Shown: one piece after another, positions 1 through 64,000 of the stretch
Layout: every line of letters starts with the position of its first letter
Numbering within the stretch: position 1 is the stretch's first letter
NCBI RefSeq assembly: GCF_900120175.1
Contig: NZ_FQLF01000001.1
Coordinates: 682,001 to 746,000 of the forward strand
DNA from: Oceanicoccus sp. KOV_DT_Chl
GTDB lineage: Bacteria; Pseudomonadota; Gammaproteobacteria; Pseudomonadales; Dasaniaceae
Direction: 5' to 3'
DNA length: 64,000 nucleotides
Notes under the pieces: model-generated
The model's input: the letters and a program-made list of their open reading frames with translations, nothing else
Databases searched by the model: none
What the model was told of the DNA's origin: nothing
Made by a program: the position numbers and the translations under genes

Positions 1-1
1 A

Positions 2-751
2 CAAGGAAATCCTGGCGATTGCTTAAATTGGCCAATGTTGAAAATAAAATACCTCACCGACCCAGAGAATATCGCAAAATTATTGCCACCTGGTATTGAG
101 CCTGGAAGTAAGCCTGAAGTTACGCTGACCGTTTATAATTTTCCGGTGAATGGTCATCCTGAATTCGGCTTGGTTACTGCTGTTGCTGCTAAACATGATG
201 GTAAGGAGGGGGAGTTTGCCTTAGGGTATGCGATTGATCGAGAATCAGAAATTTTTATTAGTCAGGAGAAATTTGGTCAGCCAAAATACCCTGCCAAGAT
301 AGATTATTTTCGATTGATGGACTATGTCGAAGCGAATGTGACGCATCAAAACTATACTTTTTTGGAGTTTAAAGGGCAGGTGACAGAAACCCTTGATCCT
401 GGCCCAGAGTTTGTGGTCAATGAGTTTTGGGTCAAGTACTCGCGTAAAGCCTCATATACCGAGCCGGGTTTTGATTTTCCGCCACATGTAGTTGATGTTT
501 ATAGTAAATATGGTACTGCACTGAAACAAAAGGTGGTGGGTGAGCTGACTTTGCGTGAAAGTCCATGGGATCCGATTGCGCAGAATTTACCGGTCAAAAG
601 TGAGCTTGATGCGTATTTATGGACACCTATATTTCTGGATAGAACAGTTAATTTGGGTAAGCCCCTGGATGCCGATGCGTTTGAACCGTTTGCCAGTACC
701 ATCGGTAACTCACGGTGGCCCGGCGAAAACGGTGGCCCTAAAAAGAGTTGA
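2..751 (+). CDS. Acetoacetate decarboxylase-like protein (5' end outside window)
   Basis: The product resembles the acetoacetate decarboxylase (ADC) superfamily, soluble beta-barrel enzymes that use a Schiff-base lysine to decarboxylate or condense small oxo-acids. Family features seen are the opening TDPENIAKLLPPG and the segment EKFGQPKYPAKI, which corresponds to the family's G-x-P-K region where the catalytic lysine lies. The first ATG is at 35, but the frame stays open to base 2 and reads plausible family sequence before that ATG (NWP directly before MLKIKY), so the true start is probably upstream of the window. A terminator follows directly. The substrate cannot be told from sequence; many members are not true acetoacetate decarboxylases. 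Confidence 0.75.
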   Translation, partial: QGNPGDCLNWPMLKIKYLTDPENIAKLLPPGIEPGSKPEVTLTVYNFPVNGHPEFGLVTAVAAKHDGKEGEFALGYAIDRESEIFISQEKFGQPKYPAKIDYFRLMDYVEANVTHQNYTFLEFKGQVTETLDPGPEFVVNEFWVKYSRKASYTEPGFDFPPHVVDVYSKYGTALKQKVVGELTLRESPWDPIAQNLPVKSELDAYLWTPIFLDRTVNLGKPLDADAFEPFASTIGNSRWPGENGGPKKS

Positions 752-770
752 TTTATAGAATGGTATATCA

Positions 771-795
771 AGGGATGCTAAGCATCCCTTTTTTG
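771..795 (+). terminator. Rho-independent terminator after the ADC-like gene
   Basis: The arms agggatgct and agcatccct (771-779 and 781-789) form a hairpin followed by a T run at 789-794, 20 bases after the stop codon. The next gene is on the opposite strand and converges on it. Confidence 0.85.
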
Positions 796-808
796 TGGGT
801 GGTCAATA

Positions 809-3136
809 CTAGTATTCCAGAATTTGAGCCTGTTGAGTGAGGCCGTGTAAACCTTTTAATTGACACTCGCCGCTTAGCCCGTCATTAAATTGTGTGACTA
901 TGATTTGCTGGCTGTTTAGTATTTTCTTGCTATCAGCAATTAATATATGTTGCTGGTCATTCACGGCCATCAGACAATGCTGCTCTTCGTTGTTTTCATT
1001 GTAGTAATGGGCGTTAGTAACGGTCTTGCTAATAATTTTGGCAGTGATCAATAGTTTGCCCTGAGTCCCTCTCTCCATTGTCGTTATTTGAGTTAGGTAT
1101 ATAAATTCTTCTGCCATATCTATATCAGTGTCAGTACTTTTTTCTTTTTCATCTTGTTGTTCGGTAATGATGAGAAGGGCTAGTTGATCAATATCAATAG
1201 GTGTTTCCATTTTGTATTCGGTAGTTTGTAAAACTAATTGCTGGTCGTCCTGGTGTGCTAGCAGCCACTGGCTTTTACTGCTTATAGGTCGATCAGGGAG
1301 CTCGCTGCTGGGTTGGCCAGATTTGGCCCCCCTTTGCTTTTTACGGCATGATCGTAGTAGTAATAAGCGATACAGTTTTTCAGGCCACTAAATGCTCTAA
1401 GTTTGATTGGTTGATAAAAACTGTAAAAATTTGCTTTGGTGTTTTTTCCAGTGCGATAATGGATTGATTAAGTTTGCTCATTAGCAATAGTGCTTGCTCA
1501 GTCGATGCACCTGCTAATGACGTGATATTTTGTTGCTTGTTGTGCATCCGAAATTTTAAACAAGTGATGTAGTCTTGTTTTACTTGGTTGAAGAATGCTT
1601 GTACCTGCAGGTAAATCATACTGTTGTCGGGCGTTAATGCGTCAGTATGATTGAGTTGTGTCAGGTATTCCTGGTCGTGAGCGGCGCACCATAGCTGCTG
1701 TCCAGGCTCGCAGTGATCTAATCGTTGTGTCACTGTCAAAGGTATAGTGGATACCAGCTTTCGATGCTGGTTGAGATATTGCTTTAAATGTTTATGTAGT
1801 CCTGATGAGAGTGTGTGTCGGTCAAGCTTGTTGAGTAGGTGAAAGGCAATAAATAATTCTTCAACTGAGCTGGAGTTCTCTAACGATACGGAAGGATGTA
1901 GATGGCTGAGAGCTTCAGGTTCATAAAGCGAGAGAATATACACAATTTTGTTGACGGTTTTGATTGCGCCGGTGGGTACGGGTAAATGCAAGCTGGTGGT
2001 CAGCAGTTGTTCAAGATAGAGCAAATCCATGATCTGAAATGCAATCAGGTTAGCTGTCTTGCGCTGTGGTCCATAAATGATATTGGCTGATTCGTATACG
2101 TCTGCATAGACCTGTTTGTAACCAGTAATCAAATGTTTGAGTGCTGAGCACCCGTGATCAACCATGGTTGCGCGTTTTTTATCATCAAAATTACAGGGTT
2201 TACGTTCAAACATCGATATTAATGATTTGATTTTTTCGCTAAGTAGTGGCGTATAGGCATTCAGCAGCGCTATCCGTTTACTGTTGGAAACAGGCGCTTT
2301 GCTTAGCGTGATTAATTCCCTGTCTGCAATTTCAAGCATTGATGCAATAGCTTTGTTTTTAGCAGAAAATAATTTTTCTATTTCTTTTTCTTGAAAGTTT
2401 GTTTCGATATCTTTCTTGCTTTTAGTAATAGGTAGGATGAATTCCAGTGAAATTGTGCGTTCTGGTAAGGTGCGGCCTAGATATTCATCAAGTTCAGCTT
2501 TTGATTGCTCCATTTTCGCTTTGCCTTTTTCTGAAAGCTCACGGCTTTTGGCTTTCAGTTTTTGGCTAATAGCGGAGAGCGCGCTATTTTTTTCAGGGCT
2601 TGGGCTTTGGCTTGGTACGGCTGGTTCAGGTTTAGCGTTCGCCTGAGCCATTTCTATTTTTTCTTGTTCAATTTGAGTGGCTATCAGTTGCAGTTGGTTG
2701 TTGAAGGCGTTCGCGTTATCATCCAGCGGAATAGATTTTCTGGCGGGCGATTGGTTGATGCCATTATTTAAAATTTTAAGTTTATTCACACTCTCCGGTG
2801 GGCTTGTTTGTGCATTGCCAGAGTTAAGGAATATGGAGTAGTCGATAGCGATGCAAGAGGTTTCAGCTGTCTCCGCTTTATCGACCTTGGTGGGTTGCGG
2901 TTTAGCTTTCTCTTCAACAGCATCTGTCAGCGCTTGATCTAATTCGTCCTCATTTGTAAATAAAGCATCCTCATAGTGTTCTTTGGTTTCAATCGCTATT
3001 TCATAGTCCGAGTAATTCTTAAGGGTACAGAGGCAACCGCCTGCTCAATATCCTGTTGAGCATTCGGGTTATCCTGATAGCTTTTCTTTGATTGATTAGG
3101 GCTAGCGGGAGGCTTGGTCTTTTCGTCGTTGGTCAT
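809..3136 (-). CDS. Large protein of unknown function, broken by three single-base frameshifts
   Basis: I do not recognise this protein. Three reading-frame pieces join into one protein of about 776 residues if one base is added at each of three places: the GGG at 3023-3025 (joins the N-terminal MTNDEKTKPP piece to the KNYSDYE frame), the A/T runs at 1425-1432 (joins EKTPKQ to FYSFYQPIKLRAF), and the six-C run at 1327-1332 (joins AVKSKGG to AKSGQPSSELP). The N-terminal 200 residues or so are polar and proline/serine-rich, with a charged helical stretch (SEKGKAKMEQSKAELDEYL). The middle is helical and leucine-rich without membrane segments or a signal peptide. The C-terminal 200 residues look like a beta-rich domain. 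A GTG at 2789 could start the middle piece alone but has no ribosome site. It is probably a cytoplasmic regulator or scaffold; that is a guess. Confidence 0.6.
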
Positions 3137-3248
3137 GATCTATGCGCTGCTGATGTTAGCTTTTGATTAACTATAGCAATGAATGACGGTTTCAGCGGGC
3201 TTGGCGGGTGCAAATAGTCACAAAAATGACTGTGGTCTCACGTTTTTT

Positions 3249-3264
3249 TGTGGCCCAGGCCACA
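3249..3264. promoter_or_regulatory. Inverted repeat in divergent intergenic region
   Basis: TGTGGCC and GGCCACA are separated by two bases, forming a 16-base dyad between the divergent genes at 3136 (minus) and 3402 (plus). The spacing is too tight for a hairpin, so an operator for a dimeric regulator is the better guess. The regulator is not identifiable. Confidence 0.35.
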
Positions 3265-3401
3265 GTTTTGTTCATAGTTAATTCAAATAGTTAGATTAAG
3301 CGCCTATTTTACCCAGTATCTTTGCTGTAGCCGTTGACTATATAGGGCTAACTAGAGACAAGATTTATTGCCATTTATCGAAAGGTGCATAGGAGGGTTT
3401 C

Positions 3402-3638
3402 GTGGCCAAAAGACGTAAAAACAAACAAGTTTCAACAGAGTCTTCTGTTGAAAACGGGAATGCCTGGGTTTTGACCACCAAGCGTGTAGGGGACCGGGTA
3501 GCGGGCTGGGTGGTTGATCAGTTATATGAACAGAGTACGCGGCAATTGGCAGGGAGTGAGCGATGCGATGTTACAACCTTTTGCTATCCCACAGGTGCTA
3601 AGGTTGTACGTGCCCGATTGCAGCCTGCCGAGCACTAA
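3402..3638 (+). CDS. Small basic hypothetical protein (78 aa)
   Basis: This is an unrecognised short protein starting MAKRRKNKQ, with a strongly basic N-terminus and a C-terminal half that contains GAKVVRARLQP. The start is GTG at 3402, supported by an excellent ribosome site, AGGAGGG at 3391-3397, five bases upstream. It has no membrane segment or signal peptide. It stands alone between the divergent large unknown gene and the SURF1 gene. Confidence 0.6.
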   Translation: MAKRRKNKQVSTESSVENGNAWVLTTKRVGDRVAGWVVDQLYEQSTRQLAGSERCDVTTFCYPTGAKVVRARLQPAEH

Positions 3639-3798
3639 TTATCAGCTAACAGTTCCATAGTTTGCGCTGTTCTCACTGAGCGTTATACTAGCCACTTTCA
3701 AGTGGTCAGATCTTTGTTTCGTGCTTGGTTCTCACTAAGCCAGATTCTCTTAGGTTCTGCCAGTTTACCCATGATGGTTTCAACTTGGCTTGCATCGT

Positions 3799-4572
3799 AT
3801 GCCCCACCGGTTTTCATCAATCCAGGTTAAATTGTTCAGCGTTAAATGGGGGGCGTTAGAAGTACGATTTCCATTGCGTGCAACACTACTGTTATTTGCA
3901 GTCGTCAGTCTGTTGTTAGCACTGGGGGTTTGGCAGCTTGAGCGAGCAGAATACAAACACTTCTTAAATACTCAAATCACGCAACTTGCTGAGCAGGCTC
4001 CTCAAGAGCTTCGCGACTTATCACTCCTTGAAACACATCTATCACCGCAGCTAGTCTCAGTTGCAGGCTACTATTTGAATCAGTTTTCTCTACTTATTGA
4101 TAATCAGCGCTATCAGGGCCGATTAGGTTTTGAGGTGATCACGCCATTCCTGATGGTTAACGAGCAGCTGTTATTGGTCAGTCGGGGATGGATGGCAAGG
4201 ACAGAATCAGCAGTTTTCATTGAGCCCATTGAAGGTTTGCAACATTTGCAGGGTGTGATTCAGCCATTGCCATTGAAGACGTTTCTACTACCACCTCGTG
4301 CCGAGGAGATTCAATGGCCGTTAATATTGCATCATTTTGATTTTCAAACAGTTAAAAATATATATGACAAACAGTTAAATTCAGCAGTTTATCCTAATGT
4401 GCTAAGGTTGAGTGCTACTAGCGCAGGCGTGTTGCAGCGACATTGGCCGCAAAAACTTCATAATGCAGATGCAAGTAGTCGCTATGCCCTTCAGTGGTTT
4501 GCTATGGCATTTTTGGCTATTATTTTTTATATCCTATTTAATAGCAATCTTATTTCACTGGTTACTAAATAA
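3799..4572 (+). CDS. SURF1 family protein (cytochrome c oxidase assembly)
   Basis: SURF1 proteins are inner-membrane factors for assembly of haem-copper oxidases, probably in haem a insertion. The product has the family layout: one N-terminal membrane helix (about residues 25-45, ending in GVWQLERAEYK, the family's G-x-WQ-x-x-R signature), a periplasmic domain with VSRGWM, and a second helix near the C-terminus preceded by YALQWFAMAF, matching the conserved YAxQWF motif. The start is probably ATG 3799; a TTG nine bases earlier is possible. The usual coxBAC/ctaG neighbours are absent, so this is an orphan copy. The downstream membrane protein begins 20 bases after the stop and is probably co-transcribed. 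Confidence 0.85.
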   Translation: MPHRFSSIQVKLFSVKWGALEVRFPLRATLLLFAVVSLLLALGVWQLERAEYKHFLNTQITQLAEQAPQELRDLSLLETHLSPQLVSVAGYYLNQFSLLIDNQRYQGRLGFEVITPFLMVNEQLLLVSRGWMARTESAVFIEPIEGLQHLQGVIQPLPLKTFLLPPRAEEIQWPLILHHFDFQTVKNIYDKQLNSAVYPNVLRLSATSAGVLQRHWPQKLHNADASSRYALQWFAMAFLAIIFYILFNSNLISLVTK

Positions 4573-4592
4573 CTCAAAAGTAGACTTATCAA

Positions 4593-5246
4593 ATGAACGA
4601 GAAAAATGAGAAGCTCGATTTAAATGTAGATGATAACGCCGTTTCACAAGATGCTGCCACTAGACAAAGAACTTTATGGCTACAGATGAGTTATCACAGC
4701 CTGGCCTTTATTAGTGCCTTGGCGCTGTGGGCTGCAGCGGATAGTTGGGCGCTGGTATCAAATTTATTGCTTGCCGATATATTGCTGGTGTTAGCTTCAA
4801 TTGTGTTTGGCATTGTCATGGGTCAAACTTTCCATGAGTGGGGACATTTTATTGCCACCCTCAAATCCGGTGCAATTTATTCAGTAAAACCTTCCCCGAG
4901 AATTTTATTTTTCGATTTTGATTATATCAATAATACTAAAGAACAATTTCTGCAGATGAGTAAGGGCGGTTCCGCCGGCAATTATGTTTTTATTGCCTTG
5001 GTGCTGTTATTGATCCCGATGGATAGCGGCGGCCGGATTATGTTGCTTGCGACTGCTATCGCGCTGGCAGTATTTGTGGCTAAGGTGGAGTTTCCGGTCA
5101 TTAAGCGTGTAAGCTCTGGAGAGGAGACGCTGGAAGTTTTGGCAGACCATTTCGCAGGTGGTTTGGAGTCAGTCTTCAGGCCTGCAATTAATACCGCTGT
5201 GATTGCTGGATTAGGTCTTTGGTTGTTTCTCTGTGTGTTTTTCTAA
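4593..5246 (+). CDS. Polytopic membrane protein with HEWGH zinc-protease-like motif
   Basis: This 217-residue protein has a short polar N-terminus and about five hydrophobic segments (roughly residues 30-50, 58-78, 125-142, 150-170 and 198-217). The motif H81-E-W-G-H85 lies just after the second segment and fits the HExxH zinc site of metallopeptidases; in site-2 (M50) proteases the motif likewise lies in or beside a membrane helix. I see no clear second M50 motif (NxxPxxxxDG or LDG), so peptidase activity is not established. A conserved-looking ADHFAGG near residue 187 could supply another ligand. It follows the SURF1 gene closely and may act on the same pathway, which is inference. Confidence 0.6.
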   Translation: MNEKNEKLDLNVDDNAVSQDAATRQRTLWLQMSYHSLAFISALALWAAADSWALVSNLLLADILLVLASIVFGIVMGQTFHEWGHFIATLKSGAIYSVKPSPRILFFDFDYINNTKEQFLQMSKGGSAGNYVFIALVLLLIPMDSGGRIMLLATAIALAVFVAKVEFPVIKRVSSGEETLEVLADHFAGGLESVFRPAINTAVIAGLGLWLFLCVFF

Positions 5247-5851
5247 TTTAGAAAGTCCTCGGGTTGATCGACATCCCGGATAATTCCAGGGTCGTCAATG
5301 GTAATTATCTTAAGCTGACTTCTGTAAGTGGCAAGAATCCTTTTAGCTCCTTGATCTCCTTGCAGTTGTTGTAATTCTTTGAACCATTGGCTGGGAAATA
5401 ATACCGGATGGCCTTGGCGATATTTTCCGTTCGCATCGCTATAGCTAGGGGTGATTATTTTTTGGGGATCAAAGTTTGAAATTATTTTACTTAGCGTTTG
5501 TGCTTTAATCCAAGGCATATCTCCGAGCATTATTAGCACACCATCATAATCTCCATACCGGCTCAACTGTTTAATCCCATCCGTCAATGAGAAGCCCATA
5601 CCTTGGGATGAATTGAGTGAATAGCAGCAAGTTAATAACAAATTATCCTGATGCTCGCCCAGCAGTAACGCCTGTTTTTTCTGATCACTTTGACGCAGTA
5701 CAAGTAGCGTTTCCAGTTTAAGTTGTAACGGTATTGCTAAGCTTTGTTGTAGCAGAGTGGCTTGGTCCTGACGATGTCTTGCCAGTCGTTTGTCGCTGCC
5801 AAATCGTTGGCTGTTACCTGCGGCAAGCATGAGGGCGGCAATACGTGGCAT
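5243..5851 (-). CDS. mocA: Molybdenum cofactor cytidylyltransferase-like (MocA family)
   Basis: MocA transfers CMP from CTP to molybdopterin, giving the cytosine dinucleotide cofactor used by xanthine-oxidase-family enzymes. The protein (202 aa) opens with LAAGNSQRFGSDK, the LAAGxSxRxG-xxK nucleotide-binding signature of MobA/MocA-like transferases, and has MLGDMPW, the D-x-P metal/nucleotide site, near residue 110. It is the last gene of the iorA-iorB-xdhC-mocA operon, which fits supply of cofactor to the hydroxylase. Its 3' end overlaps that of the convergent membrane-protein gene by four bases. Confidence 0.85.
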   Translation of the reverse strand: MPRIAALMLAAGNSQRFGSDKRLARHRQDQATLLQQSLAIPLQLKLETLLVLRQSDQKKQALLLGEHQDNLLLTCCYSLNSSQGMGFSLTDGIKQLSRYGDYDGVLIMLGDMPWIKAQTLSKIISNFDPQKIITPSYSDANGKYRQGHPVLFPSQWFKELQQLQGDQGAKRILATYRSQLKIITIDDPGIIRDVDQPEDFLN

Positions 5852-5859
5852 CAGCTTAC

Positions 5860-6849
5860 TTAACGTGGTTCATTATAACGGGCAATAATATCGGCGATGA
5901 TGGCGATGGCAATTTCAGCAGGTGTTTTACTGTGAATATCTATGCCTATCGGCGCATGCAAACGATGCAACTGTTGTTCACTGATGCCCAGTTGTAATAG
6001 TCTTTGCCTGCGCTTATTTGAGCTGGCTTGGGAGCCCATTGCTCCTAGATAAAAAGCCGGTGTTGAAAATGCATCCATTAATCCCATGTCATCTAAACGC
6101 GGATCATGGCTGACGGTAACGATTGCGCAGTTGGGATCATTGGCATAATCGCGAACGACGTCATCTGGCATGCCAGTGTGGATGCTGGTGTTGTCGATCT
6201 GCCACTGCGATTTTAATTCCGGGCGAGGGTCGCAAACACTAACGCGGTAGCCTGTCGCCAGCGCAAATTGGGCAAGGTATCTACTCACTTCACAGATACC
6301 AATTATCATTAAGTGCACTTCCGGGCCGTAGGTGTGCTGAAGTTGTCGCGGTTGATGGTGCTCATTTTTATCCAAATGTAGATCAGGTCGTTGATGAGTA
6401 ACGTCCACCGACTGAGTGCCATCGGTATAGTTAACTGTTCGTTGAATTGCCTTTCGTTGCAACAACGATTGCTCAATTTGTATAAATTGTTGTTTTATTG
6501 TGTCGCTGATTAGTTCAACAAAGGGTTCGATTAATATACCGAGCGTTCCGCCACAGGGAAGTTTAAAGCGCTCGATGTCAGTCTGGGTTTGACCGTAGAT
6601 TTTATAACATGCTCTGTCAGCGGCGATGGTGCCAGTCTGTAATTGCGCAATGAGATCGTCTTCTACGCAGCCCCCTGATAAAGAGCCAACAATTATGCCT
6701 TCGCTATTACAGGCTAATAAGCTGCCAGTGCGTCGTGGTGAAGAGCCCCATGTCTCAACGACTGTACATAGCCAGCACGAAGTCCCCTCATGCAGCCATC
6801 GATTTAATTGGCTGATCACAGCTAAATCGAGAAAGTCATGGTTACTCAT
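5860..6849 (-). CDS. XdhC family molybdenum-enzyme maturation factor
   Basis: XdhC/CoxI proteins bind molybdenum cofactor, help its sulfuration and insert it into xanthine-dehydrogenase-type enzymes. The N-terminal XdhC domain is seen in VVETWGSSPRRTGSLL and GSLSGGCVEDDL, and the C-terminal Rossmann-like domain in MIIGICEVSRYLAQFA and VTVSHDPRLDDMGL. ATG at 6849 is preferred over the TTG one codon upstream because it overlaps the end of iorB closely, as expected in an operon. The role follows from family and context. Confidence 0.88.
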   Translation of the reverse strand: MSNHDFLDLAVISQLNRWLHEGTSCWLCTVVETWGSSPRRTGSLLACNSEGIIVGSLSGGCVEDDLIAQLQTGTIAADRACYKIYGQTQTDIERFKLPCGGTLGILIEPFVELISDTIKQQFIQIEQSLLQRKAIQRTVNYTDGTQSVDVTHQRPDLHLDKNEHHQPRQLQHTYGPEVHLMIIGICEVSRYLAQFALATGYRVSVCDPRPELKSQWQIDNTSIHTGMPDDVVRDYANDPNCAIVTVSHDPRLDDMGLMDAFSTPAFYLGAMGSQASSNKRRQRLLQLGISEQQLHRLHAPIGIDIHSKTPAEIAIAIIADIIARYNEPR

Positions 6850-6852
6850 CAA

Positions 6853-9037
6853 TTAGCTCAATAATAGCGGCATTTGTCGAAGTCGTTGGCCGGTAGCTGC
6901 AAATAGTGCATTGGCAATAGCCGGTGCGACAGCGGGTACTCCAATTTCCCCAATACCGCTGGGTCGCTCTTCGCTGGCAATTATGTGCACTTCTATCACC
7001 GGTATTTCATTCATCCGCATCACCGGTAAATCATGGAAATTACTCTCTACTACGCGGCCATCAGCTATCGTCACAGGTGGTTTGGTCGCAGCCGTTAAGG
7101 CGTAGATGATGGCGCCTTCAACCTGGGTTTTAACAATATCGGGGTTGATGACAAGCCCGCAGTCGACCGCGGCTAAGATGCGTTCAATCTTGTAACTAGC
7201 GCCGCTAACGGTTACTTCGGCAACCATCGCGCAATAAGACTCAAAAGGATCAACAACAGCCAGGCCCTGACTAACGTCTTTGTTTGGATTTCCCCAATTC
7301 GCTTTTTCGGCAGCTAATGCCAACACTGCGGCGTGTCGTGAGGCGGGGTCCAGTAATTGTTGGCGAAAAAGTAACGGGTCTTGCTGGCCTGCGTTAGCCA
7401 CTTCATCAATGAAGCTTTCAACAACAAAACAGTTATGGGAATAGCCGACTGATCGCCAAAAACCGGTTTTGATGCCCGGGTCAAAATATATTTGTGCTAC
7501 TGAAAGGTTGGGTATGTTGTATGGGACTTTTGCCCCTTCTGCCGTAGTTATGTCGTAGGGGCCGGCTTGCTTGCCAACAAACTTACCCAGCGAACGTGCA
7601 ATCTCGGTGGGTACCCAGGCCGGCAGCATGGTGGCAGCAAGTTCGACACTTAGTCCTTCTACGATGCTGTTAGAGACAATATTATGTTGCCAACCAATTA
7701 ATGAGCCTTGCTCGTCCAGCGCCGCTTTTATACCGTGGTAATTGGCACCACGATAATAGTCATGCTGCATATCATCCTCGCGCGACCAGATCAGTTTGAT
7801 TGGCGTGCCCGGCAATTGTTTGGCTACGGCAACGGCTTCGCCGACAAAATCAGGGTAGCCTCGACGGCCAAATCCGCCCCTAAAAGCGTGGTATTGATAG
7901 TGATATTCGCTCGCGGTAGATCCGCATAATGAGCAGCTACTGCCTGACAAATGTCAGGAGCTTGGTTGGGCGACCATACTTCACAGTATTCCCCGGTTAT
8001 TAATGCCGTAGTGTTTTGCGGCTCCATCGGGCTGTGATGCGTATAGGGCGAAGCATATTCAGCTTCAAGGAGGGTTGCCGCATTAGTCAGCACTTGTGCT
8101 AGCTCATCCCCCTGGGCTTTGACTTGGTAAGACTCGCCGTTGATAAGCGCTTGTTGTTGTCGCTGTAGAATGGTGGCGGAATCCAGTCCAGCCAAGGGGC
8201 CTTTGTCCCATTCAACGATGAGCTGCTCAGCGGCTTTTTTGGCTTGCCAATAGCTGTCAGCAACAATAGCAATACCGCTGTGAATTTCTGTAACTGCGAT
8301 AACTCCAGGCATTATTTTTGCGTTGCTGTCGTCCCAGGATTTAATGCTGCCGCCAAAGTGCGGGCAGCGAATAACCATTGCGATTTTCATTTTTGGTAAA
8401 TTGACATCGATACCAAAGATGGCTTTGCCGGTGCTTTTGTCGGCACTGTCGAAACGGTTGCCGGGTTTACCTATCCAGCGATACTCAGCGGCAGTTTTTA
8501 ATCTGTAATCAATGGTGTTGGCGTGGCGTGCGTCCATAGCAACATCGGCGTAGGTTAACTGTTGCTGGTTACTTGTGTTGCTGATTACCCCGTTGTTGGT
8601 TTTACAAAGCTCAGGGCTGATCCCCAGCGTTGTGCGGCGGCTGAAATTAATAGCGAGCGAGCGGTCGCTCCCGCCTCCCGTAAACTATCCCAGCTACCTC
8701 TTACGCTGGTACTGCCACCGGTCATTTGATTGTAATTAACTGGATCCATAAACGCTGGATGAATACCACTCAGTTGAATCTCCATGCGCCCAGGATCAAA
8801 GTCGAGTTCTTCACCTAAAATAGTAGGTAGGGCAGTCATGACACCTTGCCCCATTTCAACTTTATGTAATTGAAAAATAACCCGGCCATCTTCAGTGATT
8901 TGCAGCCAGGCATTGGGTTGGAAGCTATCGGCCAAAACATTGGGGAAGGGGGGAGTAGCAGATAACCCAAAGCCAATAATTAATCCGCCACCTAAAACAC
9001 CGGAGCCGATTAAAAAGTTACGTCGACTTAAACTCAT
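6853..9037 (-). CDS. Molybdopterin-binding hydroxylase large subunit, IorB-like; two frameshifts
   Basis: This is the catalytic subunit of a xanthine-oxidase-family enzyme like isoquinoline 1-oxidoreductase or periplasmic aldehyde oxidase, about 728 residues when repaired. The N-terminus has a Tat-like signal ([21 protein letters not shown]), so the enzyme is exported folded with its cofactor. Family motifs are [11 protein letters not shown], the GGGFGRR glycine motif and [17 protein letters not shown] near the C-terminus, which contains the candidate catalytic glutamate. The gene is broken twice: the four-C run at 8622-8625 must be five (restoring RWGISPEL) and the four-C run at 7877-7880 must be five (restoring [14 protein letters not shown]). 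The small subunit is directly upstream and overlaps by four bases. The substrate is unknown. Confidence 0.85.
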
Positions 9038-9540
9038 GAGTATTTGATTTCCTTATTGCTAGCCGCGCTGGGGTCGAACAGCTGGACGCTAGGCGTTGAT
9101 TGATGGGCGAGGCTGGTAATTGCTGAAAGAATGCGGGGGTAAGTTCCACAGCGACAAATATTTCCTGCCAGTGCTTGTTTGATTTCGTCTTCGGTTGGCT
9201 GGGGGTTGCTCGCCAGTAGCGCTACAGTACTCATTATTTGGCCTGATTGACAATAGCCGCACTGGGCAACGCTATGTTCAATCCACGCTTGTTGTACCGG
9301 GTGCTCCCCACCCAGCCCCTCTATGGTCGTTATATTTTTACCATCAATGGCGGCAACAGGAAGAATACAGCTACGACTAGCTTGGCCGTCTATCAGGACG
9401 GTGCAAGCCCCACATAACCCGGCGCCGCATCCAAATTTGGTACCGTTCAGTTGGAGGTGATCACGCAGCGTCCATAGAAGTGGTGTGTCTGCGGCTATAT
9501 CTACGGAGACGGCTTCTCCATTGAGAGTAAAAGAAAACAT
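9034..9540 (-). CDS. [2Fe-2S] small subunit of molybdenum hydroxylase, IorA-like
   Basis: This is the electron-transfer subunit carrying two [2Fe-2S] clusters. The plant-type ferredoxin domain shows [16 protein letters not shown] and a fourth cysteine in SRSC; the helical second domain shows CGYCQSG and [10 protein letters not shown]. The length of 168 residues is normal for the family. It is the first gene of the operon, and its ATGA junction overlaps the start of iorB. It has no signal of its own, so it is probably exported with IorB by hitch-hiking on the Tat signal, as proposed for related enzymes. Confidence 0.92.
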
Positions 9541-9797
9541 AATAGACTCGTAAAGTTTTGAAAGGTCAGCTGATAAAGGAATTATACCTCTATAAGATGG
9601 TGATTTAACGGTATGGGAGAAGTGAATGCAAATTACAATATTCTCATTACCGGTGTTACCGGTTAATCATTAGTCATCTTAAAATAACGGCAGTAATTTA
9701 GGATATAAAAGTGATTGTCGCTGCAGAGTTTGCAATAGCTACGTATCCTAACCTTAAAACGATCAGTTTAGCTTCAATAATAAAAGGTGAAACACCA

Positions 9798-10631
9798 ATG
9801 GAAGATAAGACGGTAGTGGCGGCTAAATTTTTTGATAATGCGACAAGTAGTCCGGCTCTGGATACTTTTGCCTATGGCTTGATTGTCTTGCTGCTCTTAT
9901 TGCTAGCGACATTATTTATTGCTGGCCGAGGTAAAGATACCCGAATATATGACGCGAAGTTGGCCTGGGTAAGGGCGTGGATATATTTTTCAGTGTGTTG
10001 GTTATTGAGCTGGGTTACCGGCGTGTTACCTACTTTGCTTAACGCGGAAATAATGAATCTTGACCATTTATCTCAACTGGGGTGGCAGCTTTATATGATC
10101 ACAGCCTGGGTGATTGTATTGTTTGGTTATCTTTATATCTGGCCGAAAGGGACTGTTACTTACGGTAGGAAATTATATCCACTGTCCACTTTGTTTATTG
10201 GCGTTGTTTGGGGGCTTAGTGAGGCACAATTGTTTTTGTCATTTTGGGCAGTTGGAGAACAATTTATTGATCAGCGATGGTTAATAGCACTATTTACTTA
10301 TTTGCTTGCGTCAATGTCGAACGGGCCGTTGCATTTATTGTATTGGGATCGTTATGTGTCACCTGATCATAATATTTATGAATGGAACATGAAGAAAGTA
10401 GGTCTTGCTCATAGCCCCAACTTACTTATCTCGCTTGTGTATTTAGTGGTGTGGGGAGACTTATGGATTTATATGATGTGGCCAACCTTTGCTCTTATTG
10501 CCTGTGCTTATGCGCAAAAATTTCCTGCGCCATGGGATAGGCTTGCTCATGGTGAGCTGGAAGCACAGCTGGGCTTGTGTAAGGTAAATACGTTATCACT
10601 GGCTCCTGAGAAACGAACAAAAATGCTATAG
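9798..10631 (+). CDS. Hypothetical membrane protein with six to seven helices
   Basis: I do not recognise this protein (277 aa). Hydrophobic segments lie at about residues 20-42, 62-85, 98-120, 135-160, 170-193 and 215-250, the last long enough for two helices. The loops are short and rich in tryptophan and tyrosine, with conserved-looking SNGPLHLLYWDRY and NMKKVGLAHSPN. The start at 9798 (MEDKTVV) is preferred over a GTG 87 bases upstream because AAAGGTGA precedes it at a good distance. The end meets the convergent FHA gene; a palindrome AATGCTATAGCATT covers both stop codons. Confidence 0.6.
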   Translation: MEDKTVVAAKFFDNATSSPALDTFAYGLIVLLLLLLATLFIAGRGKDTRIYDAKLAWVRAWIYFSVCWLLSWVTGVLPTLLNAEIMNLDHLSQLGWQLYMITAWVIVLFGYLYIWPKGTVTYGRKLYPLSTLFIGVVWGLSEAQLFLSFWAVGEQFIDQRWLIALFTYLLASMSNGPLHLLYWDRYVSPDHNIYEWNMKKVGLAHSPNLLISLVYLVVWGDLWIYMMWPTFALIACAYAQKFPAPWDRLAHGELEAQLGLCKVNTLSLAPEKRTKML

Positions 10632-11464
10632 CATTCTAAAAATGAGGTTTATCTGACCTAATTCTATGAGATCGTTATTATTTAGTGCTGCCTCAGTTAT
10701 TGGCTGGCTTCGTACTTTACTACCATTTCTGGAGTCTTCATCAGTTAAGCCCCAGTGACCATTGTTATAAAAAACACAGGCGTGTCGAGACGATATACTG
10801 GGGTCCGTAAGCTGAATTGTGCCGGTATCCGCTCGACCGATATTCCATATTTGTTGCTCTGAACTCAACTGCAAGCCAATAATTCTACCTTCATGTTTTC
10901 CTGAAATAACGACTAATGCTGCAGCTAAGGATTGCTGATCCTTCAGACTATTAGCAATCAAGCTATCAATAACGCTATCAGGGTAGTTGTTGATAGGGGC
11001 AGGGCTTTCAATTTTATTGTTATCCTGTAATGACCAGCTTGGTGGCAGCGCGTAGGCTTCACGTACCGCAGTTTCATCCAGGTTGGAAAAACCACTGATG
11101 ATCACTACCGAGGACTGGTCTTCGCTGGCGTTTGCGGGTTTTAAATTCTTTGAGATAACCGTTCGATCGGGCTTGCAGCGGGAACTACATGGTAAGCAAT
11201 GCTATCAAATTGAATGACATCGCCTTCATTGAGTATTTGTGGCCGATGGAGCTTGCTGTTATTAACATAAGTACCATTGGTTGAATTCAGGTCTTCAATA
11301 GTGAGCTGGCCATCATCTACCGTAATTCTGGCGTGTTGGCGGGATGGATAGCCATGGCGGAGCACAATATCCGCACTTTTATCACGGCCAATACTCATGC
11401 AGGCTTGGTTTATTTCAAATTCATCATCGCTGTCCAGGGCGATGAGTTTATAGGTGGTCGCCAT
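10626..11464 (-). CDS. Tandem FHA-domain protein, probably one gene with a frameshift
   Basis: FHA domains bind phosphothreonine peptides. The first piece (107 residues from 11464) is a complete FHA domain with MSIGRDKSADIVL, SRQHARI and NSTNGTYVN. The second piece has another FHA domain with WNIGRADTGTIQL, SSRHACV and DSRNGSKV. Between them the frame changes near 11159-11161: adding one base turns the end IERLSQRI into IERVISKNLKP, which reads straight into VVIISGFSN of the second piece. With that repair the protein is about 279 residues, FHA-linker-FHA. Two separate genes cannot be excluded, as the second piece has an ATG at 11105, but no ribosome site was seen there. No kinase gene is adjacent. 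Confidence 0.75.
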
Positions 11465-11738
11465 TAATTTAGTGTCCGCTCTTATTCTTTTAAAGCTATT
11501 TAGTGGCCATTTTATCCGAAATTAGTTATAGCTCCTACGGTTAAAAATTAAGGGAGAGTTAAGATTTGTGCCCAGATAGACCGGGTAGCCCTTCATTGAG
11601 CCCCTCAGAGCTGACCATGCGTCCCTGTATTTGGCCCGTTTATCGAGAACCAGGTCATAATTTTTCACAAATGTTCAGTATTTAACAGAACTTCTCCCCT
11701 GTAAGGCTATTATTAATTCATATTATCGCCACTAGTTT

Positions 11739-12854
11739 ATGGGTCACACTATGCTTGCTAAAACGAAGCCACCAAAAGTCAGGGTTTTGATCGTGGATGA
11801 TTCGCGTGTCATCAGAATTGCCGCCAGCAAGATGTTTGGTGATGAGTTTGATGTGGTACTGGCTGTAGATGGTGCCGATGGGTGGGACATCATCCAGCGC
11901 GATCCGGATATTCAGGTGGTATTTACTGATCTGGTGATGCCGGAAATGGATGGTTTCGAGCTGTTGAAACTGATTCGAACCAGCAGCAAAGACAAAATCA
12001 GTAATCTTCCAGTGATAGTTGCCACCGGTGCAAATAACCCTGAAGTGGCCAAGCAGAAAGCCATTAGCCTGGGCGCGACTGACTTTATTACCAAGCCCTT
12101 TGATGCTACTGCAATTCGTGCCAGGGCAGTATCCTACGCTCGATTACATCAGGCCAATCAGGCACTGCAGCAACAAACCACGCTCGATTTACTGACTGGT
12201 TTATTAAACATAAAGGGGTTGGAGCAGCAGCTTGGTAAAGAGATTGCTTTCGTCTCGCGTCATCAGGCCTGTATGACTGTAATGGCGGTTGAGTTAGATG
12301 GCTTTAAAGATATGTTTATTCGTGTTGGCCGCGGCGGGGCAGAGGCTATTATTAAAAAAGTCGCTAATGTATTAATGGAGACCGTACGTAAGGAGGACAC
12401 GGTGGCTCGTACCGGGGTGGCGAGTTTTGCCATTACCATGCCATTGGCGCAGGGCAGTAATGCGCTGGAATTAGCCGATAGGCTTTGCCAGAATGTCGAA
12501 AACTTAAAGGCGCGTTTAGATGGCAAGAAAATGGATATTACCGTTTCAGTTGGCGTCTGTGTGATAGATTCGGCCAGTGGGGTCGATGTTGATTCAGTAC
12601 TTAATGCCAGCGAATTTGCCTTGGAACAAGCCTCTACGTTGGGCCGCAGTCAAATGTATCAAACGAGTATGGCCCAATACCTGGTTGAACAAGCACGACT
12701 GGCAGGCGATTCGTTTTCAATTGATGATCTATTACATCACTTAAAGGATGGAAATGAACAGGCGGTATTACCCTATTTGGACGTGGCGCTTGAGCGTTTG
12801 GAACCGTTTGTTAAATTGTTGTCCTGGCAGCAGAAGCAACGTCTATTAGGATAG
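11739..12854 (+). CDS. Response regulator with degenerate GGDEF domain
   Basis: The protein (371 aa) has an N-terminal receiver domain with VLIVDDS, the phospho-acceptor aspartate in VVFTDLVMPEMDG (about residue 65) and the lysine in FITKPF. A diguanylate-cyclase-like domain follows, with TTLDLLTGLLN and SVGVCVIDS. The active-site motif that should read RxGGDEF is RTGVASF here (about residue 225), so it is very probably not a cyclase and may instead be a signalling or binding module. A C-terminal tail of about 70 residues follows. Two ATGs (11739 and 11751) are possible starts. The 3' end overlaps convergent rbgA by nine bases. Confidence 0.85.
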   Translation: MGHTMLAKTKPPKVRVLIVDDSRVIRIAASKMFGDEFDVVLAVDGADGWDIIQRDPDIQVVFTDLVMPEMDGFELLKLIRTSSKDKISNLPVIVATGANNPEVAKQKAISLGATDFITKPFDATAIRARAVSYARLHQANQALQQQTTLDLLTGLLNIKGLEQQLGKEIAFVSRHQACMTVMAVELDGFKDMFIRVGRGGAEAIIKKVANVLMETVRKEDTVARTGVASFAITMPLAQGSNALELADRLCQNVENLKARLDGKKMDITVSVGVCVIDSASGVDVDSVLNASEFALEQASTLGRSQMYQTSMAQYLVEQARLAGDSFSIDDLLHHLKDGNEQAVLPYLDVALERLEPFVKLLSWQQKQRLLG

Positions 12855-13772
12855 TTTGTTCTTTTTGTGCGCATTTTTTCGGGCCGCTTTTTTTGCTGCG
12901 CGCTCAGCAATTTGCGCCGCCACTTCCAATTTCTCCTGTTCAATTTGTGCGGGGGTTTCTAATGTGATTCGGCCAATCATGCCTGAACGCAACTCGTTTA
13001 ATAAAATGGTTGAAATTTTTTCCAGGTCGATGCGGCCCCCCGATCTGAGGCAGCCACGTTTAAGGCCGATTGTTTCTAAAAAATCAATTTCTGTCGTGGG
13101 CAGTTCATCCAGTTGATAGCGCTTTTTCAGTAATTCAGGGTAATTGCTTAGTAAAAAATCTGCCGCAAAAAAAGCCACATCCTCATAATTCATCGCGGTA
13201 TCTTTAATTGCGCCAGTTGTTGCTAGACGATAGCTGCCTTTTTCACTTTCTACTTTTGGCCAAAGCATCCCCGGGGTATCAAATAACATAATACCATTAC
13301 GTAAATTAATCCGTTGCTGGCCTTTGGTAATAGCAGGTTCGTTGCCGGTTTTGGCGATAGATTTACCCGCCAGTAAATTAATTAACGTCGATTTACCAAC
13401 ATTAGGGATACCCATAATCATCACATGAATATCATTATGACCACGGTCTCTGGCAGGGAGTAACTGCCGGCAAAGTTCTGTTAGCTGGCGTACTTTTTCC
13501 GGTTTTTCAGTTGTGAGAGCGAGAGCTTTTACGCCTTGTTTTTGTTCCAGGAAACTAAGCCATTCTGCTGTTAGCAGAGGATCAGCCAGGTCACTTTTCG
13601 TCAGGACTTTAATGCAGGGTTTTTCACCTCGCAGTTCCGTAATCATCGGGTTTTCACTGCTGTAAGGAATGCGGGCATCCAGCACTTCAATGATGAGGTG
13701 AATCTGAGGCAGTATTTCTTTAACCTCTTTGCGAGCCTTGTTCATATGGCCCGGAAACCATTGGATACTCAT
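12846..13772 (-). CDS. rbgA: Ribosome biogenesis GTPase YlqF/RbgA family
   Basis: This is a circularly permuted GTPase that acts in late assembly of the large ribosomal subunit in characterised relatives. The permuted order is visible: G4 (LTKSD, near residue 60) comes before G1 (GIPNVGKST, near 126) and G3 (DTPG, near 170). The N-terminal signature IQWFPGHMNKAR is intact, and the C-terminus is a helical domain with a lysine-rich tail (KKAARKNAHKKNK). Its 308 residues are normal for the family. It lies 58 bases downstream of the YfiN-like gene on the same strand. Confidence 0.92.
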   Translation of the reverse strand: MSIQWFPGHMNKARKEVKEILPQIHLIIEVLDARIPYSSENPMITELRGEKPCIKVLTKSDLADPLLTAEWLSFLEQKQGVKALALTTEKPEKVRQLTELCRQLLPARDRGHNDIHVMIMGIPNVGKSTLINLLAGKSIAKTGNEPAITKGQQRINLRNGIMLFDTPGMLWPKVESEKGSYRLATTGAIKDTAMNYEDVAFFAADFLLSNYPELLKKRYQLDELPTTEIDFLETIGLKRGCLRSGGRIDLEKISTILLNELRSGMIGRITLETPAQIEQEKLEVAAQIAERAAKKAARKNAHKKNKLS

Positions 13773-13830
13773 AGTTTGATCTCGGTTCAGCCGCGGTAAT
13801 TATCATTAAGTGCTTGGCTAATTAGATTTA

Positions 13831-16278
13831 CTAAGCCTGATTAGCTCGTAGTGACTCAAAAGAAAAGTTTCTACAAAATTCTTCAATTTCTTTAGCGGGT
13901 AGTGGGCGGCTAAAATAATAACCTTGCCCATAATCACAGCCGCAGCTTTCCAGAAATTGCAGTTGCTCTTCTGTCTCTACACCCTCGGCAACAACTTCAT
14001 AGTTAAGATTGTGTGCCATAGCGATGACAGCAGCCGTAATCTCCATGTCGTCTTTGTCGTGAGGGATATCCATCACGAAAGAGCGATCAACTTTTACAAT
14101 GTTTACAGGTAGGCGTTTTAAGTAACCCAGAGAAGAATATCCGGTGCCAAAATCATCTATTGAAATAAGGATGCCTAATTGTTTGATGGCCTCAAGGGTT
14201 AATAGTGCCTGATCAAGGTTTTCCATTAGCACAGTTTCGGTTAATTCAACCTCAAACTGTTGTGGCGCTAATTTAAATTGTTTCAGTTGGCTATCAATAA
14301 ACTTGACTAAGCCTTCATCCTGAAATTGTTGAATTGAGAGATTAACTGTCATGACCGTATTGATATTAATAAGTTCTTGCTCAATCATCGAGCGTAACTG
14401 CGCACAAGCTGCAGTGATTACCCAGCGGCCTAAAGGTATGATCAATCCGGTTTCTTCTGCTGCAGGAATAAATTCAACTGGACTGACTGGGCCGCGTTGC
14501 GGATGTTGCCAGCGGATCAGCGCTTCAAAGCCGGTAAGAGTACCATTTTTAAGATTGAGTTGTGGTTGAAAGGCAAGGGAAAACTCATTGTTGTCGACAG
14601 CTAGCCGCAAATCTTTGATCAGTTGCAAATGATCCATCAGATCAGTGTTCATTTGGGTGGTGAAAAATTGATAATTGTTGCGGCCATGATCTTTAGCGCG
14701 GTATAGCGCTAAATCAGCATTTTTAATTAGCTCTTCAGCGTTTTGGCTATCATCCGGAGCCATTGAGATGCCAGCACTTGCTGTAATACGAATTTCAATT
14801 TCATTTAAGTGGATGACGTTTCTCAGGACTTCCAGTACTTTCTCCGCAACATTAGACGCGGCTATCGAATTGTTTATTCCTGGTAGGATGATGGCGAATT
14901 CGTCGCCGCCCAAACGGGCAACTGTATCGCTTGCCCGAACGCAAAGTTGCAAGCGTTCTGCCACAGTGGTGAGTAATGAATCACCAGCATCATGCCCGAG
15001 TGAATCATTTATATTTTTAAAATTGTCCAGATCAAGCAGGATCAGGCCTAGTTTATTACCCTCTCTATTAATATTATTGGTCACGTATTCAAGGCGGTTG
15101 CGAAATAATCGGCGATTGGCAAGGCCGGTTAACGTATCATAGAACGCCATTTGTTCTAATTGAACCTGGGCATTTTTAATGTCTGATATATCTGTAATTG
15201 TGCCCAGATAGCCAATTGGTTCGTTTTCTTGCCGTTTAAGTAAGCCGACAGAACCACTAATCCATTTTATTTTGCCATTATCTTTTAGGCGGCAGCTAAT
15301 ATGTATTGATTGCTTGCTTTCAAGCATGGTTTGCCATTTGTTTTTGATAACATTTTGGTCATCTTCGTGAACGGCGGCTAGCCAGCCGCTGTTAATAATG
15401 TTTTCGTTTGGCAGGCCGGTAATTATAGATAGCTCTTCATTGGCGTAGATAAAAAGGCCGTTATCATCGAGTTGAAATATACCTACTTTGGATGAAGTGC
15501 TAATTAATCGAAATTTCTCTTCACTTTCTCTCAGGTTGGCGTCTTCCTGTTCAATAACATCCAGCATTTGATTGAAGGAGTCTACGACTTGCCCAACTTC
15601 GTCATTGCTGAGTTTTTCAGCGCGGCGGGTATAGTCATCTTCTTCGGCGATAATACGGGCAGTTTCCTTTAAAGAGGATAGCGGTCTTGATATGCGCTTT
15701 GAGAAGGTACGGGCGAGTGAGTAGGCAATCATCGAGGCAATAAATGAAACGATCAACATCACTAATACATGATTGGTTTGTCGGTTTTGCAAGTCCTTGG
15801 TGTTCGACTTTAAATACAAGTAGCCAATGATGTTATCGTCAACATAAATAGGCTGAATAATTTCGATAAATTGTTTATTGCTTGAATTTAAAACTAATGT
15901 TTTGGTAGGTGTGTAGCTGGGGCAATTAATATCATTGTTCGGGTAATTTGCTAGCTGGCCTTCTTTGTTAGTAAGGCTGTTGGGTGAAAATTTATAGATG
16001 CAGGCTGCTACAATCGTTTTTTGTAGCTTGAGTGTCGATAGATTGTTTTCTGCCAAACTTGCGTCATCAAAAATAACTGCGGCGCCACTTCGGTTACTGA
16101 GTACCGAGGATAGTATGGTTAGTTCATTCTCTAGTATGTCCTGAAAGTTATAGCGGTCGTACAGAATGATCGCAGTCATAGCGATGATTAGGCTTACTAA
16201 GCTGGTTATTACACAAAATAATGTCAGTTTTTTAGCGAGAGGTAGGTTGCGAATAAAACCGGTGGTGGTAAATATCAT
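13831..16278 (-). CDS. Membrane c-di-GMP enzyme: CHASE8-HAMP-PAS-GGDEF-EAL (YfiN-like)
   Basis: This 815-residue protein has two membrane helices (about 15-45 and 165-190) around a periplasmic domain resembling CHASE8 (LSNRSGAAVIFDDASLAENNL), then HAMP, PAS (about 255-375), GGDEF (about 380-545) and EAL (about 560-805). The cyclase motif is intact (RLGGDEFAIIL), as is the phosphodiesterase signature (FEALIRWQHP and DDFGTGYSSLGYLKRLP). It may make or break c-di-GMP. YfiN/TpbB normally ends after GGDEF, so the PAS and EAL parts are additions. The yfiR-like gene lies 17 bases upstream, so periplasmic YfiR-type inhibition of the sensor is likely by analogy. Confidence 0.88.
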   Translation of the reverse strand: MIFTTTGFIRNLPLAKKLTLFCVITSLVSLIIAMTAIILYDRYNFQDILENELTILSSVLSNRSGAAVIFDDASLAENNLSTLKLQKTIVAACIYKFSPNSLTNKEGQLANYPNNDINCPSYTPTKTLVLNSSNKQFIEIIQPIYVDDNIIGYLYLKSNTKDLQNRQTNHVLVMLIVSFIASMIAYSLARTFSKRISRPLSSLKETARIIAEEDDYTRRAEKLSNDEVGQVVDSFNQMLDVIEQEDANLRESEEKFRLISTSSKVGIFQLDDNGLFIYANEELSIITGLPNENIINSGWLAAVHEDDQNVIKNKWQTMLESKQSIHISCRLKDNGKIKWISGSVGLLKRQENEPIGYLGTITDISDIKNAQVQLEQMAFYDTLTGLANRRLFRNRLEYVTNNINREGNKLGLILLDLDNFKNINDSLGHDAGDSLLTTVAERLQLCVRASDTVARLGGDEFAIILPGINNSIAASNVAEKVLEVLRNVIHLNEIEIRITASAGISMAPDDSQNAEELIKNADLALYRAKDHGRNNYQFFTTQMNTDLMDHLQLIKDLRLAVDNNEFSLAFQPQLNLKNGTLTGFEALIRWQHPQRGPVSPVEFIPAAEETGLIIPLGRWVITAACAQLRSMIEQELININTVMTVNLSIQQFQDEGLVKFIDSQLKQFKLAPQQFEVELTETVLMENLDQALLTLEAIKQLGILISIDDFGTGYSSLGYLKRLPVNIVKVDRSFVMDIPHDKDDMEITAAVIAMAHNLNYEVVAEGVETEEQLQFLESCGCDYGQGYYFSRPLPAKEIEEFCRNFSFESLRANQA

Positions 16279-16295
16279 GATATTGCTATCGGACC

Positions 16296-16838
16296 CTATT
16301 TAACGATTTTGGCAATTTCTAACAGGTTGCCACTGATTTCAAAGCCGGTCGCTTTAGCTCTGGTTAAATTAATTTGTAGCTGTACATTATTGTCGACGAC
16401 AACAAGGCTGATAAGTCCTCCATTATCTAAAAATTGCATATTTTCACCCACTAAAAGCTGCGGATACCTGGAGGCTCTATCAATTAATTTGGGGTTGCTG
16501 CCAGCCTTGTGGCTAAAAAAAGTGATATGACAATTATTGATCTCATCAGTGGTTGCTAAAAGCCGAACATTTATAGGCAGACCCTTAGCAGTCCGCGTTG
16601 TTAGTTTGTCCAAATAGGTATCAAAGGGGTTGTTGCCTACGATGCAGATATTGGTGGCTGCTTCAGGAGTATGAGAGGCTGGCCAGTTAATAAATTTAAT
16701 GAGGTTATAAAGGTATGCGGCCTTTATTTTGTATTCACGAGCGAAATTTTCTTCAGCGATTGTAAGCATCGGCGAAACCAGCAGAGTGACCCCACATAAA
16801 ATGATGCTTATGTATTTTACCAGTCTATCCATTGTCAC
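16296..16838 (-). CDS. YfiR-like periplasmic regulator
   Basis: YfiR proteins are small periplasmic repressors of the membrane cyclase YfiN. The protein (180 aa) has an N-terminal signal peptide (hydrophobic at about residues 10-27, cut near TIAEENFA) and the family's opening EYKIKAAYLYNLIKFINWP, followed by NICIVGNNPF, the HITFFSHKA strand and FLDNGGLISLVVVDNNVQLQINL near the end. The two cysteines (NICIVG and NNCHI) could form the redox disulfide known in YfiR. No yfiB lipoprotein gene is present here. It is first in an operon with the CHASE8-HAMP-PAS-GGDEF-EAL gene. Confidence 0.88.
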   Translation of the reverse strand: MTMDRLVKYISIILCGVTLLVSPMLTIAEENFAREYKIKAAYLYNLIKFINWPASHTPEAATNICIVGNNPFDTYLDKLTTRTAKGLPINVRLLATTDEINNCHITFFSHKAGSNPKLIDRASRYPQLLVGENMQFLDNGGLISLVVVDNNVQLQINLTRAKATGFEISGNLLEIAKIVK

Positions 16839-17213
16839 TATGGCCCTGCATATTCGGGCCTTTATCCTTTGACGGTTGCTTAGAGTACAACGGCTTGGTT
16901 TATATTTTTCATTGGCTGGCCCCTTGAATGTGCGGATTTACAATGACTTATCAGTATAGTTTGATAAATAGCCAAAGCGCTATAGGTACTTCCCTCATTG
17001 AAATCTCAATAATGGAGCTTTTAATAGAGTAGTATTAACCAACAAATAATGCGCAAAGTGTCAATTCTATGACTATTTGTTATAAAAGTCGGCTATATTA
17101 GTTGATTTGAGCTACATTTGAAAATTATTAAGCTCAGGGCTGTTAAATGGCCGGGTTGACTTATATTGTATGTACCAAAATTAATCAGTGGAGCCTGATT
17201 ATATAATAATTAA
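16839..17213. other. Divergent intergenic region (375 b)
   Basis: This AT-rich spacer lies between the yfiR-like gene (minus) and the DUF2806-like gene (plus). It must hold both promoters. I see no convincing RNA gene, repeat or terminator in it. Confidence 0.5.
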
Positions 17214-18305
17214 ATGGGTATGGATGTGGGTGTACAGGTAATGACAGAAGTAGACCGAGTGAATGATTTCCGTGATGATTCCATCAAGGAGCAGTGGTTA
17301 GATAAGCTTTGGCAGCATTTATTTGATGGTGATGCAGGCGGGTTGATGAGCCCTGGTCAGATACGACGCGAACACCGCAATCGAGAGCGTGTACGTCAGT
17401 TGGAGATGGCATCTATTCTGGAGGTTGAGCAGGAGCTAAACGGCATACATCGAGGACAAAAGTCATTAGATGAGCATGGCAATCTTATTGATACGCCGAA
17501 TATCGAGACCATCGCTACTCATCAGATAATTGAAAATACGGCTGTTGATCAATCTTTAGATATTGGCACGGATGGCCCTGCGGCGATGCTGAGGTCAGTG
17601 GTTAAAGAGGTCAGTGTAAGGGATCTGGAGCGCTCACTGAATTTACGTAAAATAGCTATTTTAGCCGAAAGTGAAATTCTTGGAAGTGTAGTCCGTCCTA
17701 TTAGCAACCAGCCAGTCAATGCAGAGTGGATGATACGCTGGCGTGAATCAGCGGAAACGGTCTTCAATCCAGAGTTGCAGTTGTTTTGGGCTCGAGTACT
17801 TACATCGGAAGTTGCTAGTCCTGGAAGTTATAGCTTGAGCCTGCAAGCTTTATTACTGCAGATAAGTGCTGAGGACCTGGGTGTCATCCGTGTGGGCAGT
17901 CAGTATGCATTTGATGATTTTATTTATGATGCAACAGGGGGCTACTTTAATACAGGTGTTCATCAGGGATTTCTCGATGTGATGGAGGACTTGGGTCTGC
18001 TCAATGCTGACTCCAGTTCGCGGAACATTGGCAGTAATAGCCCTAACGCCTTCTCTGTTGTGCTGTGTTGCCATAGTAAAGGGTTAAGGATCGATCACGC
18101 TGATCGAAATAAGCAGTTAGTATTGCCTGTATTCAAGCTCAGCAGGGTCGGACGACAACTGTTGCAGCTCTGTGATGCCGATGCGGATGTTGCGTACTTG
18201 TTTGATCTCGCCAAACGTATTCAGCAGCAGGGGTTTAAAGTGGCGCTGGGGGATTTGTTAGTGAAGGGGGATACTCGCCACTTTGTTGAAAAAATGGTGT
18301 TGTGA
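17214..18305 (+). CDS. DUF2806-like protein
   Basis: The 363-residue protein matches the DUF2806 pattern as I know it: a charged helical N-terminus (SPGQIRREHRNRERVRQLE), then DEDWxxRF-like spacing seen here as VNAEWMIRWRESAETV, then NPELQLFWARVLTSEVASPGSYSLSLQALL, the family's most conserved block. The function of the family is unknown. There are no membrane segments. The start is uncertain: ATG 17214 and 17220, and ATG 17241 (MTEVDRV), are all in frame, the last preceded by a weak CAGGT. It is a single-gene unit with about 190 bases free on the 3' side. Confidence 0.7.
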   Translation: MGMDVGVQVMTEVDRVNDFRDDSIKEQWLDKLWQHLFDGDAGGLMSPGQIRREHRNRERVRQLEMASILEVEQELNGIHRGQKSLDEHGNLIDTPNIETIATHQIIENTAVDQSLDIGTDGPAAMLRSVVKEVSVRDLERSLNLRKIAILAESEILGSVVRPISNQPVNAEWMIRWRESAETVFNPELQLFWARVLTSEVASPGSYSLSLQALLLQISAEDLGVIRVGSQYAFDDFIYDATGGYFNTGVHQGFLDVMEDLGLLNADSSSRNIGSNSPNAFSVVLCCHSKGLRIDHADRNKQLVLPVFKLSRVGRQLLQLCDADADVAYLFDLAKRIQQQGFKVALGDLLVKGDTRHFVEKMVL

Positions 18306-18491
18306 CAAATTAATCTTGCTGTAGCTGCTAACACGCTTAACCTCGGGCGTGCTATTGGTTTAATTAATCTTTATTATTGTCATGTGTTTTGTACTCCGGT
18401 TACACCTTCATGTCTCTCCAATCCCTGTTGTTTGCTTATTTTGCACCCTCTATAAGCTGGCTGCTGACTTTACTATTGTGGATCAACGTTA

Positions 18492-19577
18492 ATGACCAAG
18501 CTGACTTACCCCTTTACTGATTTGCCTGAACCCGGTTGCACCCTTGAGGTTGCTGATGGCGTGCGCTGGCTGCGGATGCCATTACCGATGGCGCTGAACC
18601 ATATAAATCTATACCTATTGGAAGATGATGACGGTTGGTGGATCGTAGATACGGGTATCAAATGGGGTGAGGTAAAAACACTGTGGCTTGAGATTATTCG
18701 TAATGAATTAAAGGATAAGCCGATTAAGGCCGTATTGATAACCCATAATCATCCTGATCATATCGGTCAAGCAGGTTGGCTTTGCTCAGAATTTAAAGTG
18801 CCGTTATATATTACTGTCGGAGAGTATTATACCGCTCGTGCATTTTCAACGGTAACGGCTGATCACCTGGATTGGACTTCGCGCAGGTATTACCTCAGCG
18901 TGGGCTTTGATGACGCTTATTTTGACAATATGAAAAGTAATTTTCAGGGTTATGGGGCAGTTGTTGAACCTATGCCGAATGCTTTTCGTCGGCTTGAAGA
19001 AGGCATGCTACTCACCATCGCGGGCCGTGAATGGCGGGTAGTCATTGGGCGTGGGCATTCTCCCGAACATGCTTGCTTGTATTGCGAAGAGTTGCAGTTG
19101 TTATTGTCCGGAGATCAGGTGATCCCCAAAATTACATCTAACGTCAGTGTTATGCCGGTTGAGCCGGAAGCTAATCCACTGGCAGATTGGCTGGCGTCGC
19201 TAGAAAAACTAAAGTCGATTCCCGATAGCACATTAATTTGTCCGGCTCACAACACACCATTCCGAGGTTTACATGCCCGTTTAAATTACTTGATTGAGCA
19301 TCACCAGGATCATTTGCTAGCGCTGGAAGAGGCCTGTGTCGATGCGAAAACTGCATTGCAATTATTGCCGGTTTTGTTTAAGCGCAAGCTGGATGCATCA
19401 CAAATGATGATGGCCATGGGGGAGTGTGTTGCGCACTTGAATTATCTGGTGTCTGAACAAAAATTAAGAATCGAAGATCGCGCTGGCGTTTATTATTATT
19501 TATCGATAGATCCGACGCTGGAACAAAGAGCCCGGCCGGGAACACATCACCGGGATGATGCGCCCATGCAGATATAA
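18492..19577 (+). CDS. Metallo-beta-lactamase-fold hydrolase
   Basis: This is a zinc-dependent hydrolase of the MBL superfamily. Motifs present are LITHNHPDHIGQAG (HxHxDH, about residue 83), GRGHSPEHACLYC, LLLSGDQVIPKI and ICPAHNTPF, which together supply both metal sites. The C-terminal 90 residues resemble the small helical domain of LACTB2-like members. The length of 361 residues fits. The substrate is unknown; thioesterase or lactonase activity is typical of this branch. Its neighbours are unrelated. Confidence 0.85.
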   Translation: MTKLTYPFTDLPEPGCTLEVADGVRWLRMPLPMALNHINLYLLEDDDGWWIVDTGIKWGEVKTLWLEIIRNELKDKPIKAVLITHNHPDHIGQAGWLCSEFKVPLYITVGEYYTARAFSTVTADHLDWTSRRYYLSVGFDDAYFDNMKSNFQGYGAVVEPMPNAFRRLEEGMLLTIAGREWRVVIGRGHSPEHACLYCEELQLLLSGDQVIPKITSNVSVMPVEPEANPLADWLASLEKLKSIPDSTLICPAHNTPFRGLHARLNYLIEHHQDHLLALEEACVDAKTALQLLPVLFKRKLDASQMMMAMGECVAHLNYLVSEQKLRIEDRAGVYYYLSIDPTLEQRARPGTHHRDDAPMQI

Positions 19578-19603
19578 TTTTAGTTTGGGAATGAGACTGC
19601 TAT

Positions 19604-20767
19604 CTAATTATCCAGAAACTTTTTAATCTCTTCAGCCTGAGCTAAGCCATCCCTATAGCCAAGATCAATTAAGTGCTTACAAAAATCCGGTGTAAATAAT
19701 AAATAGCTGGCAATATTGACGCCGCCATTATTTGTGCCGCCGCTCACTTTTAAGAATGTACGAATACTACGGGGCAGGCTGCTGATATGTTCATCTGCGA
19801 GGGTGTCAATATCTTCGGAGGGTGAAATAATATGGAAATCGATTGGTTTTAACGTTCTGCCTTCCTGATTAGTGATTTCAGCTGAACTGAGTTCTAGCAG
19901 GCGGTTCATCTGCTCCAATAATTCGATATCGGTTTCCAGGCTATCAATAAAGGCGCTGTTTAATAAATGGCCGATAACTTGTCCAAATGCAGGGGAGTGA
20001 ATTCGGCTGTGTGGTTTTTGATATTCTTTTTTGTGGCCACTGGCACTGATAATCAATACTTTGTCGGCACCTAAATGCAAAGCAGGGCTGATTGGCGTTA
20101 GTTGCCGCAGTGCTCCGTCACCGTAGTAGTTGCGGCCGATACGTTGTGGTGGAAAAATTGTCGGGATGGCAGTTGACGCCAGCAAATGCCTTAGTTGTAA
20201 CGGCGTTGGAATACCTTGGCGCCGCCAACGATGCCAGTCGGCTTTACCTGGCCCGCCTTGGAAAAAGGTCACCGACACGCGCTCGGTGTAGTTCATAGCG
20301 GTGACGCTGACCGCGGTTATTTTTTTGTTTTGCAGGTTGCGACCAATCCCGGAAAAATCTATCTTTTCCCTTAACAGTTGCTTCAGGGGAACATTGTCCA
20401 GTAACGCGACTGGCCGGCCTACAGCAATTCCCGAATTAAAAATAGATAGTAATAAGCGTCTGGCATTGCGCAGGATTCCAATCCAGTCGCTGCGATAAAT
20501 TTTGTCGGTATTTAGATCAAGCCAAAGTTTTTCCAGGGCAGCACAGGAGTGTTTGAATTCATTTTCATTGCTAGCCAAGGCGACGGCATTCAGCGCTCCC
20601 GCAGAAGTACCGCAGAGGATGGGAAAAGGGTGGGGATCATCTGTAATAGTGGCCAGTGCCTTAAGTACGCCGACCTGATAGGCGGCGCGGGCACCACCGC
20701 CTGGTAAAATCAATGCGGTCTGGCTGTTGTTATCCAGTGTTGTAGTCTCTTCCAATGGGAATCTCAA
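19604..20767 (-). CDS. Patatin-like phospholipase
   Basis: This is a serine lipid acyl hydrolase of the patatin family. It shows the oxyanion motif PGGGARAAYQVGVLKAL, the nucleophile elbow CGTSAGALNAVALA (G-x-S-x-G, about residue 55) and the catalytic aspartate in YGDGALRQLTPISP. The 387-residue length and TPISPALHLGADKVLIIS match bacterial patatins of unknown specificity. No ATG is available at the N-terminus; the start is probably TTG at 20767 or 20755. It has no signal peptide, so it is likely cytoplasmic or membrane-associated. Confidence 0.85.
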   Translation of the reverse strand: MRFPLEETTTLDNNSQTALILPGGGARAAYQVGVLKALATITDDPHPFPILCGTSAGALNAVALASNENEFKHSCAALEKLWLDLNTDKIYRSDWIGILRNARRLLLSIFNSGIAVGRPVALLDNVPLKQLLREKIDFSGIGRNLQNKKITAVSVTAMNYTERVSVTFFQGGPGKADWHRWRRQGIPTPLQLRHLLASTAIPTIFPPQRIGRNYYGDGALRQLTPISPALHLGADKVLIISASGHKKEYQKPHSRIHSPAFGQVIGHLLNSAFIDSLETDIELLEQMNRLLELSSAEITNQEGRTLKPIDFHIISPSEDIDTLADEHISSLPRSIRTFLKVSGGTNNGGVNIASYLLFTPDFCKHLIDLGYRDGLAQAEEIKKFLDN

Positions 20768-20849
20768 GCCTTAGTGTTTTTCATTACTTGCAGTTTAACC
20801 CGATATTGCCTATTTTCCACCCATGTAATTTATTAAGTATTGGTCGCGT

Positions 20850-21170
20850 ATGGATAATTTGCGTTTTTATACATTGGAAAAATTCATTAATTTATATGAT
20901 GGCTATAGAAAGGTCTTTAAAATTGATCATTATAATTTGATATTGTTGCAGCTGGATGGTCAACGATATTTATTAGAAAGTACTTGCCCACATCGTGCTC
21001 ATCCGCTTTCCGAATCGGATATAAGTGGTGCTGAACTACGTTGCCCTCTGCATGGTTATAGATTCAATATCGCCAGTGGTGATTTGGTTCATGCTACTGA
21101 AGAGACTTGTCGAGGTCTTAAAAAGTATGAGTTGGTAGAACGTGAAACCGATATCGGCGTGATGCTTTAG
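20850..21170 (+). CDS. Rieske [2Fe-2S] ferredoxin-like protein
   Basis: This is a small soluble Rieske protein of 106 residues. The cluster ligands are C46-P-H48 and C65-PL-H68, in STCPHRAHPL and RCPLHGYRFN. It has no membrane anchor. Proteins of this type act as electron carriers for oxygenases or as stand-alone ferredoxins, and no oxygenase gene is adjacent. It is divergent from the patatin gene with an 82-base gap. Confidence 0.85.
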   Translation: MDNLRFYTLEKFINLYDGYRKVFKIDHYNLILLQLDGQRYLLESTCPHRAHPLSESDISGAELRCPLHGYRFNIASGDLVHATEETCRGLKKYELVERETDIGVML

Positions 21171-21245
21171 TCGTTAGCGTCGATCAATCATTGACAGGAC
21201 TGATTTTTATAAATAATTGATTGCGGCGGTTGCCGTAGGTTTTTG

Positions 21246-21869
21246 TCACTTCGTTGCTGGTTTGCGGGAGCTGCTGATAGTTAGCCATTGATTAATAGGG
21301 CCTTCAATTTGTTGTTGTTGTAGAGTAAATCGCCCATTAACCAAGGTTTGCCATTTAAAGTCTATGCTAACGTAATTTTGCGCGGAACGAATATTTAATG
21401 ATAGATACTCCTGTTGTACCGGTGCGGTTTCAACGGGTCTCCATAGCAGCGCCCCGTGATTGATTTTCTGTGTCTGTTGTTCCCGACGCATAATCATTGG
21501 TGTGTTTTCGACAAGGGTATATTGTTGTTGGGCGAGTGTGCGGGTATTCGTTGAATGGTTGGTTTGCTTGTCAGTGGCTGGTGGCTGGCTGCTGATTTCA
21601 ACATGGAAACGCCGGCTCGGTTGATCTACTTGTAACAGTAACTCTTGTATTTGGTTAACGACCCCTTGCTCGCCACGGATGATCAGTTTTCCACCTTCGG
21701 CTAGTAATTTAACGTCACCGGGGTAGATTTTTTGCAATGCTGAAGCTAGCTCGCTGGCGGGTTTGTAGCTTGGTTGGTAGATGTCGGTTACCGTATCGGC
21801 GGCTAATAGACCGGCCGTGAGCAAAAAAGCTATCACGATAACTAGCCTAGCCAAAAATATTTTAACCAT
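21246..21869 (-). CDS. Periplasmic protein with secretin N-type (NolW-like) domain
   Basis: The 207-residue product has a signal peptide (hydrophobic at about residues 5-23, cut after LLAAD) and then a short domain that resembles the secretin/NolW N-domain: ELASALQKIYPGDVKLLAEGGKL and LIIRGEQGVVNQIQELLLQVDQPSR. The remaining C-terminal part is beta-rich and not recognised. It is not a secretin itself, because the outer-membrane barrel is missing. It follows the GNAT gene with no gap and is probably co-transcribed. Confidence 0.72.
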   Translation of the reverse strand: MVKIFLARLVIVIAFLLTAGLLAADTVTDIYQPSYKPASELASALQKIYPGDVKLLAEGGKLIIRGEQGVVNQIQELLLQVDQPSRRFHVEISSQPPATDKQTNHSTNTRTLAQQQYTLVENTPMIMRREQQTQKINHGALLWRPVETAPVQQEYLSLNIRSAQNYVSIDFKWQTLVNGRFTLQQQQIEGPINQWLTISSSRKPATK

Positions 21870-22781
21870 TCAGATCTCCAGTAGCCGCAAGTTTTTATCC
21901 TCGCTGGCTCGTTGCCATAGATCATCAAACCAAACAATATGGTTGTTGGTCACGGGTTTGTTGTTGTAATTGCCCCAGCATTTTTCAGGTTCTTTAATTG
22001 ATTGGCTGATCATTGCATACAGATCAGCAATAATCAGGTTGTTTTTAATGTCATGGGGTGCAGCATTGGTGCGTCGCAGCAAAATGTTACTCGACAACCG
22101 GCGATGTAAGTTGAGGAGGCGATGACCACGGCGGCTGATATTGTGACTATCAACGATTAAAATCCTTATTTCAGAGTAGCGGCTTTTCCGCGCCAGCGCT
22201 GAAATACAATCGGCCATTGCATCAGTGTCAAAGGTTTTAGGATCCAGATCGTAGGAGAGTATGCGCAGGTATTTACTACATTGCTGAATCAGTTGAAGCG
22301 CCTCGGCGGGGTGGTTGTTAATAGCAAAGTTGCCACCATGTAATCCTAACAGCCGGTGTTCAGCGATTTGTTTACGCATGGAAAGATGCGGTATGCCGGC
22401 GTCTAAAAATTCCTCACCGTAAGTGGTAAATCCTTCTCGCTGATAAAAATCAATCGCATGGGTTTGGGCGTATAAATACACTTCATAGTATTGATTTATT
22501 CGAGCCTGTTGCAGTGCTGACTGGAGCAGTAGTCGGCCGATACCCTGCTGGCGGTAGTTTGGCAATACTGCCATGCGCCCGATGTGGCCATCGCCTAGCA
22601 TTCGGCATGTGCCTATGGCTTTTTCATTATCCATCGCCAGCCAGTGCGAGGCGGTGGTGTCATGTTCGTCCCATTCAAGTTCTATTGGGACGTTTTGTTC
22701 CTGAATGAAAACAGTATCCCTTACTGCGCGGAGTAAATCCCGGTCTTGTTCCCAGTCAGCGGCTCTAATCGCAATGCTCAT
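21870..22781 (-). CDS. GNAT acetyltransferase with C-terminal extension
   Basis: Residues 1-140 form a GNAT N-acetyltransferase domain; the acetyl-CoA loop is seen in RMAVLPNYRQQGIGRLLLQSAL (R/QxxGxG/A) and it continues in YAQTHAIDFYQREGFTTYGEEF. Residues 150-303 are an extra domain with LRILSYDLDPKTFD and SRYSEIRILIVDS, similar to the phospholipase-D-like extension found on such proteins in Pseudomonas relatives; no HKD motif is seen. Its substrate is unknown. The start codon lies 17 bases inside the end of roxA, so the two are translationally coupled. Confidence 0.82.
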   Translation of the reverse strand: MSIAIRAADWEQDRDLLRAVRDTVFIQEQNVPIELEWDEHDTTASHWLAMDNEKAIGTCRMLGDGHIGRMAVLPNYRQQGIGRLLLQSALQQARINQYYEVYLYAQTHAIDFYQREGFTTYGEEFLDAGIPHLSMRKQIAEHRLLGLHGGNFAINNHPAEALQLIQQCSKYLRILSYDLDPKTFDTDAMADCISALARKSRYSEIRILIVDSHNISRRGHRLLNLHRRLSSNILLRRTNAAPHDIKNNLIIADLYAMISQSIKEPEKCWGNYNNKPVTNNHIVWFDDLWQRASEDKNLRLLEI

Positions 22782-23931
22782 CGTCGAAATATACTATCCC
22801 TTGATTAAATAAATCTACTAACAGGTTAAGACTTTGCGGGTCACTTAGCAACGGTTGCATATGGCTAAATATCAAGGGTTGGTGGTCGGCGAGAACTTCA
22901 ATTAACTGTGCAGATGCGGCGCCCTCGGCACTATAGGTTTCACCGTTTATGTAGAGCTGGTGCGTTCCGTTTTGCTGGCTGTAGGCAAAGCGAGCAGCGG
23001 GGTTGCGCAGCAGAATATTCTGTTGCTCAAAGCATTGTAAAAAATCGGTATGGCTTAAGGCCTGATTTTCAAACAGTGATTGTTCTTCCGGATATTTTTC
23101 CTGCGTCATATAGCGGCCAAACCAATCCACAATTTCAGCGCGGTTCGTTAGCATTAAGTTTAGGATAGTTTGTACGCGATCAATGGCTTGTTCGGTAATC
23201 TCGCCGCTATGGGTTTGCGGCGTTAGTTTGGCATCGCTGTAACGTTGTTCAGCGGTCATGTCCGTAATTTTTTCATCACAAAAATCAGATAACAATTCAG
23301 CATGGCTGGGAGCACGAAACCCGATAGAGTAAGTCATGCAGTCATTATCATTAGCAATACCCCAGTGGCCATAGCCGGGTGGAATATAAAGCATGTCGCC
23401 CGGCTGCAATAATAATTCTTGTTGGGTATTAAAATCGTCTACTAGTTGCAGCGCGTTGTTGTCTTGCAGCGGCGTTTTTGAGTCATATTGTGGACCGATT
23501 AGCCAGCGTCTTGACCCAGCGCCTTGCAAAAGAAAAACATCGTAGTTATCAAAATGCGGGCCGACCGATCCCCCACGCGTCGCATAACTCACCATTACGT
23601 CATCGATACGCCAGCTTGGAATAAAGCGGAAATGGTTGAGTAGTTCCGCAACTTCGGGTACCCAGTGATCGACAGCTTGCACTAATAAGGTCCAAGGACC
23701 GTCGCCAAATTGTTGAAAGTCAGATTCAGCAAATGGGCCGTGATGCAATTGCCATTGATTGTCTGTGGCAGTCACTATGCGCGATTCTATTTCTTCTTCA
23801 CAAGCTAGTCCTGCTAATTCATCAGCACTTACGGGGTTGCTAAAATCAGGGAAGGCTTGCTTGATCAGCAGTGGCTTTTGTTGCCATTTGTTGGCAAGAA
23901 ACTGTTCGATATTAAAATTTTGAATAGGCAT
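22765..23931 (-). CDS. roxA: Ribosomal protein L16 arginine hydroxylase (RoxA/YcfD family)
   Basis: This is a JmjC/cupin 2-oxoglutarate oxygenase that, in E. coli, hydroxylates an arginine of ribosomal protein L16. It has the family N-terminus (LANKWQQKPLLIKQAF) and the iron-binding HxD in GPHFDNYDVFLLQ; the distal histidine lies in LYIPPGYGHWG. The C-terminal domain follows to 388 residues, normal for the family. ATG 23931 (MPIQNFN) was chosen; a longer frame to 23973 would run across the purB terminator. The gene is coupled to the downstream GNAT gene. Confidence 0.9.
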   Translation of the reverse strand: MPIQNFNIEQFLANKWQQKPLLIKQAFPDFSNPVSADELAGLACEEEIESRIVTATDNQWQLHHGPFAESDFQQFGDGPWTLLVQAVDHWVPEVAELLNHFRFIPSWRIDDVMVSYATRGGSVGPHFDNYDVFLLQGAGSRRWLIGPQYDSKTPLQDNNALQLVDDFNTQQELLLQPGDMLYIPPGYGHWGIANDNDCMTYSIGFRAPSHAELLSDFCDEKITDMTAEQRYSDAKLTPQTHSGEITEQAIDRVQTILNLMLTNRAEIVDWFGRYMTQEKYPEEQSLFENQALSHTDFLQCFEQQNILLRNPAARFAYSQQNGTHQLYINGETYSAEGAASAQLIEVLADHQPLIFSHMQPLLSDPQSLNLLVDLFNQGIVYFDDEHCD

Positions 23932-23955
23932 GGGGTGTATTGAATAGTGACCAGA

Positions 23956-23982
23956 TAAAAAGAAGCCCCGCAATGCGAGGCT
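23956..23982 (-). terminator. Rho-independent terminator after purB
   Basis: On the minus strand AGCCTCGC, ATT and GCGGGGCT form an eight-pair hairpin (one T-G pair) followed by TCTTTTT. It sits between the purB stop and the roxA start. Confidence 0.8.
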
Positions 23983-23989
23983 TGATCAG

Positions 23990-25363
<1,374 letters not shown>

Positions 25364-25465
25364 CTAGGTAATCGATGGTAATAAAAAATCGGGTTGTCGA
25401 AAGGGCGCTAATCATACAGCAACTGTGTGCTGATTTCAGGTAGTGTGGGCCAACTTCAGCCCAGT

Positions 25466-26092
25466 TTATAGTGAATCAAGTAACTCTCTGGCGGTTGTGA
25501 TTAAACGCTGTCTGCTGAGTATTAAATGCCAGCGCTTGCCACCACTCTGCCGCCATAACACCGAGCCACGAATTCCCGCCAGCAGTAAAGCGCGGATGTT
25601 GTTGGCATTGGTAGTATTTTGTAGCTGTTGGGCACTCCCGCTTATTTGAATACGGAACTTAAAGGTACTGAGAGTATCCTGATAAATGGCGGCTATATTG
25701 GCGGTGGTTGAGTTGATGTTGTCACTGAAGTGCTCGGCTTTAAGGGCGGTATGCTCCAGTCGGCTGCGGATTATTTGCAGTAGCTCACTTTTGGCGGAAA
25801 GCTTTTTTTCCAGATAGAGCATACCCATTGTATAGCGCACCACCGTACGGTATTCGTTACGGCTATTGCCGCCGAGAATGTCGCTGAGCAGTTGCAGGCC
25901 TAATTTAACCCCGTGCACGCCGCTGTATACGTCAGCAGCATTGTCCGGGTCAAATTGGAATAGACTGTTAATTGAGGGGTTAAAGCTTTCAGCGGCAGCA
26001 TTCCCTGTACGCGCAATTTGATCCACCAAATAGGCACTTTGTAATACACCCGCTAAAGCGATGGTTTGAGAGATAGTCGCGCTATTGTTCAA
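25466..26092 (-). CDS. hflD: High frequency lysogenization protein HflD homologue
   Basis: This is a small helical, membrane-associated protein that in E. coli modulates lambda CII stability; its normal cellular role is unclear. The 208-residue length and the opening [22 protein letters not shown] are typical, as are [18 protein letters not shown] and the later [13 protein letters not shown]. The start overlaps the mnmA stop (ATGA type), the conserved mnmA-hflD-purB arrangement. Confidence 0.93.
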
Positions 26093-27204
26093 ATGGTTAC
26101 CGTAGTTGAAAGGTTGTAGGCTTTTTCGATGACGCCACCGCCGAGGCAGCAGTCATCAACGTAGAGTACCACTGACTGGCCTGGGGTAATGGCACGTTGG
26201 GCCTGTTGAAAAACGATTTGATAGCCGCTGTCAGTGGCTCGTACCTGGCAGCGTTGGTCGGCTTGGCGATAGCGAACTTTGGCCATGCATTCAAACGGAA
26301 GCTCAGGCCCGTTGCCGTCAATCCAGTGTATTTGGCTAGCGTTGAGTGCTTGTTTAAAGAGGCGAGGGTGCTGGCTGCCCTGAGCGATAATTAGTACATT
26401 TCGTTCCAGGTCTTTGTCTACTACGTACCACGGCTCTTCGCTGGCCCCTTTGACGCCGCCAATCCCCAGTCCTTGCCGCTGCCCTATCGTGTGGTACATC
26501 AAGCCGCTGTGTTCACCCATGGCATTGCCCTCAACATCTTCGATATTACCTGGTTGTGCAGGTAAGTATTGCTGGAGGAAATCTTTGAATCTGCGCTCAC
26601 CAATAAAGCAGATACCTGTGCTGTCTTTTTTGTTATGGGTAATTAAGCCATGTTCTTCAGCCAGACGGCGAACTTCCGGTTTTTCCAGTTCGCCAACGGG
26701 AAATAAAGTTTTGGCAATTTCATGACCGCCCACGGCATGGAGGAAGTAACTTTGGTCTTTGTTACAGTCCAGCCCCTTAATTAACTGTGCAGTTTCGCCA
26801 TGGCCCCGCTTGCGGGTGTAGTGGCCGGTGGCAATATAATCAGCACCAAGCGTTAACGCATAATCGAGAAACGCTTTAAATTTTATTTCGCGATTGCACA
26901 GAATGTCAGGATTGGGTGTGCGACCAGCTTTATACTCTTGCAGAAAATGTTCAAAAACATTATCCCAATATTCGGCTGCGAAATTAGCGGTGTGTAAAGG
27001 GATGCCAAGCTTGTCCGAAACCGATTGGGCGTCAGCCAGATCGTCTTTGGCGGTGCAGTATTCGGTGCCATCATCCTCGTCCCAATTCTTCATAAATAAG
27101 CCTTCCACCTGATAGCCCTGTTGTTGTAACAGCAGGGCGGATACGGAAGAGTCGACCCCGCCGGACATACCGACGATGACTTTGATTGGTTTGGGGTGGG
27201 TCAT
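26089..27204 (-). CDS. mnmA: tRNA-specific 2-thiouridylase MnmA
   Basis: MnmA makes 2-thiouridine at the wobble base of Lys, Glu and Gln tRNAs. It has the PP-loop motif [16 protein letters not shown] at the N-terminus, [12 protein letters not shown] with the first catalytic cysteine, ATGHYTR, and [17 protein letters not shown] with the second catalytic cysteine. The 371-residue length is normal. It is upstream of and overlaps hflD. Confidence 0.97.
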
Positions 27205-27244
27205 ATTTTAGTCTAAAGGGTTATGGTGGGTGATGATGGCGGTT

Positions 27245-27685
27245 TTAATCGTACACTAAATCCAGTGGGTAGCGGTGCCCAGCCAGGTATTGTTCAATAG
27301 TGCGGATAACCATCGGCGAGCGCATTCTATCCGCCACGGCTAATACTTCTTCGTAACTCATCCATACTGCCTGTTGAATCCCCTCATCTAGTGGCTGCTG
27401 AGCATCATGAGCCACAGCTTTGGCGTGAAATGTGGTGCGATGGTAAGTTGTATCATTATGGGGTGAGGTATACAAACCTACTCCCACAACCCCTATTAGC
27501 TCTACAGTCCAGCCAGTTTCTTCCATGGTTTCACGGATGGCTGCTTGCGCCAGGGTTTCGTTCGGATCCAGATGCCCCGCAGGTTGGTTAAAAACCAGTT
27601 CGTTATTACACAGTTCTTCTACCAATAGAAATTTACCGTCTTGTTCCACGATGGTCGCAACGGTGACGTGTGGCTGCCATTCCAT
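27245..27685 (-). CDS. nudJ: Nudix hydrolase, NudJ-like
   Basis: The Nudix box is complete: GHLDPNETLAQAAIRETMEETG fits Gx5Ex7REUxEExGU (here AxRETMEETGW). NudJ is a phosphatase of thiamine-pyrophosphate-type and nucleotide substrates in E. coli. The opening WQPHVTVATIVEQDGKFLLVEE and its position directly upstream of mnmA are typical of NudJ. 146 residues. Confidence 0.88.
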   Translation of the reverse strand: MEWQPHVTVATIVEQDGKFLLVEELCNNELVFNQPAGHLDPNETLAQAAIRETMEETGWTVELIGVVGVGLYTSPHNDTTYHRTTFHAKAVAHDAQQPLDEGIQQAVWMSYEEVLAVADRMRSPMVIRTIEQYLAGHRYPLDLVYD

Positions 27686-27725
27686 TTATCAATCCCAAAA
27701 ATAATTCTTGTCTAAAAATCGGCGA

Positions 27726-28340
27726 TTATAGCTTTCCATGGCGCTTAGGTGTACGTTTTCGCGGTTTAAAATGTTTGTTTGGTAGTTTTTTACTGGATGA
27801 GTGGAGATTGTGTTCAGCAAATTGGCCCGGTGCTAGTTGCTGAATATGCCAGTCACCAATGCGAGCACGAATAAGTCTAAGGGTAGGAAAGCCTATAGCT
27901 GCAGTCATTCGCCTTACTTGTCTATTGCGACCCTCGGTAATGGTGAGTTCAAGCCAGCAGGTAGGAATAGTGGCGCGCGCTCTAACCGGTGGGGTGCGGG
28001 GCCATAGGAGTGGTGGCTCAATTATCCTTACCTGTGCAGGGCGGCAGGGTCCGTCCTTGAGTATGATGCCCGTGGTTAAGGGCTTAAGTTGGATTGTGCT
28101 GGGAATCCCTTCAACTTGAACCCAATACGTTTTCGACATCTTGGTATTGGGGTGACTAATTTGGTGCTGTAGTTGCCCATCATCGGTTAATAGCACCAGG
28201 CCTTCAGAGTCATAATCCAGCCGGCCAGCGGGGTATACGCCTTTTAGATCGATGAAATCTGCGAGAGTAGGGCGGCCTTCTTTATCAGTAAATTGACATA
28301 GCACATTGAAAGGCTTGTTAAGCAGAATAATTTTGGCCAT
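27726..28340 (-). CDS. rluE: 23S rRNA pseudouridine synthase RluE
   Basis: RluE makes the pseudouridine at 2457 (E. coli numbering) of 23S rRNA. The catalytic motif is GRLDYDSEGLVLLTDDG with the aspartate after R-L; other family segments are LNKPFNVLCQFTD, TKMSKTYWVQVEG and ITEGRNRQVRRMTAAIGFPTLRLIR. It lacks an S4 domain, as RluE does. The basic tail (KHFKPRKRTPKRHGK) is unremarkable. It lies upstream of nudJ and divergent from idh. Confidence 0.92.
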   Translation of the reverse strand: MAKIILLNKPFNVLCQFTDKEGRPTLADFIDLKGVYPAGRLDYDSEGLVLLTDDGQLQHQISHPNTKMSKTYWVQVEGIPSTIQLKPLTTGIILKDGPCRPAQVRIIEPPLLWPRTPPVRARATIPTCWLELTITEGRNRQVRRMTAAIGFPTLRLIRARIGDWHIQQLAPGQFAEHNLHSSSKKLPNKHFKPRKRTPKRHGKL

Positions 28341-28342
28341 AA

Positions 28343-30772
<2,430 letters not shown>

Positions 30773-30807
30773 GCCATGTTTTTCAGTTAGCTGTTGATCC
30801 ATGATTT

Positions 30808-30837
30808 AAAAGGGCTATCATTTGATAGCCCTTTTTT
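30808..30837 (+). terminator. Rho-independent terminator after idh
   Basis: AGGGCTATCA and TGATAGCCCT (30811-30820 and 30823-30832) pair perfectly around TT and are followed by TTTTTT. This separates idh from icd, so the two isocitrate dehydrogenases are separate transcription units. Confidence 0.92.
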
Positions 30838-30915
30838 GTGTGCGCTGGTTGGGCTTGGATGAATTCAATGTGTCGCCGCTGTGCCACGTAAGTTATTTTT
30901 GAAACGGAGTAAGTT

Positions 30916-32175
30916 ATGGCTTATCAATACATTAAGGTTCCTGCTGAAGGTGAAATGATTACAGTGAATAGTGACTTTTCGCTGAATGTCCCGGCACAGC
31001 CCATTATTCCCTTTATCGAAGGTGACGGCATTGGTGTAGATATCACCCCGGTAATGGTTAAGGTAGTGGATGCTGCTGTGAATAAGGCCTATGGTGACAG
31101 TAAAAAAATCAGCTGGATGGAAATCTACACGGGTGAAAAAGCAGCGGAAATGTACGACGGTGATTGGTTTCCCGCCGAAACGCTGGATGCAATTAAGGAA
31201 TATTCCGTAGCGATTAAGGGGCCGCTAACCACTCCCGTTGGCGGTGGTTTTAGGTCGCTTAATGTGGCGCTGCGTCAGGAGCTGGATTTGTACACGTGTC
31301 TTCGCCCCGTGCGCTGGTTTGAGGGTGTACCATCACCGGTTAAAGAGCCCGCTAAAACTAATATGGTGATCTTTCGGGAAAATTCGGAAGATATTTATGC
31401 TGGTATTGAGTGGCGTGCAGACACTCCTGAAGCTAAAAAAGTTATTCAGTTCCTGCAAAGCGAAATGGGTGTGTCGAAAATCCGCTTTCCTGATAACTGT
31501 GGTATTGGCATTAAGCCAGTATCAAAAGCTGGCACCGAACGCCTGGTAAGAAAGGCCATACAATACGCAATCGATCAAGATTTACCTTCAGTGACGTTGG
31601 TGCACAAGGGTAATATCATGAAGTTTACGGAAGGCGCCTTTAAGGATTGGGGGTATGAATTGGCCGAGCGGGAATTTGGCGCCTCATTGCTTAATGGCGG
31701 TCCATGGATGACGCTTAAAAACCCGGTGACGGGTAATGATATTGTGATTAAAGATGTGATTGCCGATGCCATGTTGCAGCAAGTGCTGCTTCGCCCTGAC
31801 GAGTACAGCGTGATCGCGACCCTTAATTTAAACGGGGATTACCTGTCTGATGCTTTGGCTGCTCAGGTAGGGGGGATTGGTATAGCGCCAGGAGCCAACC
31901 TAAGCGATAACATTGCATTGTTTGAAGCGACACACGGTACTGCGCCAAAATACGCGGGCTTGGATAAGGTAAACCCAGGTTCGTTGATATTGTCTGCAGA
32001 AATGATGTTACGGCATCTAGGCTGGAGTGAGGCGGCAGATTTGATAATTGATGGGATGAACGGAGCTATTCAGGCGAAAACCGTAACTTACGATTTTGAA
32101 CGCCTGATGGATGGTGCCACTTTGCTAAAGTGCTCGGAGTTCGGTGATGCCATAATTGCCAAAATGCAGGCATAG
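30916..32175 (+). CDS. icd: Isocitrate dehydrogenase, NADP-dependent, dimeric type
   Basis: This is an E. coli Icd-type enzyme of 419 residues. Its substrate loop [23 protein letters not shown] contains the serine that is phosphorylated by AceK in E. coli. It also has [14 protein letters not shown], the catalytic lysine in [14 protein letters not shown], and the cofactor region [11 protein letters not shown]-x-x-K-V-NPGS, with the lysine and tyrosine pattern of NADP enzymes. It has its own ribosome site and lies 78 bases after the idh terminator. Confidence 0.97.
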
Positions 32176-32271
32176 CACACACCTTCTCAGGTGATCCACT
32201 TTACTGCCATGGCGTATAAACTATGACGCTATGGTGGTAACACAGCCAGTGTAGTTATTATTGATGTTTTC

Positions 32272-32523
32272 TCAGCTGTTTTCTGTTGTAATCTGAGTAA
32301 CTTCAGCAACGCTTTCGGAATTAGCTGACTGAATGCCGGTAGCATGTAAACCTTTGGGCCCATTAATGGTATCAAAGGTAACAGTTTGACCCGCTTTCAG
32401 TGTTTTATAGCCATCCATATCAATTGAAGAGTAATGAGCGAATATATCAGCACCACCCCCTTCTGGAAGGATAAAACCGAATCCTTTAGCGTTGTTGAAC
32501 CACTTTACTATTCCGGTTTTCAT
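32272..32523 (-). CDS. cspD: Cold-shock-like protein, CspD-like
   Basis: A single cold-shock (S1-like) domain with both RNA-binding motifs: KWFNNAKGFGFI (RNP1) and DIFAHYSSI (RNP2). It has 83 residues, longer than CspA because of a C-terminal tail, as in CspD. Its place divergent from clpS-clpA is the conserved position of cspD, which in E. coli inhibits replication in stationary phase. No cold-shock-type long leader was resolved. Confidence 0.93.
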   Translation of the reverse strand: MKTGIVKWFNNAKGFGFILPEGGGADIFAHYSSIDMDGYKTLKAGQTVTFDTINGPKGLHATGIQSANSESVAEVTQITTENS

Positions 32524-32731
32524 AGTAGAGGTCCTTTTATTATTGCCCCCAATTGGGCATATTTACTACTTTTACGTCGCCTCAGAAGGCAAACGTCCCC
32601 TCGTTTGTTCAAAAGAACGTGACTTTTTTAACATTTTTTAACCAATAGTCAAGGGTTCTGGCTGAAATATAGTCAGAGAGGCTAAAATTTGAGTGACAAA
32701 CTTGGCAATTATTGGCGTTACAGGCAGGTAT

Positions 32732-33109
32732 ATGGGTAAACATCAAAATCTTCTACTAACATTAACCATGGCAGGGGATGAAGACCTTCCGCCGGATGAC
32801 GAGCGGGAGGGCGATGTTGCGGTAGCGGAATCGATTCCGCAGCTTAAGCCACCACCGCTGTACAAAGTAGTCTTACTTAACGATGACTATACTCCAATGG
32901 AGTTTGTGGTTGAGATTTTAGAGTCGTTCTTCCGGATGAATAGAGAGCAGGCGACTCAGGTGATGCTAACCGTACATACCCAAGGAAAGGGGGTGTGCGG
33001 TATTTTCACCAAAGATATTGCGGAAACTAAAGCGGCGCAAGTGAATCAATATGCTAGGGATTGTCAGCATCCCTTGTTGGCCGAGATAGAAGCTTCCGAA
33101 GATGAATAA
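32732..33109 (+). CDS. clpS: ClpS, adaptor for ClpAP in the N-degron pathway
   Basis: ClpS delivers proteins with destabilising N-terminal residues to ClpAP. The core is clear: [24 protein letters not shown] (with the N-degron-binding NDDxTPM), then [23 protein letters not shown], 125 residues from ATG 32732. The start is uncertain: GTG 32693 and ATG 32768 are also in frame. I chose 32732 because AGGCAGGT precedes it, while 32768 would give a more usual length (113 aa) but has no ribosome site. clpA follows 38 bases later. Confidence 0.93.
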
Positions 33110-33147
33110 ACCAGCACAGCAGTTGGATCCAATAGCGGAGTATCAGT

Positions 33148-35412
33148 ATGTTAAGTAAGGATCTGGAACAAACATTAAATCTGGCCTTTAAAGGCGCCAG
33201 AACCAAACGGCATGAGTTCATGACAGTTGAGCACTTGTTGTTAGCGTTGGTTGATAACTCAGTTGCTGCCGATGTGCTAGTGGCCTGTGGTGCAAATCTA
33301 AGCCAATTAAGAACTGAGCTGGTGGATTTCGTTGACTCTACTACGCCGTTAATTCCCGAGCGCGAATTAGACCGTGAAACTCAACCCACTTTGGGTTTTC
33401 AGCGAGTGCTTCAGCGTGCTGTTTTTCATGTGCAATCATCAGGTAAAAAAGAGGTTACCGGGGCGAATGTGCTGGTGGCTATTTTTAGTGAGCAGGAAAG
33501 TCAGGCCGTTTATTTTTTAAAGCAGCAAACAGTTGCGCGACTTGATGTCGTAAATTATTTAACCCATGGTATTTCTAAAGTGGCAGGTCATTCAGATCAG
33601 GATGGTGATCATGATCAGTCGCATGTAGATGAAGATCAATCTGGCGGTTCTGTAGAAAAAAGTCCCTTAGAAAACTTCGCTACCAATTTGAATGAAGAGG
33701 CGAGGTTAGGGCGTATCGACCCCTTGGTTGGTCGTTCTGGTGAAGTGGAGCGGGTGTCGCAAATATTATCGCGTCGCAGAAAAAATAACCCATTATTGGT
33801 TGGTGAGTCCGGCGTAGGTAAAACTGCAATAGCTGAAGGACTTGCCAAGTTGATCGTTGATGGTGAAGTCCCCGAGATTCTAAAAGAAAGTGTGGTTTAC
33901 TCTCTAGATATGGGCTCTTTATTAGCGGGTACCAAATACCGCGGTGATTTTGAGAAGCGCTTTAAAGGCTTGTTAGCTGATTTAAAAAAACGTGAACATT
34001 CCATTTTATTTATTGATGAAATTCATACCATTATTGGTGCCGGCGCTGCATCGGGCGGCGTCATGGATGCGTCAAATTTATTAAAACCATTATTAAGTTC
34101 TGGTAGATTGCGCTGTATTGGTTCAACCACCTTTCAAGAGTATCGCGGTATTTTTGATAAAGATCGGGCGCTGAGTCGCCGCTTTCAAAAAGTCGATGTA
34201 TTGGAGCCTTCAGTGGATGAAACCTATCAGATCCTTAAAGGCTTAAAGAGTCGGTTTGAAGAACATCATGACTTGAAATATACCGATAAAGCTTTGCAGG
34301 TTGCCGCTGAATTATCCGATCGTTATATCAATGATCGATTTATGCCAGATAAAGCGATCGATGTAATTGATGAAGCAGGCGCGTTTCAGCGTTTGCAGCC
34401 AGAAGATAAGCGTAAGTCAACGATTGGCGTTAGTGAAATCGAAGCAGTGGTTGCGCAAATTGCACGTATTCCACCAAAATCGGTTTCTTCGGATGATAAG
34501 GAATCATTACAGAAGCTGGAAGAAAATCTTAAAATGGTAGTGTTTGGTCAGGATGAGGCGGTTGCTTCGTTGGCCACTTCCATCAAGTTGGCCAGAGCTG
34601 GATTAAAGTCTGTAGAAAAACCGATTGGTTCATTTCTATTGGCGGGCCCAACGGGGGTCGGTAAAACAGAAGTCAGTAATCAGCTGGCTAAAATTTTAGG
34701 TCTCGAGTTGATTCGTTTCGACATGTCTGAGTATATGGAGCGTCACACAGTGTCGCGTTTGATTGGCGCACCTCCTGGCTACGTTGGTTTTGATCAGGGT
34801 GGTTTGTTGACAGAGGCGGTGACAAAACACCCACACTCTGTCGTATTGTTAGACGAAATTGAAAAGGCGCACCCCGAAGTCTTTAACTTATTGTTACAAG
34901 TTATGGATCACGGTACGTTGACGGATAATAACGGTCGCAAAGCAGATTTTAGAAATGTAATCTTTTTGATGACCACAAATGCCGGCGCGGAAAGTAGCAG
35001 TCGTCGTTCGATGGGCTTTACAGAGCAAGATAATACGACTGACGCAATGGAAGCCATTACTCGCTTGTTTACGCCGGAGTTCCGCAACCGATTAGATGCT
35101 ATTGTCCAATTTAATGCTTTACCTGAAGAAGTAGTGTTAACAGTGGTAGATAAATTCTTAATGGAGTTGCAAGGTCAGCTTGATGATAAGAAAGTCACAC
35201 TCCAGGTTGATGATGATGCACGCCGTTGGTTAGTTGAAAAAGGCTACGATAAAAATATGGGTGCACGTCCTATGGCTCGTATTATTCAGGAACACATCAA
35301 GAAGCCATTAGCAGAAAAAGTGCTGTTCGGTACTTTATCCAAAGACGGGGGTGTGGTGGTTGTTCGCGTTGAAAATGGAGAGTTGGTAGTAGAGGAAGAA
35401 GCGCTGGCTTAG
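33148..35412 (+). CDS. clpA: ATP-dependent Clp protease ATP-binding subunit ClpA
   Basis: ClpA is a hexameric AAA+ unfoldase that feeds substrates to ClpP. Domains in order: an N-domain (1-145) that docks ClpS, a D1 ATPase with [15 protein letters not shown] and a Walker B in [14 protein letters not shown], and a D2 ATPase with [15 protein letters not shown] and [15 protein letters not shown]. The 754-residue length is normal. The ClpP-binding loop (IGL-type) lies in D2 but I did not pinpoint it. The terminator overlaps the stop codon. Confidence 0.97.
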
Positions 35413-35424
35413 CGCTTCTTTTTT
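35396..35424 (+). terminator. Terminator overlapping the clpA stop codon, shared with infA
   Basis: AAGAAGCGCT and AGCGCTTCTT pair around GGCTT, then TTTT. The hairpin covers the last clpA codons and the TAG stop. infA converges from the right and ends at 35428, so the structure may serve both strands. Confidence 0.85.
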
Positions 35425-35427
35425 CTG

Positions 35428-35646
35428 CTAGCGGGCGCGGTAGGTGATCCGGCCTTTGCTTAAGTCATAGGGCGTTAATTCAACGCGGACTTTATCGCCG
35501 GTTAAAATGCGGATGTAGTTTTTGCGCATTTTTCCGGAAATATGGGCAATCACTTCGTGACCATTTTCTAGTCGTACTTTAAACATCGTGTTGGGAAGGG
35601 TATCAATGACTTCGCCTTCCATTTCAATCTGATCTTCTTTTGCCAT
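35428..35646 (-). CDS. infA: Translation initiation factor IF-1
   Basis: IF-1 is a 72-residue OB-fold protein bound at the ribosomal A site during initiation. The sequence [21 protein letters not shown] followed by [22 protein letters not shown] and RITYR is the near-universal IF-1 pattern, and the length is exactly typical. Its position between clpA and the bpt/aat genes is conserved; the serW tRNA that E. coli has between clpA and infA is absent here. Confidence 0.98.
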
Positions 35647-35820
35647 TCGGCACTTTCCTCTTGCTCTCGATGCGAGCGTTCCAATCCAAAATTAGTGAAT
35701 TTTCCACGGCTCATTTGTCAGGATAAAAATGGGCTGTAGAAAAACTGCGCGCATTGTGCCTGAAAACAGGTTTAGAAGCAAAAGGGAATAGTGTGAAAGC
35801 TACTGGATAGCTAGGTGGCA

Positions 35821-36528
35821 TCAGCTGAGGGTCAGCCAGCGGTTGTTAATTAATAGTTGTAGGGGGCGATAATCCGTTTTGTAGCTCATTTTTTGGCATT
35901 CTTTAATCCAGTAACCCAGGTAAAGGTGGTCCAAACCAAGCTTGCGGGTCTGTTCGATTTGCCAGAGAACCGCATAGGTACCAAGGCTGCGGCGATCATG
36001 TTCAGGGTCAAAAAAGGTATAGATGGCGGATAATCCATGGCGCATTTGATCGGTTACTGCAACAGCAATGATTTTATTATTGAGGTGAAAACCGTAGTAG
36101 CGAGTGACGCCAATGCTATCGTTTAAAAAAGAGTCATATTGCTCCCTGCTCGGTGGAAACATGTCGCCATCCTGGTGACGGACTGTGATGTAGTGCATAT
36201 ACAATTGGTATGCCGCTTCATCATCAATGCTGTCCAGCTCCAGCACTTGCAGGTCCTGATTGCGATTGTGGATTTTACGTTGCCGACGGGTAGGCTTGAA
36301 TTGGTTTACATCCACTCGTGTCGCGATGCAGGCATTACAGCTTTCGCAGTGAGGGCGATAGACATGGGGGCCGCTGCGGCGGAAACCAACATCGGCAAGA
36401 TCGCTATAGAGATTTGAGTCCAGTGTGGTTTCTGGGTCAATGAATAATGTCGTCGCTTGCTGATCAGGCAGATAGCTGCATGGATGCGGGTGAGTAGCAA
36501 ATACTTTTAACTCAGCAAGGGCGGTCAT
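35821..36528 (-). CDS. bpt: Aspartate/glutamate leucyltransferase (Bpt)
   Basis: Bpt adds leucine from Leu-tRNA to proteins with N-terminal Asp or Glu, marking them for ClpS/ClpAP. It belongs to the arginyltransferase (ATE1) superfamily: the N-terminal cysteine cluster in HCESCNACIATRVDVNQF, the RRSLGTYAVLWQIEQ core, YLGYWIKECQKMSYKTDYRP and the 235-residue length are all typical. It starts two bases after the aat stop, in one operon. Confidence 0.95.
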   Translation of the reverse strand: MTALAELKVFATHPHPCSYLPDQQATTLFIDPETTLDSNLYSDLADVGFRRSGPHVYRPHCESCNACIATRVDVNQFKPTRRQRKIHNRNQDLQVLELDSIDDEAAYQLYMHYITVRHQDGDMFPPSREQYDSFLNDSIGVTRYYGFHLNNKIIAVAVTDQMRHGLSAIYTFFDPEHDRRSLGTYAVLWQIEQTRKLGLDHLYLGYWIKECQKMSYKTDYRPLQLLINNRWLTLS

Positions 36529-36530
36529 AT

Positions 36531-37266
36531 TTAATTTGGTCTTGGCTGCTTTGAATAAAATGCGCTAGGCAGTTGCCATTCGCCTGCCCACTGATGCGCA
36601 CAGACTCTATCGACATTAGCTTGAAGTAGCCTGCTGAATTCCGCTCGCTCAATTTCTACTGCTCCTAAACTTAGCAAATGTGGATTGCTGACCTGACAGT
36701 CTATCAAGGCAAAGTCCCACTGTTGGAGTTGTTGGGCTAGATACGCCAAGGCTACTTTAGAGGAGTCAGTGTGTAAACTAAACATCGATTCACCATAAAA
36801 TATTTTGCCGATGGATATCCCGTATAGCCCCCCACTAATTGGCCATCTAGCCACACCTCAATGGAATGGGCGATGCCCAGTTGGTGAAGTTTATCGTAGG
36901 CGGTCAAAATGTCGTCACCAATCCATGTGCCATTTTGGCCATGTCTTGGAATTGTCGAGCAGTGAAGCATAACTTGCCGGAATTGTTGGTCGGCAGTTAC
37001 TTTGAATTTACCACGCAGCAACGTTTTTCTAAGGCTGCGCGAAATAACCATTTGACCAGGAAATAGCACCGCTCTTGGGCTCGGGACCACCAGAGTATTG
37101 GCTCCGGTTGTTGATACCACGGGAAGATGCCTTGTCGATACGCCTGTATTAGGCGTTGAGTAGTAAGATCGCCGCCAACAGCCAGCAGGCCGTTGGGATC
37201 ATCTAATGCTTGCTCCGTTGCAGGAAAGCTTAATTCAGTGGGATCCAGCCAAGGTATGGTCGACAT
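36531..37266 (-). CDS. aat: Leucyl/phenylalanyl-tRNA-protein transferase (Aat); two frameshifts
   Basis: Aat adds Leu or Phe to N-terminal Lys/Arg, feeding the same ClpS/ClpAP route. The N-terminus ([38 protein letters not shown]) and C-terminus (YGESMFS, FALIDCQ, LLSLGA) are clear, but in three reading frames. Adding one G at 37083-37085 (GGG on plus strand) restores [13 protein letters not shown]; adding one C in the six-C run at 36828-36833 restores [20 protein letters not shown]. The repaired protein is about 245 residues, normal for Aat. Because both breaks lie in homopolymers, the gene is probably intact in the organism. Confidence 0.93.
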
Positions 37267-37304
37267 AGGCTAATTGGATGCTGACCGGTTCTGGCTGTCA
37301 AGCT

Positions 37305-38260
<956 letters not shown>

Positions 38261-38512
38261 CTACCTTTTAACAATGTGACATCAGTGGTGCTGGTTTAGA
38301 GGCTGGCTATCATAGAGTAAATAGGCCCGTAGAAAAACCGTTTCAAAGCTTTTGCCAAATAAACGCTATATTGAGGCAAATACCTGATTTAGATGGTAAT
38401 ATTGGGCTAGTTTTGACAATTAAAAGACCTGTAGCAGAATTTATATTCAATTCATTACAAAACAGGTGACGTCTTCTACATCGGCCCGTAATAATAAAGG
38501 AAAGCCACTGTT

Positions 38513-40846
38513 TTGAATAAGCAGGTCATGCCGGATAAAACCGCTAACAATCCCGCCGTGGAAAAGTTCGTACCCCGCTTGCGTGAAGGTGCATTAATAG
38601 GTTTTGTGGCGGTGTTTATCTACTTGTTGATGGCCCTAAGTAGCTATGATCGGGCCGATCCCGGCTGGTCGCGTACCGGTACCGGTGAGCCAGTAATGAA
38701 TGCAGGTGGACCCACAGGGGCCTGGCTTGCCGATATTTTCCTCTCTATGTTTGGTTATATGGCCTATCTCTTTCCGCTGATGGTAGGGTATCGCGCCTGG
38801 ATATTGTTTCGGCAGCGTTATCAACCACAGCGCTTTGATTGGGCGTCATTCTCTATTCGAATTATAGGTCTGGTGATTGTCATGGTGGCTAGCACCTCTC
38901 TGGCGATGATTGGTGATAATGGTGATTCCGGTTTGCCATTTGGTGCTGGCGGTGCCTTGGGGCAGAGCGTTGGCGCCGCAATGGTGGCTTCATTTAGTTT
39001 GATTGGTGCCCGGTTGATCCTGTTGGCTCTGTTTTTATTTGGCATGACAATTTTCACTGATTTGTCCTGGTTGAAATTAATGGACCAAATCGGTGCGTTG
39101 ACGCTACGCGGGCTTAATCGCAGTTATCTCTATCTGACTCGTTATTGGCAGCAGCGCAAAGAACAGCGCTCTCTAAAGAAAGTGCAACAAGAGCGTAAAG
39201 TTGTTATTGCCCAGCAGGTCGAAAAAGAAAAAACTCGGGAGCGCCCCAAAATTCTGCCCTTGCCGAAAAAAGCAGAGAAAAGTGTCCGTTCAGAACGTGA
39301 AAAACAGCAGCCTCTGTTTAACGCACCGGTAGTTGGTACTTTACCCAATTTGGAGTTATTGGACCCGGCCAATGACACCCACCGAAAAGGTTTTTCTGAA
39401 GAAGCGCTTGAGGCCTTGTCAAAGTTATTGGAGCATAAACTTAAAGACTTTGGGGTAGTGGCTGAAGTCAAAGAAGTATTGCCTGGCCCGGTAGTAACCC
39501 GTTTTGAAATTCAACCCGGCACTGGTGTAAAAGTCAGTAAGATCACTAATCTGGCTAAAGATATTGCTCGTTCCCTGGCGGTTATCAGTGTTCGTGTGGT
39601 TGAAGTTATCCCTGGAAAGTCAGTAGTAGGTATTGAAATCCCCAATGAAGATCGCGCCATTGTAAATTACCGTGACGTGTTGTCATCTAAAGTCTATGAC
39701 GATTCCAAATCACCGCTCACCCTGGCGTTGGGGCATGATATTTCAGGTGAGCCTATTGTTGCCGATCTTGCAAAAATGCCGCATCTACTTGTTGCAGGTA
39801 CTACCGGTTCAGGTAAGTCGGTCGGTGTAAACGCCATGTTGTTAAGCTTGTTATACAAGTCAACGCCGCAGCAAGTGCGCTTGATTTTAGTCGACCCAAA
39901 AATGTTGGAACTGTCGGTTTATGATGGTATTCCTCATTTATTGACACCAGTTATCACTGACATGAAAGATGCTGCTAACGGTTTACGTTGGTGTGTCGCT
40001 GAGATGGAGCGTCGTTATAAATTAATGTCCGCCATGGGCGTGCGAAATCTTGCCGGCTTTAATCGCAAAATTACGGATGCCATCGAAAGCGGTAATCCGA
40101 TTCTTGATCCATTGTGGGTCAAAGAAGAAGTCTATCAAGCGGGAGAGGAAGAACCCACGGCGCCAGCGTTAGAAACATTACCGTCCATTGTTGTGGTGAT
40201 TGACGAATTTGCTGACATGATTATGGTGGTCGGTAAAAAAGTCGAAGAGTTGATTGCGCGGATTGCGCAAAAAGCTCGTGCAGCAGGTATTCATTTAATA
40301 CTGGCAACTCAACGCCCCTCGGTAGATGTGATCACCGGTTTGATTAAAGCTAACGTGCCTACAAGAATAGCCTTTCAAGTTTCTTCGCGGGTAGATTCCC
40401 GAACCATTCTTGATCAGGGCGGGGCTGAACAATTATTAGGTCATGGTGATATGTTGTATCTGCCACCGGGAACCAGTTTGCCGTTACGAGTGCATGGTGC
40501 GTTTGTCTCTGACGAAGAGGTGCATCGAGTGGTTGCCGACTGGAAACGGCGTGGAGAGCCTAATTATATTGTTGGTCTCATTGACGAAGGTGCTAGTGGT
40601 CCCGCCATTCCCGGTTTTACCGAAGGTGGTAATGATGGCGACAGTGAATCAGATGCGCTCTATGACGAGGCGGTTAATTATGTTATTCAATCAAGACGCG
40701 CCTCTATTTCTTCAGTTCAGCGAAAGTTACGAATTGGTTATAACCGAGCAGCTCGATTAATTGAAGCAATGGAAGCTGCCGGTGTAGTCACTGAAATGGG
40801 AACCAACGGCAGTCGTGAAGTGCTGGCCCCAGCATCCTTCGAATAA
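38513..40846 (+). CDS. ftsK: DNA translocase FtsK
   Basis: FtsK is the septal DNA pump that resolves chromosome dimers with XerCD. It has four membrane helices in residues 1-195, a short basic linker (about 205-275, much shorter than in E. coli), and the motor with Walker [13 protein letters not shown] near residue 430 and Walker [10 protein letters not shown]. The C-terminal winged-helix gamma domain that reads KOPS sites is intact ([25 protein letters not shown]). 777 residues from TTG 38513, which follows AAAGGAAAG; ATG 38528 is an alternative start. Confidence 0.96.
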
Positions 40847-40871
40847 TAGTTTTCTTAATAGTGGAATCATT

Positions 40872-41495
40872 GTGAACTTATATCGCAAAGTAGTTTTATC
40901 CTTAGTTATCGCATTACCTTTAAGTTCGTTGGTTTCTGCACAGGATGCAGTAAAACAGCTGGCAGATAAATTACAGGTAATGGATACCTTGCTGGCTAAC
41001 TTTCAACAAACCATTAAAGACTCTCAAGGAGCAGTATTGCAACAAGCCTCTGGTGTGTTAAAAGTGAAACGGCCGCGTCGTTTTTATTGGCGTACTGAAA
41101 CACCTTATGAACATTTGGTTGTCACCGACGGTAAAATTTTATGGTTGCATGACCTGGATTTAGAGCAAGTCAGTAAACAGCCATTTTCTGCCGATATGGA
41201 TAAAGCGCCGGCGTTACTGCTTAGTGGTGAGATTGCTGAAATCAGCAAGCAGTATCAAGTACAAGCGTTAACTTCACAGCAATTTGTGCTTTCGCCGCGT
41301 ACTGATGATGGTGTTTTTAAGCAGCTGACGCTTGAGTTTCGCGGAGCTTCCATTTCCGGCATGATCCTTCGAGATAGCCTCGATCAAACGACGATTATTG
41401 AATTTTCATCGGTGCGCATGAATCAGCCCTTAGCGGATGAGATATTTCAATTCACTCCGCCAAAAGGTGTCGATGTTATCAACAATGAACCGTAA
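40872..41495 (+). CDS. lolA: Outer-membrane lipoprotein carrier protein LolA
   Basis: LolA carries lipoproteins through the periplasm from LolCDE to LolB. GTG 40872 gives a clean signal peptide (NLYRKVVLSLVIALPLSSLVSAQ) and a mature protein with GVLKVKRPRRFYWRTETPYEHLVVTDG, the family hallmark. About 207 residues. A start further upstream would lie inside ftsK. The end overlaps rarA. Confidence 0.94.
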   Translation: MNLYRKVVLSLVIALPLSSLVSAQDAVKQLADKLQVMDTLLANFQQTIKDSQGAVLQQASGVLKVKRPRRFYWRTETPYEHLVVTDGKILWLHDLDLEQVSKQPFSADMDKAPALLLSGEIAEISKQYQVQALTSQQFVLSPRTDDGVFKQLTLEFRGASISGMILRDSLDQTTIIEFSSVRMNQPLADEIFQFTPPKGVDVINNEP

Positions 41496-42807
41496 TTTAT
41501 TCGAACAAAAACCGGTTTATCAGCCGCTTGCCGCTAAAATGCGACCGCGTACGTTAGTTGACTATATTGGTCAGCAGCATATTTTAGGTCCTGGTAAGCC
41601 GTTGCGGGAAGCATTAGAGAGTGATCAATTACACTCCATGGTGTTATGGGGGCCGCCAGGTGTTGGTAAAACTTCGCTGGCGAAATTGGTGTCCGAATTG
41701 TGTGATACACACTTTATCGCCTTGTCCGCAGTATTGGCGGGAGTAAAAGATATTCGCGTAGCAATAGACGAGGCTGCGCATCAGCAAGCAGCGGGTCGCA
41801 AAACGATTCTGTTCATTGATGAAGTGCACCGTTTTAATAAGTCGCAGCAGGATGCTTTTTTGCCCTTTGTTGAGGATGGCACCGTGATTTTTATTGGTGC
41901 GACTACAGAAAATCCGTCTTTTGAATTAAATAATGCCTTGCTGTCCAGAACCCGTGTTTATAAGTTACGGGCTTTAGAGGTTGATGATATTGAAGCGATT
42001 ATTTACCGCTCCTGCGTCAGTTACCAACCCATAGAGATTTTGTTAGAGTCTTCGCAGTTGTCCCAGCTAGCCCTGGCTGCAGATGGTGATGCGCGCCGTG
42101 CGTTAAATCTGTTGGAGCTGGCGGTGGAGTTAGCGCCGGGAGATGATAAACAAAAGCGTATCGATGAAAATACCGTATCCGAAGTTCTGGATGGTTTTGT
42201 CCGTCGTTTTGATAAGGGGGGAGATTTATTTTACGAGCAAATTTCTGCGTTGCATAAAGCGGTGAGAGGCTCGGCTCCTGATGCGGCACTGTATTGGTTT
42301 TGTCGCATGCTGGATGGCGGTTGTGACCCTTTGTATATAGCCAGGCGGGTAGTGCGCATGGCCAGTGAAGATATCGGTAATGCCGACCCAAGAGCACTAG
42401 AAATAGCTTTAAACGCCTGGAATGTTCAGGAGCGGCTGGGCAGCCCTGAAGGTAGCTTGGCAATTGCACAAGCGGTGGTTTATATGGCTTCTGCAGCAAA
42501 AAGCAATGCTGTCTACAAAGCGTTTAACCAAACCATGGCGATGATTAATCAACAGCCTAGTTATGATGTGCCGGTGCATTTACGCAATGCGCCGACGGCG
42601 ATGATGAAGGAGTTGGATTATGGTGGTGAATACCGCTATGCCCATGACGAGCCGCAAGCCTATGCAGCGGGAGAGAATTATTTTCCCGAAGAGTTAAAAG
42701 ATACCCGGGTTTATTTTCCTGTCGATAGAGGGCTGGAAATAAAAATTGCAGAAAAGCTGAATTATCTGCGCGAACTGGATAAAAGCAGTAAAATGCAGCG
42801 CTATTAA
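41473..42807 (+). CDS. rarA: Replication-associated recombination protein RarA (MgsA)
   Basis: RarA is an AAA+ ATPase related to clamp loaders that acts at stalled forks. It has MRPRTLVDYIGQQHILGPGKPL, Walker A GPPGVGKTSLAKL, Walker B ILFIDEVHRFNKSQQDAFLP, sensor GATTENPSFELNNALLSR, and the C-terminal VHLRNAPTAMMKELDYGGEYRYAHDEP. The start is 41473 (preceded by AAAGGTG) or 41485; both lie inside the end of lolA, so the genes are coupled. Confidence 0.96.
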   Translation: MLSTMNRNLFEQKPVYQPLAAKMRPRTLVDYIGQQHILGPGKPLREALESDQLHSMVLWGPPGVGKTSLAKLVSELCDTHFIALSAVLAGVKDIRVAIDEAAHQQAAGRKTILFIDEVHRFNKSQQDAFLPFVEDGTVIFIGATTENPSFELNNALLSRTRVYKLRALEVDDIEAIIYRSCVSYQPIEILLESSQLSQLALAADGDARRALNLLELAVELAPGDDKQKRIDENTVSEVLDGFVRRFDKGGDLFYEQISALHKAVRGSAPDAALYWFCRMLDGGCDPLYIARRVVRMASEDIGNADPRALEIALNAWNVQERLGSPEGSLAIAQAVVYMASAAKSNAVYKAFNQTMAMINQQPSYDVPVHLRNAPTAMMKELDYGGEYRYAHDEPQAYAAGENYFPEELKDTRVYFPVDRGLEIKIAEKLNYLRELDKSSKMQRY

Positions 42808-42851
42808 ATAGAGGCTGGTGCTGAATTTTAACAATCAGGTAGTTAAAAAAT

Positions 42852-43241
42852 ATGAAGCACATACTGATGATTGCTGCCGGTGGCGCCGCTGGTGCCTTGT
42901 GTCGCTATTGGATGGTGAATGCAGTGAATACGGTTAGTCATGGTAAGTGGCAGCTGGGTGGTTTCCCATTGGGAACCTTGGCTGTGAATGTGATTGGCTC
43001 ATTTTGTATTGGCATTATGTATGTGCTAATTACTGAGCGGCTGGCATTGCATCCGGATTGGCGTAGTGTTGCGATGGTCGGTTTTTTAGGTGCATTCACT
43101 ACATTCTCGACGTTTTCCCTGGAAACCATAACCCTGTTGGAAAGTGGTCTGTTACTTAATGCAGCTGTCTATGTGGTTACCAGTTTATTAGTGTGTGTGT
43201 TTGCTTCCTGGTTGGCCATCACACTGACACGTTTTTTATAA
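42852..43241 (+). CDS. crcB: Fluoride channel CrcB (Fluc)
   Basis: CrcB is a small dual-topology fluoride exporter with four membrane helices. The family motifs GGAAGALCRYW, NVIGSFCIGI and GFLGAFTTFSTFSLE are present; 129 residues is normal. I looked for a fluoride riboswitch in the 44-base gap after rarA and found no sign of one. It is within the rarA-crcB-serS block. Confidence 0.95.
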   Translation: MKHILMIAAGGAAGALCRYWMVNAVNTVSHGKWQLGGFPLGTLAVNVIGSFCIGIMYVLITERLALHPDWRSVAMVGFLGAFTTFSTFSLETITLLESGLLLNAAVYVVTSLLVCVFASWLAITLTRFL

Positions 43242-43280
43242 AGTCACGATTAAAATTTAAAAGATAAAGGTTTCAATTAA

Positions 43281-44573
<1,293 letters not shown>

Positions 44574-44578
44574 CCTTA

Positions 44579-45964
44579 ATGGATTTTTTGCCGCTTTATT
44601 TTCAATTAACGAATAAGCCCTGTTTGTTGGTGGGCGGCGGTAATGTGGCGCTGCGCAAAGCGGGTTTGTTAAGTAAGGCGGGCGCAGTCATTCATATTGT
44701 CGCTCATGAAATATTACCCGAGCTGCATGCTTTAGCCGTCGCCAGTGGTGGTAGTTGCCGATTGGGGGATTATCATAGCGCTGACCTGGACAATAAGTTT
44801 CTGGTAATTGCCGCAACGGATGAAACCCAGCTCAATGCAGTAGTTTCCAAAGATGCGCACCAGCGTCATATCCCGGTTAATGTGGTAGATAGTCCGGACC
44901 TCTGCAGTGTCATTTTACCCGCTATTATTGATCGCTCGCCGTTAGTTATTGCGGTTTCAAGTGGCGGTAAATCACCGGTACTGGCGCGGATGTTACGTGC
45001 AAAAATTGAAACAATTATCCCTTCAGCCTACGGCCAGCTCGCTAATTTGGTCGGGAATTTTCGTGACCAGGTTAAAGCGCGTTTTGACAATATCGATGAT
45101 CGGAAAAATTTTTGGGAATCGGTATTGCAGGGGCCTGTTGCTGAAATGGTGTTTGCCGGCAAGCAGCAAGCCGCTGAAGAAATGTTGGCGCAACAATTAG
45201 GCGAAGAACTAGCGCCAGGTGGCGAAGTCTATCTGGTTGGTGCCGGCCCGGGTGATCCCGATTTGTTGACGTTTAAAGCGTTGCGTCTTATGCAAAAAGC
45301 AGATGTAGTGCTCTATGATCGCCTGGTGGCCGATCAGATTGTGGATTTATGTCGCCGCGATGCCGAGCGAATTTATGTGGGTAAAGCCCGTTCTGACCAT
45401 GCGGTACCGCAAGAGAATATAAATCAGCTATTAGTTGATTTGGCAAAACAGGGTAAAAGAGTATTGCGGCTTAAAGGTGGTGACCCATTTATATTTGGCC
45501 GCGGTGGCGAAGAAATTGAGCAGTTGGCCGAGAACAAGATACCGTTTCAGGTTGTGCCCGGTATTACTGCTGCCTCGGGTTGCGCAGCTTATTCAGGTAT
45601 TCCGCTTACTCATCGTGATTACGCACAATCAGTCAGGTTTGTGACCGGTCACCTGAGGGATGGAAGTTGTGATTTACCTTGGTCAGAGTTGGTGCATGAG
45701 AAGCAAACATTGGTGTTTTATATGGGCTTGGTTGGCCTGCCAATTATTTGTCAGCAATTAATTGCCCATGGTCGTTCTGTGGATACGCCTATCGCTCTAA
45801 TACAGCAGGGAACCACTCACAATCAGCGTGTAATCAGCAGTACCCTACAAGATATGCCTAATCGAGTGGCGCAGGAGCAGATTAAACCACCGACACTGCT
45901 AATTGTAGGCGAGGTTGTGTTATTACGTGAAAAGTTGGCATGGTTTGAGCTTAAAGGAGGATAA
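44579..45964 (+). CDS. cysG: Siroheme synthase CysG (trifunctional)
   Basis: CysG makes siroheme for sulfite and nitrite reductases. The N-terminal half is precorrin-2 dehydrogenase/ferrochelatase ([17 protein letters not shown], the Rossmann motif, and [14 protein letters not shown] with the catalytic region). The C-terminal half from about residue 215 is uroporphyrinogen-III methyltransferase ([60 protein letters not shown]). 461 residues, intact. It lies downstream of serS as in Pseudomonas. Confidence 0.96.
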
Positions 45965-45984
45965 TAGGTAAAAGTGCCTATTTT
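45963..45984 (+). terminator. Weak terminator-like hairpin after cysG
   Basis: AATAGG and CCTATT pair around an eight-base loop at the cysG stop and are followed by TTTT. The stem is short and AT-rich, so it may be inefficient. Confidence 0.45.
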
Positions 45985-46060
45985 ATGAACTATTGGCGTT
46001 GAGATGATCTAAAGATTTACCCGCTTCCGTCGATAATTATATAAAGGAGGTAAGTAAATA

Positions 46061-46288
46061 ATGATCAATTTTCCCGTCAATAACGCGGTCAATACACCCG
46101 CTTCATCGTCATTGGCGAAAGCCAATAGCCGCAGAATTGTTCCTTCGAGTGCGGCAGATAAGCGCGATATATTAGCTGCTGATCGTCGATTTAAGCGCGA
46201 TCGTCGTGGTCGACGCGGTTCCAAGCAAGTAATGGATAGAAGAGCGGGGGCAGATCGTCGCCGCTCTAGTATCGATTTTAGTGTTTAG
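46061..46288 (+). CDS. Small arginine-rich protein (75 aa)
   Basis: This is an unrecognised short protein. The start is well supported by TAAAGGAGGTAA at 46042-46053, nearly perfect to the 16S tail. The N-terminal half is serine/alanine-rich; the C-terminal half is dominated by arginine pairs: DRRFKRDRRGRRGS and DRRAGADRRRSS, a repeated DRR pattern. Such composition suggests nucleic-acid or acidic-partner binding, but no function can be assigned. No membrane segment. Confidence 0.65.
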   Translation: MINFPVNNAVNTPASSSLAKANSRRIVPSSAADKRDILAADRRFKRDRRGRRGSKQVMDRRAGADRRRSSIDFSV

Positions 46289-46322
46289 TGTCTTTTTGTA
46301 GGTTTCTCTTGCAGCTCCAGTG

Positions 46323-48440
46323 TTAATGATTAACTGCTATTTTGCTGGGCAGATATGCGGGCATAGCGTCTAATAAGATATGGCCGGTTTCTGTCAGTAG
46401 TGGGTCTATCTCCTCTTCTTTATCCTGATCCTCTTCCTTGGTGGCATCATCTACGGGGTTATCTGCCAGTTCATCGTCTTCACTGGTTTCAATATCATCT
46501 AGTGGCTTCAGTCCTTTCGCCACACGCCGCTTGTTTTCGATGGATAATGCCCTTTCTTTTTCCTGTTGCTGCATTTTGCTGCGTGCTTCTTGCTGCAGTG
46601 GTATAGAGGTAATTGCACGATTTTCCGCCATGAGTACAAGTTGCTCATTAAGAAAGATGAAGTCAGGGTCCTTACTCATGCGCTGCTCGTGCTTGGCTTT
46701 CAGCGATGGCAGGATAGCGGGTAGGTCAAAATAGTTTGGATGGCGAATGGGGTCGATCCGGTCCCATGCCAAAGCATTCTCGAGTGAACTCTCGCCAACC
46801 TTTTCAGTGTCATAAGTGGCAGGGAATTGAATATCTGGTAGTACGCCGCGATGTTGGGTACTTTCGCCAGAAATCCGGTAAAACTTGGATTCAGTAATTT
46901 TCAGCTGACCTTGCTTAAGTGGGGCTAATGACTGCACAGTGCCTTTACCAAAAGATTGGGTGCCTACCACAATGCCACGTTGATAATCCTGGATGGCGCC
47001 GGCAAAAATCTCTGAAGCGGAGGCGCTCAGTCGATTGATCAATACTGCCAGTGGACCGTTGTAGTAAGCGCTAGGCGAGCGCTTACCGTCGCGGTATACC
47101 TTGTTGCTGGAGTGCCTGATTTGAACGGTAGGGCCTTGTTCAATGAATAAACCGGTTAATTGATTGGCCTCTTGCAAAGAACCTCCACCATTTTCACGAA
47201 GGTCGATAATGATGCCATCAACTTTATCGTCGATTAGCTCTGTTAATAGTTTTTCTACGTCACGGGTGGTACTTTTATAATTGGGGTCACCCTTGCGCAT
47301 GGCGTCAAAATCAATGTAGAAGGCAGGGATATCGATGATACCGATGCGGGATAATTTATCTTCATGGTAGATTTCAAGAATCTTCTTTTTTGCGCTTTGT
47401 TCTTCGAGTTTGACAGTGTCGCGAATGATATCAATCACGATATTCTCATCGTCAGTCTTGGCGCTTACTGGAATCACTTGTAATTTTACCAGGCTGCCTT
47501 TTGGTCCGCGTATTAAGTCAACCACTTCATCCAAACGCATACCAATAACATCCTGAAACTCACCGTCTTTCTGTGCCACTGCCACAATCCGGTCGGAGGG
47601 ATTTAGTTGTCCTTGCTTATCGGCGGGACCAGCATGAACCAGACGGACCACTTTCGTGTACTCATCCTCCATTTGTAATACAGCGCCAATACCTTCCAGC
47701 GACAGGCTCATGTTGATATTGAAATTTTCCGAGGTTCTGGGTGAAAGATAGTTGGTATGTGGGTCGTACAATGAGGTCAGTGCGTTCATGTAGACCTGGA
47801 ATGCGTCCTCGCTATTAGATTGTTGTACGCGATTGAGTTGGTTTTGGTAGCGTTTTTGTAGCAGAGGTATTATTTCAGCCTCGTCTTTTTTAGCCATACG
47901 TAAACTTAATACCCGGCTTTTGATGATTTTACGCCACAGGTCGTCAGCTTCTGCCATGGTAGCAGGCCATGCCAATTGAGTGCGGTCGATAATCAGTGCT
48001 TCGTCCTTATCAAAGTCCATGCTGGCAACCATTTCGGGTAATTGTTCGACAATACTGCTTAGACGATCGACAAGACGTTGTTGGTAGCGATTGAAAATAA
48101 TGTAGCCGGGCTCAAGGTCGCCTTTTGACAGGGTGTCATCCAACTGAAGACGATACTGCTCAAACTCTTTTAAATCCGACTTTAAAAAGAAGCTGCGATT
48201 GCCATCGAGCTTTTCCAGATAGGTATCGAAAATACGGGATGACAAGCTGTCATTGAGAGATTGCCGGATATAGTGTCGCTGGCGGAGCTTGCTGATAATG
48301 TCTTTAGCCGTTTTTGATTGCTCTGCACTATAGGTTAATGGCGTCGATTGTACTGTCGCAGTCGTGTTTAACGAGAATAATAGCGTGCAAATAAAGAGGG
48401 CGCCGAACAGGGAGCGCTGCCAAGTAAATGATTTCAACAT
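46323..48440 (-). CDS. prc: Carboxy-terminal (tail-specific) protease Prc
   Basis: Prc is a periplasmic S41 protease that degrades misfolded proteins and peptidoglycan hydrolases. It has a signal peptide (residues 1-30), a long N-terminal domain, a PDZ domain near 235-320 (LEGIGAVLQMEDEYTKVVRLV), and the S41 core with the nucleophile serine in RLSASASEIFAGAIQDYQRG and the general-base lysine in GKGTVQSL. The DUF3340-type tail is present (PLLTETGHILLDAM). 705 residues; the tail has an acidic stretch around 660-680. Confidence 0.94.
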   Translation of the reverse strand: MLKSFTWQRSLFGALFICTLLFSLNTTATVQSTPLTYSAEQSKTAKDIISKLRQRHYIRQSLNDSLSSRIFDTYLEKLDGNRSFFLKSDLKEFEQYRLQLDDTLSKGDLEPGYIIFNRYQQRLVDRLSSIVEQLPEMVASMDFDKDEALIIDRTQLAWPATMAEADDLWRKIIKSRVLSLRMAKKDEAEIIPLLQKRYQNQLNRVQQSNSEDAFQVYMNALTSLYDPHTNYLSPRTSENFNINMSLSLEGIGAVLQMEDEYTKVVRLVHAGPADKQGQLNPSDRIVAVAQKDGEFQDVIGMRLDEVVDLIRGPKGSLVKLQVIPVSAKTDDENIVIDIIRDTVKLEEQSAKKKILEIYHEDKLSRIGIIDIPAFYIDFDAMRKGDPNYKSTTRDVEKLLTELIDDKVDGIIIDLRENGGGSLQEANQLTGLFIEQGPTVQIRHSSNKVYRDGKRSPSAYYNGPLAVLINRLSASASEIFAGAIQDYQRGIVVGTQSFGKGTVQSLAPLKQGQLKITESKFYRISGESTQHRGVLPDIQFPATYDTEKVGESSLENALAWDRIDPIRHPNYFDLPAILPSLKAKHEQRMSKDPDFIFLNEQLVLMAENRAITSIPLQQEARSKMQQQEKERALSIENKRRVAKGLKPLDDIETSEDDELADNPVDDATKEEDQDKEEEIDPLLTETGHILLDAMPAYLPSKIAVNH

Positions 48441-48629
48441 AGAGGGTTATTCTCAGTGGTAAATATTATGTATAACAATAGTATAGCGCTATATTTTAAA
48501 GTCTTTTCTAGGACGGTTGAGAGGCAGTTCCCCAGCCGATATAACACACAATTTTGCAGTGTAGCATGAAACAGCTATTAAAAAATGGCGGCGTAAAAGT
48601 ACTGACAGGTCGCGCCACAATTAGTGCCG

Positions 48630-49511
48630 CTAACCGCGTTTTAATTGGCGATACTGGCGCGGTGATACCCCAATGATTTTCTTGAATAAGCGCGAGAAAT
48701 AAAAGTTGTCCTCATACCCTAAGCTACGGCTGATTTCTTTGACGCTATTGCCGGAAATATCCAGTAAGTAACAGGCGTGTTCCATCTTCAGGTGCAGGAA
48801 GTGCTGTATGGGGGATTGCCCGGTAATCGATTTGTATTTACTGGAAAAGTGGTATTTAGAGAGCTGTACTTTTTTTGCCAGCGTATCCAGTGATAGCTGG
48901 CCGTGTAAGTTTTCCTGCATCATCGCATGTATGGCATCGAGATTAAGTTGTTCGGCCTGATTGTTGGCTAAGTGACCACTCGCCCCGAGAAAGCTAAGGA
49001 TTTGGCGCAATTGGTTACTGGCGTAGACAAAATTGCGAGGGTTATAACCGGTGCGCCTCACCTCCAGCAAGGCTTCGAAATCTGCGACCAGCTTGGGTTG
49101 GATGCCAAGAGGTAATACAGAGAAGGCCTGACCATCCGGCACGAGTGGTGCTAGAAAGTGGTTGCTGAGCAGGCCATCAAAATGCACCCAGTAGATAGTC
49201 CATGGGCTATTGGTGGTCGCCTGATAGCGGTGTGCGATATTTTTTGGCAGTACTAGCATGTCTCCACGTTTAATAAGCTGGCTGTCGTTACCCACCTGAA
49301 TAAGACCTTCACCATCAGTGCAGTAAATGATCAGCTGGTCACTATGGATAGGGCGATCCATACGATGGCCAAAGGCATTCGGGTAATAACCGAGAGCAAC
49401 CAGATAGCAGCCATCGGTGAGTGGATTGGTGGCTAGCTCAGCAACAATAAATTCAGGAACAATAAATCTTATTCCTTCAGGTGAGAGTGGCCATTGCGAG
49501 ATATCAGGCAT
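48630..49511 (-). CDS. AraC-family transcriptional regulator, probably of the divergent catabolic operon
   Basis: The 293-residue protein has an N-terminal cupin-like sensor domain (YCTDGEGLIQVGNDSQLIKRGDMLVLPKNIAHRYQA) and a C-terminal double helix-turn-helix (LDTLAKKVQLSKYHFSSKYKSITGQSP and KEISRSLGYEDNFYFSRLFKKIIGVSPRQYR). It is divergent from the valine/isobutyrate operon, the same arrangement as mmsR-mmsAB in P. aeruginosa, so it is probably its activator. The inducer, perhaps 3-hydroxyisobutyrate, is inferred. Confidence 0.88.
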   Translation of the reverse strand: MPDISQWPLSPEGIRFIVPEFIVAELATNPLTDGCYLVALGYYPNAFGHRMDRPIHSDQLIIYCTDGEGLIQVGNDSQLIKRGDMLVLPKNIAHRYQATTNSPWTIYWVHFDGLLSNHFLAPLVPDGQAFSVLPLGIQPKLVADFEALLEVRRTGYNPRNFVYASNQLRQILSFLGASGHLANNQAEQLNLDAIHAMMQENLHGQLSLDTLAKKVQLSKYHFSSKYKSITGQSPIQHFLHLKMEHACYLLDISGNSVKEISRSLGYEDNFYFSRLFKKIIGVSPRQYRQLKRG

Positions 49512-49657
49512 AATAAGCCTTTGAATTTAAAGTATTTAAAATTTTTATCATGTGTTTGGGGGGCAAGGGATTTGCGCAACATAGTCCATCAATTTCGCAA
49601 TTAAATCAATTCTTCCTCCACCTAAGCTGTGTTACCTTATCTGCCGCAAAAAAATTG

Positions 49658-49690
49658 GTCGCGAATTGATCATGTCAATCATCCCGCGAC
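49658..49690. promoter_or_regulatory. Nested inverted repeats upstream of the catabolic operon
   Basis: GTCGCG at 49658-49663 and CGCGAC at 49685-49690 flank ATTGA-TCATG-TCAAT (49665-49679), itself an inverted repeat. The site is 33 to 65 bases upstream of the first operon gene, a place suited to AraC-type control. It is a candidate site only. Confidence 0.4.
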
Positions 49691-49722
49691 TAACACAGTT
49701 TCATTATTATCAGGTATAGATT

Positions 49723-51126
49723 ATGACAATCGCTAACGATCCCCAGGCTACAGTTGCTGCCTTAATTGCACGTTCACGCAAGGCGCAGGCAGCCATTGAA
49801 CATTACTCCCAAGAGCAGGTCGATGAGTTAATTAAGGCGATGGTATGGTCGATTGCTGAAACTGAAATTTCTGAAAAGATCGCCCAATTTACTGTTGACG
49901 AAACCCAGTTGGGTAACTACGAAGGTAAATTTCTGAAAATTAATCGCAAGACCAGAGCCGCCTTATACGACATCATTGATGACAAATCAGTGGGCGTATT
50001 AGAAGAGGATAAGGTTCGTAATATTATTAAGATCGCGAAGCCAGTAGGTGTTATCGGTGCGCTGGCGCCATGCACTAACCCTGAAGCGACGCCGGTTATT
50101 AAAGCGATCTCGGCAGTAAAAGGCCGCAACTCAATGATCATCGCGCCACACCCTCGCTCCAAGTTAACCAATAAAATGATTTGCGACCGCATGCGCGAAG
50201 CCTTAAAAAAAATGGGTGCTCCTGAGGATTTGGTCATCAGCATTGATACACCTTCACTGGAAACCACAGAGGAATTAATGAAGCAGTGTGACCGGATATT
50301 AGCTACTGGTGGCGCGGCGATGGTTAAAGCGGCTTACGCCTCTGGTACGCCAGCTTTAGGTGTAGGTGCTGGTAACGCAGTGATTACTGTTGATGAAACC
50401 GCCAACCTTGACGAAGCTGCAGAAAAAATCCGTATTTCCAAAACACTGGATTTAGCGGCTTCCTGTTCCTCCGATAATTCACTGGTGATTGTTGAAGCCG
50501 TTTATGACGAGCTGCTGGCCAAGTTGTTAGCTGAAGGTGGTTATCTGTTAAATGAAGGCGATAAAGCCAAGCTGCAAGCGATCATCTGGGAAGATGATCA
50601 CCTTTCTGCAAAGATTGTGGCACAACCGGCAAGTGCGTTGGCACAGATGGCCGGTTTTGATTTACCGGAAGGTAAAACGTTCCTGATCGTTCCAGAAACT
50701 GGCGCCGGTGCTGATTTCCCATTCTCGGGCGAGAAAATGTCGGTCACTATGACTTTGTATAAAGTAAAAGATATTGATGAGGCGATTGCTAAAGTGAATG
50801 CGATTCAAGCTTATCAAGGCCAGGGTCATTCTTGTGGTATTTACTCCTACAACGATGACAATATTCTGAAATATGGCATGCAAACCAAAACCTCACGGGT
50901 GATGGTTAACCAGCCACAGGCGCCATCCAACAGCGGTAACTTGTGGAATGGTATGCGGCAGACTTTTTCTCTGGGTTGTGGTTCCTGGGGCAATAACAGC
51001 ACTAATAATAATATTACCTGGCAGGATCTGGTCAACATCACTTGGATTTCCAAGCCTTTAGCCACCTCGAAGGTATTGCCTAGTGATGAGGAATTATTTG
51101 GTTCTGTCATCGACAAACTCAAGTAA
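49723..51126 (+). CDS. CoA-acylating aldehyde dehydrogenase (EutE/AdhE/SauS-like)
   Basis: These enzymes oxidise aldehydes to acyl-CoA with NAD(P). The protein (467 aa) matches the EutE/AdhE-N/sulfoacetaldehyde dehydrogenase branch: PVGVIGALAPCTNPEATPVIKA, MIIAPHPRSK, RILATGGAAMVKAAY, GVGAGNAVITVDE, a nucleophile cysteine in AASCSSDNSLVIV, and QTFSLGCGSWGNNSTNNNI near the end. It is not ALDH6/MmsA, which would be expected as first gene of a valine operon. It probably takes the methylmalonate-semialdehyde or a related short-chain semialdehyde step; this is inferred from context. The ribosome site AGGTA precedes ATG 49723. Confidence 0.85.
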   Translation: MTIANDPQATVAALIARSRKAQAAIEHYSQEQVDELIKAMVWSIAETEISEKIAQFTVDETQLGNYEGKFLKINRKTRAALYDIIDDKSVGVLEEDKVRNIIKIAKPVGVIGALAPCTNPEATPVIKAISAVKGRNSMIIAPHPRSKLTNKMICDRMREALKKMGAPEDLVISIDTPSLETTEELMKQCDRILATGGAAMVKAAYASGTPALGVGAGNAVITVDETANLDEAAEKIRISKTLDLAASCSSDNSLVIVEAVYDELLAKLLAEGGYLLNEGDKAKLQAIIWEDDHLSAKIVAQPASALAQMAGFDLPEGKTFLIVPETGAGADFPFSGEKMSVTMTLYKVKDIDEAIAKVNAIQAYQGQGHSCGIYSYNDDNILKYGMQTKTSRVMVNQPQAPSNSGNLWNGMRQTFSLGCGSWGNNSTNNNITWQDLVNITWISKPLATSKVLPSDEELFGSVIDKLK

Positions 51127-51137
51127 CGGGAAGTGCT

Positions 51138-52298
51138 ATGGACTTTAATTTAACTGAAGACCAACTCGCCTTTCAGGCTGCAGCCAGATCATTTTCCGAG
51201 GGCGTATTTGCGCCTAATGCTGCTCGCTGGGATGCGGAACATTTTTTTCCCAAAGAGGCACTGAAACAAGCCGGTGAGTTGGGTTTTATGGGGCTTTATA
51301 CGCCAGAGGACGTTGGCGGCCTTGGTCTGAGTCGGCTGGATACCAGTGTCATCGTAGAAGAATTAGCACGAGGTTGTACCTCAACTGCGGCTTTTCTCAC
51401 CATTCATAATATGGCCACGAATATGTTGGCCCGCTATGGCCAAGCTGAAATCATTGAACAGTGGTGCCCGGATATCATTGCCGGTAATAAATTGATGTCT
51501 TACTGTTTGACTGAGCCGGGTGCTGGCTCCGATGCCGGTTCTTTGCGCAGTACAGCAACGCTGGATGGCGACCATTATCGGGTTAACGGTAGTAAAATGT
51601 TTATCTCTGGCGCTGGCGATACTGACCTGCTAGTGGTGATGTTACGTACCGCTGATACCGGTGCCAAAGGCATTACCGCCTTTGCGATTCCTGCCGATTT
51701 GCCGGGGATTGAATACGGCAAAAAAGAAGAGAAGATGGGTTGGAATTCACAGCCCACTCGTTTGATCAGTTTTGATAATGTCCAAGTACCAGTGGCGAAT
51801 CGATTGGGCAGTGAAGGGCAGGGTTTTAAAATAGCGATGGAAGGCTTGGATGGCGGTCGTATCAATATCGCTACCTGTTCGCTGGGTACTGCGCAGGCTG
51901 CGTTAGAAGCTGCAACCCGTTATACCCAGGAGCGTGAGCAATTTGGAAAACCTATAGCCGCATTTCAAAACACCCAATTTAAATTAGCCGATATGGCCAC
52001 TGAGTTAGTCGCTGCCAGGCAAATGGTCCGTCTCGCTGCTTTCAAATTGGACAGTAAAGACTCCGACGCCACAACCTACTGCGCTATGGCCAAACGTTTC
52101 GCCACCGATGTGTGTTTTACCATTTGCAATGACGCGCTGCAGTTACATGGTGGCTACGGCTATATCAAAGAATACCCACTGGAACGCTATGTACGCGATA
52201 ACCGTGTTCATCAAATTCTAGAGGGCACCAACGAAATCATGCGTGTCATTATTGCGCGACGTATCGTTATGGAAGGGGCGTTGGATCTCATTCGATAG
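51138..52298 (+). CDS. Acyl-CoA dehydrogenase, isobutyryl-CoA dehydrogenase-like
   Basis: This is a flavin enzyme of the ACAD8 type, which converts isobutyryl-CoA to methacrylyl-CoA. Stretches shared with ACAD8 include YCLTEPGAGSDAGSL, VNGSKMFISGAGDTDLLVVM, KMGWNSQPTRLISFD and GLDGGRINIATCSLGTAQ. The catalytic glutamate is in RVHQILEGTNEIMR. 386 residues. It starts 11 bases after the aldehyde dehydrogenase stop, and the next genes complete the valine route. Confidence 0.93.
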   Translation: MDFNLTEDQLAFQAAARSFSEGVFAPNAARWDAEHFFPKEALKQAGELGFMGLYTPEDVGGLGLSRLDTSVIVEELARGCTSTAAFLTIHNMATNMLARYGQAEIIEQWCPDIIAGNKLMSYCLTEPGAGSDAGSLRSTATLDGDHYRVNGSKMFISGAGDTDLLVVMLRTADTGAKGITAFAIPADLPGIEYGKKEEKMGWNSQPTRLISFDNVQVPVANRLGSEGQGFKIAMEGLDGGRINIATCSLGTAQAALEAATRYTQEREQFGKPIAAFQNTQFKLADMATELVAARQMVRLAAFKLDSKDSDATTYCAMAKRFATDVCFTICNDALQLHGGYGYIKEYPLERYVRDNRVHQILEGTNEIMRVIIARRIVMEGALDLIR

Positions 52299-52355
52299 CG
52301 ATCCCTGAGCGTAGCCTGGTTCCGTACGATAATTAATAACGAGAGGAGTTACCTA

Positions 52356-53132
52356 ATGAGTCAACCCATACTGGTCGAAAAACAGGGTCATGTAGCACTA
52401 CTGACATTAAATAATCCACCCGCTCATACCTGGACACCGGAAAGCCTGCACTTTTTAGTCGATATCGTTGAGGAATTGAATGCAGATAAAGATAACTACG
52501 CGCTAGTTATTACCGGTAGCGGTGAGAAGTTCTTTTCAGCGGGGGCTGATCTCAATCGTTTTAATCACGATGACAAAGGTCAGGTATTTGATTTTTCTGC
52601 AGCGTTTGGTAAGTCCTTTGAAACCCTCACTAACTACAACGGTGTCTCGATTGCGGCTATTAATGGTTATGCCATGGGCGGCGGTTTGGAAGTGGCGCTA
52701 GCGTGTGATATCCGCATTGCTGACGCCCATGCCCAGATGGCATTACCTGAATGCGCGGTAGGCTTATTGCCCTGTGGCTTAGGTAGCCAGCACTTATCCT
52801 GGCTGGTGGGTGAGCAGTGGGCGAAGCGCATGATCTTATTGGGTGAGCGTTTAAAAACGGACAAGGCGCTGGAAATAGGTCTAATTTCCGAGATTGTTGA
52901 AAGTGGCACCGTCGCGGAAAAAGCGATCGAGTTGGCGCGCAAAGTAGAAGGGCAGAGCCCAACCTCGGTGCGGGTCTGCAAAGAACTGATTATGGCCGCA
53001 CGCTCACAACCGTTGAATGCCAATTTTGTCACTGAACGCGAGCAGTTTGTAAAACTGTGGGATAGTCAGGATCAAAAAGAGGGGGTTTCGGCCTTTGTTG
53101 AAAAACGCAAAGCGGAGTGGAAAAACGCCTGA
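52356..53132 (+). CDS. Enoyl-CoA hydratase (probable methacrylyl-CoA hydratase)
   Basis: This is a crotonase-fold enzyme of 258 residues. The oxyanion-hole segments are EKFFSAGADLNRF and AINGYAMGGGLEVALACDIRIAD; the active-site glutamate region is QMALPECAVGLLPCG. In this operon it should hydrate methacrylyl-CoA to 3-hydroxyisobutyryl-CoA. A good ribosome site (GAGAGGAG) precedes ATG 52356. Its stop overlaps the next start as ATGA. Confidence 0.9.
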   Translation: MSQPILVEKQGHVALLTLNNPPAHTWTPESLHFLVDIVEELNADKDNYALVITGSGEKFFSAGADLNRFNHDDKGQVFDFSAAFGKSFETLTNYNGVSIAAINGYAMGGGLEVALACDIRIADAHAQMALPECAVGLLPCGLGSQHLSWLVGEQWAKRMILLGERLKTDKALEIGLISEIVESGTVAEKAIELARKVEGQSPTSVRVCKELIMAARSQPLNANFVTEREQFVKLWDSQDQKEGVSAFVEKRKAEWKNA

Positions 53133-54259
53133 TGACAGACAACAGCACCCCGCCGGTTTTATTTGAAACGCTGGCCACTACCAATGGTAAGCAATTTGCT
53201 ATTGCGACCTTGAATGAAGAAAAAACACTTAATGCACTTAGCATCGAGATGGTTGATTTACTCTATAGCCAGTTGCTTGATTGGCAGCAAGACGACTCGA
53301 TCGTTGGCGTGATGTTACAGGGCGCTGGCCAAAAGGCGTTTTGTGCGGGTGGCGATGTGCAAAAACTGCATCAATCCGCGGTCGAAAATCCGGGCGGCCC
53401 CTGTGAGTATGCAGAAAGTTTTTTCGAGCGTGAATACCGTCTGGACTACATCATTCACCAATATAAAAAACCCTTGATCTGCTGGGGCCACGGCATTGTT
53501 ATGGGTGGTGGTCTGGGTTTGATGGCAGGCTGTAAGCACCGTGTAGTGACTGAAAAAACCCGCATGGCGATGCCGGAGATTACCATCGCCTTGTATCCGG
53601 ATGTCGGTGGCAGTTGGTTTTTGAATCGAGCGCCCGGTCGCACCGGTTTATATTTGGCGTTAACCGCTGGCTCCATGAATGCGACGGATTGTCTCTATGT
53701 AGGCTATGGCGATCACTTTATTCAGCACGAGCAAAAACAGGATGTGCTGGAGCAACTGCTGGCATTGAACTGGTCGGGAAGTGCAGACTCGAGTTTAGTC
53801 GATGGGTTGTTGGCAGCGGTGGCTATGAATAATCAATCGGCTTTGCCTGCAGCTAATATTGAACCTCATTTCGATATCATTCAACAGCTCACTGGCTTTG
53901 CGACGCTGCCGGAAATTGTGCAAGCCATTACTGAACATGCAACTGATGATAAATGGTTGAGCAAAGGCGCTGCAGCATTGGCCCATGGGTCTGCCTTGAG
54001 TGCCTGTAATATTTATCAGGCCTTGGCCCTTACGAAAGAAATGTCTTTAGCCGAAGTATTTCAGTTTGAATTAATGTTGTCTACCAATGTGATACGTCAC
54101 CCTGAGTTTGCAGAAGGTGTACGCGCGTTACTGATCGATAAGGATCAGCAACCGCGTTGGTTATTTGATCGTGTGGACAATGTGCCGTTGGCCTTGCTCG
54201 AACAAATGGTAAGCCCACCGTGGCCGGAAAATCCGCTCAATGATTTGAGTGGCCTTTAA
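53132..54259 (+). CDS. 3-hydroxyisobutyryl-CoA hydrolase (HIBCH-like)
   Basis: This is a crotonase-family thioesterase of 375 residues that releases 3-hydroxyisobutyrate. It has QKAFCAGGDVQKLHQSA, GIVMGGGLGLMAGCKHRVVTEKTRMAMPEITIALYPDVGGSWFLNR and the longer C-terminal helical part typical of HIBCH (ALAHGSALSACNIYQAL and LSTNVIRHPEFAEGVRALLIDKDQQPRW). ATG 53132 overlaps the hydratase stop and is preferred over one 15 bases upstream. Confidence 0.92.
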   Translation: MTDNSTPPVLFETLATTNGKQFAIATLNEEKTLNALSIEMVDLLYSQLLDWQQDDSIVGVMLQGAGQKAFCAGGDVQKLHQSAVENPGGPCEYAESFFEREYRLDYIIHQYKKPLICWGHGIVMGGGLGLMAGCKHRVVTEKTRMAMPEITIALYPDVGGSWFLNRAPGRTGLYLALTAGSMNATDCLYVGYGDHFIQHEQKQDVLEQLLALNWSGSADSSLVDGLLAAVAMNNQSALPAANIEPHFDIIQQLTGFATLPEIVQAITEHATDDKWLSKGAAALAHGSALSACNIYQALALTKEMSLAEVFQFELMLSTNVIRHPEFAEGVRALLIDKDQQPRWLFDRVDNVPLALLEQMVSPPWPENPLNDLSGL

Positions 54260-54317
54260 ACACTAGTCACTAAATAATAATAACGACCCGCGTGGTCGCT
54301 ATTTGCAGGAGTAAGAG

Positions 54318-55202
54318 ATGTCTAAAGTTGCCTTTATTGGTTTAGGAAACATGGGCGGGCCGATGGCTGCCAATTTGGTGAAATCCGGACACCAGGTATG
54401 TGTATTTGATTTAGTACCCGCTGCGGTGAAGCAGTTAGTCGATGCCGGCGCGACGTCTGCTGCCAGTGCCAATGCCGCTGCTGCCGATGTGGATTTTGTT
54501 ATCACTATGTTGCCTGCGGGTAAGCATGTTGAAATGGTCTATTTAGGTGATGACGGCTTGCTGAATAATGTTGGACCCAATACTGTGTTATTGGATTCCA
54601 GTACTATCGATGCCGCTACTGCGCGCAAAGTGGCGGCAGCAGCCAATGAAAAGGGCATAGCAGTAATGGATACGCCCGTGTCCGGCGGAGTGGCAGCGGC
54701 GGCCGCTGGAACCTTGGCGTTTATGTGTGGAGGTTCTGCCGAAAGTTTTGCCAAAGCCAAGTTGATTCTTGAAGGTATGGGCAAGAACATTTTTCACGCG
54801 GGTGACCATGGTTCCGGTCAAGTGGCTAAAATTTGCAATAACATGTTGTTGTCGGTATTGATGGTAGGCACGTCAGAAGCGTTAAAGTTGGGTGTCGATA
54901 ATGGTATGGACCCCGCTAAATTATCCGAGATCATGTTAGCCAGCTCCGGTCGGAATTGGTCATTGGAAGTGTATAACCCTTATCCCGGGGTGATGCCAAC
55001 AGCGCCTGCCAGCAATGATTACAAACCTGGCTTTATGGTCGACCTGATGTGCAAGGATTTAGGTTTGGCGATGGAAACCGCAGTCCACACCAAATCTTCA
55101 ACGCCGATGGGCGCGCTGGCCCGGAGCTTGTATTCCGCCCATGCTGCTAATGGTAATGGTCAGCGGGACTTCTCCAGTATTTTGGAAATGCTTGGTAAGT
55201 AG
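54318..55202 (+). CDS. mmsB: 3-hydroxyisobutyrate dehydrogenase
   Basis: This enzyme oxidises 3-hydroxyisobutyrate to methylmalonate semialdehyde. The Rossmann motif is GLGNMGGPMAANLVKSGH, the substrate motif DTPVSGGVAAAAAGTLAFM, and the catalytic lysine lies in GSGQVAKICNNML. 294 residues, normal. It is the last gene of the operon; its product is the substrate for the aldehyde dehydrogenase at the operon's start. Confidence 0.95.
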   Translation: MSKVAFIGLGNMGGPMAANLVKSGHQVCVFDLVPAAVKQLVDAGATSAASANAAAADVDFVITMLPAGKHVEMVYLGDDGLLNNVGPNTVLLDSSTIDAATARKVAAAANEKGIAVMDTPVSGGVAAAAAGTLAFMCGGSAESFAKAKLILEGMGKNIFHAGDHGSGQVAKICNNMLLSVLMVGTSEALKLGVDNGMDPAKLSEIMLASSGRNWSLEVYNPYPGVMPTAPASNDYKPGFMVDLMCKDLGLAMETAVHTKSSTPMGALARSLYSAHAANGNGQRDFSSILEMLGK

Positions 55203-55829
55203 GCTTTCTATTGCACGTGTAAACCGGGCGGCTGATAGCGCTTCATTTAAATGAGCTAAGGTCGGTTGTTTAACTTGTACCGTCTGTTCGTCATAGACAA
55301 TACCGTTATCACTTGAGTTGATACAAGGCTTGCTTTGGATGGCGTCAGTCGCGAGTAAGCGTCCATCACTTGTGACGGCAATAATTCGTTTTGCGCAATA
55401 TGATGTTGCGTTTTTTGTTGCGTATCTAAACCAAAAACAACGCTGTGGCACGCACTGTACCGCCACAGTCTTGCATTGCCAGGCTGAATTTAGCTGATGA
55501 TTAATAACCCGGTTAATTTATGCAAGACTGAAGTATCGACTGCCACCATTGTCCGTTCCCCAGGTTGGCCACTGAGCTGCTTCAGCTAGCAAATTAACAC
55601 TATAAATACTGATAAAAATGCACAATCTAAGCCCATACTCCGAGTAATAGTCGATAGCGTACTGGCAGCAAATCGGACCTGATTCTAATTCTTGCATTGG
55701 TGATTATTATTTATAATTTTTATTAACATTGTATCAATGTCACATAGAATGTTTGATTAACCAGTCTAGTGGTTATAGTTACCTCGGTATCACTTATTAA
55801 ATTAATTATCGCGAGTGTTGATTCACAGT
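55203..55829. other. Intergenic region (627 b) with no convincing gene
   Basis: A minus-strand open frame at about 55098-55466 covers part of it but overlaps the mmsB end by about 100 bases, has no ribosome site and no family I know. Segments such as VTSDGRLLATDAIQ and FGLDTQQKTQHHIAQNELLP in different minus frames could be remains of a decayed gene. The string GCAAGACT recurs in the region. Nothing else was supported. Confidence 0.4.
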
Positions 55830-56141
55830 TTACTTATTTTGAGTAGGTTTTGCAGGTAGGGTAGGCTCGAAATTTTTTCGCTGCATGTTGCCGCTAACAG
55901 CATCTGCTTCGATCAAGATTATCTTTGCTTTATCAGTTAATAAACGAATAATAAAAATATTTTTATCTGTGTTTGGGGTGAGAGTCACTACACGACCATT
56001 GAATAATCGTTCAGCTTGTTGAATGACTTGTTGTTCTGTCAGTGAATTAGCAAACGTAAAATTGATGAGTATAAGCTGGCTTAAAACTAACAATAAGCTT
56101 TGGGTTTTGTTAATAATTGAATGCCGTATTTTTAGAGTCAT
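55830..56141 (-). CDS. Small exported PepSY-like protein
   Basis: This 103-residue protein has a signal peptide (about residues 1-31, ending FTFANS) followed by one PepSY-like domain: SLTEQQVIQQAERLFNGRVVTLTPN and NIFIIRLLTDKAKIILIEADAVSGNM. Single PepSY proteins are often encoded beside two-component systems and may act as periplasmic inhibitors; here the nearest is the hybrid kinase 475 bases away on the same strand. Role unknown. Confidence 0.7.
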   Translation of the reverse strand: MTLKIRHSIINKTQSLLLVLSQLILINFTFANSLTEQQVIQQAERLFNGRVVTLTPNTDKNIFIIRLLTDKAKIILIEADAVSGNMQRKNFEPTLPAKPTQNK

Positions 56142-56405
56142 GGTTTTATTGACGCTTTCTGGCTAGGAACCGGGTGAATGTTTGACCGCAAAAAGTGTTA
56201 CCGGTTGTTGGCGGATTGTGTAAATTACTGCTACTAAATTTATTAACTGACCTTTGCTCTTGCTTTTGCAGGTCATGAGTCACTAACTTTTTTCACTATG
56301 TTATGCACATTAGCTCTCATTCCCCTGTTTTTGAGGTCAAAAACTTGTCACCGTACCTGTATATCCATACAAAAAAAGTAAGTCATTGATTTTTAAGGAG
56401 AAAAT

Positions 56406-56459
56406 ATGCTGGTTATAATTTGTACAAATGGTAATAAGTCACGAACTGACAGGCGCTAG
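56406..56459 (+). other. Possible 17-codon ORF with strong ribosome site
   Basis: TAAGGAGA at 56395-56402 precedes ATG 56406, which opens MLVIICTNGNKSRTDRR and stops with TAG. It may be a leader peptide or simply chance. Nothing is encoded downstream on this strand for several kilobases. Confidence 0.25.
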
Positions 56460-56488
56460 GCGTCGATATAATCAACTTATCCCCTAAC

Positions 56489-56511
56489 TTATCCACAGAA
56501 TCTGTGGATAA
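56489..56511. promoter_or_regulatory. Two inverted DnaA-box consensus sequences
   Basis: TTATCCACA (56489-56497) and its inverse TGTGGATAA (56503-56511) both match the strict DnaA box consensus TTATNCACA and are five bases apart. A related CTTATCCCC is at 56476-56484, and an AT-rich stretch follows. The pair can also fold as an RNA hairpin. No oriC marker genes (dnaA, mnmG) are in the window. Confidence 0.45.
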
Positions 56512-56616
56512 ATTCATATAAACATCATAATAGCTTAATAATAGACTAATACACTGCTCTGTTGCCGTTGGGCTGGCATTTGCTTGTAGTGACTATTTTC
56601 TGTTTTGTCGAAAAAT

Positions 56617-59456
56617 TTAGCGACTCAATTGTTTATTAATCAAATCCAGCAAGTCATTGAGCCCTATCGGTTTGGTCAGATACTCATCCATCCCTGCTTG
56701 CAGTGCTCGATCTTTATAATCACTGCGGGCATGCGCACTGAGCGCGGCAATCACTACCGGCTTGGCGCCGGATTGCTGTTCCTTGGCGCGAATCTGATGA
56801 CTGGCTTCATAGCCATCCATCTCCGGCATTTCGCAATCCATCAGGATGAGGTCATAGCGTGTTTGCTCAAAGGCTGCTAATGCTTGCAGGCCATTGGCGG
56901 CGAGGTCAGGAGTGATGTTGAGCTGTTTTAGCAGTCCCAGGATAACCAGCTGATTTACTTGGTTGTCCTCAACCACTAACACTCGCAGGTGTTGTTGATC
57001 ATTGCTTAATGTCGCTTGTTGTTCCGCGCTATGCTGAGGGCTGGTCAGTGAACGTACTAAGGCATCATGAAGTAAGGCATGGGTAATCGGTTTCTCCAGC
57101 AAAATTTTGATATCGTAATCCGCTAAAATATTTTTGCGGGCCAATGTTCGATTAGCTGCCATTATAATAAAGACGGTAGCAGGAGAGTGCAGCTGTAAAT
57201 ATTCGCTGATTTTTAAGCTGTTGCTGTCTAATAAATGATATTCGGCGAGGACAATGTCAAAGTTGTATTGATCAATGCAGCGTCTAGCTTGATCCACGCT
57301 ACAGCAAGCAATGACCACGAGATTCCAGCTTTCTAATAAACGACTGATGATGTCGGCTGAGACTGGGTTGGGGTCTACCAGTAGCAGCCGCTTGCCATTG
57401 ATTGCTGCTGATTTTTTACGCAGCAGTGTTTTATCAATGTCTTTATCGAGCAATAAGCGGGCAGTAAACCAAAAGGTGGAACCGACGCCGGCTTCGCTAA
57501 TCACGCCAATGCTGCCGTCCATCAGTTCAGCTAATTGCTTGCTGATTGATAAGCCGAGTCCGCTGCCGCCATAACGGCCATAGGTGCTGTCGTCAGCATG
57601 TTGAAAGGGGCTAAACAGTCGTTGCTGTTCTTCATTGGTGAGACCAATGCCACTGTCTCTAACAGCAAATTTTAGTTCAATACCATTTATGGATGACTTC
57701 TGGGTGGTGCTGACACTCAACAAAATATCGCCCTGGTCGGTAAATTTAAACGCGTTACTTAAAAAATTCAGAATGATTTGTCGCAACTTGGTTGCATCGC
57801 CGCGAAGTACCGGTGGTATATCCGGGTCCAGATCGGCAATGAGATTCAGGTTTTTTTCCAACGCTCGTAGCGAAAAGGTAGAGATACAATCGTCTAACAA
57901 TGTTTCGAGATTAAAGCTGGCGATTTCCAGCGACATTTCACCGGCCTCGAATTTAGCAAAATCCTGTAAGTCGTTAATGATGGCCAGCAGGGACTGGCTT
58001 GAACGCTCAATAGTGTTTAAGTAGAGTGTTTGTTGTTCGTCCAGATGGGTCGATTTCATGAGTTCAGTCATGCCTAGCACGCCATTCATTGGGGTGCGAA
58101 TTTCATGACTCATAGTGGCGAGGAAATTGCTTTTTGAGCGGCTTTCTCGTCGCGCTTGATTTGCCGATTGTTCAAGATTTATGCGTTCAGCTCGGTTTTT
58201 AACTAGCTCGGCTTTGGCCTTTAGTTTTTCTTCATTGGCTTTGGCCATACCGAGGTTGGCGTCATTGTTTTCTTTTTGCAGTTGGTTAATACGGTCAGCC
58301 AGTGCTAGCGAGAAAAAAACCAGCATCAACGTAGTACCAATAGCGGGTAGACTTTCTGATATCCACTAATGGATAAAATCCCCAAAGTGGTCATATTGCT
58401 GGCGATCAAGGTAAAGACCTGAATCATCATCGCAATAATAAAGTGGCCTGCTGAAATTACTCCAGCGCGGCGTACGATAATGCCGGCTGCTAACGCTGCG
58501 GCAAATAATAAGCTCATGCTTGCCAGCCCAATAAATATCAATGGCAGGTAACCGGTAGTGAGGACGCCAAATGCTATCAATGACGATAGGATCGCCAGGC
58601 TGCGAATCCCAAGTAGTAGTCGTGGTGCATATTTTTTTAAATTCAGAAAATGAATAGAGAATTGAGCGAACATATTGAAATTGACGATGTACATAAACGC
58701 GTAGATCGCCAATTTCTCCCAGTTTGAGTCGGTGACGAGGTATTGATAGGCATGCCCCTGATCGGCAGCGATCAAGTAGGTTGCGCTGCTAACGTAAAGT
58801 ACATAATAAAAGTAACTTCGCTGTCGGCAGGCGAAGAACAGAAATAGATTGTATAGCGTCATCACAATCAGGCAGCCATAGAGCAGCCCGTAAAATAGTT
58901 GTCGGTGTTGGTCTCGATCGATAAATAGCTGTGGCTGCCAAATCGTCGCTTTAAATTGAAATAAGGGTTCACTGTCGATACGCCATATCAATGTGATGCT
59001 GCTATGCGGAGTGAGGCTAATCGGGTTGATTAAAGTTCGGTGCGGAATGGGGCGATTAGTAAAAGCATCATCCAGGCCAGCGTTGGCGTAGAGGGTTTCA
59101 ATCTCATTATCCTTAATAAGGTATAGGTCAGCCACCTTGATTGACGGGTATTCCGTCTGCAGAACCAAATCAATAGTTTGCTCACTATCGTTGCGCAATT
59201 GACCCTTAAACCAATAGAGCCCCGGCGCCATGATCAATGCGCCAGCGCGCTGGGTACCTGCTTGCCAGTTCAGTGATTCGCTATCACTACCTACCAGTTG
59301 GCTGAGATCCAGCGTCTGTTGCTGATCATGCAAGTAGCTCAGCTGCTCATCCAGAACTAATTTGCCCAGCTCCGGGTTAATAACAATATCCTTCGCAGCA
59401 CATTCCAGGGCAAGTAGTAACCCAAGTAGGGTGCATAGATAGTTAAGAGTTCGCAT
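56617..59456 (-). CDS. 7TM-DISM hybrid histidine kinase; one frameshift
   Basis: After repair this is one protein of about 947 residues. Order: signal peptide, a periplasmic 7TMR-DISM extracellular domain ([19 protein letters not shown]), seven membrane helices (about 185-390), a coiled coil, HisKA with the phospho-histidine in [15 protein letters not shown], HATPase ([14 protein letters not shown] and [13 protein letters not shown]), a receiver-like domain without the acceptor aspartate (IVLAEYHLL), and a receiver with [14 protein letters not shown] and LTKPIGL. The break lies at TTT 58353-58355; one more base gives [26 protein letters not shown], the usual end of the 7TM region. The ligand is unknown. 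The start at ATG 59456 gives a normal signal peptide. Confidence 0.87.
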
Positions 59457-59703
59457 AGAATTAGCTGCTAAAACCATAGTTATGATGACCGCCGCTTCGC
59501 GGCACTGTAACATCAAATATAGGCAGTAACTATTTAACTCGCAGTAACACCTGGTCTGCCTTTATTCATTTAGCGTTTACATCAATAAGGTTATCATGGG
59601 TGAAAGGCGCAAGGTTTAGCGCTTATATCAACCACAGACTCAGTATACAGATAGCTATCGGAGTCTTTCGCCATTTCACCGCAGACAGCATAGGGCAATA
59701 AAC

Positions 59704-60339
59704 ATGGTTACTATTTATCACCTTGGGGTTTCACAATCAGACCGTGTGGTATGGCTGATGGAAGAGCTAAACGCACCCTATACCATTGAGTGGTATGACC
59801 GCGGCAGTGATGGTTTGGCCCCGGCTGAATATCGCGCGCTGCACCCGGCTGGTACCGCTCCGATTATTAAGGATGGTGATGTGGTGCTGGCAGAGTCGGC
59901 GGCCATCGTTGAATATCTGAGTCAGCGTTATGGTAATGGGCAATTAAGTGTAGCACCGGACCAAGCTAACTATCCCGACTATTTGTACTGGATGCAATTT
60001 AGTAATAATGCGCTCACCCTGTTTTTTATTCACTTGACGGTAGGTGTTTTCCCCGTCGAGCAGCAAGCAGCCGCTAATGTCGATTTTTTAACCCGCCGTG
60101 AGGAAGCTTACTATCAGCATTTGAACCAGCGTCTTGGAGAGGTCGATTTTTTGGCGGGCGATACATTAACCTGTGCGGATATTTTAGCGGTGTTCAATTT
60201 AACTACGTTGCCATTGGCCGGGGCGCGAAAGGTAGATGACCTGCCCAACGTCGTTGCTTATTTAGAACGTATCCAGCAACGGCCTGCCTATAGTAAAGCA
60301 ATGTCGATTGCCGGGCCGGGGGCCCAAAAGCCGCTTTGA
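59704..60339 (+). CDS. Glutathione S-transferase
   Basis: This is a GST-superfamily protein of 211 residues. The N-terminal thioredoxin-like domain shows YHLGVSQSDRVVWLMEELNAPY, HPAGTAPIIKDGDVVLAESAAIVEYL (cis-proline and the ESxAI glutathione motif), and the C-terminal helical domain has FLAGDTLTCADILAVFNL. The serine near residue 10 is the likely thiolate stabiliser. The substrate is unknown. It stands alone. Confidence 0.9.
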   Translation: MVTIYHLGVSQSDRVVWLMEELNAPYTIEWYDRGSDGLAPAEYRALHPAGTAPIIKDGDVVLAESAAIVEYLSQRYGNGQLSVAPDQANYPDYLYWMQFSNNALTLFFIHLTVGVFPVEQQAAANVDFLTRREEAYYQHLNQRLGEVDFLAGDTLTCADILAVFNLTTLPLAGARKVDDLPNVVAYLERIQQRPAYSKAMSIAGPGAQKPL

Positions 60340-60399
60340 TTGGCAGTTTAGCGCATGCTTACTAAGCCTTATCCTGTTTACGCATGGCCTCGTTTTTCC

Positions 60400-62057
60400 T
60401 CAAGGTGTTGCGTCTATTACAGCGTCTATTACAGGACAGGCATAGATTTGTTCACTGCCACAGGTTACTGGTTGCTTATTGCCTTGAGGTTCAAAGCTGA
60501 GGACATGTATTTGCTGTGCTTCGAATACCGGCAAGTAAATTTCAGCATAGGCTGAAGAATCATCACTGCTATACCCTATGGTGGGTGAACCAACCGTGGA
60601 GATGGTGATACCTGCCGGGTCGCTGAGAAAACGTTGGCTAGTTCTTTCACCATAATGATCATTGATATCAAATACCACATCTGAATAGTATTCCCAGTTA
60701 TTGGGATCGTCAGGTTTCTTCGCACGCAATACCCAGGCCTTTCCCGCTTCGTCGCCGCCAACCAAAATGCTGGGTTTGGTGCTGCCTTGCATCGATTTCA
60801 TGGCATGAAACTGATGTGCTGGTCCAGGTGCTAATCGCCCTGGTGCTGACAAAGGGTAGGTTGATGGCTGTGGGCGAATATTGTCTTTAATAATATGCAC
60901 CGGCCATGGTTGATAGATATTGCCATCCCCGGGAAGCTCTAATACATATACCCGCCCTGGAATATTGCTCTGGGTTTTTGCTGTGCAGTTATCGGGTTGA
61001 TGATTACTGGCGAGTATATCCACACGGCCATCGTTGTTGACATCGCCCACTTCGATGTCGAAAGGTTGTCCTTGATTGTCACTAATCACCGCCATCCTGG
61101 GTAATGTTCCCGTAAGGGCGTTTACCTTTGACCAGGTACTGCCATCCGGTGCGCCAAACACACTGATTTTTTCTGCGAAGAAATTGGTGGTAATGAGCTC
61201 CGGGCTACCATCATTGTCGAGATCAGCCATATCGATATGAACATCGGGCCCCTTAAATTGAGCAGCGGGACCACCGTATAAAATGGTTTCTTGCCAAGGT
61301 GTTGCAGGATTTAAATCTGGGCCCGGGTTTTTAAACCAGACTAATTCGCCAAAGGGAGGATGGAAACCTTTACCGACACGAAAACCCGAACGCGCAGTGA
61401 TAATGTCTTTGTAGCCGTCGTTGTCTACATCGTAATAACGTACTTCGTGATACCAACGGGGACTATTGTTGGGATCCATGGGGCGGGTAAATTTTCCGGT
61501 TTGTTGGCTTTGATGAATGACATATTCAGTTTTAGAGGGGGCATCAAGATTGATTACTGACAGTCGTCCCGCCTCCCGCGCATTTAAAAAACCTTGTGGC
61601 AGTATTGCCGCAGTAAATGGAAAAATACCTTCTTCAACCAAGCTGGCACCATTGGGCCAAATGGTTTTGCCAAATGCCTTGCTGGCTCGCCCCAGCTGGA
61701 GGTCAGTGATGATTTCAATATCTTTGGCGGGATCAAAGTTTGCAAAGTCTATGCTGTGGATGTCAGCAATGATCCCGACTTTATCACGGTCTCTGTAAAT
61801 GCCCGTAAACAGTTTGCTAACAGGATCTTTTTCAACATTGTAGTAACTTGGAATAAACAGCGCGTCCTCACCTCGATAGCGCTCGATAGAAATTTGGGTC
61901 GGATTAAAATCCAGTGACAGAATTCCTTTGGGGTAGGGGCTATGCAGTGCTGGGGAGTATTATGGCTTATCATCGTGTGCTGGCAACCTGCCATCAGCAG
62001 TAGTGATATTAAAAGAACAGTTAGGCACTGTTGCTGGTACTTGTTTTTCAGGTACAT
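60400..62057 (-). CDS. FG-GAP/VCBS-repeat lipoprotein; one frameshift
   Basis: The N-terminus is a lipoprotein signal with lipobox LLMAGC (cysteine about residue 24). The rest contains repeated Asp-rich calcium-type loops of FG-GAP/VCBS beta-propellers: YYDVDNDGYKDIITARSG, MADLDNDGSPELITTNFF and VGDVNNDGRVDILASN. At the GGGG run 61952-61955 one more base is needed; this gives NTPPALHSPYPKGILSLDF and joins the two pieces into about 552 residues. Probably it is anchored in the outer membrane or periplasm and binds a ligand or surface. The last codons encode VIDAVIDA from a tandem 12-base repeat. It is divergent from the UbiD-like gene. Confidence 0.82.
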
Positions 62058-62476
62058 ATCGAGTCGCTCTTAAAGCACAGATTGATGGTTTTTGTACGCA
62101 GGATCGGATGGACATATTTAATTGCCCTGAAAATTATAAGCATTATTCCGTTCTGAAAAAAAGCGATAAAAAATATTTATCCATTAAGAAGTGTAAAGTT
62201 GGTAGTTTTAGTTTTCCTATGGTGACTGTTTGGCATATATCTTTCATCTTAATAAATCTTAATTGCCATTCGTCTTCATCTCGCGATTTAATAGTGTGTT
62301 TAACATGAAACACTATTTTTATACGAGGGTAATTTACCCTTGGGTAGCGTGGCTTGGTTGGCTCAGGGGTAAAAAAATTTCCTGTGTCGATGCGCGCAAT
62401 GTTACCGATTGGGTTGATTGCTTCAGCGAAATAAAAAATATTTCCATTGATCAGCAACAGTAATTGTGGGGTGAGT
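62058..62476. other. Divergent intergenic region (419 b) with two inverted repeats
   Basis: The region lies between the lipoprotein and the UbiD-like gene. AATAGTGT (62290-62297) and ACACTATT (62310-62317), followed by TTT, form a hairpin resembling a weak terminator or attenuator in front of the UbiD-like gene. GGGTAA-T-TTACCC (62327-62339) is a 13-base dyad. Short open frames on both strands have no ribosome sites and are not called. Confidence 0.45.
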
Positions 62477-64000
62477 ATGCGTGATGAATTAAGTAAACAG
62501 CTTGAAGAGCTGGTGTCCAGGCGACGTTTTTTGGCTGCAAGCGGTGTTGCCGCAGCCTCAATGAGCTTGGCAGCAATGCCAAACTCAGCCCATGCAATGT
62601 CTGGTAAACCCCGGACTACAGGTTCGAATAATCAAGCGCCCTTTGAGAGCTTGCGCGACTATTTAGCCGCGATGGAGGATCACGGTTTATTGGTGCGCTT
62701 TGATAAAATAGATCAGGATGCTTACGAAGGTACAGCCATTATGTATTACCTGGCGGATACATTTGGTGCTTATGGTGCGCCGGTAGTGTTATTCGAAAAT
62801 GTTAAACAGGATGGACGTTGGATTAAAGGGCCAATCATAGCCAACAATCAAAGTCACTATCATCAGGAAGCGCTGATGTGGGGTTTAGAGATAGACCCTA
62901 TTGTGCCAGAGAACTCTTATCGCGCCGGCTTGAAATATATGATGTCCATGCTTGAGGCCAATGGTGGCGATTACCCGCAGATACCGCCAGTACAGGTTGC
63001 TCGGGAACAGGCTCCCTGTAAAGAAATTACGCTTACAGGCGATGAAATAGATATTACTAATTTTGCTTTTATACAGGGCAACCCCGGTGATGCTGGCCGC
63101 TATATAAATACTGCTTCGTGTTTCACCTATGACCCAGAATGGCAGCAAAATTTTGGAACCTATCGCTGCCAAATCATCAGTGCTCGAAAAATTATTTTAA
63201 ATTCTGAACCCAATCAAACGGCAAACAGAATGATTCTTCGTGCGATTAAACGCGGCGAAACAATGATGCCGGTGGCCTTCGTGTTGGGTCAGGATCCTGT
63301 AACCTGGATGGTGAGTGGCTCTCGTGTTCCTTTGACGTTTAAAAAGCCCATTGATGAGCTGGCTTATGTCGGTGGTATGCGGGGTAAAGCACTAGAGGTT
63401 GTTAAATGTGACGATAGCAGTTTGATCGTGCCAGCTCATTCAGAATTAGTGATAGAAGGGGTTATCGATTTAATCAATACCGAGCCTGAAGGTCCGTATC
63501 ATGAAACCTATGGCTATCTGGGCGACCGTAATGAGGCACGTTTTGCCGTCAGGATTAATAAAATTACCCATCGAAAAAATCCTATATTGATGAATAGCTT
63601 TACTAGCATTGGCGGAGGTTTTGTTAAGGCGCCGATGGATGCATACAACGTCAGTTCCTGGCAAAAAAAGTACCCGCAAATAACCGGCATCTTTTATCAC
63701 GACGATACCAAAGGCGTGTATTTCGTCAGTATCAAAAAAGACAAACCGGGGTTGGGTAAGGAAATAGCGAATGCCATTAGCAAGCGCTCTTTTATTGCCA
63801 AGGTGGTGGTAGTGGTCGATGATGATCTGGATATTATGAATCAGGCCGAGATGTGGTTGGCACTAGGGTCCCGCTGGCAGCCTGCGGCAGCGAGTGATAT
63901 TACTGAGTCAGCGAAAGCCTCCTTTTTTGAGCCTAGCGCTGTTGACGGAAGAACCAGTAAAATTGCCATAGATGCTACGATCCAGTGGCCAGAAGAGGGA
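62477..64000 (+). CDS. UbiD-family decarboxylase with Tat-like signal (3' end outside window)
   Basis: UbiD enzymes reversibly decarboxylate aromatic or unsaturated acids with prenylated FMN. The frame from ATG 62477 stays open for 508 codons to the window end. Family features: YRCQI with the conserved arginine, EPEGPYHETYGYLGD containing the two glutamates spaced as in EGPxxE, VVVDDDLDIMNQAEMWLALGSRWQP, and KIAIDATIQWPEEG, which lies near the normal C-terminus, so only a few residues are missing. The N-terminus is unusual: SRRRFLAASGVAAASMSLAAMP looks like a twin-arginine signal. No ubiX was seen. The substrate is unknown. GTG 62471 is an alternative start. Confidence 0.85.
   Translation, partial: MRDELSKQLEELVSRRRFLAASGVAAASMSLAAMPNSAHAMSGKPRTTGSNNQAPFESLRDYLAAMEDHGLLVRFDKIDQDAYEGTAIMYYLADTFGAYGAPVVLFENVKQDGRWIKGPIIANNQSHYHQEALMWGLEIDPIVPENSYRAGLKYMMSMLEANGGDYPQIPPVQVAREQAPCKEITLTGDEIDITNFAFIQGNPGDAGRYINTASCFTYDPEWQQNFGTYRCQIISARKIILNSEPNQTANRMILRAIKRGETMMPVAFVLGQDPVTWMVSGSRVPLTFKKPIDELAYVGGMRGKALEVVKCDDSSLIVPAHSELVIEGVIDLINTEPEGPYHETYGYLGDRNEARFAVRINKITHRKNPILMNSFTSIGGGFVKAPMDAYNVSSWQKKYPQITGIFYHDDTKGVYFVSIKKDKPGLGKEIANAISKRSFIAKVVVVVDDDLDIMNQAEMWLALGSRWQPAAASDITESAKASFFEPSAVDGRTSKIAIDATIQWPEEG

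Follow-up and report, generated by a model that had tools for sequence, protein, structure and literature searches.

The gene that begins at position 62477 of the window (the whole 64,000-nucleotide stretch of DNA analysed here) most probably encodes a prFMN-dependent decarboxylase of the UbiD family that works in the periplasm, and that would be loaded with its cofactor in the cytoplasm and then exported by the Tat pathway. We put the probability of this reading at roughly three in four. The computed features behind it are the signal, its conservation across a clade, lipoboxes, the UbiD fold, the catalytic network and the occurrence of TatC and UbiX genes. These sequences are best read as encoding a UbiD that Tat exports in folded, cofactor-loaded form, a reading that rests on the clade rather than on a single protein. 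What is new is the location: an ordinary enzyme family in an unexpected compartment, maintained by a whole clade. To our knowledge, characterised UbiDs are cytoplasmic, and prFMN chemistry is treated as cytoplasmic. None of the papers listed in searches of the open-access literature, PMC5818171, PMC7976604, PMC10865409 and PMC13040415 among them, deals with an exported UbiD to judge from title, opening of the abstract or term counts, nor is one described in the accessible parts of PMC8269228 and PMC12064950 (HmfF). A clade of UbiDs with Tat signals in mostly uncultured gammaproteobacteria implies prFMN decarboxylation in the bacterial periplasm. If the clade has been kept under Tat export, prFMN chemistry is placed in that compartment, prFMN loading, and probably quality control, would be required ahead of translocation, and these bacteria would possess a natural, partly membrane-anchored set of decarboxylases.

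Table 1. Coordinates of features in the window (positions without prefix) and at related loci (positions with locus prefix)
Feature	Position	Strand	Basis or remarks
UbiD-type decarboxylase with Tat signal	62477..64000	+	508 of 545 aa in window; stop codon ends 114 bases past window edge
Predicted Tat signal peptide, residues 1-40	62477..62596	+	Sequence; NCBIfam TIGR01409 (TAT signal) 23.0 bits, cut-off 16.7; pLDDT <50 at residues 19-49
Twin arginine codons, R15-R16	62519..62524	+	Invariant in alignments A1 and A3 (A3 rows picked by motif)
R230, Arg of Glu-Arg-Glu network (Fdc1 R173)	63164..63166	+	Alignment; motif RXnEX4(E/D), PMC5818171 (accessible part)
E338 ... E343, two acids of network (Fdc1 E277, E282)	63488..63505	+	Alignment counts
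FG-GAP repeat lipoprotein, divergent	60400..62057	-	Lipobox LLMAGC; start 62057, main ORF 60400-61641, frame break between
SDRs beside UbiD with Sec-like signal before the Rossmann fold	L042:5824-6576; L008:1-420 (cut by locus end); L044:5135-6019; L007:10928-11569; L151:4192-5070; L101 ~4082-4813		Signal by eye
Different SDR with Tat lipoprotein signal near Tat-UbiD	L051:10763-11836; L053:13312-14367		By eye; SRRRFIAGSGAVVAASSLSGC in L051
SnoaL/LEH-like Tat lipoproteins beside Tat-UbiDs	L008:7791-8315; L043:10286-10819		Satisfy Tat rule
Amidohydrolase_2 protein, internal Tat-like signal	L043:12123-13637		Satisfies Tat rule
ThDP-dependent enzyme (acetolactate synthase/benzoylformate decarboxylase type)	L042:10913-12850		Matches shown all below cut-offs
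Flavin reductase-domain gene	L042:7409-8245		2 bases upstream of Tat-UbiD; C-terminal PCP_red-like stretch below cut-off

To judge from domain matches and a predicted structure, the window protein is an intact UbiD-fold decarboxylase. It matches Pfam PF01977 (UbiD) with 171 bits and PF20696 (UbiD_C) with 49 bits, both above cut-offs; NCBIfam TIGR00148 scores 207.8, below its cut-off of 244.85. Identity to solved UbiDs is 18-28%, the best solved relative by sequence being E. coli UbiD (E 3e-36). AlphaFold2, run on the 39-row alignment A2 with 508 of the 545 aa of the window protein as its first row, gave a model with a pLDDT of 87.4 and a pTM of 0.84. In a structure comparison (VIA-align), residues ~54-508 matched best to HmfF (6h6x, Z 41.8), E. 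coli UbiD (5m1d, Z 41.0) and VdcC (7ae7, Z 40.8), and matches to other proteins (an FMN oxidoreductase, Z 11) were set aside. A pseudogene is ruled out by the complete 545-aa frame and the invariant residues. Assignment to the ubiquinone pathway was also rejected, as PRK10922 scored 138.5 bits against an equivalog cut-off of 788 and a separate canonical UbiD, split into two frames, is present in the genome (C2:1961k). We caution against naming Tat-UbiD genes as ubiquinone enzymes.

E. coli UbiD (2idb, 5m1d) and ShVdcC (7ae4, 7ae5), both of which we take to be cytoplasmic, share with the window protein the UbiD fold over residues 54-508 (Z 40-41, 27-28% identity) and the catalytic Arg and acids, but have no N-terminal signal in the alignments shown. 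HmfF, an FDCA decarboxylase (6h6x, 6h6v), has the highest structural score (rmsd 2.0 over 402 residues), yet is only 26% identical; it is aligned from chain residue 2-3, so that a signal would not fit ahead of the match. Fdc1 (ferulic acid decarboxylase, 4za4) is 25% identical, and its His191, presumably a divalent-metal ligand, is aligned with column 247, in a loop where the alignment is uncertain. This column holds Gln in 39 of 41 Tat rows, including the window protein, and His in the other 2, so that cofactor binding may differ. The positions of the Glu-Arg-Glu network are alike in the two proteins, the UbiD/Fdc catalytic motif being RXnEX4(E/D) according to the accessible part of PMC5818171.

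The catalytic residues had been described as apparently intact in the earlier note, and the alignments agree: R230, E338 and E343 are present, and they are invariant in the 41 Tat rows as well as in 18 rows labelled noTat. Canonical rows carry R in 41/41 and E in 40/41 at the first two positions, and D in 38, E in 2 and N in 1 at the third, where the window protein has Glu. All 100 aligned rows share N225 and E294.

A Tat-exported protein with these features might still not be a prFMN decarboxylase. The UbiD fold could have been re-used in the periplasm with plain FMN, with no flavin, or for ligand binding, and the low identity to solved UbiDs and the Gln aligned with the metal-ligand His would fit such a change. 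The same holds for two observations on UbiX. The own-genome copy is interrupted by a frame break in the assembly, and UbiX was found in just 2 of 50 Tat-type loci. In L165 (whose UbiD is Tat-type by eye and lies outside the tree described below) and L055, a UbiX gene is ~3.4-4.1 kb from a Tat-type UbiD. This proximity is not specific, as it was also seen in 1 of 17 distant UbiD loci. We consider a protein without prFMN unlikely, however, in view of the invariance of the Glu-Arg-Glu network and of N225/E294 (41/41), the presence of UbiX above cut-off in 10 of the 11 host genomes with Tat-UbiDs (in the own genome via one piece; not in G062), and the flavin-reductase-like gene immediately upstream of the L042 UbiD. 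TatC was likewise found in 10 of these 11 genomes (absent in G063), with two TatC genes in the own genome, and all 11 have 4-9 UbiD matches, if the canonical copy of the own genome is counted as two pieces. As a separate observation, UbiD has expanded in G057-G064 and G429, with 5 to 9 matches each and at most one UbiX above cut-off.

Accessory proteins for prFMN loading or maturation are described in the accessible parts of PMC10865409 (LpdD) and PMC13040415 (PhdC/YclD). From its sequence, the flavin reductase-domain gene of L042 is a possible prFMN maturation helper; its likeness to PhdC/YclD would be one of fold class only, as far as the accessible part of PMC13040415 goes. The idea of a maturase in every operon was discarded, as the search of the other loci gave no flavin-reductase-like gene of the L042 type.

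The N-terminus of the window protein reads MRDELSKQLEELVSRRRFLAASGVAAASMSLAAMPNSAHAM from ATG 62477, and the full-length protein on the contig has 545 aa, of which the final 37 lie outside the window. In residues 1-40 (LVSRRRFLAASGVAAA...SAHA, then M), a polar n-region is followed by S-R-R-R-F-L-A and an alanine-rich h-region that lacks charge, with A-H-A directly ahead of Met41, and signal peptidase I is likely to cut between A40 and M41, judging from this layout. We made a simple Tat rule for this analysis (RRx[FLMIVW], followed by at least 11 residues free of D, E, K, R, H, N and Q). When residues 2-54 were shuffled 20,000 times, 49 of the products also satisfied it, as did the first 60 residues of 15 out of 664 neighbouring ORFs of at least 150 aa. 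Some of these 15 may be genuine Tat proteins, and a single match is thus moderately strong evidence. Conservation at the level of the clade is stronger evidence than the match in the window by itself.

Two more UbiDs of Tat type, 44 and 46% identical to the window protein, are encoded in its own genome, and G005, a genome of the same genus, has three, one with a frame break. The enzymes thus form a multi-copy family, with two paralogues of the window UbiD in the same genome. In an alignment of six rows (A1), S14, R15, R16 and F18 are invariant, and the remaining leader is divergent. A contig scan for relatives gave 139 candidate stretches, of which 97 were relatives and 80 loci were kept. The test at each locus was applied to the N-terminus of the ORF at the match, with the added conditions of a start codon no more than 50 residues upstream and closeness to the catalytic part. 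A quick IQ-TREE tree was built from 73 rows, among them 14 of the 41 canonical UbiD rows, using the catalytic part only and excluding the signal region; rows were left out if their N-terminus was not covered or their match was short, and the output warns of long branches, L008 included.

The Tat label is confined in this tree to one clade of 43 rows (SH-aLRT 99), 41 of which satisfy the Tat rule. It is satisfied by none of the 41 canonical UbiDs and by none of the 16 relatives outside the clade, one of which (L093) reaches the contig end. The latter (rows among L084-L106) are nearest to the Tat clade, with 34-42% identity and the same catalytic residues, and differ from it by failing the rule in 16/16 cases. 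The earlier note had set homologues without the twin arginines and hydrophobic stretch against its proposal of export. Such homologues do exist, but they are the relatives outside the clade, whereas within it the signal is the rule. A chance motif at the N-terminus of the window protein was rejected on this conservation across the clade, and what had been proposed in that note, a UbiD enzyme with a twin-arginine signal starting at 62477, is upheld by the two Pfam matches, by TIGR01409 above its cut-off and by the clade-wide signal. The simplest account of the export signal is a single origin at the root of this clade, followed by retention.

Exceptions were few. In L007, a clade row from the own genome, SRRGFISKS is found in the frame adjoining that of its ATG, which points to a frame break between them; in the clade row L065, a Tat signal is absent in every frame. 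Among loci outside the tree, L043, L083, L090 and L108 satisfy the rule, and L079 and L099 have RRxF and a hydrophobic stretch by eye, yet fail the scripted version. Tat-type UbiDs are rare: at E 1e-75, two genomes have one among 390 from the order, and two among 369 from the class, the own genome being one of the two each time. The named Tat-type matches are metagenome-assembled genomes, nearly all labelled gammaproteobacteria.

The anatomy of the signal was examined in 45 full clade ORFs (alignment A3), a set made up of ORFs selected by passing the Tat rule together with L151. The residue before the twin arginines is Ser in 62% and Asp in 29%, the second residue before them Leu in 51% and Val in 20%, and position +3 Phe in 40% and Leu in 38%; positions +3 to +18 are nearly charge-free. 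TIGR01409 (E up to 0.1) detected 8 of 45 clade ORFs versus 0 of 20 control UbiDs (A4; 8 non-Tat relatives and 12 others). Four A4 rows (L110, L111, L113, L121) begin at the match, no more than 24 residues past the frame start, and their extreme N-termini are covered by the Tat-rule scan only. The model is insensitive, though the contrast between clade and controls agrees with the Tat rule.

A lipobox-like motif follows the signal in 17 of 45 A3 ORFs (6 strict, 11 looser), and the N-terminus test at each locus also marks 17 with a lipobox. Many clade members are thus probably Tat lipoproteins. By sequence, these would include the own-genome paralogue L008 and L042, L043 and L044 of G005. A lipobox is absent from the window protein and from the three proteins closest to it, L047, L048 and L049 (60-65% identical), and all four resemble substrates of signal peptidase I.

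The N-terminal stretch could also be unused for export, with the enzyme remaining cytoplasmic and the RR-hydrophobic segment serving as a neutral or membrane-tethering extension. This would be in keeping with the cytoplasmic location of the characterised UbiDs that we know of and with the clade row L065, which is without the motif. It is very unlikely, though, given that the rule is satisfied by 41/43 rows, that the RR pair is conserved in an otherwise divergent segment, that lipoboxes occur in 17/45 ORFs, and that the segment (residues 19-49) is disordered in the AlphaFold2 model.

Tat exports folded, cofactor-loaded proteins, so that cytoplasmic loading followed by export is the simplest route. 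Tat-exported cofactor enzymes are known, such as the molybdoenzymes and GFOR with bound NADP. Tat-UbiDs would resemble these in cytoplasmic cofactor loading before folded export, and would differ in that the cofactor is prFMN, for which the literature searched gave no Tat substrate. No signal-like stretch was seen ahead of the UbiX domain in the four UbiX copies examined (L165, L166, L167 and the own genome), and prFMN is therefore presumably loaded in the cytoplasm prior to Tat export. An exported UbiX was discarded, as no second UbiX-type gene is present in the own genome. Least probable of all is export as an apo-enzyme that would receive its flavin outside the cytoplasm in some unknown way. 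The attachment of FMN by ApbE in the periplasm is a precedent, but nothing direct speaks for such loading. Against it stand the own genome's two PF02441 flavoprotein-family loci, one of them UbiX (C2:863k), the four UbiX copies without a signal, and the export signal itself, which is of the Tat and not the Sec type, as an enzyme exported in folded form with its cofactor would require.

Under the preferred reading of Tat export after loading, cytoplasmic UbiX would make prFMNH2, and apo-UbiD would fold and take up the cofactor in the same compartment, as the presence of UbiX and the signal-free copies suggest. The Tat translocase would then export the folded holoenzyme. Signal peptidase I would free the window protein, and several paralogues would be lipidated and anchored. 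The periplasmic UbiD probably carboxylates or decarboxylates an acid, aromatic or alpha,beta-unsaturated, ahead of its uptake or in place of it, both substrate and direction being our inference.

Neighbourhoods vary from locus to locus. Gene neighbours were compared in three sets: 50 loci of Tat type (748 kb), 16 of non-Tat relatives (205 kb) and 17 of more distant UbiDs (257 kb). VanA-type Rieske oxygenases were found at 6, 1 and 0 of these loci, an SDR family at 7, 2 and 0, an MFS transporter at 5, 0 and 0, and a SnoaL/LEH-like protein at 3, 0 and 0; as some genomes are near-identical (L051/L053, L064/L067) and the queries were picked after looking, these counts are descriptive and do not amount to enrichment over non-Tat relatives. 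In high-GC loci, some neighbour clusters resemble shadows cast by the UbiD gene on its reverse strand, and these were ignored. The window locus itself had no match to the Rieske, SDR, MFS and SnoaL/LEH queries.

Several of the neighbouring enzymes carry signals of their own (Table 1). The SDRs of L054 and L082 lack a Sec-like signal by eye, and the SnoaL-like protein of L047 lacks a Tat signal. The ThDP-dependent enzyme of L042 lies ~1 kb after the Tat-UbiD and begins with LSRRGFGKALMALGFS, which is Tat-like and absent from the Tat-rule listing. NCBIfam gave no name to the L043 amidohydrolase or to a small Tat protein of L151. It is odd for enzymes of NAD(P) type, like the SDRs, to be exported.

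The locus L151 (genome G429) combines a TonB receptor, two Rieske oxygenases, a signal-bearing SDR, an FAD oxidase and a Tat-UbiD. The UbiX of the own genome is near a Rieske oxygenase (42% identical to L151's), and also near TonB-receptor-like pieces and a lipoprotein-type NmrA protein (both named by eye). Together, the Rieske oxygenases, signal-bearing SDRs, MFS transporters and SnoaL/LEH-like proteins suggest catabolism of acids, and the likeliest role is the breakdown of aromatic or related acids. More tentatively, several prFMN-carrying UbiD paralogues per genome with Tat or Tat-lipoprotein signals, SDRs with Tat or Sec signals, and Tat-tagged SnoaL/LEH-like, ThDP-dependent and amidohydrolase-like enzymes could form a TonB-fed periplasmic catabolic module, in which acids are decarboxylated before uptake; we regard a module of this kind as a speculative possibility.

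The lipoprotein with FG-GAP repeats that had been noticed divergent from the UbiD gene is real; its start is of the Sec lipoprotein type. A PDB sequence search with the protein gave no match up to E 1. Its homologues occur in 7 of 13 genomes tested, the own genome included; they are present in the three with the nearest UbiDs, and absent from G005. The further proposal that it belongs to the same system is weakly supported. L047 shares the arrangement (38% identical, 4.2 kb apart), but no other of the 122 loci searched has the homologue near UbiD. In the genomes of L048 and L049 it is on a different contig from the UbiD of that locus, and no UbiD was seen beside seven other FG-GAP copies (flanks of ~0.8 to 7 kb). 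An obligatory partnership is not supported, the two genes lying near each other only in the window and L047; the lipoprotein may belong to the system in this small branch only. In G064, FG-GAP homologues share two contigs (C41 and C87) with UbiD genes, 23-29 kb apart.

Frame breaks recur in the own genome. The ubiX gene (G000:C2:863180-863718, L046) and the canonical ubiD gene (G000:C2:1961154-1962574, L009) are both broken in frame, and together with the breaks in the FG-GAP gene and the L007 UbiD this points to assembly indels or real decay. In the window (56617-59516, minus strand), a 7TMR-DISM sensor ORF abuts an ORF resembling a hybrid histidine kinase (kinase by eye) in a different frame, and the two are probably one gene with a frame break.
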